DNA from: Laccaria trichodermophora
Lineage: Eukaryota; Basidiomycota; Agaricomycetes; Agaricales; Hydnangiaceae
NCBI GenBank assembly: GCA_018417955.1
Contig: JACTVC010000008.1
Span: forward strand, 372,001 to 436,000
Reading direction: 5' to 3'
Length of the DNA: 64,000 nucleotides
Under the pieces are notes generated by a model. It had not been told where the DNA came from and did not search any database. It worked only from the letters and a program-made list of their open reading frames with translations. Of the stretch, positions 1-64,000 are shown piece after piece (the first letter of the stretch is position 1; each line of letters begins with the position of its first letter). The position numbers and the translations under genes were made by a program.

Positions 1-49
1 TACTGAGAAAAGACCTGTTTCTTATAAACACCAAGCACCAATTGAGAAT

Positions 50-891
50 GTGACACATGAGAGAGAGGCTTTAGCAAATCTCTATAATGCCCCAGTTACA
101 CTGACGGCAGAGACTTTGATAAGCATTTCCCCAGGTATTAGACACGACTTGATTAAAGCTTTATCTAAGAAAAGGATGCCAGTACAACAAGCTCAAAACA
201 GAAAAGTTACTATGATGGAAGAGCCTGACGTTGATGCAGTACCGTTAAAACCTACAAAATTTGAATTGGAGGTGGACGCAATATCCATCAATGATTTAAA
301 TATAAAAGCGGCTTTTATAGTGACAACAAGAGATGAAGGAAACGTGCCAAAAGGGTCTATCATAATCAGTGATCCAGTAGCACAATACCTGCAGAGTTTA
401 GGTCCGTCTGAGAAACCGAAACAAATCTATGTTGCAAAGGAGTCTCATGTGTTACGAACTGTCTTCCCAGTGATTAATAGAATGGGACAGATTGAATGTT
501 TGTTAGATGCTGGTTCTCAAATTATTGCCATGGATGTGGAAGTGGCTAAGAAATTGGCCATCTCATGGGATCCAGACATAAAAATTCAAATGCAGAGTGC
601 AAACAGGACAGTTGAACAGACCCTGGGTCTTGCTAAGAATGTACCCTTTATCTTTGGAACTATAACGGCATCACTGACCCAGCATATAAAGTGCTATTGG
701 GCAGACCATTTGATGTATTGACAGAGAGTACTGTACAGAATTATAAAGACGGGGGACAAACTCTTATCATAGCAGATCCTAATTCAACACAACAATGTGT
801 ATTACCTACACATGAAAGAGGAAGACCACCTGTTGTAATGAAAGCAGAAATTCCTAAGCCATCTGAGGATTTTCGGTCTTCGATGAATTGA
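50..891 (+). pseudogene. Gypsy polyprotein, aspartic protease segment (frameshifted)
   Basis: Reading frame 50-721 ends in a retropepsin-like core: CLLDAGSQIIAM near nt 499-534 carries the D-(S/T/A)-G active-site pattern, here DAG instead of the usual DSG or DTG. Fungal Gypsy proteases normally continue into a conserved LLGRPFDVLT segment. That segment is present but in another frame (691-891), so one or a few bases were lost around 660-690. A second shift near 885 brings in the main pol frame. In a live element the protease would cut the polyprotein in the virus-like particle. The start at 50 is only the first ATG in the window; the true start lies upstream. Confidence 0.8.
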
Positions 892-3800
892 TCAAAGATC
901 AAGGAGAGATCACTGTAACCTTGATAGATGATGGTAATGGTGGTTTTGAATGCAAGTCATATACATTACCAGGGAATGGAAAATTTGAGCAAGAAGAATT
1001 AAGAAATCTTTACTTGCTCCAAACCTTGAGAAATGAAAAACACATAGAAGAAAAAGACGGTCCTGCGCTTGTGAGTTACTTAGGGAAATATTTCTCTGAT
1101 GTAAACTTAGAGTCGGGGGGGATCCAAAATGTTGAAACCATGATGAATGTCATTTATGACCATGAGGATAAAGCAGCACCTAAGGAAAAGAAAGAGGATC
1201 CTGTGGAAACTAGAGAGACTTTTGTTACGAAGAAATACAAGCCGGTTGCACAGAAAATCAGGCCAGTATACCAAGACCTCCCAGATAAATTCAGAATAAT
1301 TTGTGATATTAAAGGGAATTCTCTTGACACTCTCCCAAAGTTGAACAGGACGCCTCCTGACTTTGTACCCACAGGACGCTACACTGAAGAGAGAAAGGAA
1401 CAATTTGACAAAGTCCACAGCAGTGACTTTTTGTGGCCAGAAGAACGAAAATTATTACACCATTTTATGATGGAGAATAATGAGGCTTTTGCATGGGATG
1501 ACTCTGAGAGAGGAAGATTCAAACCAGAATACTTCCCACCTGTAGACATTCCTGTTATACCACATACACCCTGGGTATTGAAAAATATTCCTATCCCACC
1601 AGGATTATTCTCAGAAGTATGTAAAATCATTAAGACAAAGATAGATGCTGGAGTTTATGAACCTTCAAATTCGTCTTATAGATCATGGTGGTTTTGCATA
1701 TTAAAGAAAGATGGAAAAAGCTTGCGAATTGTACAAAGTCTAGAACCGTTGAATGCAGTCACAATAGCGCGCTCGGGTTTACCACCTGCAACAGATGCAC
1801 TTGCAACACATTTCTCAGGTTGGGCATGTGGAGGCATGTTTGATTTATATGTAGGATATGATGAGAGACTTTTAGCAGAGTCTTCTCGGGATTTGACTAC
1901 TTTTCAGACACCTTTCGGTGCTTTGCGACTTGTAATGTTACCAATGGGTTGGACTAATTCAGTGCCAATATTCCACGATGATGTCACATACATTCTACAA
2001 GACGAGATACCAGATATTACAGTACCATATATTGATGATGTACCTTGCAGAGGTCCGGTGGCTAGATATGAATTACCTGGAGGAAAATTTGAGACTATAC
2101 CAGAAAATGAAGGCATAAGACATTTTGTAATGGAACACTTTGAGAATGTTAACAGAGTGGTTCACAGGATGAAATATGCTGGAGGAACTTTCTTGGGTTT
2201 TAAATCCACAATTTGTGTGGCTGAAATTACTGTAGTAGGTCATTTATGCACATATGAAGGAAGGAAACCAGAGACGGACAGAGTAAAGGTCATTGATAAT
2301 TGGGGACCTTGTAAAAATCTGCATGATGTGAGAGCATTTCTCGGAATTGTTGGGGTATGCCAGATGTTTATTGAAAACTTTGCAAAGAAAGCACAGCCTA
2401 TCAATGACTTGGCCAGGAAAGGTGCTCATTTTGAATGGGGGCTTGCTCAAGAAGAATCCATGGCAGAACTCAAGAAAAGTCTCAGAGAATGTCCTGCATT
2501 GGTGCCTTTAGATTATATTAATAATCCCAATCCAGTCGTACTAGCAGTAGACACCTCATGGAAGGCTGTTGGCTTTTACATCTTTCAAGATGACAAAGAT
2601 ACAGGAAAAAGAAACTATGCAAGGTTTGGTTCTATAACCTTGAATGACAGAGAAGCAAGAATGTCACAACCAAAGAGAGAATTATTTGGACTCATGAGAG
2701 CCCTTGAAGCTGCTTCATATTGGCTACTTGGTGTAAGACGTTTAATAGTGGAAACAGATGCAAAGTACCTTGCTGGAATGCTAACTAATCCTGGCATGGG
2801 ACCAAATGCTACTGTAAATAGATGGATTGACAAAATCCTCATGTTCCACTTTACGTTGCAACATGTAAAAGGAAAGACCTTTGCAGCAGATGGACTTTCT
2901 AGAAGAGATTGGCAACCTGGAGATGAAGTGTTTACAAATTCAGAAGAAAACATGGACGAACCAGTGGGCACTCTAGAAGTTTTAGCAGACCCTAATGGTG
3001 GTGAACCACCATTAAATTTTGAAGACTTTAAAGACCAAATAGATACTCGTGGAGGTTATGTTCTATCATTAGCATTATCAATTGATGACTTTTATGATGA
3101 ACTTGATAGAGAAGAAGCAATGAGTGAGCAGTTTGCAGAAAGCATCAAACAAAAGATTGAAAATGATGAAAATAACCTGACTTGTAGTGAAGAACAGAAG
3201 GACTTCTTAAGAACCTTTGTAGTATCCACTTTAATCCCAGATTTGAGAGCCAGGTATGATGAAATGGAAACAGAGGACCCATATCCTGAAGAAGGACGCT
3301 CTTTCCTAGGAAAGGCTCATGATGATTATCTGCCGTTAGTACGAATTTGATTGAAAAATCCAAATGTTCGACCTGAAAATCTTACAGACAAACAGTATAT
3401 TTCATTTACAAGATTTGCAAAAGGGTTTTTTGTTGACAAAGAAGACAGATTATACAGGAGGAGCGTAGACTCCAGACACAAACTGGTGGTAGACAAATCA
3501 CATAGAATGTACATGATGCGTGCAGCTCATGATAGTCTTGGACATAGAGGTGCATATGCTACGAGAATGATGTTAGGAGAAAGATTCTGGTGGCCAGACA
3601 TTGAATGCGATATTACATGGTATGTGAAAACCTGCCATCACTGCCAAGAAAGGTCCAAAAGAATTATAGAAATTCCTCCAATGGTTACTCATACACCCTC
3701 TATTTTTCAAGTCCTTCATGCTGATACTGTTCATGTAACACCTGCATCTAATGGATGTAAATACATTGTACATGGAAGATGCACTTTATCCAGTTATATG

Positions 3801-4766
3801 GAAGGAAGACCTCTGAAGAAAGAAACGGTGCGGACTATAGCACTCTGGCTATTTGAAGAAGTAATTTGCAGATGGGGCTGCCTATCCGAAATTATTACAG
3901 ATAATGGTGCTGTATTTCTTGCAGCTGTAAGATGGCTTCAAGAAAAGTATGGAATAAAGGGAATACAAATTTCCACATACAATTCTAAGGCAAATGGAAG
4001 AATTGAGAGACCGCATTGGGATGTAGTACAAATGTTAGCCAAATGCTGTGGACCACAGAACCTTGCTAAATGGTATTGATTCTTTTGGCAGGTACTATGG
4101 GCAGATAGAATCATGGTTAGAAAGCATTTTGGTTGCTTGCCGTTTTTCATGGTTACTGGTGCACATCCACTGATACCACTTGACGTTCAAGAAGCTACAT
4201 GGTTAGTTAAATTACCAGATCGTGTTTTAACTACAGAAGAGCTTATTGGCTATAGAGCAAGAGCTTTGGCCAAACACAGGGTTCACATTGCAGATATGAG
4301 AAGGAGAGTGACCTTAGAGAAAATGACAAGAGTAGAAAAGTACGAAATTGAACATAGGAATAAAATCGTTGGTAGAATTTACAAACCAGGGGACTTGGTT
4401 CTTGTCAGAAACACAAGCGTTGAGTCATCCCTGAATAGAAAAATGAAACCACGATATTTAGGCCTGATGATTATAATCAGGTGTTCCAAGGGAGGTTCGT
4501 ACATTGTGGCGGAAATGGATGGGGCTGTGTTTCAAAATAAAGTTGGGGCCTTTAGAATTATTCCTTACTTTGCAAGGACTAAGATAATGCTTCCCGACGA
4601 TATTTATGAAATCATAGACCTCAACAAAGAAAGCTTAGACAAATTAGACGAAGAAGGACTTAAAGATCATGTCAATTCGAATGACTATTACTTCGAAGGT
4701 GTAAATCTGGACCAAAACGTTCAAGATGACGTCGGCAGAATGGAAGCAGACAATGATGATGATTAG
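888..4766 (+). pseudogene. Gypsy pol: reverse transcriptase, RNase H, integrase (two in-frame TGA)
   Basis: One frame holds all pol enzymes. The RT core runs from about 1600 to 2260, with FDLYVGYDER and the catalytic PYIDDV box (about 2025-2042). RNase H runs from about 2540 to 2900 (VLAVDTSWKAVGFY, a YxxxxRELFGLMRALE-like helix, ETDAKYLAGM). The integrase zinc finger near 3530-3650 has H-x-H and CHHC spacing (HDSLGHRG, then CHHCQER). The integrase core shows D (LHADTVH), D (ITDNGAVF) and E (NGRIERPH). The tail at 4113-4766 has a basic linker and a GPY/F-like segment. In-frame TGA codons at 3348 and 4077 split the frame into three pieces without changing phase. TTG at 888 is just where the open frame begins after the upstream frameshift, not a credible initiator. 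Confidence 0.92.
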
Positions 4767-4939
4767 TTTATTAAAAACACGACAAGACCTTTCTGAATTA
4801 AACAGACGATGAAAACTGCAAATGGGACTATTCAGAAGATAAAGGTGCATGCGCGCAAAACAGATCATCTAGATTTTAAATGTACTATGAAAATACATAA
4901 GGACTCTAGGTGCCCTACTAAGTCCGTATAATTACCTAC
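4767..4939. other. Spacer between Gypsy element and next gene
   Basis: I see no gene, LTR or tRNA here. It separates the Gypsy coding end from the stop codon side of the minus-strand gene that follows, and may include the 3' untranslated part of the retroelement. Confidence 0.4.
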
Positions 4940-6421
4940 TTAAGCGAGAAACACCTTGATTTCCTCATAATCTTTGAGCAAGTCAGCAACAGTCTCGTAC
5001 TCAGTGTTGACGACTTCAAAGAGTTTGAGCTCTAAGTCCATACGCTGAAGGACAGTAATGATGTGGTTTCGCAAGTCCAGCTGGGTAGTACAATAATAAT
5101 CCAGCATGGGTTCGCCAGGCATGGGTTTGTCGAGAATGGTGCAGGTGCGCTGCGTAATAAAGTCCTTGATGGAACTATCAAGTGACAAAGAGTGTCCTAT
5201 GCACAAAAAGATAAAAAATGGTCATTAGCTTCGTGATATGTGCTATAGAAAAGTAGAAAGGATGTACCGCGACGACGCTGAAGGTTGGCAAGGTCAGTGG
5301 CAGAAGAGGGATCAATCCGAGCCCGCTTGTTGCTGGACGACGCAACCTGACCATTCTCGATAGCAGCTGCCTTGAAGTAAATACGATTTTAGTGTCCATG
5401 CCAGGGACAGCGGCGTACAGAATACGCTCAGTCTCTGCGTGTTTGAATGGGAACTAACAACGAATTTATGAGCATTTGCATATTAAAAATCAAAAAGAAC
5501 ACGTCGCGTGGCTTACCTTGCTTGTGGCACGCTTTTTGCCCTTATCCTTGGTAGCAACCTTTGCTTCGACTTCCCCGTTGAAGAGGTTGTCGATTTTCAT
5601 CTGCGCGAATGACCGAGTAAATGAATTAATAAGACCTATGAAAATTAAGAGATACACACAGCATCAGGACCTGAAGCAGCAGTAATGGGACCATCAGATG
5701 CACCCATTGTGACGTCGACATCGCCAATAATCTCGATCTCATCGTCGTCCTTGTCATCGATGACAGCCTTGGATTTCACGGCTTTACGAGGGCAAGGCTG
5801 AGCAAAAGAAGGATTAAAAATAGAAAAACGAGATTAAATAAAAATAATGGACTTTGGGTTTAACATCAGCAAGGGCTGCAGCGACGTCAGCGGCACCACG
5901 CTTCTGTGCGTTTCCTGCATCTCGGATGATCTGAACCTTCTTACAGAAGTCCCAGCAGACGTTGAAGCCTACAGGATCGGTAATGGACTTGTCCAAGTCA
6001 TTGAGAGTGTTGTACTCTTGGCGAATGATGAAGACAGGCTCCGATAAGTTGTGATCAGTGAAAATGGCGGGATCGCCACTGGTGACAAGAGTCCCCTAAC
6101 AAGAAGCAAGACATACAAATTAAAATGACATTCACATATATATCATAAAAAGCGTATGCAGAGTCCAGCGATGCTAGAAAGCATGCTGAGCAGAACAAAG
6201 GGCTGGAAAGTTGGCTTTGAGCTGACATAAGTCTTAAACGCTTCGTTGATATTGTCGCGGATGACAAGAGTAGAAGTGAGAGGTGCAGGAGGTGACATGT
6301 TTAGGCTGGGTGAAAGTGTAGTGAATTGTGCTACAATACTCAATGAATTTTCTCGTCTTTTAAGTCGTTCCACTGTTCTACGCCCCTGACTAGAGAATGA
6401 AGAATTTGACGACGCACTCAT
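4940..6421 (-). CDS. Hypothetical spliced protein, minus strand
   Basis: I do not recognise this protein. On the minus strand an ATG at 6421 opens MSASSNSSFSSQG, followed by several exons separated by short GT-AG introns (for example one ending near 6099 before an exon reading GTLVTSGDPAIFTDHN). That exon continues with a soluble, mixed-charge segment ending in AALADVKPK. Later exons are acidic and basic (DDKDDDEIEIIGDVDVTMG at about 5705-5760; GKKRATSK near 5520). The last exon (about 4940-5200) ends in a conserved-looking DLLKDYEEIKVFLA. No signal peptide, membrane segment or catalytic motif is visible. It lies in the same orientation just downstream of the next gene, which resembles proteins multiplied in agaricomycete repeat DNA; a transposon-associated origin is possible but not shown. 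Exon borders are approximate. Confidence 0.55.
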
Positions 6422-6853
6422 TCAGGAGTTGAGCATCATTTCAGGAGGTATCGCATATGATAATCACATGTGCTATTAATAGAATTGCCATCGCTTCAGA
6501 CGCACTCTTCACACTTGGCGGAACAACTGAGGACAGTTGATTTTAAAAGTACAGGGGAGGATAGTGATCTGTTATAACATATAATGTACCTTTTGAAATC
6601 AAGAAATATATGTTTTGCAATTTTATAATTAAAGAACAAACTTAGAAATTGGTTGAAAAAGTCTCTAAGTCAGCTTAGGTGACTTCAGTCTTCTTTCACA
6701 CTAGTAGAAAAACAACAAGATACAAGCTTTTATTAGTCTACCTAATAAAAACTACAAGAAGTACAAAGAAATACGATATAATGAGAATTTGCGCATAAAA
6801 ATATCGTACAGAGTCCAAAATGATATCTAGAAAAATATGAAAAGGGGCCCCAC
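6422..6853. other. AT-rich intergenic spacer
   Basis: AT-rich DNA between two minus-strand genes. It should contain the promoter of the downstream gene, but I can point to no specific motif. Confidence 0.4.
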
Positions 6854-8097
6854 TCACCCATCGTTGGCCGGAGCCTCGTCTTCATTGTCATTGTCAGAGT
6901 CTTTGGTAGGAAGACGACCAGGGCAGATCCTCTCAAACAGAGCGGTCATCTCTGCGAGATTGTCACGAGAGTTCTTGGTGGCATCTTCATCTTTGGAATC
7001 ATTGACAGGGGTGCTGAGGTCGCCAAGGAAGGACATGATGAAAGGAAGATAATGGTCGAAGTCGTCCTGTGTTTGAAAAATAGTACTGACCAAGCTCTTC
7101 TTGCCCTCGATAGCGGCAAGATCGAAGAGCGCTCGAGCAGCACGGCGCATGTTGGTGTCCCGATGATACCGAAGGGAGTCGATGATGGCTTCATTCGCGT
7201 GAATGTGCTGTTGATCAAACACAGCATCTTGAATGTGAGAAACGATAACTACAGAATAAAAGAAATTAGAACAAAGATCTCTAAGAAAATATAAACTCAA
7301 GGACTTACGTTCTGGAGCCAAGCGAGTAGGGCGACGTCCCAGAATGCTCCAGACTTCTGCACGACGGACAGGCTTGAGGCTGTATTCACAGCAAGTGAAA
7401 TGCGCAGTGGTGCAGGGCATGCGGGGGTAACCCCAGCCTTGAAACTGGCACTTCTCTTCCTTCCAGTTCTTGCCAATAGAGCATTGAACGCAAGGCTCAG
7501 GCATCTGAACAAAAAAAAGAACTTGAGGGAATAAAAAGAGAAGAAATAATAAAATTACTTACGAAAGGCTTGTTGAAAAGATGCTCTAAGTCGGTAGGGA
7601 CATTGAATGCCCTGATAAACCACTGATGAGGAGGAACTAAGAAAATAAAAAACCTTCAGTTAGTAACGAAATGAACAAAGAAAAAGAAAGAATCTTATGG
7701 AGGCGTTTCTTATCGTGCGTCAAGTCGGGATTGATAACATCCGGCGCTATAATAAAAACACGAAGTTAGATTGTAAAAAGAAATAATATGATAAGAGAAA
7801 ATGTACCGTTCTTACGGGGTCAGCCACGTTTACAAGGAGGAGGACTAGCAATGAACGACTTGTCCGATTCCCCGTCCTCTCCTTCTTCACTGGGGCTCCA
7901 CTTGCATTTACTTGCCTTGGATTTCACGCTTGGAGCGAGCACAAGGGCGTTCTTCATCTTTGCAATAGCCTTGGCCGGACGCTCGCGACACGTGTGCATC
8001 TTGACCTTGGGAATGTTGAGGCGAGGAACCTTGAGGATGACTGGCGTGTTGGCTGATGGTACCGGAGGAGACAGAGTTAAAGATAATAGCTAGACAA
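6854..8097 (-). pseudogene. Cys-rich hypothetical protein, 5' end lost
   Basis: A spliced minus-strand gene of unknown function. The best block (about 7380-7504) reads PEPCVQCSIGKNWKEEKC and then QFQGWGYP...CTTAHFTCCEYS, a C-x2-C ... C ... GWG ... C ... C pattern that I associate with repeat-borne agaricomycete proteins (a zinc-binding role is inferred). A GTAAGT/CTGTAG intron between about 7248 and 7308 joins LAPE to LIVSHIQDAVFDQQH in frame. The C-terminus is acidic (DSDNDNEDEAPANDG, stop at 6854). Upstream exons lie at about 7560-7630 (VPPHQWFIRAFNVPTDLEH), about 7685-7745 and about 7810-8097. The last of these is open but has no ATG: it begins after TTGTCTAG, which looks like an intron acceptor. 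Satellite DNA starts immediately upstream, so the first exon seems to have been displaced. Confidence 0.55.
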
Positions 8098-8469
8098 TTA
8101 GCCATTGAACCACAAGGCATTTAAAAGCTAAGGCCAACTAGTGATCTATATGGCCATGTCGCTTGGCATGTTCCACACATTCAACACATGTGCATGGTGT
8201 TTGGTTATTATTTGCGCATCTTGTTCCTCAACCACCACCATCCAACCACCATCCCTCATGATGAGCCCCCCTCGCTCAGCACATCGCCCAGGCCGACACC
8301 ATCCACTGCTGTCGATGACTGCCCACGACTAACACTGCCCACACCAACGACCCCCGGCGATGACGATCCCCCAACAATGTGTCGATGCCATGTCACCATG
8401 ACCCCACCCATCCACAGCGCAAAGCGACGACAACGACACGACAACCAGCCAAGTGACAATCACCCAGGA

Positions 8470-9010
8470 GCATGACGCGACCACGACCCACGTCAATGAC
8501 AACGCAACCACGATGCACAACGACGACATGGCCACAACCCACATCAATGACGATGTGATGACGACCCATGACGATGACATGGCCACAACCCATGTCAACG
8601 ACAACCCACATCAATGACAACACGACAATGACCTACATCAATGACAACGCGACACCGACCCACGTCAATGATGTGACAATGGCCCGTGTCAACGTCCAGG
8701 CATGACCACGACCCACATTGACCACGACATGACCACGACCCATGACCACAACGTGGCCACAACCCATGTCAACGACATGGCCATGATCCACGTCAATGAC
8801 GCGGCCATGACCCATGTCAACAACGATGTGACCACGACCCATGACGATGATGCGGCCACGACCCACGTCAACGACATGACAACTTCCCACATCAACGTCC
8901 ACAACACCTCAACAGCCCACATCCACATTCACGATGCATCAACAACCCGCATTGATGTCCATGACTCATCAACAACCCATGTCAACGTCTATGACGTGTC
9001 CACATTCATG
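8470..9010. repeat. Cryptic satellite, ACGACCCACGTCAATG-type units
   Basis: Irregular tandem copies of motifs such as ACGACCCA, CATGACCACG and GTCAATGACA. Units vary between about 12 and 24 bp, so it is a degenerate satellite and not a clean minisatellite. Both strands are open over long stretches only because the triplet-like pattern avoids stops; I do not treat these frames as genes. Confidence 0.8.
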
Positions 9011-9029
9011 GTGAGTCCTCACTATTGTC

Positions 9030-9395
9030 TCCCCCCTCCATTCCCTCCCTCACCCCCCCTTCCCTCCATCCCTCCACCACTCCCTCCCCTCCATCACTCC
9101 CTCCCCTCTATCACTCCCTCCCCTCTATCACTCCCTTCCCCTCCATCACTCCCTCCCCTCTATCACTCCCTTCCCCTCCATCACTCCCTCCCCTCTATCA
9201 CTCCCTCCCCTCTATCACTCCCTTCCCCTCCATCACTCCCTCCCCTCTATCACTCCCTCCCCTCTATCACTCCCTTCCCCTCCATCACTCCCTCCCCCCT
9301 TCATCAATTCCTTCCCCTCCATCACTCCCTTCCCCTCCATCCCCCCTCCATCACTCCCTTCCCCTCCCTCTCTCTATCACTTCCTCCCTTCTCCA
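9030..9395. repeat. Polypyrimidine minisatellite (CCCTCCCCTCTATCACT)n
   Basis: An almost pure C/T tract of units such as CCCTCCCCTCTATCACT and CCCTTCCCCTCCATCACT. The purine-rich complement could adopt triplex or H-DNA-like structures (inference from composition). Equivalent tracts occur in each related element of this window, always next to an ACG/CGT-rich satellite. Confidence 0.9.
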
Positions 9396-9768
9396 TTTGA
9401 AGTAGTAAAATACATGTATGTAGTTCTATTCAATAAATACACTTGAATTTTCTTTGTTCAAATACAAATATCATAAGGAATTCTTAGGATTGAACATAAG
9501 GTCTGAGTTAGATTAAGTCATATGACATCTGGCTAAAGTTGGGATTTTTTTATAATTTGTGCAAGGCAGAGTCCATGTTGGAACTCTGATTGAATCCATC
9601 TGGAGGCCACTTGGATTCCAGGTGGAGTCCATGTGGAGTCCAGATGGATTTTCAGCAAAAATGTAGGGTGAGGTCCTTCCTGGGTGGAGTCCAGATGGAG
9701 TCCAGATGGATTCATGGAGTCCATGTGGAGTCCATGTGGAATCCGTGGGGGAGGGTAAAGTACTGGGA

Positions 9769-10311
9769 TTTGTGTTAACTTAGTTAATGTCACTGCTCTG
9801 AAAATGCAGCCAAAAAAACATCTGGATTTGTATTAGTACAACACTGTCCAAAATTTCGGATGTAATTTTGACAGGCGCCAGACAACCCCTGTGGAATGCT
9901 TCAATGCCTGAAATTTAGAACTTCAAGCACCTGAAAATGCGGCCAAAAAAACATCCAGATCTGTATTAAACATGCTGAATGTCATTGCCCCGAAAATGCA
10001 GCCGAAAAAATGTCCAGATTTGTGATTAACTTGGTGAATGTCACTGCTCTGAAAATGTGGCCAGAAAGACATCCGGATTTGTATGAGTGCACCAATGTCT
10101 GAAAATTCAGATGTAATTTTGACACAGACCAGACAGCCCCCCCATGGATTGCTCTGAAGTCCAAAATTTTTTAAGTAATTTCCATCTGGATATAATGATC
10201 CCTGTAGATTGCACCAATGTCTGAAATTTTGGATGTAATTTTGACAGGGGCCAGACAACCCCCATGGAATGCTCCAATGTCTGAAATTTATACTTTGAGT
10301 ACCCGAAAATG
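9769..10311. repeat. Left part of tandem array interrupted by element 10312-13119
   Basis: Diverged tandem units built on AAAATGCGGCC-AAAAAACATC, TGGATTTGTATT and GGTGAATGTCA, alternating with segments containing GACCAGACAACCCCC. The same array resumes at 13120 after the hAT-like insertion, so 9769-10311 and 13120-14060 were once continuous. Confidence 0.75.
10304..10311. other. 8-bp target site duplication, left copy (CGAAAATG)
   Basis: CGAAAATG directly precedes the left terminus at 10312 and recurs at 13120-13127 directly after the right terminus. An 8-bp duplication is the hallmark of hAT-superfamily transposition. Confidence 0.8.
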
Positions 10312-10639
10312 CCAGTACTTTACCCTCCCCCATGAGTCCAGCAGACTCCCATAGAATGTCGGAATTCCATCCAGAGTCCGCTGGAATGGTAGGAATCTCA
10401 AATTCCAGTGGATTCCGCTGGATTCTGAATGGAATTCCAATGGATTCCACCAGAATCTGAATGGAATTCCAGAAGACTGATTAGTGCTGATCAGAACTGA
10501 GCTAGAGGTCAGGTGACTTGAGCTGTATTTATTGAAGTCAGAAATTCAAACCTCCTTATAAAATTCACAAGTGAATTAGATTAAATAATGATGTATTTCA
10601 ATTATAATACAAAATATATTTAACTACATACAGTGTATA

Positions 10640-11060
10640 CTAGAGAGGGAGGGGATGGGCAAGGAAGGGGCAGGGAATGAGGAGGGAAGGGGGAAGGGAA
10701 AAGGGAAAAGGAAGGGGGGGGAAGGGAAAAGGAAGGGGGGAAGGGAAAAGGGAAAAGGAAGGGGGGAAGGGAAAAGGGAAAAGGAAGGGGGGGCACAAGA
10801 AATAGGGGATTGACAAGGAAAGGAGGAGGGAAGGGGGAAGGGGGATGGAAAAGGGAAGGGGGGGGCACAAGAAATAGGGAATTGACAAGGGAAGGGGGAT
10901 GGAAAAGGGATGGGAGAGGGAAGAGGGATGGGAGGGACAGGGAAGGGGGAGGACAAAGGAAGGGGGAGGGAAAAGGAAAGGGGAGGGAAAAGGAAGGGGG
11001 AGGAAATAGGAAGGGGGAGAGAAAAGGGAGGGGGGAGGGAAAAGGGAGTGGGCTCGTCGA
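10640..11060. repeat. Polypurine tract (GGGAAAAGGAAGGGGG)n
   Basis: Nearly pure G/A on the plus strand with units like GGGAAGGGAAAAGG. This is the reverse-complement orientation of the pyrimidine tract at 9030-9395, so the two neighbouring elements carry the same module in opposite directions. Confidence 0.9.
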
Positions 11061-11510
11061 CGTTGTCGGTTGACGTGTGGCCGTCTCGTCGTCGCTGACG
11101 TGTCGTGTTGTCGTTGTCCATTGTCGCCGTTGTCGTCCGTCGCCGTTGTCGTCCGTCGCCGTTGTCGTCCGTTGACGTGTCGTCCTCATTGTCGTCCGTT
11201 GTCGTCCGTCATCGTGCGTTGACGTGCCGTCCTCGTCGTCGCTGACGTGTCGTCCGTTGCTGTCATGCATTGACGTGATGTGTCATCCTCGTCGTCCGTC
11301 GTTGTGTGGCCATTCTCGTCGTCGCTGACGTGTCGTCGTCCGTCGTCTGTCGTCCATCGTCATCGTCGTGTCGTCATCCATCGTCGTGTCATCATGTCGT
11401 CGTCCATCGTCGTTGTCGCCGTCGTCATACTCTGCGTGGGCATGGTGGGAGGTGACCATGCTGGTCGTGGTGACGGTGGTGGTGGTTGTGGTTGTGGTTG
11501 ACAGCAAAAC
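11060..11510. repeat. Cryptic satellite, GTCGTCGTTGACGTG-type units
   Basis: Degenerate repeats of CGTCGT, CGTTGTCGTCCGT and TGACGTGTCGTC, the reverse-complement class of the satellite at 8470-9010. Triplet periodicity produces long open frames, which I reject as genes. Confidence 0.8.
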
Positions 11511-11977
11511 AGATGCTGATGGTGACGCCGGTGAATGCCGTGACTCGTTTAGGAAGGTGGGCGTGAGGATGGGTTATATAGAATAAATGTTGGTAGGATT
11601 TTAATGGCCATATGGTGTAGTGGAAATATTGCTGCTTGGAGTTCATGTGATATTTCCTGAGGCTAGAGTTCAATCCTCATGCATCCACATATTTTTATAT
11701 ATATTATAATAACAACAACAAATATTGGAATTCATTGGAATCTCTCAGAAAGTCTGGGGTTTGGAAAGTACGGCTACATTGTATGGTGGTTTGTACGTTG
11801 GGTAATTCTGCCACACAGTGGAGCGTAAATTCTTACGCTCTTTTCCGTACACCCCAACATGATCATGGGTCCGTGCATTGATCATCGATTCGTCCTCCAG
11901 CACCGTCACCACGTCATCTGTCCTGCATGTCCTGGCTCACCGCTCAGCACTCATCGCCAACCTGGCAATGTACCACC

Positions 11978-12345
11978 ACCTCGCACACTGCCATGCTCGT
12001 CGATAAGAAGATTATCGTGTTTGGCAGGGGCAACGTACTCCAACACCACTTACGTACTCCAACGCCACTTACGTTCTCGACACCACCACTCGATGCTTGA
12101 CATGACCCACACCTGACCGCACAGAGAGCCCACGCAGCCGTATTATATAAATGCGGAGTATGGGTTTTCGGCGGTGGGAACAGGTTGACCGCCTTGAACG
12201 ATGTGTGGATGTTGGAGGTTGGACCAGGGGGTAATGGAGTCGTGGGGCCGACGGGGGAAAAGGCGATGCGCTGGGAGGAGGTGGAGATGTCTGGGTGGAG
12301 ACCCAGTGTGCGGGGGTGCCATACTGCGACACTCTTTTTTCCCTC
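11978..12345 (+). pseudogene. Kelch-repeat protein fragment captured inside hAT-like element
   Basis: Two degenerate Kelch blades are readable on the plus strand. HTAMLVDKKIIVFGRGN (about 11984-12034) is followed after a gap by RAHAAVLYKCGVWVFGGGNR (about 12125-12186), then LTALNDVWMLEVGP and RWEEVEMSGWRPSVRGCHTATLF (to about 12340). Kelch blades carry a hydrophobic stretch, a GG pair and spaced Y/W residues; the pattern VFGGGNR...LNDVWMLEV fits. Frames shift between blades and no start, stop or splice set is complete, so it is a relic. In fungi such proteins include polarity factors of the Tea1 type; which parent gene this came from cannot be said. Its position between the element's termini makes it a candidate transduplicated host fragment. 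Confidence 0.6.
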
Positions 12346-13119
12346 TCGTCGCCATTGCCATTGCCTCCAGGAACAGAACAATTTAGAGGAGCCGCACTCC
12401 TCTCTTCTTCACATCATCCCCACTCAGCGCTCAATCCCTGCTTGGTCTTTTCACCTTCCCGCCGCCACTCTCCTCGCCTCTATTCCCATACCCTCAGCGG
12501 TTTCCCCAGCACACGTAAAAATGCCAGCCCCCCACCTAGCCTAGGCCTCTTTCCATGTAGTTCATGTAATTCATCATGTACCTACTGGCTCATGCAAATA
12601 ATTTGGTTCTCAGTAAATACTTCTAACCAGAAAATCCATTTACAAAGGCCTGGGAGCTGTAGAAAGGGCTTCGCAGTGAGTACGACAGTGGCGCGACTTT
12701 GGGCGCGACTCGGACATGCACAGAACTGAATTGGATCACGTGTATTCAATTGACCTCTAACTCCGCTATAGTGTGCCGGTCAGCCGCCGTACACCCCGTA
12801 CAAATCCCTGTACTTTTTACCCCCCGTACTTTCCAATTCACGGACGGCCTCGAATCTCTCGGAATCTGTTGGAATTTGACTGGAATATACTTTCCATTGG
12901 AATTCCATGGAATCTGGTTGGAATTCCAATGGATTCCAATGGAAACTGTTCCAGGAGGCTCCCAGATTCTGACCATTTCCACCAGATTCCATTGGAATTT
13001 CCATGGAATTGGAAACCAGAATGGCTGAGGCTCCAGCCAACTAGTTTCCGTCAGAATTCCATGGAATTCCGACATTCCGCTTGGAATCCACCGGAACTCA
13101 TGGGGGATGGTAAAGACCT

Positions 13120-14060
13120 CGAAAATGTGGTCAAAAAAACATCTGGATTTGTATTTAACATGCTGAATGTCATTACCCCGAAAATGTGGCTGAAAAAATG
13201 TCCAGAGTTGTAGTTGACTTGGTCAATGTCACTGCTCCAAAAATGCGGCCGAAAAAACATCCAGATTTGTATTTAACATGGTGAATGTCATTGCCCTGAA
13301 AATGCGGCCGAAAAAATGTCCGGATTTGTGATTAACTTGGTGAACATCACTGCTCTGAAAATGCGGCTGAAAAGACATCTGGATTTGTATTAGTGCAACA
13401 ATGTCCGAAGTTTCGGATGTAATTTTTACATGGACCAGACAACCCCCTGCAGAATGCTCTGAAGTCCGAAATTTTTTAAGTTACTTCCATCCAGATATAA
13501 TGGTCCCCATAGACTGCACCAATGTCCGAAATTTCAGATGTAATTTTGACAAGGCCAGACAACCCCCATTGAACGCTCCAATGTCCAAAATTTAGTACTT
13601 CAAGTACCCGAAAATGTGGCCAAAAAAACATCCGGATCTGTATTTAACACGCTGAATGTCATTGCCCCGAAAATACAGCTGAAAAAATGTCTGGAGTTGT
13701 AGTTGACTTGGTCAATGTCACTGCTCCGAAAATGCGGCCGAAAAAACATCTGGATTTGTATTTAACATGGTGAATGTCATTGCCCCGAAAATGCGGCCCA
13801 AAAAATGTCCAGATTTGCGACTAACTTGGTGAACATCACTGCTCTGAAAATGTGGCCGAAAAAACATCTGGATTTGTATTTAACATGGTAAATGTCATTG
13901 CCCCGAAAATGCGGCCGAAAAAACATCCGGATTTGTGATTAACTTGGTGAACATCACTGATCTGAAAATGTGGCTGAAAAAACATCCGGATTTGTATTAG
14001 TGCAACAATGGCCAAAATTTCGGATGTAATTTTGACATGGACCAGACAACCCCCCACGGA
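13120..14060. repeat. Tandem array, right part (AAAATGCGGCCGAAAAAACATC units)
   Basis: Continuation of the 9769-10311 array after the hAT-like insertion. Two alternating unit types are seen: ...GTATTTAACATGGTGAATGTCATTGCCCCG and ...GTGATTAACTTGGTGAACATCACTGCTCTG, joined by AAAATGCGGCCGAAAAAA. The array ends in GACATGGACCAGACAACCCCCC and is the left arm of a larger inverted structure whose right arm is 14546-15108. Confidence 0.8.
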
Positions 14061-15108
14061 ATACGTTGATGTCTGAAATTCTAGACTACAAAACTTTGTA
14101 GTGTCTGCTTTTTAGACTACACAATTTTGTAATGACCAGTTGAACTCAGGCAGAACTCTCTCAATTCTTAACTGATTTGGATGTTCTTGGGCTTGTTTTG
14201 ACAGGTAAACCCGTGGGGTTGTAGGTATGGGTACTCTACAGGTCATGTACAGGCCACTTGTCCGATATTTATAGGTTTTTTAGTGTCCTTGATCATGAAT
14301 GAGTATATGGGTTCATGGGTCTATGGTTGAAGGAGTGAAAAGGGTGGACATTTTGCCATTGCTGTATCATTGGTTTACTATGTATATAAGTATATATATG
14401 TTCATGGAGATATGGTTCAAGGAGTGAGAATGACATAGTTCAATCTTAAAACTAAGTGAAATACCGGAATGTCAAATTGTCCATCCTTTTCACTCCTTCA
14501 ATGATAGTCCCATGAACCTATGTACTTATTCATAGTGAAGGACTGGGGGGTTGTCTGGTCCATGTCAAAATTACATCCAAAATTTTGGCCATTGTTGCAC
14601 TAATACAAATCTGGATGTTGTTTCGGCCGCATTTTCGGATCAGTGATGTTCACCAAGTTAATCACAAATCCAGACATTTTTTCGGCCATATTTTCGGGGC
14701 AATGACATTCAGCGTGTTAAATACAGATCCGGATGTTTTTTTGGCCACATTTTCGGGTACTTGAAGTACTAAATTTCGGACATTGGAGCATTCTATGGGG
14801 GTTGTCTGGCCTTGTCAAAATTACATCTGAAATTTCGGACATTGGTGCAGTCTATGGGGATCATTATATCTGGATGGAAGTAACTTAAAAAATTTCGGAC
14901 TTCAGAGCATTCTGCAGGGGGTTGTCTGGTCCATGTAAAAATTATATCCGAAACTTCGGACATTGTTGCACTAATACAAATCCAGATGTTTTTTCGGCCG
15001 CATTTTCAGATCAGTGATGTTCACCAAGTTAATCACAAATCCGGACATTTTTTCGGCCGCATTTTCAGGGCAATGACATTCAGCATGTTAAATACAAATC
15101 CAGATGTT
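14061..15108. repeat. Palindromic core and inverted right arm of foldback array
   Basis: From about 14546 the sequence is the reverse complement of the array on the left (GGGGGTTGTCTGGTCCATGTC..., then CGGCCGCATTTTCGG). Between the arms, about 14285-14345 (TTCATGGG...TGAAGGAGTGAAAAGG) pairs with about 14478-14540 (CCTTTTCACTCCTTCA...CCCATGAA), so the centre is itself an inverted repeat. A short ACTACAAA-motif stretch lies at 14085-14130. The whole behaves like a foldback element with array-type arms; its termini are not resolved. Confidence 0.65.
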
Positions 15109-15109
15109 C

Positions 15110-16060
15110 ACATCTGTGGAGCTCTAGCTGGTGGCCCACAGATGTAATGGACCAATGGGCTTAACAAATGGTGTGGCCCATGGGTGCCACAGAAGACCTG
15201 TTGGCCCATGGGTCCAACAGCAACAATGGGTGTCCACAGATGTAATGGAGTGGTAGGTAATCCATCAGTCCGCAGATAAAAGAATTGCTGGTTGACGGGG
15301 GTAACAGAACAAGAGCAGGTCCGCAGATGAGAGTGCAGCCTGCAGGTGTAATGGAACAAGAGCTTGTCCATGGATGTAACGGCACAATTGCTGGTCCACG
15401 GGTGTAATGGAATAACGGTCTGTGAATGTAAAGGCACAATTGTTGGTCCATTTTGCAGGCCAGCTGCAAACATGGCCCACAGGTGGGGGGCTGATGGAAG
15501 AGGGTCAATTGGTCAAGGAGCAGCAGGTGGTCCATGGGTGGCCACAGGTGTAACAGAGCAGCAGGTAATCTGTGGGTGTAATCGGAGACCCATGGGGGAG
15601 CCACAAATGGTCTGTGGCTGTAATTGGAAACCCACGGGCCAAACAGAAGAAGGTTCCATGGATCTAAGGGAACAAGAGCTGGACATCGTGGGTGTAACAG
15701 AATAAGATACCGCAGGTGTAATGGACCTATTGTCGACCTGTGGGGTAACGGAACATAATCTGGCCTGTGTGGCGACCCACGGGGCTAACAGAACAAGAGC
15801 TGCCCCATGGGGGTAATGAACAACAGCCAGCCCAAGGGTGTAATGGATCAATTGTTGATCCGCGGGGGTAATGGAACATGATCTGGCCTGCATGGCGACC
15901 CGCAGGGGTAACAGAACACGAGCTACCCCATGGGGGTAACTGCACAATAGCCAACCCACAGGTGTAATTGCACAATTGTGCGGCCATGGGTCCAATAGAA
16001 CAGGAGTGGACCCACAGGTTTACTGGACCAAAGCCCACACCCACAAAATTCAAATAATCA
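15110..16060. repeat. Degenerate repeat, CCCACAGGTGTAATGGA-type units
   Basis: Loosely repeated phrases such as GGTGTAATGGAACAAGAGC, GGCCCATGGG and GGGGGTAACAGAACA recur through about 950 bp with no fixed period. I see no gene here: apparent open frames on the minus strand are built from the repeat. Confidence 0.65.
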
Positions 16061-17200
16061 TTGGGCTAACCTATGAACTATAGCTTATATCATGGCATGG
16101 GCCCAACTTACAAGCCATAGCATTGAAATTTTACCATTGGGCCCAACCTGTTCCCTTAACAAATACCTTACATTAGGCCCAACCATCTCCCTTAACAATT
16201 TCCCTTCATTGGGCCCAACTATCAATGGTACCTTAATACCGTCATATATCAACAGCCAAAATTACCCCCATTTAAGCCATGTGGCCAATCTATAAACCCT
16301 TAGCTTGAACTGTGGCACCGTCATTGGGCCCAACAATCAAATATACATATTGTCATGTTGTTGGGCCAATGTATAGTATCATAATGTCTTTTGTAATTGG
16401 GCCCATTGGGGTAGCCCTATGACTTATTGGGACAATTGTCAATTTCTATTGTTATGGTTCCATAGCGTATCTACTGAATGCCCTGAGGAATCCCATGCTC
16501 AATTCGCTTGGTGGGCCCTCCATTCAACACTTTAAAATGCTTTCCAGTCCTACATGATAATTATAAAACTTATCAAGATATGTTATCAGTTGATTTACTC
16601 AATGGAATTTGTTCCAGGTGGGCACTAGCTTTTTCATCCATCTAAATAGACTGGATTGGTGTCCATATCAATTGAACATGCCAACACTCCACTTCCAGCC
16701 ATTCAGCTCTTCATGATCAAACACTGCATGTGAGCATGGAGTTAGAACTCTTATCTAAGTTAATGCTTTTGTCTCCTGATTTCTCTCCATACTAAGCAAA
16801 ATCCAAGTTTACCTCAAGTCAACAATGCCTTTGTCTCCTTATTTCTCCATAGCAAAATTGGTCTATTCTCATGATGATGAATGAGTACTATATTTGTTGG
16901 CTAGCTGGCTTTCAAGTAAAATCTAATTGGAACTGTTTGGGGCTCTTGGGAGTCCCAATATAAAATTAATTTGGATGGGATTCCCTTGGGTGAGGGAATC
17001 CCATGCAACATATTTTCAGGACTCCCACAGACCTTGGATTCCCAAGGACAGAGGAAGAAACCACGGAAGTCCAGGTAAATACCATGGGAGTACCTGGCTA
17101 TCCCCAGGGGACTCCAAGAATTAGGTGGGACATACCATGGTATTGGACCCTCATAGGGTAGTCTTATAGGCATGGACTAACTACCCTAAGAGGGTAGGGT
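16061..17200. other. Repeat-derived intergenic DNA, GGGCCCAA and GGGATTCCC motifs
   Basis: 16090-16450 contains repeated ATTGGGCCCAAC phrases. 16451-16900 shows nothing I can name. 16930-17170 is rich in GGGACTCC/GGAATCCC inverted motifs and CCATGG, resembling the subterminal zones of the TIR elements elsewhere in the window. No gene supported. Confidence 0.4.
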
Positions 17201-17214
17201 TAGGTGGTTGCCTG

Positions 17215-17882
17215 AAGTGTCTGAAGAACAGAAGCAGGTTTGATCATGTGTTGACATGCTGCTACATGCGCTTACTTTTCACAGTTTTGGGAAGATAAAT
17301 CGAAGGCTGCTTTGCAAAATCAATGACATATTCAACATGTGTAGCAGGGATTCCACCTTTTCCATGCCCGTCATGTATAATGGATTAAATGTCTATTACA
17401 TAATCATTGCACAATTCGATATTTCTAGATTTATGTTGTTCTGATGTTGACCTTGTAATATTGAATTGAATCAAATTGGGGTCAAGGTAGTCTGCTTCAA
17501 ATCTGTTTGTATAGAATTCTGTTGATAAAACAACATCTTAGGCAATCAGAATTAAAACAATGTAAAGATGTTGTTTTATCAACAGAATTCTATACAAACA
17601 GATTTGAAACAGACTACCTTGACCCCAATTTGATTCAATTCAATATTACAAGGCCAACATCAGAACAACATAAATCTAGAAATATCGAATTGCACAATGA
17701 TTATGTATTAGACATTTAATCGATTATACATGATGGGCATGGAAAAGGTGGAATCCCTGCTACACATGTTGAATATGTCATTGATTTTGCAAAGTGGCCT
17801 TCGATTTATCTTCCCAAAACTGTGAAAAGTAAGCACATGTAGCAGCATGTCAACACATGATCGAACCTGCTTCTGTTCTTCA
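17215..17882. repeat. Inverted duplication (arms of about 320 bp) carrying an exon and intron
   Basis: Left arm about 17218-17543 and right arm about 17560-17880 are near-identical in opposite orientation, with a short loop around 17544-17560. The right arm continues the minus-strand pseudogene 17560-19688 and includes its ...SEEQKQ exon end, a 49-nt GT-AG intron and the next exon start. The left arm is the same stretch inverted, so a gene 3' part was folded back on itself. Confidence 0.85.
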
Positions 17883-19688
17883 GAAAGGTTGTTGTAATAA
17901 ATCTTGAATTCATCTGTTGTACCTTGAAGGTTATTCTTAACCCATTCAAGAGCACAGAGGTTTCTTGGTTGAACATTGATAAGTAATAAGGGGGAATTAT
18001 TCATACTTTACATACCTGGCTGTGGTAGTCTTAGTGGGCCGCATTTGAGATCCCCTTGAGCGTTTTTGGCCATTGTTGGCCATAGCTGGAGACGGCAGCA
18101 CCAATGTACTAGGCAGATTGGCAGCCGTAGCTGGAGACAGCAGTGCCGAGGTACTAGGCAGATTGGCAGCCACTGACATAGATGCATCTGCAGATGGTGC
18201 AGGAATTTGATACAAAAGTGGTGCCACAGGTTGAGGTTGATGAAAATAAGTTAGTGGCACATCGGACTCAGTGAGTGCAAGGGGGTTTCCAATCTATAAG
18301 AAAGGAAGTTGTATCATCAAATGACCACATCAATATGTAGTGTCACTTTACTGTGAAATTTAAATTATAGGGCTGGGGAATGGGCATATAACACCCTTCC
18401 TGTTTATTAGTGACACATGTCTTAATTCATCAGCTAGGAGAGTAACATAATAAACGTACTTGGGATGAAATGGGCACTGGTACAGGCTCAGGCCCTAGAG
18501 GGGTTCCTGGGATTACATTAATCATTGGTGGATGTACCTAGAAGCTCAATGTGAGGCAAAAGGGAGAGAGAATAAACTTGATGGTCTTACTGTGTTGAAT
18601 AAGCCACCCTTGGGCCGTTCCTCTGGAATGCTAGACAGCGGTTGGGCAAGCAACTCGCTGCCACTGTTGAGCTGTACCTTTGGCCTCTTCATTGCAGGAG
18701 CGTTATCTACATGACTGTCAGCGGGGCATTTACCCTCCTTGGTTTTTTTCTTTAACCAGTTGTGGTGCCATGAAGGGTAGTTATTGATGGCAACAAGATT
18801 TGCCTTCCAGTCTCCAGCACAGAATCAGAGCTCTATGAAACACTTTGCCATAGATTCATTGTGGGTAGCCAGACTGGTCGCATCCCCATCACTCCAGGTT
18901 GTAGGTAGCTTGTCATCTAAAGCCATCTGAACCCAAAGTGACCTGGCATAGCGACGAATTTCTGCGGCTCGATATCCATCAATCACTGTACTGTCCTCAA
19001 GTTCAATGTCCTTCATGGCAACATTGATACCTTTGGCAGCTTGATGTCTACCATGTGCACAGGCTGGACCAGGTGACAGGGAAGGCTCCTTGAACCCTTC
19101 TTCTTCTTTGTCAAGCTCAGGAAACACTTCCCCCTCCTCATCTACCTCAAGAACTGGCACCTGCACCGCTGACTTCCAATCCTGCCTAGTCCAAAACCGG
19201 ATTTTGGGGTAATCCTCTCGATGGAGAGCAACAATGTGGTTCTTGGTATGGGCTGCTGGAATACGGACCAACAACATCTGATATGCCTCCCTGTTGGTCC
19301 AGTTAGATTGTCAAGAAGATTTGAAAGTTGCTTCTCACATTAGAGTCTCATATTTACTTTCAAGTGCCATGTTTCTACTCAGCAGTGATGTGTTCTCCTG
19401 CTGTGACTCATTGAACCAGGCAAGAAGCTGGTGATACTGGGATACAAGAGGATTTCCGGCACTGGCATTAGACCGACTAGAGTCTGAGTTCCATGGCTAA
19501 CATGCAATAGCAGTCAATGTAGAGAATCAAGCAACAAAATTTATACCATTTGCTGTTGAGGTGCACCAACGCTGTGTGAAGTGGCAGAGGCACTTGGCAG
19601 AGATCCTGATAATGAGTAACTGGGGGTGAAAGGCCTAACAAAACCTCCATCTGAGGAAACAGGACTGGGTACTCGAATGGAGTCCATT
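17560..19688 (-). pseudogene. Repeat-associated hypothetical protein, stop-ridden
   Basis: An ATG at 19688 starts MDSIRVPSPVSSDGGFVRPF. A GTATAA/TGTTAG intron follows, and then PWNSDSSRSNASAG. The central block (about 18830-19270) is well formed: YPKIRFWTRQDWKSAV, then AAKGINVAMKDIELEDST and AAEIRRYARSLWVQMA. I associate these motifs with an uncharacterised family multiplied in agaricomycete repeat DNA (recollection, not a search). Downstream exons read FCAGDWKANLVAINNYPSWHHNW, a basic stretch, and a Ser/Pro/Ala-rich tail ending NVQPRNLCALEWVKNN. The frame is broken by TGA at the FIEL/FCAG junction (about 18825), where an Arg CGA would fit, and by TGA in the exon ending ...ETLM. Function unknown; no catalytic motif seen. 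Confidence 0.6.
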
Positions 19689-19841
19689 GTGATGGGAATG
19701 GACAAAGACAAGGATGTTGAACAAACACAATATATTAAATTTGGATACAAAGCCTGACAAATATTCGCGACATGATGATACACCCATGACAAGTCTGCCC
19801 ATAAACGATACACTACCCCGGTCCACAAGCTACGAAACTAA

Positions 19842-22800
19842 TCAGACTGCTGGACCTGAGGCCCGGTATTGCAAGCGCGAGGAACCAGGGCCAGGGCCAG
19901 GATGGATTGGTCTGTCTACAGTATCCTTCTGGGGCATCGGACGCGACTGCTTTGTTTTTTTGCGATCTGGAGCCCTGCTTTTGCGTTTCTTAGTCTTGAA
20001 ACTGGCATAGTTGTAAGTTTGTTCTTGCAGGTCTTCGCAGACATCTTGAGCAGCAACAAGAACTTCTTTGAATGATTTGCAGGTGGCAGGGCCAGTCAAC
20101 AACTCATGCATTTTCTTGTGAAGGCCCTCAGGGTAAATGAGGTTGATAAGCATGGTGATATGAGAAGCGATAGGTCTCCAGTAATTGGTGATGAATTGCT
20201 CTGGCTCAAGGCGCATGTTGTCGATGTCTAGATGCTTGTAATCCTTGATGAAATGAAGTATATGTTCATGGTGCCATCTAGCTATGCTGTAGTCTTGCTT
20301 CACCTCAGTTGAAGATTTAGCAGTGGGTCCACATGTAAAGTGCACAATATGAAGAATGACCAAGAGCATTGACTTCAAGAGGTTGTGATGGTTGCATTAG
20401 GTCAATGGACATACAGTGACTAGGCAAAAGTCTTGCACCACACAAATAATTCTATATCCTCTCCAAGTTCAAAGAAATGGTTACCATATATATATGGTAA
20501 TATACATATAATCTATATATATCTTTGACATAAATATGAGATCTGGATCTCATGCTCTGCTCCATGTAGGAAAAAATGAAAAAATGGGGTTTTGAGAGTT
20601 TTACAGATACTTCATGTGTGGGTCTAAAAAAATGTGAAGAATTAAGTACTTGCTAACTCAAGTATACAGCACTTTGAATCATATCAATTGGATTGGCGGT
20701 TTTTGAGATATAGGTGTAAGAAAAGGGCTTATTTTGGTCAAATGTGGTGAAATATGGACTATTTGACCAAAACAAGCTCTTTTCTTACACCTATATCTCA
20801 ACAACCACTAATCCAATTGATATGATTCAAAGTGCTGTATACTTGAGTTAGCAAGTACTTAATTCTTCACATTTTTCTAGACCCTTACATGAAGTATCTG
20901 TAAAACTCTCAAAACCCCATTTTTTCATTTTTTCCTACATGGAGCAGAGCATGAGATCCAGATCTCATATTTATGTCAAAGATATATATAGATTATATGT
21001 ATATTACCATATATATATGGTAACCATTTCTTTGAACTTGGAGAGGATATAGAATTATTTGTGTGGTGCAAGACTTTTGCCTAGTCACTGTATAGGGCAC
21101 AGTCCCCTACAGATAATTAATATATGAATGCACAAAGGTGACTTCGATGTACAGATGTCTTTGCAGAAATTGTATTCTTCGGGCACGAATAGTCAAAATC
21201 AATTACACTTCCACCAGAACCCAAGCTGTGGGGGAACCTGGTGTCTGTACTAGGCAGCACCGTCTCCCAGGGTATCAAGCCATTGTCCTTAGTACCAAAT
21301 GACAAAGAATTTCCGATACCTGGGTTGACTGTAGTGGTGGTAGGGGAATTCCCTGACGATGACCCAGAGAGAGGGGCATTCGCTAATTGCTTATCAGCAG
21401 TGGTAGACAGTTGATGCATGGCAGCATCCAAAGCAGCAAGAATGCTGGGAAGAAATCTGACAATGACGACATTGCTAATGGAAATGTCGCCATGCACCAA
21501 ACCACATTTATTGTGCAGAAACTCAAGTTCTATGAAAGGTTCAGCAATTGAATTGCAATATGGTTGAGTAAAATTGAGCACTCATGATCCACGATGTCTA
21601 TCAATGCCTGCAGACATTCAACACATGAACGGTATGAGGTGATGGGATCTCCAATTGGACCAGTGACAATACAATGATGAATACATGTGGGGACCAGGGT
21701 CGTTACATATCCTCTAGGTTCATCAGTGTGGTTGACACAATCTTCACCAGCAACAAACCTTGGCCTGAGAAATCGAGAGTGATTGTCAGTGGAGCCCTCC
21801 GCATTGGCTATCCTACTGATTTTCTTGATGTGATCAATCTCGGAGCTTTGGTGAGTGGCTAAAATCCACAAGTCTTTGAAGATGTGAAAATGGCCACGTG
21901 TGTCCTTGACAATGTAGACACAGGTTCCCTGGCCAAAAAGGTATGGACATGAGTGTACTTCCTGGATAATTGTGAAAACTTGTTGGTCGATGAGCACTTC
22001 CGTCGGATTGCTGGTGAAGTGATTGAGAGTGACACGGGTATCGACTCCAAGCAGCTCCTCGCTTCCAAATGTGAGGGCGAAGATTATACAAGCAAGAGTC
22101 AAAGCATCGTAGCCCTTGAGGTGAGCTGGCTTGGTTTGAATGGCACCAGCTTGATCAATGAGGGTAAAGAAGTACATCATGTCGGCGCCTTTGCCATAGA
22201 ACCCAAGGCCGAGAATATACCGGCAATGTAGTTGAGAGTCAAAGACGACAGCAGCCTTTGACACCAGCATCTCAATGAGCGAATGATGATGGTTTGATTT
22301 AACGGATACTTCAACCAAAGCTTGGACTAACGGCCATATAACATGGCCATTGGGAGAGACGTCAGGAGTGAGGTTATGTTTTGTATTGTGGTCAATGAGA
22401 ACGATATCAGGTTTCCAAATGAGGAATCCTCCATGAAGCAGTTTGATGCAGCCCTCATCATCAAAGATATGACCTGGCTGTGTGATCGACTGATCATTTC
22501 TGGAAGCCTGGTCAGTAGAATTGGTTGACGATGCAGGATGATGAATGCCACCTAATAATTTGCCCACAGAATTCAACCATTCCATTGCTGTTCTCTCGCT
22601 TGAAGTGTTGAGAGGCTGGTAAAAGGTGTGGTCACCAACTTGTTGCGTACTCCTTCCCAGCCACAGCTCTTTGTTGGTAGAAATGAGGTTTGGATCAAAG
22701 GGTACAGGGAGTTTTTGGGAGGAAAGAAGATGTTTGACCCAAGTGGGTGGGGCATTTGTAACAATATTCGTTTTAGCGGTGTTCACGGCATTGATATGTC

Positions 22801-23294
22801 CTGCGGTCGAGTATTTCTTGGAGTGTGTCTTCTCCCATGTGCCAACATTGTCAACAGATGGCATATTGGAACTACTATGCTGCTGTCCTAGACCCTCCGC
22901 ACTGATGTATTCCTTGAATATGTCAGGGTGGGTGAGAGAGGTCCAGCAGATGGGACAAGGAAGGGTGGGTGGTACACACCAAGTGTCCTTCCTCGCTGCT
23001 TCATCATCAGCTGCTTGTATCAAAGGAGGGATCCCTCTCAGATCAATGACACCGGTAGTGCTCGTGCTGCTGTTCATGATTCTGGATTGATCGCGGGGAT
23101 CTCTGAGTTGCTCTCAGACCAGGCGAAGCTGTATATTGATGGATCGACCTTGGATGTGAGCTTAGGCTTTCTAGACTGCATGGAGGGGAAGGCTGGAAGA
23201 TTGGAGCCATAGTCAGAGCAAGATGAGAGGCAGAAAGATCCGGAGGCAGAGTGTGAGGAAGATAAACTGGCAGAGTGAGGGTGGGAGTGAGGCA
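19842..23294 (-). pseudogene. FunK1 fungal-type protein kinase, split by a MITE
   Basis: FunK1-type kinase on the minus strand. The N-lobe region is one long open stretch (23077 to about 21590). A GTGCTC/TTCATAG intron (about 21532-21584) joins it in frame to LEFLHNKCGLVHGDISISN, with the catalytic-loop HGDIS. The DFG-equivalent follows as SVIDFDYS (about 21175-21200). Next comes a 46-nt intron, then GTVPY, where the 677-bp MITE at 20414-21090 sits. Beyond it, MSIDLM continues the activation segment. The C-lobe continues from about 20378 (SMLLVILHIVHFTCGPT), after a one-base shift near 20385, to a stop at 19842 behind a basic Lys/Arg tail. The start is uncertain: ATG 23077 begins the clean frame, while a Ser-rich frame from ATG 23294 is one base out of phase. 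Confidence 0.85.
20414..21090. mobile_element. Palindromic Tc1/mariner-type MITE (677 bp) inside FunK1
   Basis: An almost perfect full-length palindrome: the two halves mirror each other around about 20750, apart from a short loop and scattered differences. Termini are CAGTGACTAGGCAAAAGTCT and its inverse. TA flanks both ends (20412-20413 and 21091-21092), the Tc1/mariner target duplication. The first 28 terminal bases differ at only about three positions from those of the complete transposon at 40472-42077. No coding capacity. Confidence 0.92.
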
Positions 23295-23469
23295 TGTTGA
23301 ATGTTGACACTTTGGTGGTGTTTTGATCTCGGGAGGGGAAATGAAACACGTTCACCACCCAAAGACCGATTTGTCTTAAATAAGAAAAACAAATGAAATG
23401 GCAACAAAAGCAATCATGATTCAGAATTAAACCTTTCATGGATACCACCTAGATCTGTGATGTCTAGGC
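23295..23469. other. Upstream region of the FunK1 gene
   Basis: Sequence between the candidate upstream start of the kinase and the palindromic element. It should contain the kinase promoter; I see no defined motif. Confidence 0.3.
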
Positions 23470-23559
23470 CTGGTCGCCCTATGAGATAATAATACTGATC
23501 CTCTCCGACATGAGTACAAATGTGATGCCATTGTCACGGCGTGTGACATGGTTTCCTTT

Positions 23560-24390
23560 CTCCCAACCACCACCACCAGCACACACAACGGCGAACAGCA
23601 ATGACCACCCACAACGATGGTGAACAGCAACGACACCCACAACAACCACCCACCACCACGAACAGACGACGACCGACAGCGCACAACAACCACCAAATGA
23701 CACGAGCGCCCACACCACCATCCCATCACTCCCCACCAATGACAAGCGAGGCCCACCATGTCAACAGATGCCCACACCAATGACGACGCACACGATGACG
23801 TCAACAGACACACACGCCCACGCCAACAATGACATGCATGACCATGTTGACGGACCACCACCACGTTGATGGACCACCGCCACGTCAATGGACGACGACG
23901 ACGATGCCACCAACGGACGATGATGCCACCAATGGATGACAACGATGCCAACGGACGACAACAACGCCAATGGATGACAACGACAATGTCGCCAACAGAC
24001 AACGCCACCAACAGATGACGTTGACAATGCCAACGGATGGCCACGTCAATGACGACGAGTGCGTCCTGCTCCACCACGTACACACGGCGATGAGTGTTGT
24101 CCCTCCCCCTTTTCTTTCCCTTCCCCCTTCCTCCTTTCCTTTCCCTTCCCCTGTCCCTCCCCATTTCCATGTACCCCTTTCCTTTCTCCTTCCTCTTTCT
24201 CTGTCTGTCCCTCCTCATTTCCCTGTCCCTACTCCCTTCCCCCTTCCTTTTCCCTGTCCCTACACCCTTCCCCCTTCCTTTTCCCTGTCTCTACACCCTT
24301 CCCCCTACCTTTTCCCTCCCCCTTCCCTGCCCATCCCTTCCTTCCTCCACCCCCATTTATTTCTGCCCCTCTCCTACCCCTTCCTTTGAC
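23560..24390. repeat. Left outer arm: CAACGA satellite plus polypyrimidine tract
   Basis: 23560-24070 has irregular units such as CCAACGGACGACAACG and ACCACCACGTTGATGG. 24090-24390 is a C/T tract with units like CCCTTCCCCCTTCCTTTTCCCT. Same module order as in the elements near 8.2-9.4 kb and 53.4-54.6 kb. Confidence 0.85.
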
Positions 24391-24769
24391 TTAGAATACA
24401 GTAAAATAATCTTTGTGTACCACTTCAATAGATTAGAATTTTAATCTATATAACTGTTCTAAGCAGAAAGTTGTGAGGTTATTATAGAACAAAATATCAT
24501 AATCAATTGACTACATTAGACTTACAATAAATTTGATAGGCATGAAGTCACATGACCTGAACTCTTCCATATGGAATCCAGCACTAGTGGCTACCACTGT
24601 TTATCATAATACCAAGGCATATGCCTAGAGCTAAATATCTATATCTCAAGCATAATTATGAAAGGCCTTTCATTTGACTTGCTTATGTCTCTCATTCATT
24701 TAAATGCTGGGATTCACTCATAAGTTGTAGGAGAATTACCGTTGTGAATTTCATAAAGGTGGCTGGCAA

Positions 24770-25330
24770 TTTCATTACAGATTTTCATACTTATCTCTCA
24801 GTATTTCATTCTGAATTTCATATTTATCCCCACTGCTTTCATTGCGACTTTTCATTATTCAGCTGACAGAATTTCATTCTGAATTTCATATTTATCCCCA
24901 CTGCTTTCATTGTGACTTTTCATTATTCAGCTCTCAAGATTTCATTCTGAATTTCATACTTATCCCCACTGCTTTCATTGCAACTTTTCATTATTCAGCT
25001 CTCAGTATTTCATTCTGAATTTCATATTTATCCCCACTGCTTTCATTGTGACTTTTCATTATTCAGCTCTCAGTATTTCATTCTGAATTTCATATTTATT
25101 CTCACTGCTTTCATTGCAACTTTTCATTATTCAGCTGACAGAATTTCATATTTACCACCACTGCTTTCATTGCAACTTTTCATTATTCAGCTCTCAGTAT
25201 TTCATTCTGAACTTCATATTTATTCCCACTGCTTTCATTGTGACTTTTCATTATTCAGCTCTCAATATTTCATTCTGAATTTCATATTTATCCCCACTGT
25301 TTTCATTGTGACTTTTCATATTTCCCCCAA
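24770..25330. repeat. 68-bp tandem array in left inner arm
   Basis: About eight copies of a 68-bp unit beginning CTGCTTTCATTGTGACTTTT and ending in ATATTTATCCCCA, some shortened. Its inverse is at 27130-27670. Long frames with repeating aromatic residues across it are artefacts of the period. Confidence 0.88.
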
Positions 25331-25975
25331 TATTGTCATTGGGATTTTTCAAATGTATCCCCCACATGTCAGGGTCCATGGAAGTGGTCACATGACCAGT
25401 TACCAAAAATGGTCAAAAACAAAAGTTGTAGCCCTACAGTGTAGCTTCCCAAATCTGTTTGAATTGTATTCTGAAGTGCTCCCATTGTGGAGATATGAGG
25501 TAAAGGAATGTCAAAAGTGTTGCGTTTTTTTTTTGTATTTTGTGTTTTTCTCTATGAAAACAAAACCAAATAATATGATTTCAGTATATTTAGAAAGCTA
25601 AAAGAAAGGGCTACAATTATTGTATCATGGGAAAAATGACCAAAAAAGGAAGGTGCATGCCATACTATAACAGTCAGATATATGACTACAAAAAAGTTGG
25701 ACTTATACTACACAGTTTACTGATGCACTATAAAAGGCTACAAAAGTTGCACTTAGACTACAAAGTTAGGTGTGCACTTTTTCATTAGAAAAGTCTGTAG
25801 TGTCTGCTTTTTGTGTAGTGTGTGCTTTTTCATTAGAAGAGTTTGTAGTGTCTGCCTTTACATTTAAAAAAGTTTGTAGTTGACATGTAGTTTATGGTGT
25901 CTTTGGCCCTATCTATGTTATGGGATGAGGTTGAAGGATTGCCAGTGCTGCAGCATTAGTATTTGACATCATGCA

Positions 25976-26487
25976 TTCTGGCTGAAGGATTGACATGATA
26001 TCATGAGTTTTTGACATGATGACCAACTGGGCTTTTACACTGTCTGCTTTCACATTGATAGCTACTAGCCTGTCCCAAACATAGTCAACTTTGATACAGC
26101 TCTTTGAGGGCTGTAGGATGATGGGCTGATTCATCCTTTGAGGTGTTCTAGGTCATGTTCTAAGTTGACCATGTATTGAGTAGATATCAACATAAATACC
26201 CTTCTCTAGCTTCAAAGCCAACTGGGGCAAGATGTGATATATAATGGGCTGATTCATCTTTTGAGGTGTCTTTAAGTCAGGTCATGTTGCAAGCTGACCA
26301 TGTCTTGGGTAGATATCAACATGAATAGCCTTGTCTAGCTTGAAAGACACCTTGGGCATGATGTGAGAAATTGATGATAGATACAGTGATGTCAATCCTT
26401 CAGCCATATTTCCATATGAACTCACAATTATGTTTTCAGATAGCACAGCAGGTATCAATGGCCTTTCCTACTGTGAAAGACAACTTG
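25976..26487. repeat. Spacer of the palindrome, with an internal direct duplication
   Basis: The only non-palindromic part of the element. It contains two direct copies of about 140 bp built around ATGGGCTGATTCATC(C/T)TTTGAGGTG (near 26121 and 26245), followed by GACCATGT...GGGTAGATATCAACAT. Confidence 0.75.
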
Positions 26488-27129
26488 TGCATGATGTCAA
26501 ATACCAATGCTGCAGCACTGGCAATCCTTCAACCTCATCCCATAACATAGATAGGGCCAAAGACACCATAAACTCATGTCAACTACAAACTTTTTTAAAT
26601 GAAAAAAGGCAGACACTACAAACTCTTCTAATGAAAAAGCACACACTACACAAAAAGCAGACACTACAGACTTTTCTAATGAAAAAGTGCACACCTAACT
26701 TTGTAGTCTAAGTGCAACTTTTGTAGCCTTTTATAGTGCATCAGTAAACTGTGTAGTATAAGTCCAACTTTTTTGTAGTCATATATCTGACTGTTATAGT
26801 ATGGCATGCACCTTCCTTTTTTGGTCATTTTTCCCATGATACAATAATTGTAGCCCTTTCTTTTAGCTTTCTAAATATACTGAAATCATATTATTTGGTT
26901 TTGTTTTCATAGAGAAAAACACAAAATACAAAAAAAAAACGCAACACTTTTGACATTCCTTTACCTCATATCTCCACAATGGGAGCACTTCAGAATACAA
27001 TTCAAACAGATTTGGGAAGCTACACTGTAGGGCTACAACTTTTGTTTTTGACCATTTTTGGTAACTGGTCATGTGACCACTTCCATGGACCCTGACATGT
27101 GGGGGATACATTTGAAAAATCCCAATGAC

Positions 27130-27670
27130 AATATTGGGGGAAATATGAAAAGTCACAATGAAAACAGTGGGGATAAATATGAAATTCAGAATGAAATATT
27201 GAGAGCTGAATAATGAAAAGTCACAATGAAAGCAGTGGGAATAAATATGAAGTTCAGAATGAAATACTGAGAGCTGAATAATGAAAAGTTGCAATGAAAG
27301 CAGTGGTGGTAAATATGAAATTCTGTCAGCTGAATAATGAAAAGTTGCAATGAAAGCAGTGAGAATAAATATGAAATTCAGAATGAAATACTGAGAGCTG
27401 AATAATGAAAAGTCACAATGAAAGCAGTGGGGATAAATATGAAATTCTGTCAGCTGAATAATGAAAAGTTGCAATGAAAGCAGTGGGGATAAGTATGAAA
27501 TTCAGAATGAAATCTTGAGAGCTGAATAATGAAAAGTCACAATGAAAGCAGTGGGGATAAATATGAAATTCAGAATGAAATTCTGTCAGCTGAATAATGA
27601 AAAGTCGCAATGAAAGCAGTGGGGATAAATATGAAATTCAGAATGAAATACTGAGAGATAAGTATGAAAA
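27130..27670. repeat. 68-bp tandem array in right inner arm (inverted copy)
   Basis: Inverse of the left array with a slightly different copy number and order of short and full units. This shows that the arms have exchanged or lost units since they formed. Confidence 0.88.
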
Positions 27671-28069
27671 TCTGTAATGAAATTGCCAGCCACCTTTATG
27701 AAATTCACAACGGTAATTCTCCTACAACTTATGAGTGAATCCCAGCATTTAAATGAATGAGAGACATAAGCAAGTCAAATGAAAGGCCTTTCATAATTAT
27801 GCTTGAGATATAGATATTTAGCTCTAGGCATATGCCTTGGTATTATGATAAACAGTGGTAGCCACTAGTGCTGGATTCCATATGGAAGAGTTCAGGTCAT
27901 GTGACTTCATGCCTATCAAATTTATTGTAAGTCTAATGTAGTCAATTGATTATGATATTTTGTTCTATAATAACCTCACAACTTTCTGCTTAGAACAGTT
28001 ATATAGATTAAAATTCTAATCTATTGAAGTGGTACACAAAGATTATTTTACTGTATTCTAAGTCAAAGG

Positions 28070-29000
28070 AAGGGGGTAGGAGAGGGGCAGAAATAAATGG
28101 GGGTGGAGGAAGGAAGGGATGGGCAGGGAAGGGGGAGGGAAAAGGTAGGGGGAAGGGTGTAGAGACAGGGAAAAGGAAGGGTGAAGGGTGTAGGGACAGG
28201 GAAAAGGAAGGGGGAAGGGTGTAGGGACAGGGAAGAGAAGGGGGAAGGGTGACAGGGAAAAGGAAGGGAGTAGGGACAAGGAAATGAGGAGGGACAGACA
28301 GTGAAAGATGGAGGAGAAAGGAAAGGGGTACATGGAAATGGGGAGGGACAGGGGAAGGGAAAGGAAAGGAGGAAGGGGGGAGGGAAAGAAAAGGGGGAGG
28401 GACAACACTCATCGCCGTGTGTACGTGGTGGAGCAGGACGCGCTCATCGTCGTTGATGTGGCTGTCCATTGGCATCATCGACGTTGTCTGTTGGCGTCAT
28501 TGTCTGTTGGTGGCGTCGTCTGTTGGCGGCGTCGTCTGTTGGCGGCGTCGTCTGTTGGCGGCGTCGTCTGTTGGCGGCGTCGTCTGTTGGCAGCGTCGTC
28601 TGTTGGCAATGTTGTCATTGTCGTCCATTGGCGTCGTTGTCATCTGTTGGTGGCATTGTTGTTGTCGTCCATTGACATGGCAGTGGTCCGTTGATGTGGT
28701 GGTGGTCCATCAATGTGGCAGTGGTCCGTTGACGTGGTCGTGCACATTGTTGTTGGTGTGGGCGTGCATGTCTGTTGACGTCATCGTTGGTGTGGGCATC
28801 CATTGACATGGTGGGCCTCGCTTGTCATTGGTGGGGAGTGATGGGATGGTGGTGTGGGCACTCGTGTCATTTGGTGGTCATTGTGCGCTGTCCGTCGTTG
28901 TCTGTTCATGGTGGTGGGTGGTTGTTGTGGGCATCATCGCCGTTCGCCGTCGTTGTGGGTGGTCATCACTGTTTGCTGTTGTGTGTGCTGGTGGTGGTGG
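28070..29000. repeat. Right outer arm: polypurine tract plus GTCGTCTGTTGGCG satellite
   Basis: 28070-28400 is G/A-rich. 28495-28620 contains a clean run of about 19-bp units (GTCGTCTGTTGGCGGC), sharper than anything in the left arm, so the satellite expanded locally after the arms separated. Confidence 0.85.
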
Positions 29001-29109
29001 TTGGGAGAAAGGAAGCCACATCACATGTCATGACAATGGCATCATGTTTGTACTCCCACATGAGATCACATGTATATCTCACATGTTTATGATCTCATGT
29101 GAGGGAATT

Positions 29110-29480
29110 TTCCTGCTGGACGGTCCACGCAATCCAATGGAATCCACCTGGAATGATCCATGAAATCCATGTGGAATCCATAGTGAATATGGAATAAAAA
29201 AATAGCTGGGGACTCAGCCAAAAATATTCCATATGGAATCCACAGAAGGGATGGTGGAATCCAGCCATTCCACATGGATTCCATATGGAAAACCCCAGGG
29301 AGTGTAAAGACCTCGACCAGACTTCCAAACACTAACACCTTCTGCCTTTTCCCTCCCTTCCTTTTCCTTCCCACTTTCTTTTCCCTCCCCTTCCTTTTTC
29401 TTTGTCCATCTCCCCTCCCTTTTCTCTCCCCCTTCCTTGTGCATCCCTCCTCTTTTTCTCTCCCCTTTCCCCATGCCTCC
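29110..29480. mobile_element. Fragment of a satellite-type TIR element
   Basis: 29125-29290 is dense in TGGAATCCA/GGATTCCA subterminal repeats and ends in GGGAGTGTAAAGACCT (about 29297-29312), closely matching the right terminus of the hAT-like element at 13119. A C/T-rich tract (29340-29480) follows. Only pieces are present; boundaries are uncertain. Confidence 0.5.
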
Positions 29481-29819
29481 CCCCTTCCTTGTGCCTCTTT
29501 TTCTCAGAAATTTCATCCTTTCCCAACCCTTTTATCAGCATGTATCAATTTTGCATCACATCTGAAAACAAAGGATCCATTTGCTTTGGCTTTCCTCTTA
29601 ATCTTACCCATCAGTCTAACCTTTACTACAATTTCACTAACATGAAAATGCTTTGAATATTTCAGCTTTTGTTCACCCTTTACAGGTGTGGTAAAGGCAA
29701 AGCAAAGTTCTTGGCCTGGATTTTTAAAAATCCCATGCCTTTCCCAACATGAAATACTTTAAATATAATCAGAATGTTCCTGAAAAGAAAAAGTGTCACA
29801 CTTTCTCAGGATATTCTAA
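29481..29819. other. Intergenic DNA without recognised features
   Basis: AT-rich sequence between element fragments; I see no gene, repeat unit or terminus in it. Confidence 0.35.
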
Positions 29820-30083
29820 CTGGTAATATTGGGCAATGTTTCTCGTGTGGTGATTGTTGAGAGAGAAAGGTGATGTGACATGTGACATATGCACATGATG
29901 CATCCAAGCACATGTCCATGGGTCATGTGACTCATCACATGCATGAAGCCTCAGACTAGTCCTGTCTGAAAATCCCAATGGACCCCCACAGGACTGAAAA
30001 AATTGGCTGGTACATCAGCCAATACTCAGTCCTGGGACTGTGCAGGAATCCTCATGAATCTGTGGTGGACAAAAAAGACCTCT
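29820..30083. mobile_element. End fragment of the TIR family found at 53157-54827
   Basis: In inverse orientation, 29860-30083 matches the left end of the 53157 element: GAGAGAAAGGTGA-GTGAC, TGGGTCATGTGACTCATC, CTGTCTGAAAATCC, GGACCCCCACAGGACTG and AATTGGCTGGTACATCAGCC all recur in order. It ends near TGTGGTGGACAAAAAAGACC, the counterpart of that element's terminus. The rest of the element is absent. Confidence 0.75.
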
Positions 30084-30295
30084 GGAAAGGCTTTGTTTTC
30101 AGTCAGTTACTGAAATTTTCAGATAGTCATCACAATCTTAACATGTATAAGATATCACAGAGGTCAATTGTTACAAAAGTTTTCATGAAGCTATTTGAAC
30201 AAGTTATTGACCTCTGTGAAGTAAGAGTTTATAATTGGTATATCTTCACAAATTTTTCAAGATCTTCCAACAGACAGTAAGTAATGATCAGGCCA
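30083..30295 (+). pseudogene. 3' exon fragment of an NLR-like gene (paralogue of 30545-34216)
   Basis: On the plus strand this stretch reads ...SIVTKVFMKLFEQVIDLCE, clearly related to SMITRNLIKIFQEVIDLYE at the end of exon 2 of the NLR-like gene, which lies on the minus strand. It is followed by the same GTAAGA donor, a similar intron ending CCAACAG, the triplet ACA and a GTAAGT donor. So it keeps the start of the micro-exon array. The copy is cut at its 5' side by a TIR-element end and its 3' side runs into the tail of the other copy, giving a tail-to-tail arrangement. Confidence 0.75.
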
Positions 30296-30544
30296 CAATG
30301 CTGTAGGGTGGAAGTCTCAGCAATGAATATGTCATATACAAACACCACAAGAGACTGAAACTGAAACTGAGTACATAGAATTTTTGCTTCTCCTTAGTAT
30401 CTACATAACTCAATGATAGACATGTAAAAGAAACTATTAGTATAGGAGATGTAGCAACCACTAAGAGGAATAGAGATGGTGAACAAGAAGAAATAAAACA
30501 GATAAATACACATACAAAACTTGACAGTTTGCAAAGAAATAGGC

Positions 30545-33500
30545 TCATTGTAATCTGGATAGCTGTGTCTCTCTCTATATATTTTGAACATGAATATTGA
30601 GTAAGTGGTAACAGATAGAAAAAAAGCATACCCTCTAAAAATGGGAGAGTTGTATGACACCAAAGATTCTAATATGGTAGAAAATGGAGTTGACTTGCCC
30701 ACTATATATTGGAAATAAGTGACCTGGTTAAATAATGTGAAGAAGTACATACTTTCTAACAAAGAGAATGGTTGAAAGAGGAGCTGGAATTGGAAATGGA
30801 TCAAAGACATACAAGCTACAAAACATGAGCATTCTTCTATAATAAGAAATAAAAACATACAATCTGATTTAGAATAATCATATATCAGAGTGATGGAAAT
30901 GAGAGTGAATGGACAACCTACAGTCTAAAAAAATGAAGTGAAGAGATGTTATATAATTGGTCTATAGAATGCTTAAACTTGACTAACCTCCTTAAAAGAT
31001 ATTGATTGAAGATTGATTACCTGATAAAGAATAATTACTGAATAGATACAGATTGAAAAACAAAATGTACAAAATAAAACTTACAAGATATGCAGGAGAG
31101 ACCACATACTTTCTTAAGAAAAGTAAGGAGAGATAGTGTGATAAGAGTAATTCATGGCCAAAAGCAAAGAAACTCACTGGCTAAAAAGAAGCACCAAAAT
31201 ATGTGTTACCAGAAGGGTGTACATTAAAAACCAGGCCAGCTCACAAACTGAAACAAGACAGGCCACAGTCAGTCTCACCAGAAGAGTGCACATTAAAAAC
31301 CAGGCCAACTCACAAACTGAAACAAGACAGGCCACAGTCAGTCTCACCAGAAGAGTGCACATTAAAAACCAGGCCAACTCACAGACTAAAACAAGACTGG
31401 CCACAGTCAGTCTCACCAGAAGAGTGCACATCAAAAACCAGACCAACTCACCCTCTGAAACAAGACAGGCCACAGTTAGTCTCACCAGAAGAACACACAT
31501 TAAAAACCAGGCTGACTCACCCTCTGAAACATGACAGGCCACAGTCAGGCTTACCACAAGAGTACACATAAAAACCAGGCCAACTCACATCCTGAAACAA
31601 GACAGGCCACAGTCAGTGTCACCAGAAGAGTGCATGTCAAAAACCAGACCAACTTACTTTCTGTAAAAGAATGGCCAGAGCATGTGTTTTCTAAGTGTGC
31701 AAAATCAAATGCAGGAAAGCATACTTCCTGAAATAGGGAAAAGCACATCATAATCACCAGAACAGTACACAAGAAAGGGAAAGGCCAGAGAATGAGTCAG
31801 CATATTAGTTAATATTTAATAGGGGAACAACTCACAGTCTAGCAAATGGTAGTTGTAGAAGAGAATTGAGTCAGAACATAGTTATTTCAGACACTTAATA
31901 ATAACTTACCCACTAAAGAAATCCCTTATATTCATTCAGAGACAATGTAAATAGACCATATTTCACCTTCTAAATTCATAAACATGAACATTAGCTGTAC
32001 AAGTAGCAAGGTCAACAGTAATACTTACTTTCTGAAAGAAACAGGCAGCTGCTCATAAGATGTGACATATTATGCAAAATCTTGGCCCACATACTAATGA
32101 CAACCATGAGAATAGATAAAAACTTGAACAATTTGTAGACATACATTCTGCAAGAAAAAACAACAGTCAGAATAAATCTATTCTTCTCTTGATGATTGTT
32201 TTGTTCTTACTTCCTGTGCTTTATCAATGGCAATAAAATTTTCTTTTAAATTGTCTTACATTCTATAAAATAGATCAATATGCTATTTTGATACATCTTA
32301 GTCACTGTATACAACCACATACCTCCTATTAACCTTACAGATTAACTTGTGAGCAGCATCACACTCCTGTTACTTACTGTCTGTTGGAAGATCTCAATAA
32401 ATAACCAGACATGTCTCCATTATAAACTCTTACTTCATATAAATCAATGACTTCTTGAAATATCTTGATCAAATTCCTTGTAATCATTGACCCTTGCAAT
32501 GTCTTATACCTGTCAGGAAATGATAACCATTTCAGAGAATTGCAATAACTCACCTGAAAAAAAATCTTTCCATCCTTCACACAACTTAACATCCTAGCCC
32601 TCTGAGAACCTGGAAAAGTCAGCATGGTATTATACCATGTTTTACTCTGAAAAATCAGTAACTTTTTAATGAGAGTTACCATAGCAGTCATAATTGTTTC
32701 ATCCACATTTGATCCTTGCTCCTGGAATGCCAAAAGAATATGGTGTGGCCAATTAAGGGAAGCATACTTGACCACATCACCCTCAAAAAAGTCTTTTGGA
32801 GGATATTTGACCAGATGCTGCAAAGACAGTACAGCTAGATGAACATGTTGCAGAGGAGGATTGATAAAATATTGCTTTGATCGTGATTGGATGGTCAAAA
32901 AATCCCAGAGAGATGTGTGATAGAGCATAATTGGCTTATCATCATCTCCAGGAATTTTGATAATGGACTGTACTTGCAATAGCCCACAAATGACCTCCTC
33001 ACACTGAAGAGAGAGGAGAGAGCTGAGAAAGGAAATGGATTTGTTCTCTGTCAGAACCATGATTGTTCCAAGAATCTGACAGAAGTCTTCTGTCCAAGAA
33101 GCAGAAGAGAGGACTTGTTCATAGAGTAAATCTAGACCATTAGCTCCTGATGCCAGAAGTTTTTGCAAGGCTCTGTGTGGCATGGGATTTCCACCAACAC
33201 ATTGGACCAATGTAGTAGAAAATGCAAATGAACTACCAGCCTTGTGAAGAAGAATAGTGAGATCACCAGCTGATGGCCAGGGCTTTGGTATTTTCTGCAT
33301 GACTCGCTGATTTTGGTGATAGATAGAATCAAATGCCCTCCGAAAATGTACTTTGATGTCTGGACGAGCATCAAAATCCTGTAGCTCCAGACAGTGTAAA
33401 AAACGAGCTTCAGAACTATCAAACTGTTTTCGAATATGTTCCTCTACCCTGCTAGTGAGGAGAATCCGGAAAGGAAAATATGTCCCCCCAGAAGATGCAC

Positions 33501-34216
33501 TGAGCAGGACATCAATGAAGTTAGCCATCTCAGCTTTATCATCACATTCATCAAGAGCATCAATAACAACAACAGAGCTATAGGAGATTCGTGAAGTGTT
33601 GAGATGGATTGGGTCTATGATGAGCCTTTGAAGTCGATGAGCCATAGAGACAGTCAACCCGAGCAGGGCTGGCTCATTCTCAAGAGCACGTTCAATAGAT
33701 GGCTTTGCACCAGGAACAGTGAGAGAGATCTGATGGGCAAGAGTAGGAATCAGGCGAGATATATGGCTGCGTTCACCAGCCCCTCGTAAAAAGAAGAAGC
33801 TCCCTAAGAGGCGGCCCTCTGCAGCATAGCGCTCCGCAATGGTTTGCGCCAATGCCGATTTGCCATAGCCAGCTGGTCCGTTAAGCCAACAGACAACAGC
33901 TCGCTTCTCATTGTCATGGCCATCGAGCCGCTGTCGGATCTGGGCAATCACCTCCAAACGAGTGCCAGGATCACATCGAGGGACGTGACCTGCGCGAGTA
34001 TGTGTAGCATTACTGACAGGCCCAAGCAAGCTCGCTAGACCTATGTGTCATCAGTTGTATGAGTGGTATTGATGGATTGTGAAACTTTGACGTACTTGGA
34101 GCGGGCAGAGGGCCATGAAGAACAACATTGCCGCCGGCGTTTATGACCTGTGCGTTTCCAGATATGGTGGTTCCGATAGCGTTTTGCAGGAGCGTGGTAA
34201 ATGACGAAGAATCCAT
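30545..34216 (-). CDS. NLR-like NACHT NTPase with a 3' array of 27 three-nucleotide exons
   Basis: Exon 1 (34216-34096; MDSSSFTTLLQNAIG) and exon 2 (34040-32434), joined across a 55-nt intron, give exactly 576 codons. NACHT motifs: Walker A GPAGYGKSALAQ (about 33870) and Walker B VVVIDALDECDD (about 33540-33575). Fungal STAND NTPases of this class are thought to act in non-self recognition. After GAA|GTAAGA at 32434 the minus strand shows acceptor-triplet-donor 27 times. Lowest base of each triplet, in transcript order: 32378, 32323, 32260, 32211, 32145, 32091, 32029, 31967, 31910, 31836, 31725, 31658, 31589, 31521, 31452, 31383, 31314, 31245, 31178, 31110, 30988, 30922, 30861, 30813, 30753, 30699, 30632. 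Introns are 45-119 nt. A last exon (30574-30545) adds nine codons and TGA, for 612 aa. Splicing is inferred; read-through would instead stop at 32374. Confidence 0.72.
31181..31661 (-). repeat. 69-bp tandem repeat = one intron plus one 3-nt exon
   Basis: Seven consecutive units of 68-69 bp. Read on the minus strand, each is GTGAGTTGGCCTGG..., an ACTGAC branch-site-like element, CTTGTTTCAG, and a variable triplet (AAA, GAT, AGG, AGG, TCT, TTT, TTT). The 66-nt part keeps donor, branch-like and acceptor signals while the triplet varies. Outside this block the introns are unrelated in sequence but keep the same spacing. Confidence 0.9.
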
Positions 34217-35470
34217 GAGTGAAATGATGTGTTGTAATATGGTGACTAGGAAAGTCGGAAGGCTAAAGACGTCGATAGGTCGCGTGGTCGTCGTAGTCGA
34301 TGAAGATGAGGTGATCAGTCGGAGATCAGTTGTGTTGAATTCGCTGTCGGGAATCTAATCGGGCGACGAAACTCCTCAGGTCTGCCCCAAACATCCAACA
34401 TCAACTCGGACTACCGAGCCAACTCTTGCAACCAGCCCCTGCGAGATTGCACTTTCTCGCCAGCACACCAGTCTTAGAAATCCACCTCTCGGCTGGGGCG
34501 AGCGAGCGTTCTGGGGCGAAGTCCAACTTTAGCAGGGCCTTGACGATTGAAGCATGCGTTCACATTTTCAGGGAACGACAAAGTTCAGCCGGACAAAATC
34601 ACAATCTTTGTGTAAGACCTTCTATTTCATCACCGCTATGCCTCTCTGACTCGCATTTAACAGTTTGAATAGTAACCAACTTTTCCGACGGATGTCGACC
34701 CTTCAGCAACCAAAAGCGAATATTGCTGAGACATAGTATGAAACAAGCGGAAACGATGGGCAAGAAGCCTAATCAAATATTTCTCTCCTTCAACCGACAC
34801 CGGTCCCTCATTCCATTAGCAGCCGTCCAGCTCCATCCGCCTCACAACTGCCTCCTCCACTCCCCCAATTTACCTATCTCTCTTGTGCGAAACTTGCGAG
34901 CAAAAGGCCAAGCACTGTTTAGAACTACCCTCCACCCCCACCTCCACGCTCATTCGCTCCTCGAAGTTAAACCTCCAGCTCTTCCTCCATCACCATCCCC
35001 CTCAAAATCTCCCCCTTCCCTAACCCAACCTCGGTCCTATCTCGCCTGTCATCCACCTCGGAATCCTCATGCAGGCGCCTACCGCGCTCTGACATTTCCG
35101 CGGTTTGAGTTTCTCAGATAGACGGCCAGCTCCCTTTGTTCGTTGTCTTTTTACAGGATTGGAACGTCGATGAGCCTCGGGCTCGTTGGTTGAAAATGAC
35201 GTGGACGGGATAGAGTCGCCATCGCCATCCTGTAGCGGATACTACCCCGCAGATCTCTTCCAGCTGGAGTTGGTTCGCATTGCAAGCGGACTGGAGAAGC
35301 TCTTATCCAAGCACTCCGAGACGACTCACCCTCCTCACGTTTAAGCTCGATTTCGAAGTTGAATTGGAGCTCCTCAACGACCGCCACAAGTCGTGAGGAA
35401 CGTGAACGAAGACAGCGTTGGCGAGGGTTGAGTTTGTTAGTGGCACAGGAGACGTAATAGGACGATCTCG
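34217..35470. other. Region upstream of the NLR-like gene
   Basis: Presumably includes the promoter of the minus-strand NLR-like gene. Open frames of 60-130 codons occur on both strands but none has a recognisable motif or consistent splice structure. No gene supported. Confidence 0.35.
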
Positions 35471-36680
35471 ACGGTCTCGCGGACATCCACGTCCCCTTAC
35501 CGATGGATGTCGACCCTCAGATTCAGCAGATCTTACTTGACAAGTTTCTCCGAAGCATCACAATCCATGCCAATCCATCTGTCCTTCTCTTCCCACCCAT
35601 GCCGTTTCATCCGCAATGCCCTATGACCGCAATCTGACCATAGTTCTTGGATCTTTATCACTATATCGTCGACTCGTTTCCATCGTCTTCTGCCCTGGTC
35701 ATACCCACATCCCGTCAGTCGTCTTTCTCAAAGACACTGGGACGCACACTCACAAAAACTTCGACTCTCTCTACACACTCTGTGATCCAGGATTTGACGT
35801 CCGTATGCTCTCCCAAAACCCAACGAAGATTCTCCTACCTTCAGCCACGGCCCACGGAAAGGTGTGCACTTTCCGCTACCTCATTTTGAACTGCCTTTCA
35901 CGACACAATCTACGGTGCAGCAGCTCAGCTCGTACAGTCGGTCGTGCTTGAAAGTTCTGATTAGGCTGAGACTTTACCGGTGAACTGTGCTAGGAGCTTG
36001 AGTTTCGTCGAAGCCTTCGATGTTTCAGTGACGACGATACTTGAAAGAGCGCTCGCCGGCCAAGGGAGGCTTGTGGTCTTGAAATTCAACTTCAGCCCAA
36101 ACGGCTTTGGTTCATCGGTCGACATCGTATCGTGGAGACTTCCCGAGTATGGCTGTCTTTGTTCCCATCATGGCGGTGGCTCATGAATTTACAGGGAGCT
36201 GGGTCTTAGGATGAGAGAGACGACGGGTATCGACTATCAGAGCCCCACCTGCTTTCTCTGTCACAAGATCAAGCGTAACGTTTACCGCTTCTACTTGCTT
36301 CCCTCAAGTCGATGACGGACGACAGCGCTAGCAATCTAACCTCTTTAATTCTTTCATGCATTACCCCGCTACAGTCTCACCTCTCATGTCCTGGTCTGTT
36401 TTGCTGCCACAACACAGGGACACAAGCCAGCCCCTCACGCCTTACGCTAGACTAGTTGGAACCTTTTACGAACTATGGAAGCGCCGCTTCGAGGTCTCGT
36501 TATCGACGTGGATGTTATTGGGCTGTCGTTCGAGCTCTTGACGGACTTGACAAGGAAAGCAGTGATCATGGACGTTGTGGAATCGTGTCATTGGATACGA
36601 TGTACATCCTCAAGTTGCGTCGCCCTGTACGCGCACTTGCAAGCATCGTAGAATTTTCAGTCAATCTTTGCCAAATGTAG
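35470..36680 (+). pseudogene. Possible degenerate host coding region, unidentified
   Basis: Several plus-strand segments look protein-like but sit in different frames without clear splice joints: PMDVDPQIQQILLDKFLRSI (about 35502-35560), LDLYHYIVDSFPSS (about 35650), and SFVEAFDVSVTTILERALAG followed by QGRLVVLKFNFSPN (about 36003-36100). I do not recognise a family. Broken frames suggest a relic, in keeping with the broken ORC5 gene nearby. Confidence 0.3.
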
Positions 36681-37635
36681 CCCGTCGTATAGCTATGTAG
36701 TGACTACATCATGTACTTGAGAAACAGAGTCAATTTGTCTAACTAGCATGATATCCATCTATGTAACACCCATCACAAGCAAACATCAACGCCATCCGCC
36801 TTTCCTCGACAACTCACGAAACCAGTCAAATAACTCCTTTCAAAGCCACTTAAAAACCCCATTGAACTATCAGTCGAAAAACTCACGATGAAACCTGTCC
36901 ATAATGCAGAGAACAAATTCGACACCCCCAGATCAGAGGACACCTAACTGTGTAGTGCGAGGTGCCTGTCCAAAAATTCTGCAAGAAACTCGCAGACTCG
37001 GTGCTAGCTGAAGAGAGGACGGAGCATCTTGGTTCCGTTCGGGAGTTGGTGAGTACTTACTTCGGTTTCGTGCATCGACGACCTGTATGTCCTGATTCTG
37101 TCTAGTTGTTCATCCCTTTGGCTATACGTACCGTACGTCATTAGGCTCAATTCTACACCAACGCACAATGAAAACGACACGTACGATCTTGGTCCCTCCT
37201 CCACCTCTGACCCCAGCACCCCACCTGCGCCGTACAACTTTCAAATGAGCAACAAACAGTGTTCGGACGGCAACTCAAACACGTCGTTAGGTTAGGGAGC
37301 CCACTGGTGATACGTACGAAAGAGTCCAAGGTTCGTTTCATTCCCTTTGCTTTTCCCAGTTCTTCCAAACCGATACCACTACCACAGATTCATGTACCCT
37401 TTTCCTCCGATATGCTAGAGTCCGCAGCGTCACGATGGAGGGATAATGCGCGGGGGGTATAGAGGTCTTGGCTTGGGTGCATTTGAAGAAAGATCAAGCT
37501 GCGCGTCATCGCCGAACACACCCTGCCTTTGCGTCCCACTTTCGCATTCTTTTCCGTCTGGAGAGCTTCCTCCGACTCCCACTCCCATGACCCATACTCG
37601 CATAAGCCCCCCTCCAAGGTCTTGCATTACAGCAG
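36681..37635. other. Intergenic region, no supported gene
   Basis: Short open frames on both strands without recognisable motifs. I see no repeats or termini. Confidence 0.3.
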
Positions 37636-37636
37636 A

Positions 37637-38060
37637 ATGTCTTCGAGACGACCAGTCTTCGGTGTCCCCTCTCTTTGGACGAGGAAGATTTCAAAGTCTA
37701 CCAACGTGTACTTGCAGGGTGCGGATTTGGAGAGAGACATCGCGATTGGAGTCAAAGAATTCCGATCCTGTCCTTGTGGTATGCTCTTCATTGACAACCT
37801 CTCCCACGATGCTCAATCCAAATGCAGCTCTTCCACAGTTGACTTGATATGGGAGGAGGGTCGCTTGCGCCATGTCACGGCTGTACTTCAAGTTGGGGGA
37901 AGCAGGACAACAATGTGGTCGTTATGTGCCTGGGAATGGGGATGAAGATGGAGTTGATTATGTTCAAGTTGTTCATCTTTTGGCTGAACATACCACTGCA
38001 TGTCCTCGCGAACCGTCTTCTTCCGGTAAGTCCTCAATTCTTCTTGATTTTTTATGTGAG
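37637..38060 (+). CDS. Hypothetical protein, partial, at least two exons
   Basis: An ATG at 37637 starts MSSRRPVFGVPSLWTRKIS. The frame continues through VKEFRSCPCGMLFIDNLSHD and changes after HVTA (about 37885) to LYFKLGEAGQQCGRYVPGNG and then DYVQVVHLLAEHTTACPREP. That ends at a GTAAGT donor (about 38022), with an acceptor TTGTTAG about 60 nt later. The SCPCGMLF and QQCGRY...TTACP stretches give spaced cysteines. The frame change needs one indel or an unseen small intron. No family recognised; downstream exons are unclear. Confidence 0.4.
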
Positions 38061-38567
38061 AACTAAGTGACCGCTTTGTTAGATATGGGACATCATACTA
38101 GGAATTCAATTCCTCCATCAGAATAAGTGTTACAAGGGGATCTCAAAGGCGTAAGACCTTTTTCATTAGTAGTCGTTCGACATTTACTGATAATTCTTAG
38201 ATTTTCACCTTCCTCACATCTACCCCGACGGTATCACGATTCTGAGGAAGGCCGGTTTCCTCGTAGCCATACCTCTAAGGCGTGGGTCCCTCCTTTTTCC
38301 TAGATGACTTGGCTTCCTCTTCAACCTTATACCACGGCACGCGCACGGGCGAGGAGATGGAAGGTGTTGAAGTGTTGGTGCCACGGAGGGTCTGGGGTGG
38401 CAGACGTACGCTCTCAGCTCTAGTTGCGTGAGCTTGATGATGTCCTTTGGGCACTAAGGGTGACATTTTGGGAGTGGGCAGACCGTCGCCATGTGACAGA
38501 CACTTATCATGCTCGATCCGCTCTCGAACGACCAGTTCCAATCTTTCATAGATGTTTCCAGGGATGC
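38061..38567. other. Unassigned spacer before the 327-bp duplication
   Basis: May hold further exons of the preceding hypothetical gene (an AG after TTAGATTTTCACC near 38200), but none can be joined confidently. Confidence 0.3.
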
Positions 38568-39225
38568 GGCCGTTTCTCCCCTTTTCCCTTCCAGACGGCG
38601 AAGGAGAATGCAAAGCACTCGTATTTTCCCACTGCTGCTGTTGTATGGACAACCACACAGCTGACACTCGGTCATGGCGTCCAGAAATCCTTTCTCCTGC
38701 ACTCGAGATCACCGATCCTTAAAGGGCACCCTTCACTTCCCCGCCAAAGTTGAACGTTAACTACAGTGATTCAGGTTCTCCCATGAAGACATTTTGATCA
38801 GGTCGTGAAGCTTGTGTTGGCGAAGGACGGTATCCTTCATTCCTCCTTCATTCCTTCTCCATTCTTTGTCCATTCTTTATCTCTTCCTTCTCCCTTCCCT
38901 ATGCGGCCTTTTCTCTCCTTTTCCCTTCCAGACGGCGAAGGAGAATGCAAAGCACTCGTATTTTCCCACTGCTGCTGTTGTATGGACAACCACACAGCTG
39001 ACACCCGGTCATGGCGTCCAAAAATCCTTTCTCCTGCACTCATCCTTAAAGGGCACCCTTCACTTCCCCGCCAAAGTTGAACGTTAACTGCAGTGGTTGA
39101 GGTTCTCCCATAGAGACATTTTGATCAGGTCGTGAAGCTTGTGTTGGCGAAGGATGGCATCCTTCATTCCTCCTTCATTCCTTCTCCATTCTTTGTCTAT
39201 TCTTTATCTCTTCCTTCTCCCTTCC
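38568..39225. repeat. Tandem duplication, period about 327 bp, at the ORC5 5' side
   Basis: ATTTTGATCAGGTCGTGAAG occurs at 38791 and again at 39118. The preceding block (GACGGCGAAGGAGAATGCAA ... CCCGCCAAAGTTGAACGTTA) occurs at about 38594-38760 and about 38931-39088. Copies differ by a few substitutions and a small deletion. The duplication ends where ORC5-like coding begins. Confidence 0.85.
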
Positions 39226-40458
39226 CTCCACCATTCACGTACATAAACGACGCTGACGCCATGCAAACCACCATAGCAGTCATCGATAATGTTCTCGAAC
39301 ATCTTTCATTTGCACCAAGACCCTCAAAGATCAGCTACGTACGCGCAGATGCCATCGCCTATTTCGTAACGCGGCTCTTCTACGAATCCATAATCAATTC
39401 TTTAGCAAGCTGGAGGCACCATTGGGAGAATGGAGCCGTGAATGGGTGCATATAAGAGGGTCCTTTGAGGGGTTTCTGCACGGCTTACGTGCCGTTCACA
39501 ATGCATATTCGGCTAAACGGAAGCAGAAGGAGGGAGATGTGAGGCTCGTAATCGTTGTGAAATGCGCTGAGAGGCTAGTATCGGAGTTGACGGTGCCAGA
39601 CTTGCCGAACTGGTGAGCCCTTCGTTGTCGTCGTCATTCATGGCCCAACTCACCTTCTCTGATAGGTACGAGTTCACTTTTGCATCGTCTTTGTAAGGCC
39701 CCATCGGAGACGATTCGACCACCGTTGAGCGCGTCGCCTGATCCATACTTCTTCGAAACACCTCCTACCAAGGAAGGTATGTCTTGGGGGAAAATATCTC
39801 TTCAACGCACTCATTCAATCTCCACAGACGTAATCAAACACCTAGTCTCGAAGTACTCATTCCACACGTCCCCTCAAACTGGTCTAAACGCATTTTATAA
39901 CCACCCTCTGCGACGTTTGCTATCCATTTACTCATGAGCCTCATGAGCTAGCATACATCGCAGCTGAGCCATGGCCTGGATTCGTTAAACCCATATTTAA
40001 TCCATATTGGATGCCAATAAACGCGACAGATTTGGATGCAGACTCTGACTCTGAGAGAACCCTTTCAACCCCGACCCAAAGAAACATGCATGCGCCTCAG
40101 CCGTGTATTCAATCTCTCCCTTCCTCTCGCTCTCGACGTTCTCTATCCCCACCTCCAAAACGCCACAAACTGGGCAAAAGCCAACGAACCATCACCAAAC
40201 CTCCTCGACAGCCCACCAACCACCACGAAAAACATGGTACCCTCCAACAAGAAAGACGCGTGTGTCACCCCCCTCCCACGACTATCCAGATTCACCATCA
40301 TAGCGCCCTTCCTCGCATCCTTACCGCAGCGAGGGGGAAGGTGATACAAGTGACGAGGATGACGACAGAGAAGAGGAAGGTGATACCAGCGACGAAGAAG
40401 AGAGCGGCGAAGATGACGAAGAGGAGGAGAAGCTTATGTTCCAACGGAAGGAACGATA
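39225..40458 (+). pseudogene. Origin recognition complex subunit 5, multiply frameshifted
   Basis: Segments match fungal Orc5, an AAA+-related subunit of the complex that marks replication origins. In order: PPFTYINDADA, then VLEHLSFAPRPSKISYVRAD and LFYESIINSLA (39226-39410); after a one-base shift, GEWSREWVHIRGSFEGFLHG and VRLVIVVKCAERLVSEL (to about 39610); IRPPLSASPDPYFFETPP (about 39715-39768); TTLCDVCYPFTHEPHELAYI and AAEPWPGFVKP (about 39900-39990); RLSRVFNLSLPLALDVLYPH and LPRLSRFTIIAPFLAS (about 40095-40325, the ORC5 C-terminal fold); then an acidic tail. At least four frame changes separate these, so this copy cannot encode Orc5 as read. A functional copy probably exists elsewhere, since the gene is essential. 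The Tc1 element at 40472 begins just after the tail. Confidence 0.8.
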
Positions 40459-40471
40459 GGACAAAGGCATA

Positions 40472-42077
40472 CAGTGACTCGGCAAAAGTGTTGCATCACG
40501 TGAAGCCAAGTCATAAATGCATCTGCTATACACGCTAGAGCGACATTGGGAGGTTCTTACTTTACAGGTAGTATCTATGGTGTGTAGCAAATATGCAGGT
40601 AAAATGACTTGCATTGGAGACAAGAAATAGAGGAGAACGACGCGCAACATCGTGAATTGCTGGTGCAGGACTTTTACGGCTATTTCCGAAAACATCAACC
40701 ACCACCCATCCCTCGTCTTTCGAGGACACTACAATGAATCTTTGCACACTTTTTTGACACAGTCACCCTCCTGACTCATGACCGAGACTACACCTACAAA
40801 GAAATCACGCATTGTTCAACTCAAAGACCTTGGGCACACCAATCGTGATGTGGCGGAGAAGGAAAATGTCGACCCATCTACAGTCTCTCGCATTTACGGC
40901 CGTTATGGCAAAACACGAAAATTTTATGAGAAGAAGCATCGGTCAGGTCGCCCACACAAGTTGAATGACTACGACATGCGTATTGCCCTACGAAAGCTCT
41001 CCAGTGGATCAGCACGCAATGCGACGGACCTCCAACAGAAGGAATTTCCGAATGTCAGTGTCGATACACTGCGACGGGAGCTCGAAAGACGTGGCTTTAA
41101 TGCGCGAATACGTCGCAAGAAGCCTCTGCTGACACCAATACACAAGAGGAAGCGAAGGGAGTGGGCATTTGCCCATGGATTATGGCAGAAGGACAACTGG
41201 CAGGCTGTTTGGTATTCAGATGAGTCCAAGTTCAATCTTTTTGGGTCAGATGGGCGGGAGTGGTGCTGGAGAAGGCCTGGGGAGGAGTTTAGAGACTGTA
41301 ACACCCAGAAGACAGTGAAGCACGGTGGAGGGAGTGTGATGGTTTGGGGGTGCATCACACCCTATGGTGTCGGCCGTCTGCACCGCATCGATGGAATCAT
41401 GGACGCATCAAAATATGTCACCATTTTGAATGACAACCTCTTGGGTACCCTACGCGACTACAGTGTTAGGCCTCAGGCCATTTATTTCCAGCAAGATAGT
41501 GACCCAAAGCACACGTCGAAGCTTGCAAAAGCTTGGTTCGCCTCTAATCACATTGATGTCCTTGCTTGGCCACCTAATTCACCCGACATGAACATCATCG
41601 AGAATCTCTGGAGTCACCTTGATCGCATGGTGTGTGCGAGGAATCCGCTACCACGCAATCGCGATGAATTATGGGAGGCATTACAGGAGGAATGGACGAG
41701 GATTGACATTGACTATATTACACGTTTGTATGACAGCATTCCGGATCGGGTGGATGCAATTCGAAAGGCAGGTGGAGGAGAGACTCGCTATTAATTGTAT
41801 GTCTGTTTACCATAGCTATTGAATGCTCAACTGGCATTTCCGACCACAAAGGATGCCTTCACATGACACCCAGCAAAAGTCATGCACCACCTTTTTTCAA
41901 TGCTACATGGATTGCTCGTTTAATATGGGCTCTGGATACAAATAATTTGACACATATTTAGACTATATCTAAACCATTTACCACCCCTAATTTGAAGGCG
42001 AAAGGGTGCTCACAACGTGCGTAGTGAACAGGTTGTTCAATTGACTCACGTGATGCAACACTTTTGCCGAGTCACTG
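40472..42077. mobile_element. Complete Tc1/mariner transposon (1606 bp)
   Basis: Terminal inverted repeats of 32 bp are identical at both ends (outermost 20: CAGTGACTCGGCAAAAGTGT), flanked by TA at 40470-40471 and 42078-42079. It encodes one intact transposase on the plus strand. Perfect ends and an unbroken gene indicate recent insertion and possible activity. A degenerate copy of the terminal core, in opposite orientation, occurs inside each end (about 40658-40684 and 41872-41892). Confidence 0.96.
40778..41794 (+). CDS. Tc1-like DD34E transposase
   Basis: 338 aa, the normal length for Tc1-family transposases. N-terminal half: paired-type helix-turn-helix DNA binding (QLKDLGHTNRDVAEKENVDP, STVSRIYGRYG) and a GRPHKL linker resembling the GRPR minor-groove motif. 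Catalytic core: first Asp in WYSDESKFNLFG, second in YFQQDSDPKHTSK, and Glu in NIIENLWSHLDR, with 34 residues between the second Asp and the Glu. The enzyme would bind the terminal repeats, cut the element out and insert it at TA. The ATG at 40778 is the first in frame and gives the expected N-terminus. It is the only source of mariner-type transposase in the window and could in principle act on the related MITE at 20414. Confidence 0.96.
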   Translation: MTETTPTKKSRIVQLKDLGHTNRDVAEKENVDPSTVSRIYGRYGKTRKFYEKKHRSGRPHKLNDYDMRIALRKLSSGSARNATDLQQKEFPNVSVDTLRRELERRGFNARIRRKKPLLTPIHKRKRREWAFAHGLWQKDNWQAVWYSDESKFNLFGSDGREWCWRRPGEEFRDCNTQKTVKHGGGSVMVWGCITPYGVGRLHRIDGIMDASKYVTILNDNLLGTLRDYSVRPQAIYFQQDSDPKHTSKLAKAWFASNHIDVLAWPPNSPDMNIIENLWSHLDRMVCARNPLPRNRDELWEALQEEWTRIDIDYITRLYDSIPDRVDAIRKAGGGETRY

Positions 42078-42392
42078 TATGCGAGAGAGATCTTCAATTT
42101 GAGAAGACTTGTGCGCGAAGAGTCGAGGATGGCTCTGACGATAGGGAAAAGCGTGTCTGACTCTGAATCGACGGTCAACTATGTAATACCATTTAAACCT
42201 CGCACCACGCTAACCATCTTTTCAATGAGGTCGCCAGAGCTTATCCCTTGCTTAAAGTATCCTGGGGCGTTCCTCATTCGCAGTAGGAGTTCTCGGGTTT
42301 AGCTCACCGTCCCCACGGCTCAAACAGTGCTTCAGCCAAGGAATGCCCCAGGACGAGTGAATGAACACGTTTAACAATGAACGGGTGTCTAT

Positions 42393-42746
42393 TCAAAGAG
42401 TCTGACTATCAGTTGAACCAGTGTCAGGATTAAGTTGAGTAGTAAGTACCTGAGATGAACAAGATTTTGAACGAGTCGTTTGTCCTTGATAGAGTAGAAA
42501 GAGATTGTTCGGTACCGAGCGTTTGATAGAGGAGAGAGAGATTGTTCGGTACCGAGGGTTCGCTAAGAACAACGGCCTGTCAACACCGTATAAAGCACGT
42601 AGGTCTCCTCTGTGGAATACGAGAGAGGCAATGTCCTGCCAAATGTCGTATGGAAAATCTTGCATGATGATGTTTGAAAGCCAACAAGTTGGAACAAATG
42701 GTTTTCCCAATTTGGCGCCCCAATGGCGGTGATATGCACCCTCCAA
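42393..42746 (-). CDS. F-box-like protein fragment
   Basis: The minus strand encodes QDFPYDIWQDIASLVFHRGD followed by LRALYGVDRPLFLANPRYRT (about 42545-42660). This is the Leu/Pro-x-Ile/Trp pattern of an F-box, followed by a segment I know from agaricomycete F-box-like proteins. F-box domains recruit substrates to SCF ubiquitin ligases through Skp1. Here the protein is only about 117 aa and lacks a substrate-binding C-terminus, so it is probably a truncated copy. The ATG choice at 42746 is tentative because an in-frame Met lies just before the F-box. Confidence 0.45.
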   Translation of the reverse strand: MEGAYHRHWGAKLGKPFVPTCWLSNIIMQDFPYDIWQDIASLVFHRGDLRALYGVDRPLFLANPRYRTISLSSIKRSVPNNLFLLYQGQTTRSKSCSSQVLTTQLNPDTGSTDSQTL

Positions 42747-42828
42747 AAGGAGCCTTGGCTCGAGTAGTACTGCAACGAGAGTAAGATGGCTTCAGGATGT
42801 CGTCAACGAGAACCACGGAGGAAGTTAC

Positions 42829-43035
42829 ACGTGACTACGGTGCGCCAGGTGTATAAGCCAAGATTTCAAGACGCGTTCAAACGTCACGCGTCAAAGCCTT
42901 GGATGCCGTGGTTCAATTCCCGTTTGAGTTGTGTCATTCATATTTCGCATGTACTACGTCGACATATTTTATTAGTTTCTGTATCTCCTTATGTTTTCTC
43001 CTTATGTTTTTCTGCATCTCCTTATGTTTTCGGCT
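42829..43035 (+). mobile_element. SINE-like element, copy 1
   Basis: Shares about 190 bp with the inverse copy at 50765-50952. Near the 5' end lies TGCGCCAGGTG, a rough pol III A-box, and about 75 bp later GGTTCAATTCC, a good B-box (consensus GGTTCRANYCC). Downstream are shared segments TTTCGCATGTA-TACGTCG and TCTCCTTATGTTTT, the latter repeated at the 3' end. The arrangement suggests a tRNA-derived SINE; it does not fold as an obvious tRNA. Confidence 0.6.
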
Positions 43036-44232
43036 CAGGTCTCTAAGTAAAGGTTTGGAATGAGTAGAAAATGAAAATGAATGATAAAATTGAAATAGTA
43101 TGTAGTACAAAAATAAAATAAGGAGGGAGTACTGCGAGCTTGTCACACACAGTCACACGGGAAGCCGCAAAGCACCATACTGTAGTATCCACGAACTGGC
43201 AGCCTTGCATTTTCCGTTACTTCTCCTCGCTGTGTCTAACGCGAGAGGGTACTAGGACTTGCGGGTTAGGACCATCTCTACCTCTTGCTTGCGTCGCCTT
43301 TCCCATATGTGCTTCCTAGCCACACTGTTCACGATGGTGCGCTTTGCTAAAGCTTACCATCTCCTCACCTTGAACACCACGGAACCTACCTATCCCAATG
43401 TACCTTTTGCTTTCTGACACTGAATGCTTTTTTGTACGTCTGCCCATAAAGGCATTTTCTGCACCTCCCAGCGGCAACACCAAGAAACCCGCACGGCGCT
43501 TCGCAATTTGAACATTGCTGAGGACGGAAGCCCCTGCCGCTGCCGAATTCCCAATCCCAGATCAGAAACACCCACACCGCTGGCCCTATCGGTCGAAAGA
43601 GCGAGTGACGACAGGTCCGCAATGCGCATTCAAAGCAGTCCCAGGCATCGTCGGCCTTGGACGAACATGAACCCACCATGCAACTACCTCCAAATAGGCA
43701 ATTGGCTGGACAGCTTGGGCTGTATGCACGCTTCTGAGTGGAAAAATCTTGAGCCGCCTACAGCTAGTCGTTTTGGGAGATGAAGGAATTGTCTCAGTGA
43801 CCATCGCCCACAAAGCAGCCGGTGTCTCCACGACATATACCACGGTTTCTTCGTTCGAAGGGAACGCCGTCCCCCACTCCCCTTCCGGCTGGTATCGCAG
43901 GTATGCGTCCGATGGCAAAGTAGTTAAGTTTTTAGAATATATTTTAGAATATACCTGAAGCGGCAACGCAAACTCGGTCGTTTGGCAGGCAAGTTCATAG
44001 CATTTGTCAATTGGCTATACGTGCTTATATTCCACTTCTTTTCAGTCGCAAACTGTGCAGTGCGCAAATGGTGGAAGATTATGCCGCTTATTGCAACGAT
44101 CTCACTCGGGATCTCTGCCTTATACAGTTTTGACAAGTCAACTTGCTAGTTAGAGAAATAAAGTTTTGTGGCTTGCCATACACCCCTCATTCTGCCCCTC
44201 TCATAAATCATTCCCCGACTTCAACCACAGAT
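43036..44232. other. Intergenic region upstream of the alpha-kinase gene
   Basis: Frames of 70-126 codons exist on both strands (including a Cys-rich minus frame near 43390-43680 with CSNCEAPC) but I see no family or splice structure. The last 100 bp should contain the alpha-kinase promoter. Confidence 0.35.
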
Positions 44233-46608
44233 ATGGGACTATGTGAAGGTTGCTCGCTAAATTTTCCTCAACTAACAGGGGTCATCTGCCAAAAGTGTAC
44301 CAAACTTAGCGAGGCAAAATCAGAAATTGAACGTGGCGTTGTTGAGGTACGGTTCGCCGCTGCTACACTCAATACCTTTTTGTAGTCGCTGAGATGTTAA
44401 CTCCTACAGGGCCAACCTCAATGCCATGCGAGCTGTTCGGTTGTCTACCCATTCTTGAGGGTAGAGTTTTGTGGTGCATGTCGCCAACTTGATCTTGAAC
44501 GTGATCCTGATGCTCCTGGTATGAAATTTCTCTCGTTCTTATACTGCTATGACAATTCTTCTTAGATGTAAGGTCTAGCATTATGGACCGGAGCACTCAA
44601 TATCAAAAAACTGCTTCCGAGCATCGATTAACCTGAAAGCAGAATCCCCAGCTCCAGGCTGCAAGTCAGATGAAAGACCGCATGGCAACCCTTTGCAAAG
44701 CATCGAAAACCAAGGCGTTCACCACAGAAATCTCCCTTTTCATATACCCATCAGCTGGAAAGGCTGCTCGCAAGGTCGGAATCATCATCTCTTTCCAAAT
44801 TTCGGCTTATGGAGGTATCAAATACAGGCTCAGACCCTCCCCGTTCACAAGAAATGGATGGGAACAGATCTCGCAAAGGAGATGTTTGACTTTGCGAAGG
44901 CGGAGCTGAAAAAGGGATATTACAGCGTGGCAGCGGCTCAACAATCAAAGCCGATCACTCTTAATTTTGAGGAGTATGGCGACATTTTTATTCGTCCAAT
45001 CTGATCCTGATGGTTTATTGGCAGTGTACAATTTGGAATTGCTCATGGCAAAGGTGTACATAACTTCATGCCCTCAGAGAAGGATTTACTGGGGACTGTT
45101 GAAAGTCTATTCGAACGCCTTAAACAAGAAGGCAAAATTACACCCAACGACATCAAGGACCATCAATTGACACTCCGTGTCTATGTGCGTGAAGTGGAAG
45201 TATGTTTCTACCTTTCTGTCATTGCCTTGACTCATTACTCATTGTCGCTTGGATTTAGGATTGGGAAGAAGACGACGATGATGGTGTTTTCCCAACTGAG
45301 AGGAGCTTGAGGTCTACTAAGCATTCAACTGCTCGATCATCCTTACCCCGTGTGACATCCTCAAAGTGTAGCGCTTCTCGTGCAGGTACATAATATCGTC
45401 ATCTCTTGGATGAATACTCATTTCCTGCACTAGGCCTCACGTCAAGTTATACTAGCTCATTCCGACCCTGTAGGAACCTGGCGGTAGAAAGTCCCATTCA
45501 GGTTGAACTTGCATATGATGAATACGAATTTGAGAGGACCACGTTTACTACTGATACATATGGGAATCTTTCAGAGCATGTTAGCCTCGAGACTGAGACG
45601 ATCAAGATTGCCAGAGACTGGAGGAGGCACATTAGTGACAAACCTGCTGGCGGTTACATTTCGAAAGGGTTCATGAAGTTTGCATTCGCAGTAAGTTCTC
45701 TCTGATCTTAGGAAACCAAGTGCCTAACGCTCTTTAGGGGTGAACAGGTGGGAAAATGTATGCCATATTTCAATGTAAGCCGGAACAAGTGGTTGAAGCG
45801 CAAAATTCAATCGATTTGATTGCTGAGTTGCGCCTTCTGGCCCTGGGACCAGGGTCAGTATTTTGCGAACTCCTTCGAAACGAGGGTAAGGGCCATGGGT
45901 GCAGCAGTCGAACCAAGTAAGTTGCTGAACCAACTGTGGGCGGGACTCATAGTTCTTGCCACCAGGCATTCGTTGGAATTTTGAAGGTGCCTTTATTGGA
46001 AAGGTCACATCGGGGATGCTACCACATCCAGCTGATGGCGAAGAAGACAATCGCAGTCTCATCTACCCCGTCTTTTTGGTGGCCCCACTTATCGCGACAA
46101 CTGGTCTGTACAAAGAGAGGAAATTCAGTGGAAGCGATCAGGCTGGTAACAATAACGATGAGGTTGGGCGTGTCATAGATGCCTACTCTCATCATGTTCT
46201 TGTCGATAGCAATGGGTTCCTGCTTCTTTCGGACTTGCAAGGTTTGTATTTCAGAATTTTCTGCTCAAGACATCGTCTAATTGATGACACTAGGTGTAGT
46301 CAGGCCTGATAAAGAGGTTATCCTTTTCGATCCTCAAGCGCATTCGTAAGTTTCTGTTCACTGGCAGCATCACCATGTGAATTTCGTGTTGAAGATTTCA
46401 TAGTTTTACTTGCGAAACAGGCTTTTGGGATGGCGGTCGCATACGCATGGAGGAATGGCAGAAGCAACACACATGTCAGGCTCTTTGCCGAAAATTGGGA
46501 CTGAAAGACGCTGTTGTTACCTTGGGTGAGCGTGAATTGACACCACCACTGGTGGAACGACCACTTCGTTTCGGATTTCCTTCCCCCAAGAAAGAAGTCC
46601 ATGATTAG
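44233..46608 (+). CDS. Alpha-type protein kinase with N-terminal CxxC motifs
   Basis: A spliced gene of the MHCK/EF2K alpha-kinase class, expanded in agaricomycetes. Exon 1 (ATG 44233) has CEGCSLNFPQLTGVICQKC; exon 2 has CSVVYPFLRVEFCGACRQL, so two CxxC-type pairs. After several exons, one segment reads NLAVESPIQVELAYDEYEFE. The kinase domain begins at about 45745 with GKMYAIFQCKPEQ and continues with LIAELRLLALG, WNFEGAFIGKVTSGMLP, PLIATTGLYKERKFSGSDQA, HHVLVDSNGFLLLSDLQG, VILFDPQAHS and GFWDGGR. The C-terminus has the QKQHTCQALCRKLGL zinc-site segment, and the stop is at 46606-46608. Introns are about 50-65 nt. The first splice joint needs a weak donor (GTTCGC at 44352) to keep frame; other exon edges are approximate. 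It converges with the integrase-core gene 83 bp away. Confidence 0.85.
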
Positions 46609-46691
46609 CATACACTCTGAATAAGTAGTATATAATAGCTGCGTAAAAATGTACATATGATGAATTCTAAAGATGATCTTGGCAAGCCATT

Positions 46692-48269
46692 TTACATGTG
46701 AGGTAGCATTGCAGTGAAAACATTCCAAATGTTGGCCGTGGTTAGCTCCTCAACCCTGAGAGAGTTGAATACTTCTTCCGCATGTGCAGCATACTCAGGA
46801 GAGACAAACTGAACGAGCTCCTCTCCCCCAAGATCCTCCATCAAACCTTGAACAACGGTAATGTCGAGTGGTTGCAGACAATTCTCGCCGCCGTATTTCT
46901 CTGGGAGAGTAAATGCAATGTGCGGACTCACTCCAGAAGGGAGCTTTGACGCAGTCATCTTCTTTGGCTTGTGGTCATTGTTGACTTTGCGAAAATGATC
47001 TAGCTCCTCCTGAATAAGCTTCGGCCACAGCCATTGGACTAGTTCACTAAGCACATGAGTTGGCTTGTGAAGAGGAAGAGCATGAAGAGTATGACATACT
47101 ATTGCACGGGATTTGATGAGTCATATACTTCAGCACCGTTCTCCCAAAACATTTTGATGTTTGTTCCCCACTTATTGTGAACCTGGTTCCATCCTCGCTC
47201 AATCGTGATATTGTGGACACTTTTCATGAAACGATGTGCTGGCCCTATATTGACCTCGTTGAGTTCAGGAGAAAACTGCTCCCTAGATTGACGAATATAG
47301 TCATCAGCTCTGAGATATACAAAAAGCGAATCGAGAGTGTTACCGAAGAGCATTTGCGAGGCCGAACATGAGTGTGGTTTCCGAGCCACAATCTGTAGTG
47401 GACTGAAGGGGCATACCTGCCAACAATAAAAGTCTTAACACGACATCAACAGGCTGCGAAAGCTACAATAACTGACCTTCAAGCTCAACAATAAGAGAAA
47501 GATACAGATAGGCGATGGCCTTGAGTAACCGATTGTTAGGAACCACCCAAAGACCCAGCCACATCTTGGACCATACATCCCGAACTCCCCAGATGGGAAA
47601 ACCAATAGCAGATAGCTTGTCATGGCCGTCGCAACTCCATTCATGATGAGGACCAAGGCTGATGATGGCACTCCAAGGAATTCTCTTGGCTGTTGGTTCA
47701 CGAGCATCATATGCCTCGGAATCAAGTGCCCTCATTTCAGTTCGGCAAAACTCCCTGAGAAAAAAAAGGTAAACAACTTAGAAAGATGAAGCTGTACCCG
47801 ACTATGGACCCACCTTGTGAGATGAATACCTGTATTCCATGCGATAGCCTCTTTGACTGTGCTAGGTCCTTGTCGTCCTGCAGGATCTTGAGCCATTTGG
47901 TCGAGGATGAGTTGGCGTTTGACGTTGGCAGGTAGTTGCTTAGTCGTCGCACCACTACCTGTAAGGCCAAGTGCCTTTAATCGCTTCGCAACAGAGGCCT
48001 CTCTAGCAAAGAATTCAATATTGAAACATGATAAACAGATAGTTGCATACCCAAGCGTGATGCCATGCTCCTTTTGGAGCAACTCCGGAAGGATCTTGCG
48101 GCTTCCCAACCCCCGACGATGATAATCACGAAGGAGAGCAGCAATGTGTGGATCGTCTGGCAGTGCTGAATAAGGACTTTAGCACTCAGGTCTAAGAGGC
48201 GGGGAGTGGTCAGAACTTACGGCGATTCTTGTATTGATTTTTGCCAGTTGGGTTATTGTTTGTCGACAT
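46692..48269 (-). CDS. Integrase-core (rve-like) domain protein, 413 aa, intact
   Basis: Seven exons on the minus strand: 48269-48221, 48165-48051, 48002-47814, 47754-47477, 47416-47344, 47282-47100 and 47046-46692. All introns are GT-AG (48-61 nt), and the total of 1242 nt is 413 codons plus stop. N-terminus MSTNNNPTGKNQYKNRPLPD; then LLRDYHRRGLGSRKI, a helix-turn-helix-like region, and EASVAKRLKALGLTGSG. The core has EWSCDGHDKLSAIGFPIWGV (first Asp), LQSTTDCGSETT (second Asp) and VHNITIERGW (Glu), matching the D-D-E of retroviral-type integrases, then ELVQWLWPKLIQEELD. I recognise this as the basidiomycete 'integrase core domain' family (Pfam rva_4-like). It lacks LTRs and TIRs and keeps normal introns, so it may be host-adopted. 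Its role is unknown. Confidence 0.85.
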
Positions 48270-48434
48270 CAGATATAAGATGCAGATATCTAGGAAAGCG
48301 TAGTTATGAGGAGTTGTAAGATGAGTCGAATGGGGGTGACGGCAACGAGCAGGACTTACCACGTATATACCAGCAAACCATGTAATGTTCATATCAGCAG
48401 GTGGGGGCAAATATGCATCACATCGGCATGCACC

Positions 48435-48680
48435 AACCCTTCTGCCGCATCGAAGTGTGGTCCTGCTATTGTTCAATGCAGCTATGATGCAAAAGCGCAG
48501 TTTCACTAACCATGTGCTAATCTTCTGCCGCACAGAAGTGTGGTCCTGCTATTGTTCAATGCAGCTACGATGCGAAATCACAATTTCACTGACCATAAGC
48601 TAACCTTCTGCCACGCAGAAGTATGGCTTGCTATTGTTGATTGCAGCTGCCATGCAAAATCAAACTTTACATGCCAACTT
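48435..48680. repeat. Tandem repeat of about 82 bp, three copies
   Basis: GCTATTGTTCAATGCAGCTA occurs twice and a mutated version (GCTATTGTTGATTGCAGCTG) once, at about 82-bp spacing, each preceded by CTTCTGCC-GC-GAAGT-TGG. It lies just upstream of the integrase-core gene start and could affect its promoter, but nothing shows that. Confidence 0.8.
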
Positions 48681-48949
48681 ACTGGGCGCATGACCGAGGA
48701 TCGAAGACCTTTTTTCATCGTAAGTTGGCAGAAGAATTGCTATTGATATCAAGACTTACTGTCGAAACTTTTCTTCAGAGTAGAATGAGTCAGCAAGCAT
48801 AAATTATCAGCGATGCGATGATTCCCTGTACACAGCTAAAATGATCAATTTTTTTGTAAGAGCTGAGATGGAAGGGCGTCACAAGTTTGGTCGAGGTAAG
48901 ATATAAATAAGCAAAGAACTCGATAAAAACCTCAGATCCCACAAAGAAT

Positions 48950-49697
48950 ACCATCAAGCCTTCAATGACTCACCCAAGTCAAGTTCGCTGCCCACCCGGC
49001 ACACAATATGGTGAGGACCACATTTTTGTGCAACCACGACAACGGGAAATGATTTAAAACAGATGAAATCATCCTCAAAATTGATGATGCCACAGGGTGC
49101 ATCCATCTCGTCGGCTATACACTCCTGTGTAACCCAAGGTTAGTGAGCCACATTCAACAGAATTTTTTTTTGATAAGCAGCCTACCCAGTCGAATTACCC
49201 ACTTGATGGACACGCGCAGGCATCCTTCACGCTTCACATCAGACAATGGTGAGGGCAGGGGAGGCCAGTTGGGAGGCCAGTTGAATGGTGGCGGTCCTCC
49301 CACTAACAGTCACGGCTGCATCAGGCAAAACAATTAGATACCGCAGTGTTGGCATTACTTCCGCACCAAGCTTTAACTCCATTACGATATCTCAAGTATG
49401 TATTGTACTTCAAGTAAATGCAGAGTAGCACTTCATGGCTCCATCTACAAGACCTACAAATATAATGGATCAGTATTGGAAGTTAGCAATGAGAAAACAA
49501 AAACCTGCGCGATAGGTGATGTTGATGATGACGGTACCGACTGTGCGTCCGACACAGACCAAACGGGTGTGCTGATCTTCGGTTTGAGAGGGGTCGAACC
49601 TGATACGAATCGATGACTTCAAAACCACAATGCTAACGTCATCCTCAGACGCTGGCAGCAGCGAAAGTAAGTGGAGTTGCGAGGGGGTAGAAGACAT
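48950..49697 (-). CDS. Hypothetical spliced protein, minus strand
   Basis: ATG at 49697 opens MSSTPSQLHLLSLLPASEDD followed by RIRFDPSQTEDQHTRLVCVG and GTVIINITYRA. A likely donor (GTTTTTG, about 49507) follows. A later exon at about 48970-49125 reads DEMDAPCGIINFEDDFICFK and then VVVVAQKCGPHHIVCRVGSE before a GTGAGT donor. Middle exons between 49150 and 49450 are not resolved. No family recognised; no membrane segment or catalytic motif seen. Confidence 0.45.
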
Positions 49698-50069
49698 TGT
49701 AAAGGTGATAGCTCAAGACATATCCTTCAAGCGACTCGTGCAGTTCTTGTTATTAATCCTCCTGATCTCGTCATTCCAACCCCCTTTGTCCTTACAACTG
49801 CTCCCTTCCCGGACCTGTCATTCGCCTTAATTATAGGTGAAATGTTGAGTATGACGCAGTTTGACAACGAAGAGTCTCCGATAGCCACAATAACCAAACA
49901 TCGCAGAATTAGCAAATGGGTGGTGCAAGGAGTTGGCGAAAGCCCAGCCGGTTCTGCATGCATGAGGCAAGGGCGTGGCAGGTAGTTTTGAGCGGTGTCG
50001 CCGATGGCAGTGGTTGAGCGTGGAGGCCATGTAGAGACCCCCTGCTGGCGATGATGCATGGGGCATTGA

Positions 50070-50345
50070 CGGTGGTTCGTTGGCGTTGATGGCGAAAACG
50101 ATGCGAACTTCTGCCTTACAGACACCTCCAACCTGAAGGGGTTTGGCTCCATCAACCATACGCAAGGCATTAGAGAGATGAACGAGTTTGAGGTCTCCGC
50201 CAATTGCTGCAGGGAAGATTGGCTTCATGGTGGCCTGCAAAAGCAAAATAAAAATGGGAAGATTTGCAAAGAAATATTGATGCAATCTGCAACATACCTT
50301 CCAACCAGTGATGATAGTGAAATCCAATAGTGGGGCGTGAACACT
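50070..50345 (-). pseudogene. Fragment of fungal fatty acid synthase (hot-dog dehydratase region)
   Basis: SVHAPLLDFTIITGWK, then a 63-nt GTATGT/TTGCAG intron (50235-50297), then ATMKPIFPAAIGGDLKLVHL, SNALRMVDGAKPLQVGGVCK and AEVRIVFAINANE. This matches the MaoC/hot-dog region of fungal type I fatty acid synthase, where the family reads ...MKPIFPA-I-GDLLKLVHLSNGFRM. One Leu is missing after GDL, and similarity stops abruptly after INANE. Only about 70 residues of a protein of thousands remain, so it is a relic. The intron is retained, so it arose from genomic DNA rather than an mRNA copy. Confidence 0.75.
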
Positions 50346-50764
50346 CTCGATTTTGGCACACACATGGCCAAGCATAGGCACCCCAAACCTGCAGCAGTGC
50401 CAAAGCAAACACCCACGAAGGGACTCGGCAAAACCAGAGTGCCTATCGTGTGGTGCTGAAGCCTCAGCGAAGCCAGAGTCGGACAAGAGTGCCAGTGGGC
50501 TTGAGCCAACGACAATGACATGCCCGCAAGGCACGTGAAAGTCGTGACATGTCACAATATCTTCCTTATATGTCGTATCCTCAGCTTTCATCATCCGAAG
50601 ATATTTTATTATTTTCACAATTGAAGCTGTAGTCAAATGCTGAAGTCATTGAAGATTTGAATTTCTTCTTCATTTCCTCGCTAATGTTATCCCTAAATAA
50701 TTTATATAATTTATTCTCAATTTCCGAGAATAAATAAATGTCCCGAATGAAACAAGAATATGGG

Positions 50765-50952
50765 GATTGGAAAAAAGTTTCAGAAAAAACATAAGGAGAT
50801 ACATAAACTAATAGAATATGCCGACGTATATACATGCGAAATGTGAATGACACAGCTCAAAGGGGAGTTGAACCAGGGCAACCAAGGCTTCGGCATTTGA
50901 ACGTGTCTTGAAATCTTGGCTTATACACCTGGCGCACCGTACGTGACGTCAC
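50765..50952 (-). mobile_element. SINE-like element, copy 2
   Basis: Reverse-strand homologue of 42829-43035, with B-box GGTTCAACTCC and the same flanking segments (GGTGCGCCAGGTGTATAAGC; CTCCTTATGTTTT). Its 5' end lies about 40 bp before the start codon of the Ybp2/glomulin-like gene, so it sits in that gene's promoter or 5' leader. Confidence 0.6.
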
Positions 50953-50990
50953 TCTCCAAGAGCACCTTCAAGACCTTGCAAGTTACAGTG

Positions 50991-52840
50991 ATGACGCTGA
51001 ACGAAGACCTTGCGACAGCGCTTCACCTTCCTGAAGGCTCTGACGACGAGGTACTGTCCGTGTTATAGATCTCATAAACATCTTGACAGAACTGCAGGCA
51101 GCGAGCACAGCGATAATAGCTCTACTCACATCTGCTACACACGATGCCAAACCAAACTACTCTCTTTTGGAGATACACCATCTTATATCCAAGTCGGGAT
51201 GCTCAAATCTCCTCATACGTTGTCTGATTTAACATGTTCTATTGAATGTTGAAACAGAATTACAGGATCCACTGACTTCGATTCCACTGCTTTTATCGTG
51301 CAATGACCCAGCTGCGGTGAACTTGTTATCTCTGATCGGAGAATGCTGCTCCACCAAAGAGGTTGTCATCGCCGTTCAGGAAGCAGTTGAGAAGCTTGAG
51401 GCATTATTCAACTCTGATGATGATGGATCTGAAGAAGTAGAGCAAGAATCACCTCAGCAGGCGGCGTCTTTGCCCGTAGTTTGCCTTTCTATTCTCACTG
51501 GGTTATATGCTGCTTGTGAGACCTTTCCCCTTTTGATTCATGGGAAAGCAACTGATGCCACACAGCAATCCCAAGGCTGAAGTTGCGAAAGAAAACAGCC
51601 CCAGACACTCTTCGACCTCTACTTACTGAGCTAGAAAATGTGAATGTTATGGCTGGGCCCACCGCGTCCACTGAACAAGGCCGAGCACTTATTTCTGTGA
51701 CAGCGTCGTTGGTGAAAAGGGCTGCTCAGTGGGTCAAGGACATCTCGGACGCCACAGAGGAAGACGCCTTGGGGTGCACTGTACGTATGATCAAAATAGA
51801 CTTCCCCTTCAAAGACCTCACTTACATCTTCTAGAAACTCATGAAAAACCTCTTAGACCAAACTTTGACCGCTTATGCTCACTGTATCCGCTCATCCGTG
51901 GCACAGAGAACATTTGAGCAATGTTTCCCTCGACTAACAGTCAAAACTTCCGTTGGTGTGGGGTGGGAAGAGGGAGAGAAAGTCGTTTTAGAAGCTCTCG
52001 TATGAATTGTGTCTATTATCTCGGCTTCATTCAACTAATCAAAATGAACAGGACGCGTACACCCTTCTTGGGTGCACATTCAAAGAACTCACATCAGGCC
52101 AACAACGGCCACCCTGGTTGTCGTAGCATATCATCAAACCAGTTTTCTAGACTCAGATAACAACCTTGCGCTCATCATCCCCATTCTTATATCCTCTCTT
52201 CAGACCAACTCCGCCCTCGACGAATGCTTATTGATTCTGCTCAAGTTCCTTCACCACATACGATCGTCATCCGTATCTCCACCACCCACACTCTCTCCAG
52301 AAATTATAACGCCTTTATGTACTCTTCTACCTACCATAGCCAGCGCCCACCCTGACCCACTTGTCAGACATCAAGCATTCCGAATCATCTCCTCTCTTCT
52401 CATACTCACCCAACCCGATCTAAGGATTCAGTTCCTCGCAGACCTTACTGGGGATTTGCAGCTCCCGCAGATGTGTGTTGCAGCCGTGGGTCTCGTCAAA
52501 GAAGCAATCATAGAATCACTCTCCTCTGCGACGCCAAACCTTTTCGCATCCCCACCCTTTCTGCGTGTCTTTGGCCCAATACTGTTTAGGCCCGATCCTC
52601 CGGATTTGTTCGATGGAAGCAAGGAACTTTCACTGGGTAGCTTCCAAGAATCAAGCGAACCTCAGCGGTTGGTAGAATGCTTAGCACTCTATTATGTCCT
52701 TCTCCAGCACGATCACCAGAATCTGGTTCATTGCCTCTGCTTCCTCTCTCGATGCGTGCTGAAAGTATGATTCTTGTTCAGACAGGCATACGTGATAAAG
52801 ATGTCTTATCAAGTGTTGAGAGCAGTCTTTTAGAACCGGG
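50991..52840 (+). pseudogene. Ybp2/glomulin-family protein, 3' end lost
   Basis: Starts MTLNEDLATALHLPEGSDDE (ATG 50991). Later exons read STAIIALLTSATHDAKPNYS and SLLEIHHLISKSGCSNLLIR, then SIPLLLSCNDPAAVNLLSLI, VVIAVQEAVEKLEALF, QGRALISVTASLVKRAAQWV, and a long helical exon at about 52190-52770 (LRIQFLADLTGDLQLPQMCV, AAVGLVKEAIIESLSSATPN, VECLALYYVLLQHD). The all-helical repeat pattern and these phrases fit the YAP1-binding/kinetochore Ybp2-glomulin family. A final exon (TGIRDKDVLSSVESSLLEP) ends near 52838, where unrelated GGGTTTC-rich DNA begins. So the C-terminus is missing and the copy is probably non-functional; some splice joints are unclear. Confidence 0.6.
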
Positions 52841-53156
52841 TAAAACTATTCAGAAACCCCCCTTTCTGGTAGAAACCCGGGGTTTCCAAGGGGGTTTCAA
52901 GAAACCCCTGGTATATGGTCAAATTGAGTTCTCGATGACCAGTGATGGTTGCCAGCGGCGGCTATTAGTCAATGCCAAGTCAACACTACAGTGAATTCAC
53001 TACAATTGTCCACTGTTACCTTGCTATTACCTTGCCCCTCATGTTATCGTAGAGGACATGAGCTGAATGTGACAGAATGAATGTCTGTCACTACGCCATT
53101 GGTCAATGATAACAAATGTTGACGTTGCGGACGAAGGCTATTTATCAACTATTTGG
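52841..53156. repeat. Repeat-like DNA that truncates the preceding gene
   Basis: 52851-52915 contains inverted GAAACCCC/GGGGTTTC motifs (AAACCCCCCTTTCTGGTAGA, then GGGGTTTCCAAGGGGGTTTC), which looks like a transposon terminus. The rest has no features I can name. Confidence 0.5.
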
Positions 53157-54827
53157 AGGTCTTTATTGTCCCCCACTGATTCCTGCAGGATTCCTGAGGA
53201 TTCCTGAGGATTCTTGCACAGTCCCAGGACTGAGTATTGGCTGATGTACCAGCCAATTTTTTCAGTCCTGTGGGGGTCCATTCCTGAGGACTGAAGACAG
53301 TCCTGAGGATTTTCAGACAGGACTAGTCCCAGGATTGATGCATTTGATGAGTCACATGACCCATGAATATGTGCTTGGAATGTATCACGTGATGCGATGC
53401 ATCCCGTGTACATGTTTGTTGATCATAGTTTTCATATGTGACACGTCACGTCACCTTTCTCTTTCAACTGCAACCACCACCACAACGAAAACGACACAAC
53501 AACGACACAACACCCAACCACGACGACCACGACAACATCGACAACCACGACCACGTCAACATCGACGACAACAACAACATCGTCGACCACGACCGCTTAC
53601 AACCCCACGGCACACGCGGACGACGACAGAAACACCGTGGCAACGCCACGTCACGACAACAACACACGAGGACCACGACGACATCGACCACGACCACGAC
53701 ATCAACGATAACAACAACGACGACCGCTTACAACGCCCACGGCACACACAGCTGATGACGGAAATGACGTGGCCATGCCACGTCACGGCACGACACACGA
53801 ATGAGGCCCACCACCCGCAAACGACCACAGCACCCACAAACGACGACACCGAACACGCACGACGACCCACAGACGACGATGAACGTCGAGCGCCCACAGA
53901 CAACCACACCACCACCTTCCGCCACCACCCACGAACGACGAGCGCCCATGGACGACGAGCGCCCATGGACAAGGACAACAACCCCACCCACGGACAACGA
54001 CAACCCCGTACCCGCCAACGACGAGTGCCCACAGACAACGACAACCCACGAACGACAAACGCCCACAGACAACAACGACCCACGAGCGCACACGGACGAC
54101 AACGAGCCCCCCATGCACGACGGCGCCCCATCCACGGACGACGATGCCCACGCACAGACGACGACGACCCTCCACCCACGAACGACGAGCGCCCGCGGAC
54201 AACGAGCGCCCACAGACAGACACGAATGACCCCCCCACCACTGCTGACGAACGGCGAACGAGGCCGCCACCGACGAGCGGCAATGAGTGCCCACCCCCAG
54301 TATGTCCCTCCTCCATTTTCCTGTCTGTCCCCTCCCTATTTGTCCTTCCTTCCTGTCTGTCCCCCCTCCCTGTCTGTCCCCCCTCCCTGTCTGTTCCCCC
54401 CTCCTTGTCTGTCCCCCCTTCCTCTCCATCTCCCTTCCTGTCTGTTCTCCCATCCTGTCCTCCTTCCTCTCCATCTCTCTTCCTGTCTGTTCTCCCTTTC
54501 CTGTCCTCCTTCCTATTCCTGTCTGTACCCTCCTTCCTGTCTGTCCCTCCTTCCCCCCTCCCTTTAATATACTTATAAATTAATTTTGATGTCATTTAAA
54601 ATAGAATTAAATTCTATTATGTATTGATATATGAATGCTTTAAGGATGGAAACAGAGTTAAGTTCATAAAGGAAGTTAGAGGAAGTGTTTAAACAGGTCA
54701 CAGATGGTTAAATGTCATGTAGGCCTCAGGAATCCTGAGGACTTGACAGAATTTTTCTCCTAAAACTCAAATTTGCCAAAATTATGGTGTAGTCCTGCAG
54801 GAATCAGTGGGGGACTGATAAGTACTG
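53157..54827. mobile_element. Satellite-bearing TIR element
   Basis: Left end AGGTCTTTATTGTCCCCCAC and right end (inverse) CAGTACTTATCAGTCCCCCA, both continuing TGATTCCTGCAGGA: an inverted repeat of about 24 bp with slightly different tips. The same two tip types (AGGTCTTTAC and CAGTACTTTAC) mark the right and left ends of the hAT-like element at 10312-13119. Interior: GGATTCCTGAGGATTCC subterminal repeats, ACGACGACC-type satellite (53465-54290), pyrimidine tract (54300-54565) and AT-rich DNA. The 8 bp outside the two ends do not match, so I cannot confirm its target duplication. No coding capacity. Confidence 0.75.
53465..54290. repeat. Cryptic satellite ACGACGACC plus pyrimidine tract (to 54565)
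   Basis: C/A-rich units (AACGACGACC, CACGAACGACGAGCGCCC) followed from 54300 by CCTGTCTGTCCCCCCTCC repeats. Long frames on both strands here (up to about 410 codons) are low-complexity artefacts. Confidence 0.8.
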
Positions 54828-54929
54828 AAATCATGCTTCAAGAGTTTGAAGATGGTGAATTCAAGGAGTATGTGACTTCAGCATTGTTTTTCTGAAGCTA
54901 ATATTTCAATCAGGTGGACTTGGTTCTTG

Positions 54930-55724
54930 GTTGTTATTACGACCCACTCTGTTCCAGAATCAGGGGACCTGCACACAGCCCCAAACAATAAAAGTGCAGC
55001 ACCTGTTGATCAGGTCAGGATATCTTGTTTCTTGGCCACTATTCTAATCTATTATGTTCCATTGCAGCTGTGGGTGGTTCTTTTTCCAGAGTGTTTTTGT
55101 AATCTGTTGAAAAGGGAGAAAAGCAAGAATATTCTGAATTTGCTGTCTTGTGGGGCCCTATCAAGTCAGCCTGACTCCAGGGATGCTGTAAAAGGCATAG
55201 CTGCTCAGTACATTTTTATCCATGATATGAAAGATGAATTCTGACATTTATTTCTCAGAGACCTCTTTGACAAAATTCTCTGTTTTTCGCAACCTAACTT
55301 CCACCCATCATCCACCCATAAATTTGTGATGGACTTGGCTCTGCAGAACTATGTTCATGATCAGATTGGCCTAATCAATGTCCTTCGAGAGCAACAAGCC
55401 CTTGGGGCTCATACCGACGTTGTTTTATTCCAACCAAACACCATTACCACATTTCAATGGACACACCCAGGTGCTCACCCAATGGGCAATGATACTCCAG
55501 CTTCGATCCAGTGCCCAGAATGTACAGGCCTCCAAACTACATCTCCCAAGTTAATGAGACAGCAATCAAGCATTCTCAAGTGCTCAGAGTGCTCATGGAG
55601 TGCGACTTACACACTTCCTGAGGGCTTTCAATGGTGCCAGGGAGAAAGCCCAACCAATGGTTTGGAGAGGGGAGCTTGGATAAAGAAGGTCAAGAAAACT
55701 GAGGATAAGATGGAGGTATCTTAG
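54930..55724 (+). CDS. Hypothetical protein with paired CxxC motifs
   Basis: A GTCAGG/TTGCAG intron (about 55013-55066) precedes LWVVLFPECFCNLLKREKSK. After a TGA at about 55242 (possibly inside an unrecognised intron ending TTTCTCAG), the frame resumes FDKILCFSQPNFHPSSTHKF and runs through DLALQNYVHDQIGLINVLRE, LGAHTDVVLFQPNTITTFQW, CPECTGLQTTSP and LKCSECSWSATYTLPEGFQW to a stop at 55724. The two CxxC pairs, about 30 residues apart, suggest one zinc site. The style resembles proteins carried in agaricomycete repeats, but I cannot name a family. ATG 55330 would give a 132-aa protein if the upstream part is not joined. Confidence 0.45.
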
Positions 55725-56460
55725 TGTGATGGTACCACCCATACCATGTTGTTCAACCAGCTCCTGGATGTCTTACCTTTTCCACTCCTTGTCATACTTT
55801 GATCACTTTGGACTATCTGCTTACCTGACTCTATATCTCACTATGCTTACCTCTATGTCTCATTATGCTTAAATCAGGACTTATCTTTACACCTCACATG
55901 TGTGAGGCAATAAATGTTTTTTGTTTTGACCTTTTATGCTCAGATCAGTGATGCAGATATAAGATTGGTGAAGATAATATTCATAAAAAGATATTGTAAT
56001 ATTTTAGACTCAGATTGGTGGAGATAATATTCATAAAGCGATATTATTACATTTTAAACTCCGCTTACAGGATCAATTACCCAACCACAGCACCACGGCA
56101 TTCCTAAAATGGTAGGAAACCAAAGAATCTGTGCAAGGGAACCAGTAATTTCTGTGCACAAATAATAATTTTTGCATCACTGATAATATTTCTGCGCACC
56201 ACATAAATCTGTCAATAAGCTTCCACACATGTAGTAAAAGTTTCTGTGCAACCAAATCTATTTTTGCACACAAATATCAACTTTTCCACACACAATCAAC
56301 ATTTGCGTGCACTGAACTTGATTCTGCGCAAGTATACTTATGATTCTGCACAGTGAATGTATTTTGCACAACACTACAAATAGTTGTGTGCACAACATAC
56401 ATTTTTCTGCACCAACATATGAACTCTGGGAATACTTCCCCAAACAGACCGCCATAGCTT
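55725..56460. other. Intergenic DNA with short dispersed repeats
   Basis: Two near copies of GATTGGTGAAGATAATATTC(A)TAAA (about 55963 and 56011) and degenerate TTTCTGTGCAC/TTTTTGCAC phrases (56110-56410). No gene seen. Confidence 0.4.
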
Positions 56461-56464
56461 GTAG

Positions 56465-56790
56465 TGTGCACTTTTTTCATTACAAAAGTTTGTACTGTCC
56501 GCTTTTTTGACTACAAATGTTTGTAGTCTTTGCCTTTTTCATTACAAAGGCTTGTAGTGTGCGCTTTTTTCATTATAAATGTTTGTAGTGTCCGCTTTTT
56601 TGACTGCAAATGTTTGTAGTCTTTGCACACTACAAGCCTTTGTAATGAAAAAGGCAAAGACTACAAATATTTGTAGTCTAAAAAGCGCACACTACATGCA
56701 TTTGTAGTCTAAAAAGCAGACACTACAAACTTTAGTAATGAAAAAAGCGCACACTAGTAATTTTTATAGTGAAAAAGCGGACAGTACAAA
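56465..56790. repeat. Palindrome of TTTGTAGTGTCCGCTTTTTTCATTAC motifs
   Basis: The left half repeats TTTGTAGTGTGCGCTTTTTTC about five times and the right half carries the inverse (GAAAAAGCGCACACTACAAA). The same motif class appears at 14085-14130, 25680-25890 and 26550-26800, so it is a dispersed building block of several palindromic elements. Confidence 0.8.
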
Positions 56791-57609
56791 CCAAACTGAT
56801 ATTATGTAATGACTTTCCAAATTAGGAAATATGCGAACATCGTCATAAACAATGACAACACTAAGCTAGCCACTAACTCCAGTGGCCCAAAGAGCATGGG
56901 AAACAGTTCCTGACCTAAATGTGCACTGTGCCTGACATTAGGTGTGGCAGAAAAAAGTGTAATGCTTTTCCCAATTAGGAAATGGCCCAATTTGGAAATA
57001 GTGCGGACATCGTCATGAACAATGACAACACTACACTGCCAAATAGTAAACATGTGAGAGAAACGTGGGCGCAAAACCCTGTCCATCATAATTCGGCAGC
57101 TGTCGGACATGCTGATGGGACCTTTTCTCAACAGTCATTACTGCCCAACGACAGTGTGTCTCCAGGTTGATGTTGCTCTCACATTCAGGTTAGATGTTGA
57201 TGACAGGTGTAGTTCAGATATTGATAACAGCTGCAGGGCCAGGTGGATGTCCGGTGGCAAGTGTGCTTCAGCCCACATATTCTGTGGCATTATCAACAGC
57301 TTTTAGCTAGACCTGTAGAATTCATCTAGGTACATGTTTTCATTTGGTAATTCAAGCTTCATGTAGGCATCTGCAACACCAATCTTTTGCAAGGATCCAT
57401 GGGCTCATTTATTGAATGGGAAGAGATAACAACCAAAAATTAATTATTGGGGGCGACGACACAGAAATTATACATAAGATAAGGAAGTAAGAAGTGACTA
57501 TGTAATATAAGAACTCACAGGCCACATCTGTGCCAGGTGTGGATCTGTAGTTAGCTCTTCCTGGATGACCCATTTCACCGTCTTGAGGGCAAGTGGGGGA
57601 GGGAAAGGC

Positions 57610-57955
57610 CATTCATCAATGGAGGGAGGAGACCGTCCGTCGAGGGAGGGAGGTCATTCATTGAAGGCAGGGGGAAGACCATTTGTCAAGGAAGCTGTTT
57701 GTCAAGAGAGGAAGCCGTTTGTCAAGAGAGGAAGCCATTTGTCAAGAGAGGAAGCCATTTGTCAAGAGAAGAAGCTGTTTGTTGAGGGAGGAAGGAGGCC
57801 ATTCGTCGGGAGGAGACCGTTCATTAGGAGGAGACCATTTGTCGGAAGGAGGCCATTCATCAAGAGAGGCCATTTGTCAAGAGAGGAGGCTGTTCGTTGA
57901 GCGAGGGAGGAGACCGTTCAAAGACTGTTTGTTGAGAAAGGAGGCCATTTGTTGA
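57610..57955. repeat. Minisatellite, units of about 18-21 bp (AAGCCATTTGTCAAGAGAGG)
   Basis: Consecutive GAGGAAGCCATTTGTCAAGA units with variants (GGAGGAGACCGTTCATTAGG). No spacers of equal length and unique sequence lie between units, so it is not a CRISPR array. Confidence 0.88.
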
Positions 57956-58039
57956 TGTGTTGGGAAGGAAGAACAATGAATTTCCATGTTGGGAAATTCA
58001 AAATTCAACATGACCCCATGATGTCGGAGTTTGAACAGA

Positions 58040-58500
58040 CTTGAATGAATTGCGGCTCACGACTTGATGTTGACTTGACGTTGTTCACTTGCCTCAGGCC
58101 TGTAACTGTTCTCTCTATAACTGAAGTGCACGGACCTCGGTTTGGCAACATAGCTATATTTTTGTGCAACTAATGTATATATAAAACTGTCTCTTACAAT
58201 TTGGCAGTGTAGTCCAAGTGTAGTCAATGTGCCAATGATATAGTGAGGACAGCTAGTAATGGATGTTGGTGAGGAATGTTCAGGTTGCCTGTACTGCAGG
58301 TCGGCAGCAGGTTTTTCAAATAGCTGCTGACAGACCAAGCTGTTGAGTAGATGTCAAGCAACAGCCATCAAGGGCCTTGTGCACGACATCAACACAGGCC
58401 AAATTTAGCAAGATGTGAGTAACATTGGTGTCACCTGCAATCTATATTAAGTGTTGGGGTGACATCCATCATTTCGAGTGATCTTACAGTCACATTTTTG
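58040..58500. other. Unassigned DNA within the triple-repeat region
   Basis: A 93-codon minus-strand frame (58057-58338) has no recognisable motif. I see no other signal. Confidence 0.3.
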
Positions 58501-58916
58501 ACAGTTGGTGGTGTAAGCTAGCCATTAACTCCAGTGGCCCAAAGAGTGTGGGAAATAGTTTCTCACCTAAATGCGCAGTGTGCCTGACATTAGGCATGGC
58601 AGAAAAAAGTGTGATGCTTTTCCCAATTAGGAAATGGCCCAATTTGGAAATAGTGCAGACATCATCATGAACAATGACAACACTAAGCTAGCCACTAACT
58701 CCAGTGGCCCAAAGAGCATGGGAAACAGTTCCCAACCTAACTGCACACTGTGCCTGACATTAGGTGTGGCAGAAAAAAGTGTAATGCTTTTCCCAATTAG
58801 GAAATAGTGCACACATCAAAATTTTAGCCTCACTTCAGTCAAAGCTATTGGTAAATATATGTAAACAAACTTCGAAATGAGGGTTTTCTGCCTTCCTCTG
58901 CCTAAATAAAAATAGA

Positions 58917-59110
58917 TTATGGTTCCTGATACCATGGTATGGTATGAGGGTGCATGGTATGGCATGGTATGGTATGGTATGGGAGTGTGATACCATGGTA
59001 TGGTATGGTATGGGAATGCAATACCATGGTATGGGATGGGAGTGCAATACCATGGTATGGTATGGTATGAGAGTGCAACATGGGATTACAATACCATGGT
59101 ATAATATTTT
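58917..59110. repeat. TACCATGGTATGGTATGG repeat, copy 1
   Basis: Simple repeats of GGTAT and palindromic ATACCATGGTAT. A related stretch lies at 59770-59945, where units also include GGTAACATGGTATTGG. Confidence 0.85.
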
Positions 59111-59769
59111 GATAATGAAGACTCTGACAAGACTTTGGATTGGACAAATTCACTCAGAAACACTCAGGACAACAATACTTGATTCCAACATATGTAGTTT
59201 TTAAGAAAATTGAGATTATATGATGGTGTTGTTGGCCATACTATGTGTGTATGCTATGTAAGTAGGCAGGACTGTCTGATTGGCCCTACTGGGCAAAATA
59301 TATTTAATCTATTATTGAAAGCATTCATATTAATGGCTTTTCAGGAATGAAAAAACCCTCAATTGAACTGATTTTTAAAGGTTGGAGTTGACTATCTGGA
59401 CTCCACTTGGAATTGGAAATCTTAGCAAAAACCTGAAAGCCTTTCCACTTTTCTTTTTTTCTCTATGACCACTTCATCACAATAGATGTGGTTTTGTTTG
59501 ATTTGGATGAATATTGTTCTAATAGACAGGATTGGGAAAGATATGTATCATTAAATGGCTTTGGATACATGGGAAAGCTGGGATAAAGCCTATTTAAACT
59601 CATTTTCAATAGATGGTTTGGACTATCTGGCCTCAATTTGTAGCCTAATATCTCAGGAAAAACCTGGAGAACCACCCCACAAAAAATGGCACCCAATGGA
59701 CCAGTATTGCAGCCTGCAGAAATAATTTATATATTTTGGAAAAGGACCCCAGACACCCTATGTCAGCTT
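59111..59769. repeat. Degenerate direct duplication between the GGTAT repeats
   Basis: 59325-59460 and 59545-59675 share a diverged order of phrases (TTAATGGCTTT, GG-TGGA-TTGACTATCTGG / TTTGGACTATCTGG, CAGGAAAAACCTG / CAAAAACCTG). No gene seen. Confidence 0.4.
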
Positions 59770-60010
59770 TGGTATGATGGTATGAAGTGACATCATACCA
59801 TGGTATGGTATGGTGACATGGTATTGGTATGCTATGGTAACATGGTATTGGTATGCTATGGTAACATGGTATTGGTATGAGTGGGGTATGGTATGGGTTT
59901 TCCATTCCATGGTACCATGGTATTGGTATGGAGCTCATATACCACCCTGGAATGGGTACCCTCAAGGTACCTTAAATCAAGGAATTGATGTACCTCATAG
60001 GTACCCAAAA
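59770..60010. repeat. CATGGTATTGGTATGCTATGG repeat, copy 2
   Basis: Simple GGTAT/CATGG repeat followed by GGTACC-rich sequence (GGAATGGGTACCCTCAAGGT). It borders the 3' side of the XPG-like relic. Confidence 0.8.
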
Positions 60011-60029
60011 ATGGGTGACTGAAGTGAAT

Positions 60030-61640
60030 AAAGAGCAATTTGGGAACAGGAACTCATGGCTTGATCATGCATGTGCCCCCAAAGAGGACACTAGTAGCTG
60101 CCATTTACATCATGTAAAACCTGGCATGTACCATAGAAGTTCCTGCTTAGCTGCTGTGAATGAAATGAAATGAATTTTCATTCATTCATGGCACCTGTTT
60201 CATTCCAAGTAATTCTCATTCATTGCCATTGAGAATGAAATACTTTTTGTTTCATTTCATTTCATTTCAATTTTTTCTTCATTGCTACTCACAAGAATGA
60301 AATTTATTCTGTTTCATTCATTCCTGGCAACTGTTTCATTCTTTTTTCCATTCCACCATGGCAACTGTTTCATCTTTTGCTTTATTCTTCCATTTCATTC
60401 ATTCCTGGCAACTGTTTCATTTTTTTGTTTTTCATTCATTGCCATGGAATTTTCATTTCATTCTTTCAGGCAACAATTTCAATGTTTTAATACACATCTA
60501 AATAAGGAAATAATATACAATTATGCCTGATATGTGTTGTGCCCTACTGCAATGGTGTGGGGGGCCATATGGGGGTACTTTTGCATTTGAGGCTCAAATA
60601 CACGACAAGATAAGCATGCTGTTGCCAAATAAGGCACTTAAATATTTTGTATCAATTACATAATCATTTTCCCAGCTCTAGCAATGAAATAGGCACCTGA
60701 GAAGAATGAAATGAAAATGAATGACTGCCCTAGTAAGAATGAAGCAAAGAATGAAACAGTTGCCATGGTGGAATGAAAGAAAAAAAATGAAACAGTTGCC
60801 AGGAATGAATGAAGCAAAGAATGAAACAGCTGCCATGGTGGAATGAAATAAAAAAATGAAACAGTCACCAGGAATGAATGAAACAGAATAAATTATGAAG
60901 AATGAAACAGGTGCCGTGAATGAATAAAAATTCATTTCATTTCATTCACAGCAGCTAAGCAGGAATTCCTATGGTACAGCTCAGGAGTACATGATGTAAA
61001 TGGTAACTACCAGTCAAGAGGAAGACATCAAAGTCAGTGGTAAGGACAGCCTCAATTAGACCATGGGCAGTCAACTGGGCCAGCTCTGCCTCCACCTCTG
61101 CTGGGGCCTAAGAACACGAGGGTAGATCAATGAGAGACAAGTAAAATTACTATATAAAAGTATACACACATGATATATGGGGCACCCAGCTTCTCGAGCA
61201 AAATCCTCCACATAGCATTCCATCCAGTGCAACTTGTTGGCTTTGATATTCACTCCCGCTTTACACAGGGACAACCAGGACCATCTTCAACAAAGACAGG
61301 AAGAATTGAGTTGGCAAGGAGGCAGCAAATCCGGTAAAAAATGGTGTGGAGCCCAGGATTTTCGCCAGTCTGAGAATGGGCAGCAGCTTGTGCTTGACAG
61401 ATCCACACACTACCATGAAAATGTAAGTTAACTGATAAAGAAGACGTGAAAAGAAGTCCATACCTTATGTCGACACCAACACCAACCATGTTGTCACCAT
61501 GGGGGTTCAACTGAAAGCCTTCCGTGAGTGCAAACTTGGTCAGAGTTTGCTCACACTGAGCTGGTTCCAAAATCTAGAAAGGTATCAGTTCTCAGGTCAC
61601 AAAATCTACAGAAGCTGTCACCTCAGAGAGTCCAGGTAAG
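60030..61640 (-). pseudogene. XPG/FEN1-type nuclease gene, split by a palindromic element
   Basis: Minus-strand exons: one near 61625 (LPGLSE), then 61573-61464 (ILEPAQCEQTLTKFALTEGF, then NMVGVGVDI), 61409-61170 (SVWICQAQAAAHSQTGENPG, ILPVFVEDGPGCPCVKR, then, after a one-base shift, NIKANKLHWMECYVEDFARE) and from 61107 (APAEVEAELAQLTAHGLIEA, VLTTDFDVFLL). These follow the N-terminal (VGxDxSxW, VFxxDGP) and internal (APAEVEAELA...DxDVFLFG) motifs of structure-specific nucleases of the XPG/GEN1 class; EVEAEL and TTDFD supply metal-binding acids. The 927-bp element at 60089-61015 interrupts DVFL; the coding resumes as FGGTCMIKP on its far side. The single-base loss after CVKR shows that it is also mutated independently. 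Confidence 0.78.
60089..61015. mobile_element. Palindromic hAT-like MITE (927 bp) inside the XPG-like gene
   Basis: Ends CACTAGTAGCTGCCATTTAC and, inverted, GACTGGTAGTTACCATTTAC, both continuing ATCATGTA. Inner arms are inverted arrays of CATTCATTCCTGGCAACTGTTTCATT-like units (left 60170-60475, right 60695-60950) with a loop of about 200 bp. Flanks AAAGAGGA (60081-60088) and AAGAGGA (61016-61022) form a target duplication of 7 bp, or 8 bp with one mismatch, as in hAT elements. No coding capacity. Confidence 0.85.
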
Positions 61641-64000
61641 AGTTCAATTGTACATGAGGCATGAAAGAAGTTGGTCAACACGTTGACACGTTTGGGTCAT
61701 GTGATGTAAAAAAAAACATGAACACAGCTTTGTTGACAATGATTCTATGAACAACAACACCAGCATGGCAAGCACCTAGTGAGTGCTGCCCAAATCCAAT
61801 GAGCAGCATGTTTGTCAGCCTCCTTTAGTGCATGTCGCACTGACTTTGTCTTTTCACTCCAAGTCTTCTTTTCTCCCATTGCTTCTCAATTTAATCCACT
61901 GAATTGGGGCAATGTCTCACCTTCTCCCTGACATTTTCAACCTTGACCATCACAATGGGTGTGTTAAATATTGATTTGTTATATTTACATTTACATGCAT
62001 CTAAACAGCATGTATTTCTTGGGATGAGCCCAGGAAACAGATACCTAGTAATACTCAGAATTGGGCATAAGTGAGAGTTGAGCGAATAAGTGAACATAAG
62101 TGATTATGTTGGGTCAATTTAGCTTATATCTGGCTCATTTTAGTGGATTTAAGGACCCTTGATACCAACCAGTTCAATTTATGGGTCAGGCAAACTGGCA
62201 GCAGGCCAGCTGATTTACTTGTAAATCAGTTGCCAAGTCCTCAATACCCTGGTTGGGCCTGGGTTGGGCTAAAGTAAGGGTCATCCATGGTTGTACCCTG
62301 TTGTACCCTGTTTCACTGTTGAAAACACAGATTTACAACAGTAACCCTTGAAATTCAAAGACATGATTCAAGTCAAATTCAAGTTTGAAAAAAACTATTA
62401 TCTCAAAGAGTACACACTATACAATAAGATGGACCTATGGCTATGTAAACAATTCAAGAAAGTGATGATTGGTGGACAGGACTCGCAGCATCAGCAGAAG
62501 AGCTGGTGGTGGATGACAAGATCACAATACACAGACTGCAAGGGGTGATCAGATGGTGAAACTTGGGACCAGGCCTGCAGGGCCACTTCAGGAAATTGAA
62601 TGAAGGTGCACCAACTTGCACCAAGCAAAGAAGAGGGCCTCTTAGACAGGAAGATGTCCCAGATCAGGTGAGAGGGATCGACGCATTTTGCATCCTGCCT
62701 GGAGACTCAAAATAGCGAGGACTCCTCGCTATGCCGAGAAGACATTGCATCATAGAAAAGTGTGTTGAAAGTGGTTACGGTGGGAGCCACTGACTGTGGA
62801 ATGGGTTGAAATGAAACAGGTGCATGCTGTGTCAATAACATAGGAAGTATCGACATTCATGGTGAAAGAAAACTCTGGTAGAAATGCATCAGTATAGGTA
62901 GTCACAACATATTTCAAACAAGACTAGAAACTGATCTGGTTTCACTGCTGACTGAAAATTGTTGTGTCAAAAGTTCTGAACATTGAGAGATGTCCATAGG
63001 TTCAGTCAGGCATCAAATCGAGGTCTTTCGAGGGGGAGAATTGAGCAAGACATTGGATGGAAGGAAAGCTCGAGGTTTGACAAAAGGAACAATATCGAAT
63101 GCATTTGCTCTGTTTGCGTATGGGTGCGGAAGGCACATGGAACAAGATGCTGCATGGAAGCTGAGGTGAAGAAAGCCATGTCGGAATTGAGTACTTCTGT
63201 TTCTTGAAGGTATGATGCATTGATTGATCTTTAAGTGATAGGCTCTGAACATGGAAGCAAGAACAATGTAGTTACCTGAGTGATGCAGAGTCAGGGAAGT
63301 TTTGGGCAAGAGACTTGGCTCAGGGAAAAGTGATTTCTCACAGGAAAATGGAATCTGGTGATGGGTGCATTTTATTGAATTTAACATTCACTCCCTTAAA
63401 TTGAGTGAAATAATTGTACTTAATCCAGTGTGGTTCCAATGCCAGCACCTCAATACCTGGGTCAATTACACACCCAGGCAAGAGATGCAGCTACTTTCGA
63501 CGCTTAGCCTCATGGGCTCCACGCATTAGGAGATGTGACCTTGGCAATGGCTGACTCAGAGGCAGGAGCAGATTACTCACCTAGGCTGAAACACATGAGG
63601 GCATGAGTGATGGTGATGCTTGACATTGGTATGCTGCTAGGCGACATTGATAAACAGCAAGGAGGTGTCTTGGGCGATGGTGGCTTACATGGGTGAAATA
63701 AATCACCAGTGTACTTGGCAATATCGTCAAGATTGCAGGTGGCTGGTGGCTTTCCATAGCATTGGGCGTGAGTTGAGCGTGAGTGGCATAGGCTTGATGG
63801 TGATGACAGTAACTTGAGTCTCATGGAGATCAAGAACACTTTTGTAAGAAGTAATAGATATGATCAAGCCAGATGTAGGGGGCGAACAAAGTGTGTGCGA
63901 TGTTGTGGACATGAGTAGCCCCTTTATACAAACACAACTTGTTGTGTGTGTTTGGTGCCCAAACATGGTACAACTCAACCAAATATGCACAGGTATAAAT
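61641..64000. other. No supported gene or element
   Basis: Frames up to 124 codons occur (minus 63013-63387 and 63573-63990) but have no recognisable motif, start context or splice structure. I see no clear tandem repeats or inverted termini. It may be old repeat DNA or exons of genes beyond the window. Confidence 0.4.

Follow-up and report, generated by a model that had tools for sequence, protein, structure and literature searches.

A NACHT gene of Laccaria trichodermophora in all likelihood encodes its C-terminal tail one codon per exon. Its predicted series of 27 phase-0 exons of three nucleotides each runs from exon 3 to the terminal exon, and the middle of the series appears to be reshuffled by way of homogenised introns. 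The gene lies within the window, the whole stretch of 64,000 nucleotides that was analysed, and the family of arrays described below comes from one genome.

The host gene and its predicted exon layout

One gene can be read on the minus strand from 34216 to 30545, consisting of exons 1 to 3, the 27 triplets and the terminal exon. With the tail, its predicted product has 595 residues.

34096..34216, minus: exon 1 (121 nt), short N-terminal segment starting MDSSSFTTLLQNAIGTTISGNAQVINAGGNVVLHG...; the start resembles L. amethystina P0002
32554..34040, minus: exon 2 (1487 nt), NACHT / NPHP3_N NTPase and following part
32503..32553, minus: probable 51-nt intron, GTGAGT...TATAAG, frame-preserving if retained; absent from L. 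amethystina model P0048
32434..32502, minus: exon 3 (69 nt), ending in phase 0 at donor GTAAGA
32378..32380, minus: triplet 1, ACA (T); 13 of the 17 loci compared have ACA
32323..32325, minus: triplet 2, GAG (E); the same codon in all 17 loci compared
32260..32262, minus: triplet 3, AAT (N)
32211..32213, minus: triplet 4, GAA (E)
32145..32147, minus: triplet 5, AAT (N)
32091..32093, minus: triplet 6, TAT (Y), weak donor GTGGGC; identical donor in 11 of 16 loci
32029..32031, minus: triplet 7, AAA (K)
31967..31969, minus: triplet 8, AAG (K); donor GTGAAA is weak, that of L022-L024 (GTGAGA/GTAAGA) better
31910..31912, minus: triplet 9, TGG (W); the same codon in all 17 loci compared
31836..31838, minus: triplet 10, ACT (T); all 16 loci have A, V, I, L or T here, through eight codons
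31725..31727, minus: triplet 11, GAA (E)
31658..31660, minus: triplet 12, AAA (K)
31208..31654, minus: 69-nt tandem unit (66-nt intron plus codon), 6.5 copies, 88% match
31589..31591, minus: triplet 13, GAT (D), variable tandem part
31521..31523, minus: triplet 14, AGG (R), variable tandem part
31452..31454, minus: triplet 15, AGG (R), variable tandem part
31383..31385, minus: triplet 16, TCT (S), variable tandem part
31314..31316, minus: triplet 17, TTT (F), variable tandem part
31245..31247, minus: triplet 18, TTT (F), variable tandem part
31178..31180, minus: triplet 19, CCA (P)
31110..31112, minus: triplet 20, AAA (K)
30988..30990, minus: triplet 21, GAG (E)
30922..30924, minus: triplet 22, ACT (T)
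30861..30863, minus: triplet 23, ATT (I); identical in all seven C76 loci compared
30813..30815, minus: triplet 24, CTT (L); identical in all seven C76 loci compared
30753..30755, minus: triplet 25, AAA (K)
30699..30701, minus: triplet 26, TGG (W); the donor after it is a conserved GC site (GCAAGT)
30632..30634, minus: triplet 27, AGG (R)
30545..30574, minus: terminal exon, RETQLSRLQ and stop; 13 of 16 loci, including the window's, have short homologous ends [RK][ED]T...

The encoded protein (P0001) matches the Pfam families NPHP3_N (1.1e-23) and NACHT (2e-11), and so contains the NACHT NTPase by which a fungal NLR is recognised. ANK, WD40 and TPR repeats gave no Pfam match in P0001 at E ≤ 0.001; the codon array occupies the C-terminal position where these repeats usually stand in an NLR. 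As NLRs lacking C-terminal superstructure-forming repeats exist, the absence of repeats does not exclude membership of the fungal NLR family. The N-terminal ISGNAQVINAGGNVV presumably resembles effector or amyloid signalling motifs. An NCBIfam search returned no matches, and neither did a PDB profile search at E ≤ 0.01. The predicted structure of the NACHT body (mean pLDDT 52.5, pTM 0.34) is too poor for structure search or other use.

Among the best 120 of 349 proteins, the top match is from Laccaria amethystina, with 80% identity over 90% of the query. The L. amethystina entry P0048, a gene model without a transcript, reads ...LFQ|TSQGS...DFCE|TVSNRR.... We read this model as spliced at the 51-nt intron and again between exon 3 and the first triplet (ACA), after which it continues into the next intron until a stop. 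The 51-nt stretch at 32553-32503 is doubtful as coding sequence because its ends are intron-like and it is missing from P0048; it is probably an intron. An initial sequence-only reading had included it in a count of 576 codons upstream of the array. That count is correct only if the stretch is kept and falls to 559 if it is spliced out, while the phase is 0 either way.

The array and chance

Arrays were detected as chains of AG-NNN-GT sites by dynamic programming. For 3-nt exons, the array region gives a chain score of 111.6 with 27 sites. At exon lengths of 0-2 and 4-12, the same region scores no higher than 5.0 (six sites at length 7). The shuffled-sequence control proposed in the sequence-only reading, run as 500 dinucleotide shuffles of the region, reaches a score of at most 8.6 and at most five sites, against 27. 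Over the rest of the 64-kb window, no 3-nt chain does better than four sites (score 7.6), and the best chain at the other lengths tried (2, 4, 6 and 9) has seven sites with 2-nt exons (score 14.6). Compared with the shuffles, the other exon lengths and the rest of the window, the chain score rejects a chance origin of the series.

The serial triplets on the minus strand, the two weak donors, the GC donor, introns of 45-119 nt and the terminal exon were all found where that reading had put them. Triplets 32091 and 31967 had been guessed there from the even spacing of their neighbours. Both recur at homologous places in paralogues, some with better donors, so even spacing is a fair guide to weak-donor triplets.

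Within the array, the plus strand carries a 6-nt chain of seven sites with a score of 10.1.

A family of arrays

The family was collected by a DNA search with the 447-nt tandem part, followed by a protein search for NACHT bodies. The first gave at least 69 matches, and those listed form 16 clusters distributed over four contigs of this genome; the second placed NACHT bodies directly upstream of the array clusters. All 16 loci, including the window's, carry a triplet chain in the same register, 26 to 103 triplets long. Besides the window's gene, at least fifteen sister genes of this genome carry such a row. A 19-base unit pattern searched in viral contigs gave no matches.

The 16 loci contribute 657 triplets. 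This count leaves out three chain sites that precede the conserved first triplet, namely the first in L025 (a TAA overlapping the intron 1 donor) and the first two in L024; it follows L020 only to its 37th triplet, beyond which later sites exist, and L026-L028 stand outside it. L010, whose chain lacks exon 8, was left out of the 17-locus triplet-intron comparison that includes L027.

Two distant paralogues, L026 and L027, with bodies 50-57% identical, carry diverged arrays. L027 has 31 triplets, most of its introns being close to 54 nt; L026 has nine triplets in its chain plus further sites. L028 has three triplets, and the partial match L034 has none. Arrays of at least nine triplets are therefore present in 18 of the 20 subfamily members examined (the 16, L026, L027, L028 and L034). 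In five sampled NLRs of 34-35% identity, the 3.5-3.7 kb fetched held no array.

Residues 1-488 of the body are uninterrupted in eight of the 16 loci, including the window's gene (L017 being two fetched pieces with one base between them). Stops, frameshifts or breaks disrupt the body in the other eight, so part of the family is decaying; the arrays of these loci are still without stops. Body dN/dS is 0.27-0.60 in 35 of 36 pairs. L009 and L010 (dS 0.022, dN 0.027) form the sole pair with a ratio above 1.

Triplets as probable codons

Taken together, the family data make it very probable that each triplet is an exon of one codon and that the series is translated into a C-terminal tail. In the window's gene, no triplet had been seen to be TAA, TAG or TGA, and this holds for all 657 triplets of the 16 loci: there are no stops where 50.1 are expected from positional composition and where 2000 within-locus shuffles give a mean of 49.5 and a minimum of 33, although such statistics overstate independence, as the triplets share ancestry by duplication. 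The eight loci with intact bodies (0 of 402 triplets; shuffle mean 29.7, minimum 17) and the eight with disrupted bodies (0 of 255; mean 19.6, minimum 9) are alike in this respect.

Comparison with the distant paralogue separates codons from introns. Introns of L027 resemble those of the same index in other loci only at the level of chance (0.496, against 0.511 for different-index pairs), whereas its triplets agree at 0.625 for the same index and 0.350 for different indices. The first nine codons are thus recognisable in L027 though its introns match the others only at chance.

Synonymous choice in the triplets appears to follow the donor. Glycine is GGG in 23 of 23 triplets (8 of 34 in the body), valine GTG in 14 of 17 (4 of 32) and alanine GCA in 17 of 18 (10 of 40); a third-base C occurs in 1 of 657 triplets versus 19% in the body. 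CpG avoidance accounts for part of this third-base bias, CpG observed/expected being 0.00-0.02 in the six arrays tested versus 0.47 in the body of the window's gene.

These observations bear on whether the array could instead be one long 3' region, or a single intron with tandem repeats, its triplets removed or never spliced and the protein ending at a read-through stop (32374 or shortly after triplet 1). P0048 does end after triplet 1, apparently reading into the next intron. Likewise, a database search, which needs exact words, found no protein bearing such a tail at E ≤ 10, with five candidates by shared words; gene callers would miss such a tail. Nonetheless, a non-coding array is very unlikely given the absence of stops from the triplets, the conservation of codons where introns are not conserved, and third bases fitted to the donor. 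The terminal exon argues in the same direction, since 13 of 16 loci have short homologous ends that share one frame. Five C76 loci end in RETQLSRLQ when the first of two adjacent AGs is taken. L014 runs on after a small deletion there, L025 runs on for 39 residues, and L024 lacks such an exon.

Another possibility would be that the triplets are recursive splice points for the stepwise removal of a long intron, with the codons a by-product. AG-NNN-GT does resemble a recursive splice site with a 3-nt remnant, and 85 of the 657 triplets end in AG (AAG 26, GAG 50, CAG 9) and could remake a zero-length AG/GT site. A by-product, however, need not avoid stops, nor need it keep E2, W9, an aliphatic residue or T at position 10, and the I-L-x-W end; we regard this explanation as highly improbable. 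The earlier suggestion of a tail assembled one residue per exon is, by comparison, strongly supported by the paralogues, through the missing stops, codon-level conservation and donor-fitted third bases.

Intron lengths place the triplets in the same light. Mid-array introns differ from 66 or 60 nt in 84 of 320 cases (13 of 16 loci), and the 3-nt chain continues across them; lengths other than 66 and 60 nt fall 126/129/109 over the three classes modulo 3. Retention of a single intron would give a stop in 548 of 641 cases; another 80 would shift the frame, and 13 would leave it open. Omission of a triplet, by contrast, does not disturb the reading frame. A pure 69-nt coding repeat was rejected, because the introns vary by 1-2 nt and stops occur in most of them.

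Among closer paralogues, the flanks of the array present a mixed picture. Triplet agreement in C76 pairs is 0.914 versus 0.950 for introns, so that triplets are no better kept; the corresponding values in the next group of paralogues are 0.747 and 0.761, and C76 flank divergence is 0.094 for triplets versus 0.068 for introns. Ten of 19 C76 flank positions never differ. Triplet 10 differs in 19 of 21 pairs among the seven C76 loci, its third base always being T. We read this as some codons being fixed and others changing fast, with no sign of overall constraint in the flank data.

Variable codons in near-constant introns

The array of the window's gene has a conserved start, TENENF-KW-KK, a conserved end, K-ETILKWR, and a variable middle of tandem units, each a 66-nt intron plus a codon. 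Among units of the middle, introns are 0.93-0.97 identical in six C76 loci (L011 0.91, L016 0.81), and mean intron identity is 0.86-0.97 in loci with at least seven 66-nt units, again except L016. Only about a third of the middle codons are identical; these codons look random, and they turn over far more quickly than the surrounding introns. In 97 pooled C76 units, variation is at most 1.05 bits in intron columns and 1.43-1.92 in codon columns. L009 has eight consecutive identical introns around differing codons, and windows of six identical introns enclose five codons that differ at 67-87% of sites.

Number and order change as well. Despite a body dS of 0.022, L009 has 17 introns of 66 nt and L010 has seven; the middle codons read TCT TCT TGG GGG GAT GAT GCA AGG ... 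in L009 and GAT AGG GGG TTT GAT TGG AGG in L010.

The simplest reading of these alignments is that a pool of single-codon cassettes has been moved by unequal exchange or conversion within homogenised introns, with selection keeping the codons diverse. Cassettes that are shuffled should carry their introns with them. Consistent with this expectation, codon and following intron haplotype often occur together in L013 (one variant accompanies TTT five times, another accompanies GAG three times). Across 14 loci, with introns of exactly 66 nt (60 in L018), units with the same codon share more similar neighbouring introns; permutations gave values as low in 1 of 1000 for the following intron and 0 of 1000 for the preceding one. 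Within single loci, the link is present in L013 (0 of 1000) and absent in L023 (682 and 133 of 1000), and L016 shows no difference.

Targeted mutation of the codon, in the manner of diversity-generating retroelements, would be another source of variable codons in constant introns. In its favour, codons differ at 66-74% of sites in every intron-divergence class, even where the divergence of six flanking introns is below 1% (33 pairs of six-intron windows). The recurrence of the same codons across C76 loci and the joint travel of codon and intron haplotype in L013 point the other way, and targeted mutation seems unlikely as the source of the variation.

Introner-like insertion of introns into an older coding stretch that was once continuous, separating its codons, would also leave near-identical introns around unrelated codons. 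Introners place copies in unrelated genes; here, all the matches listed to the unit (at least 69) lie within the 16 array clusters. Random insertion, moreover, would not yield 3-nt spacing throughout, and the number of units differs among close paralogues. We therefore give introner-like insertion very little credence, and cassette exchange remains the preferred reading.

Periodicity of the tails, as a coiled coil or strand, was rejected on 32 tests, two of which fell under 0.05 (L014 helix 0.049, L017 strand 0.030). Hydrophobic residues of L017 avoid lags 1 and 10 (p 0.004 and 0.002), and its whole-tail helix test gives 0.19. With no clear periodicity, the tails may be extended or disordered.

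Splice signals and proposed mechanism

The 641 introns comprise 620 with GT-AG and 21 with GC-AG ends, these ends being imposed by the chain. A branch-like YTNAY motif is present in 537 of the 641, at a median of 22 nt from the acceptor, as a raw count. With their short fungal length, the introns thus have the features of U2-type spliceosomal introns. Donors are weak at 64 of the 657 triplets.

In the proposed mechanism, 27 three-nucleotide exons would be joined in phase 0 between exon 3 and the short terminal exon. A 3-nt exon cannot hold two splice complexes simultaneously and is thus too small for both of its introns to be removed at once. Removal would most likely be sequential and by intron definition of the short introns, with each splice remaking the next donor. 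The near-identical introns would provide homology for unequal crossing over or conversion, so that the variable middle could grow, shrink and be reshuffled codon by codon with every product in frame. A skipped triplet would cost one residue, and further variants may arise by alternative splicing, which truffle genes are reported to show. The tail would form the recognition part of the receptor. From the combined comparisons we infer splicing in vivo, recombination as the motor of change and a sensor role. For the last, the chances appear about even, by analogy, as the array sits where other fungal NLRs carry variable sensor repeats.

Relation to known systems

The sequence-only reading knew of no serial array of this type; three reports put one in print. 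There, NACHT-ANK genes of Tuber melanosporum are described, citing Iotti et al. 2012, as containing tens or dozens of 3-bp mini-exons that are alternatively spliced (PMC4986451, PMC9815663, PMC3689799). A series of codon-sized exons in NACHT genes is thus a kind already known from truffle. The truffle nank genes share with the Laccaria genes the NACHT NLR family, dozens of codon-sized exons and a proposed diversification of the C-terminal recognition domain. They differ in being ascomycete NACHT-ANK genes with reported alternative splicing, whereas the Laccaria genes are basidiomycete, show no ANK by Pfam, reach up to 103 codons with tandem homogenised introns, and are predicted from genome sequence. 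The window's gene resembles them in combining a NACHT domain with predicted 3-nt exons that follow one another by the dozen. As no ankyrin repeats were predicted in it (Pfam, E ≤ 0.001), it is not filed as a nank member. Among the matches listed in a search of titles and abstract openings, covering few subscription journals, there was no basidiomycete case, no homogenised-intron array and no array of 100.

Reports on fungal NLRs describe sensor repeats at the C-terminus, a share of them near-identical with hypervariable codons (PMC4986451, PMC12222747). Podospora HNWD and other NLRs of high internal conservation, as portrayed there, share with the Laccaria arrays near-identical tandem units, few hypervariable codons and the C-terminal sensor position. 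Their constant part is protein (WD40, TPR, ANK), whereas in Laccaria the constant 66 nt is predicted to be spliced out and the variable codon kept. High internal conservation is defined by units more than 85% identical at the protein level; here, the identity is that of introns at the DNA level, and the constant part is a predicted intron.

Two further systems use very short exons. The Drosophila homothorax 3-bp micro-exon is a 3-nt exon that is spliced and used, as proposed here; it is an isolated exon, and the Laccaria exons form a series (PMC7392893). Schistosome micro-exon genes likewise have rows of very short exons giving variable proteins, these being secreted proteins of an animal parasite with no NLR. 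Schistosome micro-exons are symmetric and about 6-36 nt, longer than those of Laccaria.

Truffle and Laccaria, both ectomycorrhizal and from different phyla, may have reached codon-cassette tails independently.

Implications

A series of 103 single-codon exons lies well outside the limits of gene finders. Base by base, the array separates a homogenised scaffold, predicted to be spliced out, from a hypervariable codon, and sister genes at a body dS of 0.022 already differ in the number and order of their middle codons. Tentatively, at somewhat below even confidence, each tail residue could be a movable cassette of a codon and its near-identical intron. Recombination within the homogenised introns would then allow single residues of the tail to be added, lost or moved without breaking the frame, and optional splicing of 3-nt exons would multiply the repertoire. 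The system opens two questions to experiment: how a spliceosome deals with 3-nt exons in series, and how an innate receptor can evolve single residues by recombination.

Inverted repeats flanking the array

The end of exon 3 (the last exon before the triplets), intron 1 and triplet 1 recur past the stop: window 30201-30284 is an inverted copy of 32370-32453, with 78% identity over 86 nt. Inverted repeats therefore lie on both sides of the whole array of 27 three-nucleotide exons. Comparable pieces are found close to six of the eight arrays on C76, the contig of this genome that holds the window's locus. The flanking repeats could pair in RNA or DNA, and they might loop out the array.

Composition and a conserved GC donor

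The observed/expected ratio of CpG is 0.00-0.02 in the window array (30632-32380) and in the arrays of five paralogous loci (L012, L013, L017, L018 and L023), as compared to 0.47 in the NACHT body; across the 3.76 kb of the L013 array, CpG is zero. This near-absence of CpG suggests that the arrays are under heavy cytosine methylation.

A GC donor directly follows the next-to-last triplet, TGG, at window 30693-30701 and at the homologous places. This donor reads GCAAGT in 15 of the 16 array-bearing loci and GCAAGC in the remaining one (L025), and TGG|GCAAGT also occurs three times in the distant paralogue L027. The conserved GC-AG intron may be regulatory.

Genomic setting

The window also contains:
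888-4079, plus strand: retroelement remains, with matches to a reverse-transcriptase RNase H domain and an integrase zinc-binding domain
21530-23077, minus strand: fungal-type protein kinase (Pkinase_fungal match)
40778-41794, plus strand: Tc3-like DDE transposase

Two chains of AG-NN-GT sites, of seven sites each and with equal scores, lie at about 27.2-27.6 kb (plus strand) and about 24.8-25.3 kb (minus strand); these are perhaps an inverted pair of repeats.

Among the matches listed, C76 carries eight array-bearing NLR copies inside about 0.6 Mb, including that of the window. The bodies of six others are 83-86% identical to the window's, and one further copy is in pieces; the diverged paralogue L026 lies on the same contig, beyond this cluster. 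C76 looks like a birthplace of this NLR subfamily.
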